Shown here: one piece after another, positions 1-11,229 of the stretch
Position numbering within the stretch: the stretch's first letter is position 1
Layout of the letters: every line of letters starts with the position of its first letter
Assembly: GCA_913052435.1 (NCBI GenBank)
Contig: CAJXDV010000027.1
Span: 1 to 11,229, forward strand
DNA: 11,229 nucleotides
Direction of reading: 5' to 3'
Source of the DNA: an uncultured Pelagibacteraceae bacterium
GTDB taxonomy: Bacteria > Pseudomonadota > Alphaproteobacteria > Pelagibacterales > Pelagibacteraceae
Notes under the pieces: model-generated
Seen by the model: the letters and a program-made list of their open reading frames with translations, nothing else
Database searches by the model: none
Told to the model about the DNA's origin: nothing
Position numbers and translations under genes: made by a program

Positions 1-608
1 CATGCTTGTGATTTAAGTATTTCACCATCTTTTAAAACTCTTAAATTATTTGCTTTTAATGTTTCTCCGGTTGAAGTGATATCGGTAATAATTTCTGATG
101 AACCTGTAAAAGGATAAATTTCTGTAGCACCAAGACTTTTAACTAATTTAAATTGAGTAACTCCTTTGGAAAATAAGAATTCTCTTGTTAAATTAGGATA
201 TTTGGTTGCAACTCTTAATCTGCTCTTCTTTTTGTCTTTAAATTCAAAAGCTATTTCCTCAAGGTCTGCAATTGTTTGAACATCAATCCAGTCATTAGGA
301 ATTGCAACCACTAATGTTGCATTACCAAAATTAAATCTTTTTTTAACTAGTATTTTTTTTTGAATATTGATTTCGCTCTCTTTAAGTAAATCATATCCAG
401 AAAAACCAATGTCCAAAGAACTATCGCCAAGTCTTTCGACAATTTCTCTAGCATGAAGATAGGTTATCTTTATGTTTTTATATCCTTTAATAAATCCAAA
501 TAAATCTCTTTCTCCTCTTTCTGATAAAAGTTTTAGCTTTTTCTTGCTGAATACTTTTAAAGTATCTTTTCTAAGTCTTCCTTTGCTTGGTATTCCAATT
601 TTAATCAT
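1..608 (-). CDS. hisG: ATP phosphoribosyltransferase catalytic subunit, short form (partial, C-terminus outside window)
   Basis: This gene encodes the enzyme that condenses ATP with PRPP, the committed first step of histidine synthesis, in the cytoplasm. I translated the reverse strand from the ATG at 608. The protein opens MIKIGIPSKGRL, typical of HisG, and has the GFSGYDLL segment near residue 70. The PRPP-binding region reads TGSSEIITDITSTGETLKAN, near residues 170-190. About 202 codons are visible and the reading frame is still open at base 1. Short-form HisG lacks the C-terminal regulatory ACT-like domain and needs HisZ. The adjacent hisZ supports the short form, although the C-terminus cannot be seen. 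The start codon directly follows the hisZ stop (TAA then ATG with no gap), and I see no Shine-Dalgarno sequence, so translational coupling is likely. Identity is confident. Confidence 0.95.
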   Translation of the reverse strand, partial: MIKIGIPSKGRLRKDTLKVFSKKKLKLLSERGERDLFGFIKGYKNIKITYLHAREIVERLGDSSLDIGFSGYDLLKESEINIQKKILVKKRFNFGNATLVVAIPNDWIDVQTIADLEEIAFEFKDKKKSRLRVATKYPNLTREFLFSKGVTQFKLVKSLGATEIYPFTGSSEIITDITSTGETLKANNLRVLKDGEILKSQA

Positions 609-1661
609 TTAATTATTTAAGTTAAGAGCTGCCCCAACAGCTGGTATTTTTTTAGGTGAGCCAAGATCTGTTATAAGATTATCGTATCTACCACCATTGA
701 TAATATTAATATTTCTTGATTTAAATTTAATATCTATTTTAAAAACCATGCCAGTATAGTATTCAAGCTGTCTTCCAAAAGATGCTGAAAATTTAATATT
801 TAATTTAGAATATTTATTTTTGGTAATTGGAAAATAATTATTTTCAATTCTTAGACTAATTTTATTTTTTTTAAAAAATAAATTTAATTTATTTGCTGCT
901 TGATTTATTGGGCAATTTATTTTCAGAAATTCTTTTATTATTTTTGAAACATTTCTTCCTTTTTTAGTTCTTCTTGGATCTTTAATTTTATTATTGAATC
1001 TTGCTAATATTTCATTAACTGATCTTTCGGCAATTAATCGAGATTGATTTTCTTTAAGCATTTTTTGATATTTCTTTTTATCAACCTCAACGATTGTCGG
1101 ATCAACATCCGAGTTGGTCTCTAATCTTTTCAGTAAATCATTAAAATAGTTTTCACGCCAAAAATGCCTTTGCAGTCTTAATTTCCATCTTTTGGGAATA
1201 TCAAGTTTACTTAATAACAAATTAAAGATTTCAACATTTCCTAGAGTTAAACTTCCTGAAGAATATTTAAATTTAGATAATGATTTTAAAGCAGTCTCAA
1301 TTATTTGTTTGTCATCTTTTTTTTCATCTTTAGATCCAATCACTTCAAATCCGATCTGAGTATGAATAATGGGATCATTTTTATTTTGAGCCTTTCTAAA
1401 TGCTTGGCCATGATAAACAAATTTTGCCGGACCTTTGATTTTTTTATTTAAGTATCTAATACATGATGCGATTGTTAAGTCAGGTCTTAAGCAAAGTTCA
1501 TTACCATTTTGATCATTAAACGAAAATATAAATCTTCTAAAAGACTCACCAGATCTCTCTACGATATGATTGGTTTCAATTACTGAGTCTAATTCAATAT
1601 ACCTAAATCCTTTAGACTTTACTGATTTAAGGATGTTTTCAGATAAGTTTTTTAATTTCAT
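609..1661 (-). CDS. hisZ: ATP phosphoribosyltransferase regulatory subunit HisZ
   Basis: This 350-residue protein is a class II HisRS-like paralogue without aminoacylation function. In the known HisG/HisZ hetero-octamer it activates short-form HisG and takes part in histidine feedback. HisRS-like landmarks are visible: LRPDLTIASCIRY near residues 57-69 (the motif around the substrate site), a motif-2-like YHGQAFRKAQ near 83-92, the region around GRQLEYYTGMVF near 300, and the C-terminal GGRYDNLI. The anticodon-binding domain of true HisRS is absent, which fits HisZ. The gene overlaps the 3' end of hisS by 23 nt and is directly followed by hisG, so the three are almost certainly co-transcribed. 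No clear Shine-Dalgarno sequence precedes the ATG, so reinitiation from hisS translation is plausible. A degenerate HisRS is the alternative, but position and size favour HisZ. Confidence 0.93.
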   Translation of the reverse strand: MKLKNLSENILKSVKSKGFRYIELDSVIETNHIVERSGESFRRFIFSFNDQNGNELCLRPDLTIASCIRYLNKKIKGPAKFVYHGQAFRKAQNKNDPIIHTQIGFEVIGSKDEKKDDKQIIETALKSLSKFKYSSGSLTLGNVEIFNLLLSKLDIPKRWKLRLQRHFWRENYFNDLLKRLETNSDVDPTIVEVDKKKYQKMLKENQSRLIAERSVNEILARFNNKIKDPRRTKKGRNVSKIIKEFLKINCPINQAANKLNLFFKKNKISLRIENNYFPITKNKYSKLNIKFSASFGRQLEYYTGMVFKIDIKFKSRNINIINGGRYDNLITDLGSPKKIPAVGAALNLNN

Positions 1662-3027
1662 TAATTAAATTATCTTTTGTTATTTGTAATTGATCATTTT
1701 CCTTAGATGATTTTAATTTTTTTATTGTTAACTTATTATTTTCAAATTCTTCTTGGCCACAAATAATAGCTAAACTACAACCTTTTTTATCGGCGTACGT
1801 TAGTTGTTTTTTTAAATTTTTGCTTGGATCTAAATAAATTTCTGAATTAATATTATTTTCTCTCAGTTCATTTACAATTTTATAATATTCGGAAATATAT
1901 TTTTCATCTAAAATGCAAACCAAAACACTATCGGTTGTCTCAACTTTAATTTGATCTAATTGATTTAAGGCAAACACAAGTCTATCAACACCAATGGACA
2001 TTCCTGTCCCTTTATAGTCAGCACCTTTAAATCTCTTGATTAAAGAATTATATCTGCCGCCGCTGGCTACTGAACCTATTTCAATCTCTTTTCCTTGTGC
2101 ATTTTTGCCTTTAAAATTTAGATTTGTCTCAACACAAAATCCTGAGTAGTAGGCAAGTCCTCGCACAATAGTGAAATTTGTTTTCACCTGGTTTACAAAT
2201 TTACCTTTTGAAAGAATTTCAAACAATTCTTCAATCTCTTTTATTCCTTCTAAAGATATTGGATTTGTTAGCTTAGATTTTAACTCTTTTAGGTCTTTTA
2301 TTTTAAGAAATTCAATTATTTGAGATGCTTGATCATCTGATAAATTTGCACCTTTTGTAATAGCTCCGCTGCTATCTCTTCTTTCTTTCTTAAGTAAATC
2401 TTCAACTCCATTTAAACCTATTCTCTCGAGTTTATCTATAGCTCTAATAACTTTAAACTCCTGCTCTTCCGAAATTTTTAATTCAGATATTAAACCTTGT
2501 ACTATTTTTCTATTTGAAACATTGACTGAAAATTGATCTTTTTTTAATCCACAATTAAAGAAGGTGTCTGCTATAATATTGCAAATTTCTGCATCTGCTT
2601 GAGCCTCATTAACATTACCTATAATGTCTGCATCAAATTGCATAAAAGATCTGAACCTGGAATTATCAGGTTTCTCTCTTCTAAAGACATCACCGTAAGT
2701 ATATCTTTTATAAGGAAATGCCAAATCTCTAAAATTCTGAGCTACAAATCTCGCAAGAGGTGCGCTCATATCATATCTCAAAGTTAATGATTCTTTATCA
2801 TCTTCAAATGTAAATACATCAGACATAGGATTGCTCTCATCATCTGCAAGAAATGATCCAATGTTTTTAGTTATTTCCATTGGAGATGTTTCCAACGGAA
2901 TAAATCCATACTTTAAAAAATTAGCTTCAATTATTTTTATAAGCTTTTTCTTTAAAGCTAATTCTTGGCCCCATCTGTCTTTAAATCCTTTAGGAAGACT
3001 GGGGATTAATTTTTTTTTATCAGTCAT
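1639..3027 (-). CDS. hisS: Histidyl-tRNA synthetase, divergent alphaproteobacterial type
   Basis: This cytoplasmic class II synthetase charges tRNA-His with histidine. I take the ATG at 3027 as the start, giving 462 residues. An in-frame ATG at 3072 lies inside the tRNA-His gene and would add 15 tRNA-encoded residues. From 3027 the N-terminus carries PSLPKGFKDRWG (9-20), as in the family. Motif 2 is at about 107-136 (FRREKPDNSRFRSFMQFDAD), the histidine-binding segment is VRGLAYYSGFCVE (288-300), motif 3 is around GTGMSIGVDRL (340-350), and an anticodon-binding domain follows from about 365. The YYSGFCVE segment differs from the usual RGLDYYNRTVFE and resembles the divergent HisRS of alphaproteobacteria that recognise tRNA-His lacking G-1. 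The start codon lies 3 nt after the CCA end of tRNA-His, so the only Shine-Dalgarno candidate, GGAG, is inside the tRNA. The gene overlaps hisZ downstream. Confidence 0.93.
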   Translation of the reverse strand: MTDKKKLIPSLPKGFKDRWGQELALKKKLIKIIEANFLKYGFIPLETSPMEITKNIGSFLADDESNPMSDVFTFEDDKESLTLRYDMSAPLARFVAQNFRDLAFPYKRYTYGDVFRREKPDNSRFRSFMQFDADIIGNVNEAQADAEICNIIADTFFNCGLKKDQFSVNVSNRKIVQGLISELKISEEQEFKVIRAIDKLERIGLNGVEDLLKKERRDSSGAITKGANLSDDQASQIIEFLKIKDLKELKSKLTNPISLEGIKEIEELFEILSKGKFVNQVKTNFTIVRGLAYYSGFCVETNLNFKGKNAQGKEIEIGSVASGGRYNSLIKRFKGADYKGTGMSIGVDRLVFALNQLDQIKVETTDSVLVCILDEKYISEYYKIVNELRENNINSEIYLDPSKNLKKQLTYADKKGCSLAIICGQEEFENNKLTIKKLKSSKENDQLQITKDNLINEIKKLI

Positions 3028-3030
3028 ATT

Positions 3031-3105
3031 TGGTACTCCGGGGCAGAATCGCACTGCCATAACCCGCTCCACAGGCGGGGGTAATAACTGTTATACGACC
3101 GGAGC
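3031..3105 (-). tRNA. tRNA-His (anticodon GUG), no encoded G-1, CCA encoded
   Basis: The reverse strand folds as a tRNA. The acceptor stem is GCTCCGG (3105-3099) with CCGGAGT (3041-3035), giving a G1-U72 pair. The anticodon stem is CCCGC/GCGGG with loop CTGTGGA, so the anticodon is GTG (3072-3070). The T stem is GGCAG/CTGCC. A73 and an encoded CCA (3033-3031) complete the 3' end. The base before G1 is A, so the extra 5' G of most bacterial tRNA-His is not encoded. U72, A73 and no G-1 are the known alphaproteobacterial pattern, including Pelagibacter. Two features are odd: the T-loop reads TGCGATT instead of TTCGATT (G at position 55), and the D-loop lacks a GG pair. The hisS ATG follows the CCA end after 3 nt. 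Confidence 0.93.
3036..3039 (-). promoter_or_regulatory. Shine-Dalgarno of hisS embedded in the tRNA-His acceptor stem
   Basis: On the reverse strand GGAG (3039-3036) is followed by eight bases (TACCAAAT) and then the hisS ATG at 3027, an optimal spacing. The same four bases are positions 68-71 of tRNA-His, where they pair with the 5' acceptor strand. No other purine-rich site is available because only three bases separate the tRNA from the start codon. Tight tRNA folding would hide the site, and 3' processing would remove it. Confidence 0.6.
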
Positions 3106-3117
3106 TCCTGTAGTTAT

Positions 3118-3146
3118 TTTATACTAAATGTGGATAAAATTAAATT
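3118..3146 (-). promoter_or_regulatory. Weak candidate promoter for tRNA-His/hisS
   Basis: On the reverse strand a TATAAA (3123-3118) lies 12 bases before the tRNA-His 5' end, where a -10 element would suit a start just before the tRNA. The -35 position is poor (AT-only sequence around 3139-3146). In such AT-rich DNA a TATAAA match is weak evidence. Transcription may instead come entirely from upstream of the leader ORF. Confidence 0.25.
3129..3137 (-). promoter_or_regulatory. Perfect consensus DnaA-box sequence
   Basis: The reverse strand reads TTATCCACA, an exact match to the classical DnaA box. It is a single copy, located between the His-rich leader ORF and tRNA-His, directly upstream of the TATAAA at 3123-3118. 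No cluster of boxes surrounds it, so it does not look like an origin. It could be a DnaA regulatory site or chance. Confidence 0.3.
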
Positions 3147-3156
3147 TATAAAATGA

Positions 3157-3231
3157 TTAAATAGCTAGCTTGCAGCCAGCATGAAAATGATGTCTGTGTG
3201 TACTTCTGAATTTTCCAATTTTTTTAATCAT
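3157..3231 (-). CDS. Putative His-rich leader peptide (24 aa) upstream of tRNA-His/hisS
   Basis: A short reverse-strand ORF runs from an ATG at 3231-3229 to TAA at 3159-3157. It begins MIKKIGKFRST and then reads HRHHFH, with His at residues 12, 14, 15 and 17, and ends AGCKLAI. Four His codons in six positions, about 50 nt before tRNA-His and hisS-hisZ-hisG, is what a histidine-sensing leader peptide would look like. A hairpin (3180-3164) begins just after the last His codon. No Shine-Dalgarno sequence precedes the ATG. If the weak promoter ending at 3239 is real, the transcript would start almost at the ATG and be leaderless. The hairpin lies inside the ORF and the following T-rich stretch is broken by other bases, so this is not a textbook attenuator. 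It might also be a chance ORF. Confidence 0.5.
   Translation of the reverse strand: MIKKIGKFRSTHRHHFHAGCKLAI
3164..3180 (-). promoter_or_regulatory. Small hairpin at end of His-rich leader ORF (possible attenuator)
   Basis: Reverse-strand GCTGGC (3180-3175) can pair with GCTAGC (3169-3164) across a TGCAA loop, giving six pairs including one G-U. It is the most GC-rich spot in an AT-rich interval and is followed by TATTTAATCATTTT, which is T-rich but not a clean U tract. It starts one codon after the last His codon, so a ribosome stalled there would cover the 5' arm. A terminator function is possible but unproven. Confidence 0.35.
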
Positions 3232-3238
3232 GGTCAGC

Positions 3239-3266
3239 TTGATAGCACTTTAAAATTAAAATGCAA
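3239..3266 (-). promoter_or_regulatory. Weak candidate promoter for the leader ORF
   Basis: On the reverse strand TTGCAT (3266-3261) and TATCAA (3244-3239) are spaced 16 bases apart. Matches to the sigma-70 hexamers are only partial. Transcription would begin near 3232, practically at the leader ATG. An exact TATAAT at 3293-3288 is an alternative -10, but it lies inside the csp 3' hairpin and has no good -35. Confidence 0.25.
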
Positions 3267-3273
3267 GAATGAA

Positions 3274-3324
3274 TTGTATAGGAATAAATTATAGTTTTTC
3301 TAAACTACTCTTATCCCTATACAA
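3274..3324 (-). terminator. Long hairpin in the 3' region of the cold-shock gene
   Basis: The reverse strand shows TTGTATAGGGATAA (3324-3311) pairing over 14 positions with TTATTCCTATACAA (3287-3274). An inner six-pair stem TAGTTT/AAACTA closes on an AGAA loop, with small internal bulges (GAG and TAAT). The one imperfect outer pair is a G-U wobble in the reverse-strand RNA but an A-C mismatch in the plus-strand RNA, so the structure favours the csp transcript. It begins 21 nt after the csp stop and is followed by TTCATTCTT. It is probably a terminator or a 3'-protecting structure. Confidence 0.6.
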
Positions 3325-3344
3325 ATATTTTAATGAAACAAATT

Positions 3345-3557
3345 TTAAGAAATTTTCTTTAAATTTACTGCGCTTGGACCTTTGTCACCATCCTGGATTT
3401 CAAATTCCACAGCATCATTTTCATTCAAGAAACGAAGTCCTGCATCTCGAACTGCGCTTGCATGAACAAAACAATCTTTTTCTCCGTCTTCTCTTTCAAT
3501 AAACCCGTAGCCCTTCTTGCCGTTGAACCACTTCACTTTACCTTTTAATGTACTCAT
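3345..3557 (-). CDS. Cold-shock domain protein (CspA family)
   Basis: This 70-residue protein is a single cold-shock (OB-fold) domain that binds single-stranded RNA and DNA and acts as an RNA chaperone. It is full length for the family. It has the N-terminal [16 protein letters not shown] (RNP1, residues 6-21) and DCFVHASAV (RNP2, about 28-36), followed by [22 protein letters not shown]. The start at 3557 gives the usual [12 protein letters not shown]-terminus. A purine-rich AAAGAG sits about 14 nt upstream, too far to be an ideal Shine-Dalgarno site. The gene has its own 118-nt upstream gap after tRNA-Phe and a long 3' hairpin, so it is likely a separate transcription unit. Which csp paralogue it is cannot be told from sequence alone. 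Confidence 0.93.
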
Positions 3558-3675
3558 ACTTTTTATTTACTCTTTCTTTATTGTATTAAACTTAGCTAAA
3601 CTTCAGCTTGCGAAACAATTATTAGATTTTAAAAATGAATGCAAGTAATAAGATTGAGTAAAAAACTAAATTTAA
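3558..3675 (-). other. Intergenic gap between tRNA-Phe and csp (csp upstream region)
   Basis: This stretch of 118 AT-rich bases contains no supported ORF. On the reverse strand there is a TTGCATTC followed by TAATAAT that could serve as a weak promoter for csp, but spacing and matches are poor. Cold-shock genes often have long structured 5' leaders; only a weak AGCT...AGCT pairing near 3594-3608 is visible here. Nothing else stands out. Confidence 0.4.
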
Positions 3676-3750
3676 TGGTGGCCTCGGCGGGAATTGAACC
3701 AGCGACGCGCAGATTTTCAGTCTACCGCTCTACCACTGAGCTACGAGGCC
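3676..3750 (-). tRNA. tRNA-Phe (anticodon GAA), CCA encoded
   Basis: The reverse strand forms a canonical cloverleaf. The acceptor is GGCCTCG/CGAGGCC, the D stem GCTC/GAGC has loop AGTGGTA, and the anticodon stem GTAGA/TCTGC has loop CTGAAAA, so the anticodon is GAA. The T-loop TTCAATT is regular. A73 and an encoded CCA (3678-3676) complete the 3' end. The 5' end lies five bases after the infA stop codon, so the tRNA is probably released from the 3' end of the infA mRNA. Confidence 0.96.
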
Positions 3751-3755
3751 ATAAC

Positions 3756-3971
3756 TTAAAATCTAAAAATAATTCTACCTTTTGTCAAATCATATGGAGT
3801 AACTTCAACCGTAACATTGTCGCCTTGGAGTACACGAATTCTGTTTTTTCTTAATTTTCCTGCCGTATGAGCTGTTACTATATGATTATTTTCAAGTTGT
3901 ACTCGGAACATGGCATTAGGTAATAAATCAATTACTTTGCCTTTAAATTCCAATAAATCTTGCTTCGACAA
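3756..3971 (-). CDS. infA: Translation initiation factor IF-1, TTG start
   Basis: IF-1 binds the 30S A site during initiation. The 71-residue product matches the family in length and content: [28 protein letters not shown], then [41 protein letters not shown], an S1-like OB fold throughout. The start codon is TTG (3971-3969). It is supported by a strong AAGGAG (3988-3983) nine bases upstream and by the usual MSK(E/Q)D N-terminus. The Shine-Dalgarno lies in the last codons of hisD, whose stop is only 2 nt before the TTG. tRNA-Phe follows after five bases. In many alphaproteobacteria other small genes lie between hisD and infA, but here they are directly adjacent. Confidence 0.95.
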
Positions 3972-3973
3972 AT

Positions 3974-5239
3974 CTATTTTCTCCTTATTCTAGATTTAAT
4001 ACTTTGAGCATGACCCTCTAATTCTTCATACTCAGCGAGATATGTAGCGTATTCTCCTATTTTCTCAACACCTTTTTTTGATAGAGTTATATAGTTAATT
4101 TTTTTATAAAACTCATTCAAATTTAAACCAGATGAAAATTTAGCAGAACCAAGAGTGGGCAATACATGATTGGTCCCTACATTATAATCGGTTACCGCCA
4201 TTGGTGAATATTTTCCAATACATATACTTCCGGAGTTATAAATTTTATTTAAGTAATTGTTGTAATTTCTAATATTTAATTCTAAGTGTTCTGGTGCTAT
4301 TTCATTAATTACGTCAATAATCTGTTTATCATTCTGAGCATAAACTATTATTCCATTATTTTTTAAACTTTTGTATGCAATGTTTTTTCTGGGTAAATCT
4401 TTTAGTTTGTTTAAAATATTCCTATTAAACTTATCGATTAGTTTTTTGTGCTTAGAAATTAATATGCACTGAGAATTGACATCATGTTCCGCTTGACCAA
4501 TCATTGATGTAATAACTTCATCAATACTAGTTTTATGATCTGCAACTACTGCAATTTCAGAAGGGCCTGCTATCATTCCTTCAATGCCTACATCGCCAAA
4601 AACTTCCCTTTTTGCTCTGGCTACATAAATATTACCGGGCCCTACAATTTTATTTACTTTTTGGATATAAGCGAGACTTCCTATGGCTTGAACGCCCCCC
4701 ATTGAATATATTTCTTTTATTCCTATTTTTTTTGCAGCATACAACACTGCTGGATTTAATTTTCCGTTTAATTTAGGATTGGCAAGAACAATTTTTTTAA
4801 CCCCTGCTATTATTGCAGGAATAGCATTCATTAATAATGTGGAAGGTAAATTAGCTGGCACGTAAATTCCAACTGATTGAATTGGAATATATTTGTGCTC
4901 CAATTTATTATTATATTTATCTTTATAATTTATATCTTTAAATTTTTGCAAAGAGTGAAATTTAAATATTCTATTATAAGCAAAATCAATTGCCTTTTTA
5001 ATTTTAGGGTTTAATGATTTAATTGCTTTATTTATTTTATCTGGACTGGGTTTAATCTCAGTATTATTACTAAATTTCTTTTCGTATTTTAAAATTGCTG
5101 TTGTTTTATTTTTGTTAATATCTTTTAATATTTTAGTAACAATTTTAGTATCTGCTTCTTTTCCAGATCGTCTTTTATCTAAAAAATCTATTAGTTTTGT
5201 TAAATAGTTCTTATTTTTACAACTAAGTATTTTTATCAT
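3974..5239 (-). CDS. hisD: Histidinol dehydrogenase
   Basis: This enzyme performs the last two steps of histidine synthesis, oxidising histidinol to histidine with two NAD+ at a zinc site. The 421-residue length is normal. The family signature is clear: NAD-loop [13 protein letters not shown] (199-211) and [10 protein letters not shown] (225-234). Likely zinc ligands are Q249 and H252 in [11 protein letters not shown]351 in [10 protein letters not shown] and H410 in EGHAQS. The catalytic Glu-His pair is E317-H318 in APEHLEL. All key residues appear intact. The ATG at 5239 overlaps the end of the DUF2948 gene by 17 nt. An AGAGGA lies about 14 nt upstream, a poor spacing, so coupling is likely. 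This gene is separated from the hisG-hisZ-hisS block by infA, tRNA-Phe and csp. Confidence 0.96.
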
Positions 5240-5630
5240 TTATAAATTTTTGGTCCTCTAACGTTACATCTATTAATTCGGCGCTGAGAGTTATAATTCT
5301 ATTTTTTGAAAATAACAGAGTTATTTCAAAATTATGCTCTCTTTTAAAAATTTTTATAGCAAATAATTCTAATATTGAATCAAGATCATTTTGATCGATG
5401 TTTTTTGATTTTGAAGATTCAATAGAATCAAACTTAATAATGCTATTGATTATTCTTTTTTTATCTTCTGCCTCTTTATTTAATCTTGATATAGACAAAA
5501 GAAAAATTTTATTGGAAGATAAATATTTGATATCATTAGTTTTTAATTTTGCTCCAGAGCAACATGCGGAAATAATTTGTAAATCTTCTTGGGATTGGGC
5601 AATAATTTTTTTTAAAAATTTTTTATCCAT
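5223..5630 (-). CDS. DUF2948 family protein
   Basis: This is a 135-residue soluble protein of unknown function. I recognise the DUF2948 pattern of alphaproteobacteria: SQEDLQIISACCSGAKLKTNDIKYLSSNKIFLLSISRLN near residues 13-51, then IIKFDSIESSK near 63-73, and ITLLFSKNRIITLSAELIDVTLED near the C-terminus. The family typically sits between murA and hisD in alphaproteobacteria, exactly as here, which supports the call. There are no transmembrane segments or signal peptide. The start codon overlaps the murA stop in a TAATG, and the 3' end overlaps hisD by 17 nt, so translation of the three genes is probably coupled. No biochemical role can be assigned. Confidence 0.8.
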   Translation of the reverse strand: MDKKFLKKIIAQSQEDLQIISACCSGAKLKTNDIKYLSSNKIFLLSISRLNKEAEDKKRIINSIIKFDSIESSKSKNIDQNDLDSILELFAIKIFKREHNFEITLLFSKNRIITLSAELIDVTLEDQKFINDKNT

Positions 5631-6892
5631 TAAGATATTCTTTTAATATTAACTCCAATTTTTCTAAGTTTTTTCTCTATTTTCTCGTAGCCTCTATCCA
5701 GATGATAAATTCTGTTAATTATAGATTTTCCATTAGCAACTATAGCTGCCAAAACCAAAGCAGCAGATGCTCTAAGATCGCTAGACATTAATTCAGCTCC
5801 CTGAAAATTAGTATCTCCTTCTATGATTGCTTTATTTTCTTTTACTGTAATTTTAGCTCCAAGCCTTCTAAGTTCTGCTACATGCATAAATCTATTTTCA
5901 AAAATACTTTCGGTGATTATGCTTCGGCCTTTTGCTTTACATAATAATACCATGAATTGTGCCTGCAAATCAGTTGGAAAATTTGGATACTCTTTGGTTA
6001 CAATGTTATTTAAGCTTTTTATTTTATTTGGTCCATTTATATAAATTTTATTATCATAAGTTTTTATTTTTGCTCCTATTTTCCTTAATAAATTAAGCTC
6101 AGTCTGAATTATTTTAGGATCAAAATTTTTTATTATTATATTTCCTCTCGTTAGACAGGCTGCAACACAAAATGTACCTGTCTCTATTCTGTCGCTCATC
6201 ACTGAATAGTTGACACTATTGAGCGACTTTACACCTTCAATTTGTACAGTTCTTTTGCCAATCCATTTAATTTTTGCACCTGCAGATATTAAAAAATTTG
6301 TTAGATCTTTTATTTCAGGTTCAACAGCACAATTTTTTAATATTGTTGTACCTTTAGCTAAGCATGAAGCAATAATTGAATTTTCTGTAGCACCTACGCT
6401 TACATTTGAAAATTTAATTTTTGTGCCTTTAAGTTTACCTTTTGAGTTTGCATGAATATAACCTTTTTTAATTTTATATTCCATTCCAAGTTTTTTTAAT
6501 GCATTCAAATGATAATTAACTGGACGAGCTCCAATTAAACATCCACCAGGTAATGAAGTTATGGACATATGATGTTTTGCAATTAATGGTCCAAGAACTA
6601 AAATTCCCGCTCTCATTGTTTTAACCAAAGAGTAAGAAGCAAATACTTTCTGATTTTTACTTTTAGTTATTTTGACCGACTTTTTATTTTTACTTAACTG
6701 AATTTTAGATCCAAGAGATTTTAATAATTTCAACATTGTATCAATGTCTCTTACTCTTGGTAAATTATTAATTGTTACCGGTTTATCAAAAAGCAATGTT
6801 GATGCCAAAATAGGTAGTGCAGCGTTTTTACTTCCAGAAATAAAGACTTCTCCCTTGATCTTACAAGGACCTCTAATTAAAAATTTATCCAT
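5630..6892 (-). CDS. murA: UDP-N-acetylglucosamine 1-carboxyvinyltransferase
   Basis: MurA transfers enolpyruvate from PEP to UDP-GlcNAc, the first committed step of peptidoglycan synthesis, in the cytoplasm. The 420-residue product is full length. Recognisable active-site elements include K22 in GSKNAALP, R94 in KTMRAGILVLGPL, the catalytic Cys118 in PGGCLIGARPV, D308 in EYPNFPTDLQAQF and the C-terminal R400 in HLDRGYE. Retaining Cys rather than Asp at 118 predicts fosfomycin sensitivity, which is an inference from the family. Its ATG lies 2 nt after the dcd stop with no clear Shine-Dalgarno sequence. Its stop overlaps the DUF2948 start (TAATG). Confidence 0.97.
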   Translation of the reverse strand: MDKFLIRGPCKIKGEVFISGSKNAALPILASTLLFDKPVTINNLPRVRDIDTMLKLLKSLGSKIQLSKNKKSVKITKSKNQKVFASYSLVKTMRAGILVLGPLIAKHHMSITSLPGGCLIGARPVNYHLNALKKLGMEYKIKKGYIHANSKGKLKGTKIKFSNVSVGATENSIIASCLAKGTTILKNCAVEPEIKDLTNFLISAGAKIKWIGKRTVQIEGVKSLNSVNYSVMSDRIETGTFCVAACLTRGNIIIKNFDPKIIQTELNLLRKIGAKIKTYDNKIYINGPNKIKSLNNIVTKEYPNFPTDLQAQFMVLLCKAKGRSIITESIFENRFMHVAELRRLGAKITVKENKAIIEGDTNFQGAELMSSDLRASAALVLAAIVANGKSIINRIYHLDRGYEKIEKKLRKIGVNIKRIS

Positions 6893-6894
6893 TT

Positions 6895-7449
6895 TTAAAC
6901 TTTGGGAAGTGTTACACCTTTTTGGCCCATATACTTACCATTTCTATCTGCGTAAGTTACTTCTGGTTCCTCATTTCCTTTTAAAAATATAAATTGTGCC
7001 ACCCCTTCATTTGCATAAATTTTTGCTGGCAAGGGAGTGGTATTAGAAAACTCTAAAGTTACATGTCCTTCCCAGCCTGGTTCTAAAGGAGTTACATTTA
7101 CTATTATTCCGCATCTTGCATAGGTTGATTTACCTAAGCAAATTACAAGAACATCCTTTGGTATCTTAAAATATTCTACAGTCCTTGCTAATACAAATGA
7201 GTTTGGTGGAATAATACATTCAGATCCATTTTTTGTTATAAAATTTGTTGGTTTAAAATTTTTTGGATCAACAATTTCTGAATTAACATTGGTAAATATT
7301 TTAAATTCTTCAGAAACTCTAGCATCATAACCGTAAGAAGAAACTCCAAATGAAATTTTATCACCCCTAACTTGTTTATCTTCAAAAGGAGAGATCATTT
7401 CATTCTCTTTTGCCATTTTAGTAATCCATTTATCAGACTGGACTGACAT
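6895..7449 (-). CDS. dcd: dCTP deaminase
   Basis: This enzyme deaminates dCTP to dUTP, feeding dTTP synthesis. The 184-residue protein matches the trimeric dCTP deaminase/dUTPase fold. It shows [12 protein letters not shown] (38-49), the phosphate-binding GKSTYARCG (106-114) and [17 protein letters not shown] (120-136), in which E133 corresponds to the catalytic Glu. The tail [14 protein letters not shown] (171-184) fits the flexible C-terminal lid. Whether it also hydrolyses dUTP, as bifunctional homologues do, cannot be decided here. Its ATG overlaps the stop of a 34-residue ORF upstream (TAATG). murA follows after 2 nt, so it sits within one transcription unit. Confidence 0.94.
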
Positions 7450-7553
7450 TATTTATTATTCTTCTTTAGTTTTTTTTGAAAAATTTTTCTTTTTTTCAAA
7501 TTTTTTTTTAAGGCAAGTTCCAGTTTGCTAAGTTTATCCTTCTTAGTATTCAT
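7449..7553 (-). CDS. Small Lys-rich hypothetical protein (34 aa), translationally coupled to dcd
   Basis: A reverse-strand ORF runs from ATG (7553-7551) to TAA (7451-7449). It begins [20 protein letters not shown] and ends with more Lys/Arg-rich sequence ([14 protein letters not shown]). About half of its residues are Lys or Arg and it could form an amphipathic helix. Its start is four bases after the stop of the 65-residue gene, and its stop overlaps the dcd start as TAATG. This spacing argues for a real translated gene, since otherwise a gap of about 100 bases would break a very compact operon. The pattern [10 protein letters not shown] recalls short basic alphaproteobacterial proteins, but I cannot name a family. 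It contains a nine-A run (reverse strand 7509-7501) that could promote slippage. Confidence 0.6.
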
Positions 7554-7557
7554 GACT

Positions 7558-7755
7558 TTACTTTTTTTCAGGATTTGTAAGATGTTCTAAAGTAATAACC
7601 TGATCTAAAGGAATTTTTTTATCTTCATCGGTTTTAGATGGTTCTGATTTTGCTTGTCTCTTGGCTTTCTTCTCAGCGAGCTTTCTTTCACGTTTAGCTT
7701 GCTTCTCCATTGCTTTAGCTCCTCGAGTAGATTTATAGTCGTAGTGAATTCCCAT
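7558..7755 (-). CDS. Basic hypothetical protein (65 aa)
   Basis: I do not recognise a named family. The 65-residue product begins MGIHYDYKSTRGAKAMEKQ, continues with a Lys/Arg/Glu/Ala-rich stretch (about residues 16-40) likely to be a charged helix, and ends with LDQVITLEHLTNPEKK. No membrane segment or signal peptide is present. It has a credible Shine-Dalgarno, AAGGA, seven to eight bases before the ATG at 7755, one of the few clear ones in this window. It appears to be the first gene of the run small ORF - dcd - murA - DUF2948 - hisD - infA - tRNA-Phe. Nothing in the sequence reveals a function. Confidence 0.75.
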   Translation of the reverse strand: MGIHYDYKSTRGAKAMEKQAKRERKLAEKKAKRQAKSEPSKTDEDKKIPLDQVITLEHLTNPEKK

Positions 7756-7810
7756 GTCATTTCCTTAAAACTAGATATAACTCATTTTTAAAAAAAATTA
7801 AGGCAATAAT

Positions 7811-7839
7811 TTGAAAAACTTTATTTTATACACTAATTT
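7811..7839 (+). promoter_or_regulatory. Candidate promoter for tRNA-Thr
   Basis: TTGAAA (7811-7816) and TAATTT (7834-7839) are separated by 17 bases and end 12 bases before the tRNA-Thr 5' end, a sensible geometry. The -10 match is weak. A TATACA at 7827-7832 is a better -10 but has no partner at -35. The 7756-7851 interval must also hold the reverse-strand promoter of the 65-residue gene, which I could not place with confidence. Confidence 0.35.
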
Positions 7840-7851
7840 ATTTTGAATTAT

Positions 7852-7925
7852 GCCCCTATAGTTAAATGGTATAACACATCCATGGTAAGGATGAGTTTCC
7901 AGTTCAATTCTGGATGGGGGCACCA
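7852..7925 (+). tRNA. tRNA-Thr (anticodon GGU), CCA encoded
   Basis: The plus strand forms a cloverleaf: acceptor GCCCCTA/TGGGGGC, D stem GTTA/TAAC, anticodon stem CATCC/GGATG with loop ATGGTAA (anticodon GGT), and T stem TCCAG/CTGGA with a regular TTCAATT loop. A73 and the encoded CCA (7923-7925) complete it. The CCA directly abuts the complement of the convergent membrane protein's stop codon (7926-7928), leaving no space for a separate terminator. Confidence 0.96.
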
Positions 7926-8645
7926 TTATTTTTTATAAAAAAAATTTTTTACCATTATTCCAATTACAAGTAAGATTATAAATCCAAGAATTGGAATATA
8001 GATTTCAGAAGATAATAAAAGTTTTGTTAGTGTTGGTGGTTCTAAATTATTATCAATTATTTTATTTAGTCCTGATCCAAGTGATGTACCAACAAATATT
8101 TGTGGATACATTCCAAAGAGAGATCCAAAAAAAAAGTTTCTAACTTTAATATTAAAAATTGTTGGCAAAATATTAGAAATAAAAAAAGGAATTCCACCAA
8201 CAAATCGATAAATTAGAAAAAAATTAAATTCATTTCTTTTAAATTTTTCATTTAAATTAGAAAATCTTTTAGAAAATTTTTCCTCAACTAAATCTTTTAA
8301 AAAATAATTTGCAAACATATAAAGTAATGTTGCACCAATAGTTAAACTAAGAACTGCGTAAATAGATCCTATCCATTTTCCGAAAATAAAGCCTGATATG
8401 AGAAATACTGGAGATCCGAAGCCAAGAAACAAAACCCAAATGATTGCAATAACAAAAAATAATAAACTAACTAAAAAAAAATTATTTTCTTTTATTTTGT
8501 TAAAATAATTGGTGTTATTTTTTATAAAATCGTAACTAGAGATTTCGCTAAAAGAAAAATTGCTAAATAAAAACCACAAAAAAGCTAAAATTATAACTAG
8601 ATAAGTTAAACCTAAAAAAATTTTAATTTTTTTTTCTTTTTTCAT
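7926..8645 (-). CDS. TVP38/TMEM64 (DedA/VTT superfamily) membrane protein
   Basis: This is a 239-residue inner-membrane protein. Hydrophobic segments are visible at about residues 9-28, 57-76, 80-114 (including re-entrant-like stretches), 141-164, 170-190 and 214-234. The VTT-domain hallmarks are GFGSPVFLISGFIFGKWIGS (75-94) and FFLIYRFVGGIPFFISNILP (142-161) with an Arg in the second, followed by FFFGSLFGMYPQIFVGTSLGSGL (171-193). Members of the superfamily are linked to membrane homeostasis and lipid transport, but the substrate of this one is unknown. It is transcribed toward tRNA-Thr and diverges from rpmH across an 83-bp gap. A YdjX-like or YqjA-like identity cannot be separated by eye. 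Confidence 0.82.
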   Translation of the reverse strand: MKKEKKIKIFLGLTYLVIILAFLWFLFSNFSFSEISSYDFIKNNTNYFNKIKENNFFLVSLLFFVIAIIWVLFLGFGSPVFLISGFIFGKWIGSIYAVLSLTIGATLLYMFANYFLKDLVEEKFSKRFSNLNEKFKRNEFNFFLIYRFVGGIPFFISNILPTIFNIKVRNFFFGSLFGMYPQIFVGTSLGSGLNKIIDNNLEPPTLTKLLLSSEIYIPILGFIILLVIGIMVKNFFYKK

Positions 8646-8669
8646 TGATTTTAAACTTATTAAAAATCG

Positions 8670-8698
8670 CTGTACTTATATATATATATTTGTATAAC
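8670..8698 (+). promoter_or_regulatory. Candidate rpmH promoter region with an alternating TA tract
   Basis: In the 8646-8728 gap an alternating TA tract (8677-8689) precedes TGTATAAC, giving TATAAC (8693-8698) as a possible -10, with CTGTAC (8670-8675) 17 bases upstream as a poor -35. A start near 8705 would leave a leader of about 24 nt for rpmH without a Shine-Dalgarno sequence. The tract should melt easily. The promoter call remains tentative, and the divergent membrane gene must also start from this gap. Confidence 0.35.
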
Positions 8699-8728
8699 TA
8701 CCAAAATTTAACAATAAATTAACTAACA

Positions 8729-8866
8729 ATGAAACGTACATATCAACCGAGCCGTCGTGTCAGGAGCAAGCGTGTGGGCTTTAGATCAAAAATGAAGACT
8801 AAAGGTGGAAGAAAATTATTAAAGAGGAGACGAAAAAAAGGAAGGAAAAAACTCATACCGGTTTAA
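8729..8866 (+). CDS. rpmH: 50S ribosomal protein L34
   Basis: The ORF starts at ATG 8729 and encodes 45 residues. It begins [20 protein letters not shown], the classic L34 opening, followed by [22 protein letters not shown], and ends IPV. The length is normal for this large-subunit protein. Base composition is clearly richer in G and C than its neighbours because of the many Arg codons (CGT, AGG). No Shine-Dalgarno sequence is seen before the start. The stop overlaps the rnpA start in TAATG, giving the conserved rpmH-rnpA pair. Confidence 0.97.
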
Positions 8867-9207
8867 TGAGAAGTAAACTAGTTAGTCTTTCGAAAAATGA
8901 AGATTTTAAATCAATCCTCAGTGGGAGAAAAATATCCAACAAATATTTAACAATTTTCTTTAAGAAGCTATCTGATAAAAATAATAAAAAATTAAACATA
9001 AGTTTTGTAACTAAGAAAAAAATTGGTAACGCTGTTAGTAGAAATAAAATAAAAAGAAGACTTAGAAATATTATGAATGACGCAACCAAAACAATGAATC
9101 TTAATTTAAATTATTGTTATTTATTAATTGCAAGAATATCGGTTTTAAAAGATCCTTATGAAAATATTAAGCAAACTTTATTTAATGATTTTGGAAAAAT
9201 AAAATAA
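8866..9207 (+). CDS. rnpA: Ribonuclease P protein component
   Basis: RnpA is the protein cofactor of the RNase P ribozyme, which matures tRNA 5' ends. The 113-residue basic protein contains the RNR signature as KIGNAVSRNKIKRRLRNI (residues 52-69), preceded by a central strand NISFVTKKK and followed by YLLIARISV. Length and composition suit the family, though the sequence is Lys/Asn-rich as in the rest of this genome. The start overlaps the rpmH stop by one base and the stop overlaps the yidD start by one base (both TAATG). The three tRNAs in this window are among its expected substrates. Confidence 0.95.
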   Translation: MRSKLVSLSKNEDFKSILSGRKISNKYLTIFFKKLSDKNNKKLNISFVTKKKIGNAVSRNKIKRRLRNIMNDATKTMNLNLNYCYLLIARISVLKDPYENIKQTLFNDFGKIK

Positions 9208-9449
9208 TGTCATTGATTAAATACATATTAATTAAAATTATTAAACTATATAAATTAGTTATATCTCCTTACTTGGGTAATAATTGTAGATATCTACCTA
9301 CATGCTCTGAGTATTTCATAGATAGTTTAAATGAGCATGGAGCTTTTAAGGGAACAATAAAAGGAACTAAAAGAATTCTATCTTGTCACCCAATTAAATT
9401 TTTAGGAAGTGGTGATGGCTTTGATCCTGTAAAAAAGAAAAGCAAATAG
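9207..9449 (+). CDS. yidD: Membrane protein insertion efficiency factor YidD
   Basis: YidD is a small membrane-associated protein that assists YidC in inserting inner-membrane proteins. The 80-residue product has an amphipathic or hydrophobic N-terminus (residues 1-24, ending LVISPYLG). The family core follows: NCRYLPTCSEYFIDSLNEHG (26-45), with C27 and C33, and RILSCHPIKFLGSGDGFDPV (56-75), with C60 and H61. The gene lies between rnpA and yidC, its conserved place, overlapping rnpA by one base and leaving 2 nt before yidC. Confidence 0.96.
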   Translation: MSLIKYILIKIIKLYKLVISPYLGNNCRYLPTCSEYFIDSLNEHGAFKGTIKGTKRILSCHPIKFLGSGDGFDPVKKKSK

Positions 9450-9451
9450 TT

Positions 9452-11128
9452 ATGGATACAAAAAATGTTATCGCAGCGATATCTTTAAGTGCAGCAGTTA
9501 TAATTCTTTATGGTCTTTTTTTTGCTCCTACACCTCCAGATCCAAAACAAATTCAGGTGGAAAAAAATACTATTACTGAAACTACAGATGCTCCTAGCCT
9601 TGATAAAAATGAACAATTTTCAAAAATTTCAAGAGAAGAAGCTATGGCTGAAGAAGATAGAATATTATTTGAAAATGATGATATTAAAGGATCGATTTCT
9701 CTAACAGGAGGTTCAATAGACGATTTAACATTTAAAAAATATACAGAAACTTTAAATGGAAAAGATAATGTTGTGCTTTTAAACCCAAAGAAAGTTAAAA
9801 ATGGATATTATGTTGAGACTGGTTGGGCAACTAACAATAAAAATATTGACATTCCAAACTCAAAAACAATTTGGAAAATTGAGGGAAATAATAAACTTTC
9901 TCCCAATTCACCAATTAAATTAAGTTGGACTAACGATCAAAATATTAAATTTGAAAAGAATATAAGTATTGATAATCAATATTTGTTTACTGTTAACCAA
10001 AGCATAATTAATAACTCCGGAAAAACTTACAATTTTTATCCTTATGGTCAAATTATAAGAAATCAAGCACCAGAAGTAACTAATTTTTATATTCTGCATG
10101 AAGGTTTATTGGGTGTATTTGATGATCAGCTTATTGAACAAGATTACAAAGATATCGAAGAAAAAAAATATTCAGTCAATGCTGAAACGGGTTGGCTAGG
10201 AATTACAGATAAATATTGGATAACTAGCTTGATACCTGAAAAAAACAAAAAATTCAGAACAGATTTTGATTATAAAAATAAGTTTAGAGCAAATTTTATT
10301 GAAACAAATGCTATAGAAGTTGGCGCCAATGAGACTAAATCAAACAAAATAAAAATTATAATAGCTGCTAAAGAAGTGAGTGTCATTGATGGTTATGCAG
10401 AAAGTCAAGATATTAGCAAATATGATTTGGCTATTGATTGGGGTTGGTTCTATTTCATAGTAAAACCTTTGTTCTTTGCAATTGATTATTTCTTTAAACT
10501 CACAGGAAACTTTGGAATAGCAATAATATTAATAACAATTTGTATAAGAATAGCATTCTTCCCTCTTGCCAACTACTCATTTAGATCTATGGCTAAAATG
10601 AAAGTGCTACAGCCAGAAATGACAAGATTAAAGGAACTTCACAAAGAAGATAAAATGAAGCTTCAGCAAGAAATGATGGCACTATACAAAAAAGAAAAAG
10701 TTAACCCAGTAAGTGGCTGTCTTCCCATTTTTATACAAATTCCATTCTTCTTTGCAATTTATAAAATGTTATTTGTAACAATTGAAATGAGACATCAGCC
10801 TTTCTTCGGCTGGATTAAAGATTTAAGTGAGAGAGATCCTACTTCAATTTTTAATTTTTTTGGACTAATACCGTGGGATCCACCGTCATTTTTATTGATT
10901 GGTGCTTGGCCTGTATTTATGGGTGTTACAATGTTTTTACAGCAAAAACTAAACCCAACTCCTCCTGATCCGATCCAAGCAAAAATATTTATGTTCTTTC
11001 CATTGTTTTTAACTGTAATTTTAGCACCATTTCCTTCGGGCCTGGTTATTTACTGGACAATTAACAACGTACTAACAATGGCTCAACAGTACGTTATAAT
11101 GAAAAGAACCACAGTTAAAACTGTATAA
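9452..11128 (+). CDS. yidC: Membrane protein insertase YidC (Oxa1 family)
   Basis: YidC inserts and folds inner-membrane proteins, alone or with SecYEG. The 558-residue protein is full length for a Gram-negative YidC. An N-terminal membrane anchor (about 6-25, IAAISLSAAVIILYGLFFAP) is followed by a large periplasmic P1 domain (about 60-325) and the Oxa1 core. Core helices lie at about 333-375, 420-442, 480-497 and 511-546. The conserved hydrophilic-groove arginine is R366 in ICIRIAFFPL. A cytoplasmic coiled-coil-like C1 loop (MAKMKVLQPEMTRLKELHKEDKMK region, about 381-412) precedes NPVSGCLPIFIQIPFFFAIY. It ends with a short basic tail (IMKRTTVKTV). It follows yidD after 2 nt and probably shares its transcript. 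Confidence 0.97.
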   Translation: MDTKNVIAAISLSAAVIILYGLFFAPTPPDPKQIQVEKNTITETTDAPSLDKNEQFSKISREEAMAEEDRILFENDDIKGSISLTGGSIDDLTFKKYTETLNGKDNVVLLNPKKVKNGYYVETGWATNNKNIDIPNSKTIWKIEGNNKLSPNSPIKLSWTNDQNIKFEKNISIDNQYLFTVNQSIINNSGKTYNFYPYGQIIRNQAPEVTNFYILHEGLLGVFDDQLIEQDYKDIEEKKYSVNAETGWLGITDKYWITSLIPEKNKKFRTDFDYKNKFRANFIETNAIEVGANETKSNKIKIIIAAKEVSVIDGYAESQDISKYDLAIDWGWFYFIVKPLFFAIDYFFKLTGNFGIAIILITICIRIAFFPLANYSFRSMAKMKVLQPEMTRLKELHKEDKMKLQQEMMALYKKEKVNPVSGCLPIFIQIPFFFAIYKMLFVTIEMRHQPFFGWIKDLSERDPTSIFNFFGLIPWDPPSFLLIGAWPVFMGVTMFLQQKLNPTPPDPIQAKIFMFFPLFLTVILAPFPSGLVIYWTINNVLTMAQQYVIMKRTTVKTV

Positions 11129-11131
11129 TCA

Positions 11132-11229
11132 ATGGATATAGAAAAAATTTTACCTAATGGTGGTCCCTCCATCGATGAAGTCAAAAAATATATTGATAAA
11201 TATTCTAATGAGATAATAGTTATTAAGTG
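11132..11229 (+). CDS. argB: Probable acetylglutamate kinase N-terminus (partial)
   Basis: An ATG three bases after the yidC stop opens a frame that stays open to the window edge (32 full codons). The visible protein begins MDIEKILPNGGPSIDEVKKY and then IDKYSNEIIVIK, followed by a codon starting TG (Cys or Trp, unless it is a stop). The pattern of a helix followed by a strand ending in IVIK(C)... resembles the amino acid kinase fold start of ArgB (family form VVIKYGG). In many alphaproteobacteria yidC is followed by the GTPase gene engB and then argB, so argB here would imply loss or relocation of engB. The assignment rests on a few residues and context, and only the downstream sequence can settle it. 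Confidence 0.45.
   Translation, partial: MDIEKILPNGGPSIDEVKKYIDKYSNEIIVIK

Follow-up and report, generated by a model that had tools for sequence, protein, structure and literature searches.

In the 11,229-nt stretch of DNA analysed here (the window), the histidyl-tRNA synthetase gene hisS begins directly behind the encoded CCA of a tRNA-His gene on the same strand, and this tight junction recurs in most loci of the family. We lean moderately towards the explanation that the tRNA is excised from a joint precursor and that the remaining near-leaderless hisS message would be translated independently of a Shine-Dalgarno (SD) sequence, and the same judgement jointly covers the view that tRNA-led layouts are a general SAR11 solution that fits genome streamlining.

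Layout of the tRNA-His and hisS genes

The window comes from a 1.06-Mb genome of the SAR11 group that is 81 percent complete (G000), and its features are collected in Table 1. Read along the minus strand, the junction is GGAG-TA-CCA-AAT-ATG, where the ATG (3027–3025) is the hisS start codon and the distance from GGAG to this codon is 8 nt. Every coordinate given for the tRNA, the AAT, the ATG and the GGAG in a first-pass annotation holds on re-reading and in ARAGORN.

Table 1. Features at and around the tRNA-His/hisS junction of the window.
Feature	Positions	Strand	Basis and remarks
tRNA-His (GTG anticodon), CCA encoded	3031..3105	-	ARAGORN; Rfam tRNA 49.9 bits; G1:U72, C2:G71, A73
Spacer AAT, CCA to hisS ATG	3028..3030	-	Sequence; 3-7 nt in 135/143 family loci
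hisS, histidyl-tRNA synthetase, 462 aa	1639..3027	-	PF13393 99.6 bits and HGTP_anticodon; start kept in alignments
GGAG, 3' acceptor strand of tRNA-His, SD-like probably by chance	3036..3039	-	Conservation count, folding, permutation
TATAAA, possible -10 element 18 nt before tRNA-His	3118..3123	-	Weak; shuffles score as well
A18 of tRNA-His elbow (usually G18)	3089	-	tRNA class table
G55 of tRNA-His elbow (usually U55)	3052	-	tRNA class table
Downstream ORF with HisRS-like domain (hisZ-like, a putative name), overlaps hisS end	609..1661	-	ORF and domain search
Cold-shock domain gene upstream of tRNA-His	3345..3557	-	Domain search
tRNA-Phe, member of conserved neighbourhood	3676..3750	-	ARAGORN; accompanies tRNA-His in many relatives

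The tight junction is kept across the family

Loci for comparison came from a same-genus hisS search that gave a match in 349 of 399 genomes at E 0.001 (some only weak; the best 30 were retrieved), from the 80 best-ranked named loci, from an order-wide search with a match in 109 of 117 genomes (again the best 30), and from 40 more order-wide loci picked by hand from the match list, so that the sample is not random. After exclusion of copies of the window region (L001–L003, L114) and of an incomplete contig (L149), 178 loci were compared (L004–L148, L150–L182), which became 155 once identical junctions were removed, 143 from the own family and 12 from a sister family.

We found that the CCA of tRNA-His lies 3–7 nt ahead of the hisS ATG in 135 of the 143 unique family loci (3 nt in 7, 4 nt in 108, 5 nt in 14, 6 nt in 3 and 7 nt in 3), with tight junctions in all six family genera sampled. 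In these loci the start codon thus follows right behind the 3' end of a tRNA, as expected of a tRNA-punctuated mRNA, and as judged from sequence the arrangement exceeds chance. The gap of about 3 nt described in the first-pass annotation is representative of a conserved short spacing, and there is, as that annotation implied, no space for an SD outside the tRNA. The other eight family loci comprise four with gaps of 28–35 nt and four without a parsed tRNA bearing an encoded ACCA. Tight junctions were absent from the sister family, where tRNA-His adjoins hisS in 0 of 12 loci and hisS has an ordinary leader with an SD 4-mer in 6 of 12; four of these loci (L154, L178, L179, L181) have a tRNA-His some 1.4 kb upstream of hisS, and it carries the usual G18 and U55.

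Two further features of individual loci were seen by eye. The 28–29 nt gaps of L050, L142 and L166 contain an inverted repeat (CTTTTC-AGGAT-GAAAAG in L050 and L142, AGACG/CGTCT in L166). In L059, L060 and L098, a tRNA-His-like sequence ahead of hisS has no CCA directly after A73, and its ACCG or ATGCCA end suggests, by implication, CCA addition.

The acceptor-strand GGAG and SD usage

SD 4-mers (AAGG, AGGA, GGAG, GAGG) were scored at -18 to -5 from the hisS ATG. Among the 135 tight junctions, 93 have none, as would suit tRNA-punctuated messages that need no SD, at least on sequence; 35 have AAGG, five have GAGG and two have GGAG (the window and L081).

For the window it had been proposed that the GGAG is the hisS ribosome-binding site, which the tRNA fold would mask and maturation remove, so that a precursor could give either tRNA or an SD-led HisRS mRNA. 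The motif is well spaced, L081 shares it, the anti-SD is intact, and in the predicted precursor fold the GGAG is fully paired (mean pairing probability 1.0, with 0.07 for the AUG), a second folding giving the same acceptor helix over it. An SD conserved inside the acceptor stem, as this switch would need, is however not what the relatives have, given that GGAG is kept in 2 of 135 junctions and that most carry no SD 4-mer at all. The GGAG spacing is lost even in the nearest relatives (L005–L007, L034–L038, some of which are the same contigs), where the motif is gone and the ATG is still at 3 nt; their acceptor stem, GCTGCCG/CGGCAGT against GCTCCGG/CCGGAGT in the window, differs by compensated changes, and acceptor stems vary in this manner while pairing stays. 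By permuting stem pairs among 28 distinct linked tRNA-His sequences, we obtained expectations of 4.6 tRNAs with any SD 4-mer and 1.1 with GGAG, versus 7 and 2 observed. With counts that fit the permutation and SD motifs near background (below), the conservation counts and the permutation control led us to reject an SD in the acceptor stem, and we hold the either/or switch to be very improbable. The GGAG is probably a chance match, though it may help initiation in this one lineage.

SD motifs were also counted in stretches of two SAR11 genomes, each ORF of at least 150 aa being taken to start at its first ATG. An SD 4-mer precedes 10 of 70 genes in G298 and 10 of 82 in G000, where nine other scoring windows average about 6 and about 5; run on E. 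coli, the script finds one at 24 of 39 genes (27 of 37 with annotated starts, against 2 of 37 in the control). SD motifs are thus only slightly above background in the SAR11 stretches examined, and the slight excess means that some SAR11 genes may use an SD. Loss of the 16S anti-SD was considered and rejected: GGATCACCTCCTTT was found in 0 of 10 genomes, yet the 16S end reads GGATTACCTCCTTT in the four loci that display it, so the anti-SD is intact there.

Transcription of hisS and proposed release of the tRNA

The best -10 hexamer starts 16–19 nt ahead of tRNA-His in 98 of 135 loci; its positions seem to cluster, and its scores are no better than those of AT-rich shuffles. A promoter inside tRNA-His that drives a separate transcript starting at the hisS ATG would give a leaderless hisS mRNA without any cut. 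We give this very little credence and rejected it, since a scan of the five positions that fit such a start, narrow and for sigma-70 only, returned a TATAAT match of at least 4/6 in 0 of 135 loci, the best match being 2/6 in 100 and 3/6 in 35. Because none of these five positions offers a -10 match of that quality for a start at the ATG, hisS is probably transcribed through tRNA-His. We also considered that hisS starts within the tRNA, giving the protein an N-terminal extension and nesting the genes as in selB/selC. The frame of the window is open upstream and offers a GTG and an ATG within the tRNA, but 100 of 135 loci have an in-frame stop within the tRNA and three have an upstream in-frame ATG, which makes a nested start hardly credible, and it too was rejected.

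According to the excision model that we favour, tRNA-His and hisS would form one tRNA–mRNA unit transcribed from a putative promoter ahead of the tRNA. RNase P would trim the 5' end of the tRNA, and an endonuclease, most likely of the RNase E/G type, would cut the A/U-rich spacer of 3–7 nt behind the CCA, freeing the tRNA and leaving hisS with a leader of 0–7 nt. The message would be translated SD-free as a leaderless or near-leaderless mRNA, so that one precursor would yield both products, and the GGAG would have arisen by accident in the acceptor stem of this lineage. Both products would depend on endonucleolytic cleavage within the spacer, because exonucleases maturing the tRNA 3' end from a long mRNA would destroy the message. 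The junction layout bears out the earlier suggestion that hisS mRNA, once processed, would be effectively leaderless. What we observed in favour of excision is this layout, its conservation, the lack of a conserved SD and the presence of RNase E/G, which was found in 7 of 7 genomes. For RNase Z, 0 of 7 genomes pass the family cut-off and six have weak matches; its absence is not firm, since 5 of 14 control genomes fall below this cut-off as well. Passages of a study on another bacterium describe mapped cuts a few nucleotides behind the encoded CCA (PMC3848588).

Cleavage would be unnecessary if ribosomes started SD-free on the unprocessed precursor, at the unstructured A-rich region behind the folded tRNA. 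In the predicted fold the AUG and the spacer are unpaired beside the tRNA, and no SD is required for such a start. Set against this, a folded tRNA 3–7 nt before the AUG would, given established structure, sit where upstream mRNA passes along the ribosome, and the message would in any case be cut when the tRNA matured from that molecule. We grant this alternative an appreciable but minority likelihood.

Other tRNA-led genes in SAR11

The layout is shared with other genes. In the stretches of G298, a co-oriented coding sequence begins at most 13 nt after 5 of 31 ARAGORN tRNAs, to which tRNA-His, missed there by ARAGORN, adds a further case (4 nt), and in those of G000 the same holds for 4 of 12 tRNAs. 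The genes behind close tRNAs include those for NAD kinase, an AMP-binding enzyme, an enzyme of the CCA-adding/poly(A) polymerase family, trigger factor and a pterin dehydratase; one tRNA-led protein of 412 aa had no match in a Pfam search. Reading the best-scoring 30 of 51 and 30 of 39 matching genomes for cca and nadK, respectively, we found a gap of 3–5 nt between tRNA-Gln and cca in 30 of the 30 best loci, with an SD 4-mer in 0 of 30 (L216–L245), and a gap of 3–6 nt between tRNA-Leu(UAA) and nadK in 26 of the 30 best loci (L246–L275), where two rows have no ATG in the searched frame (L252, GTG; L270, a frame break). GAGG, part of the unchanging acceptor strand of tRNA-Leu, is present at each of the 26 linked nadK junctions. 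In the genome of the window itself (L283), tRNA-Gln-ATT-ATG precedes cca. Since tRNA-Gln/cca and tRNA-Leu/nadK share the junction, the layout is not peculiar to pairs of a synthetase and its cognate tRNA, and the special coupling of synthetase output to its substrate tRNA that had been proposed for the window finds no support here.

Several observations count against excision, namely a promoter that scores no better than shuffles, the slight SD excess, the intact anti-SD, the GAGG at nadK and the 4 of 143 family loci with gaps of 28–35 nt. The short spacer may also merely reflect short SAR11 intergenic gaps: the median intergenic length of Ca. P. ubique is given as 3 nt in passages of a published account (PMC2704228), and where short gaps are the rule, streamlining alone may explain short spacers.

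Identity elements and the elbow of tRNA-His

All 31 distinct tRNA-His sequences have G1:U72 and C2:G71, and A73 is present in the 31 parsed tRNA-His, for which the parser required ACCA; base -1 is A, T or C, never G, in 12 upstream stretches. Within these sequences, tRNA-His thus has the A73 and lacks the templated G-1, like the SAR11/RRCH-type pair of tRNA-His and HisRS described in passages of an earlier paper, which mention neither the junction nor an elbow switch (PMC3937112).

In SAR11 tRNA-His, tRNA-Phe and tRNA-Val, the tertiary elbow pair has repeatedly changed from G18:U55 to A18:G55, both positions switching together. With position 18 assigned by eye where the D-loop has two purine–G pairs, the 31 distinct tRNA-His sequences divide into 14 with A18 and G55, 17 with G18 and U55, and none mixed. 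A HisRS tree of 113 loci shows 13 changes at each of positions 18 and 55, with agreement in 10 of 10 independent pairs; for tRNA-Phe (105 loci; rows lacking a terminal CCA were dropped) there are 11 changes, and again 10 of 10 independent pairs agree. tRNA-Val(GAC) has A18:G55 in both genomes examined (G298, G000). The count of elbow changes could be inflated if whole tRNA genes were transferred, though A18:G55 bodies differ widely. A literature search on the name of the A18:G55 pair returned no paper using it. Work on selected suppressor tRNAs may reportedly have met pairs of this type.

ARAGORN missed a class of tRNA-His with the T-loop AGCGTAA (A54, G55, U58) in L021, L028, L030, L032 and L033. 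In the complete genome G298, the tRNA of this class scores 50.6 bits with the Rfam model and is the only tRNA-His seen, beside one partial tRNA-like match of 33 bits. Within the genus (127 hisS loci), tRNA-His and tRNA-Phe are unusually variable, with mean identities over 1500 random pairs of 74 and 83 percent and 26 and 24 distinct sequences, respectively. Recruitment of tRNA-His from another tRNA is not supported, as best matches to the other tRNAs of two genomes reach 64–79 percent and 16 of 17 representatives are closer to another tRNA-His class, L081 tying at 72 percent.

Comparison with known systems and implications

The thrU-tyrU-glyT-thrT-tufB genes of E. coli are co-transcribed and likewise put tRNA genes directly ahead of a translation gene, all on one strand, whereas the thrT-tufB gap there is 114 nt. 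The tRNA punctuation model of mitochondria is similar in that a tRNA stands directly ahead of the start codon, the leader is very short or absent and there is no SD; mitochondria differ from the present case of a free-living bacterium with an intact anti-SD and only some tRNA-led genes, for which we infer excision. Passages of a published account describe mitochondrial mRNAs as leaderless (PMC9881170). For tRNA-Sec nested in selB, passages of Mukai (2021) make the case for tRNA processing and protein expression as alternatives, and they also note a tRNA-Sec ending 2 nt before the selA start (PMC8124441). As in the model set out there, a tRNA and a protein of the same pathway would share a transcript, and processing would give a leaderless message. 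Unlike in selB/selC, tRNA-His stands outside the ORF and the layout recurs at non-cognate genes, and for these reasons we do not file the junction under Mukai's model. Among the titles and abstract beginnings of open-licence papers listed in literature searches, none describes tRNA-led mRNAs in SAR11.

Only tentatively do we suggest that SAR11 makes the messages for hisS, the CCA-adding enzyme and NAD kinase by tRNA excision, and that the supply of HisRS keeps step, molecule by molecule, with the maturation of its cognate tRNA, which we regard as possible rather than probable. If true, bacteria that rank among the most abundant in the ocean would make near-leaderless mRNAs for essential genes through tRNA excision, in parallel to mitochondria but in a free-living bacterium, and tRNA maturation would be directly linked to synthetase supply. 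With the same start codon behind many differing acceptor stems, these junctions would offer a natural test bed for SD-free initiation.
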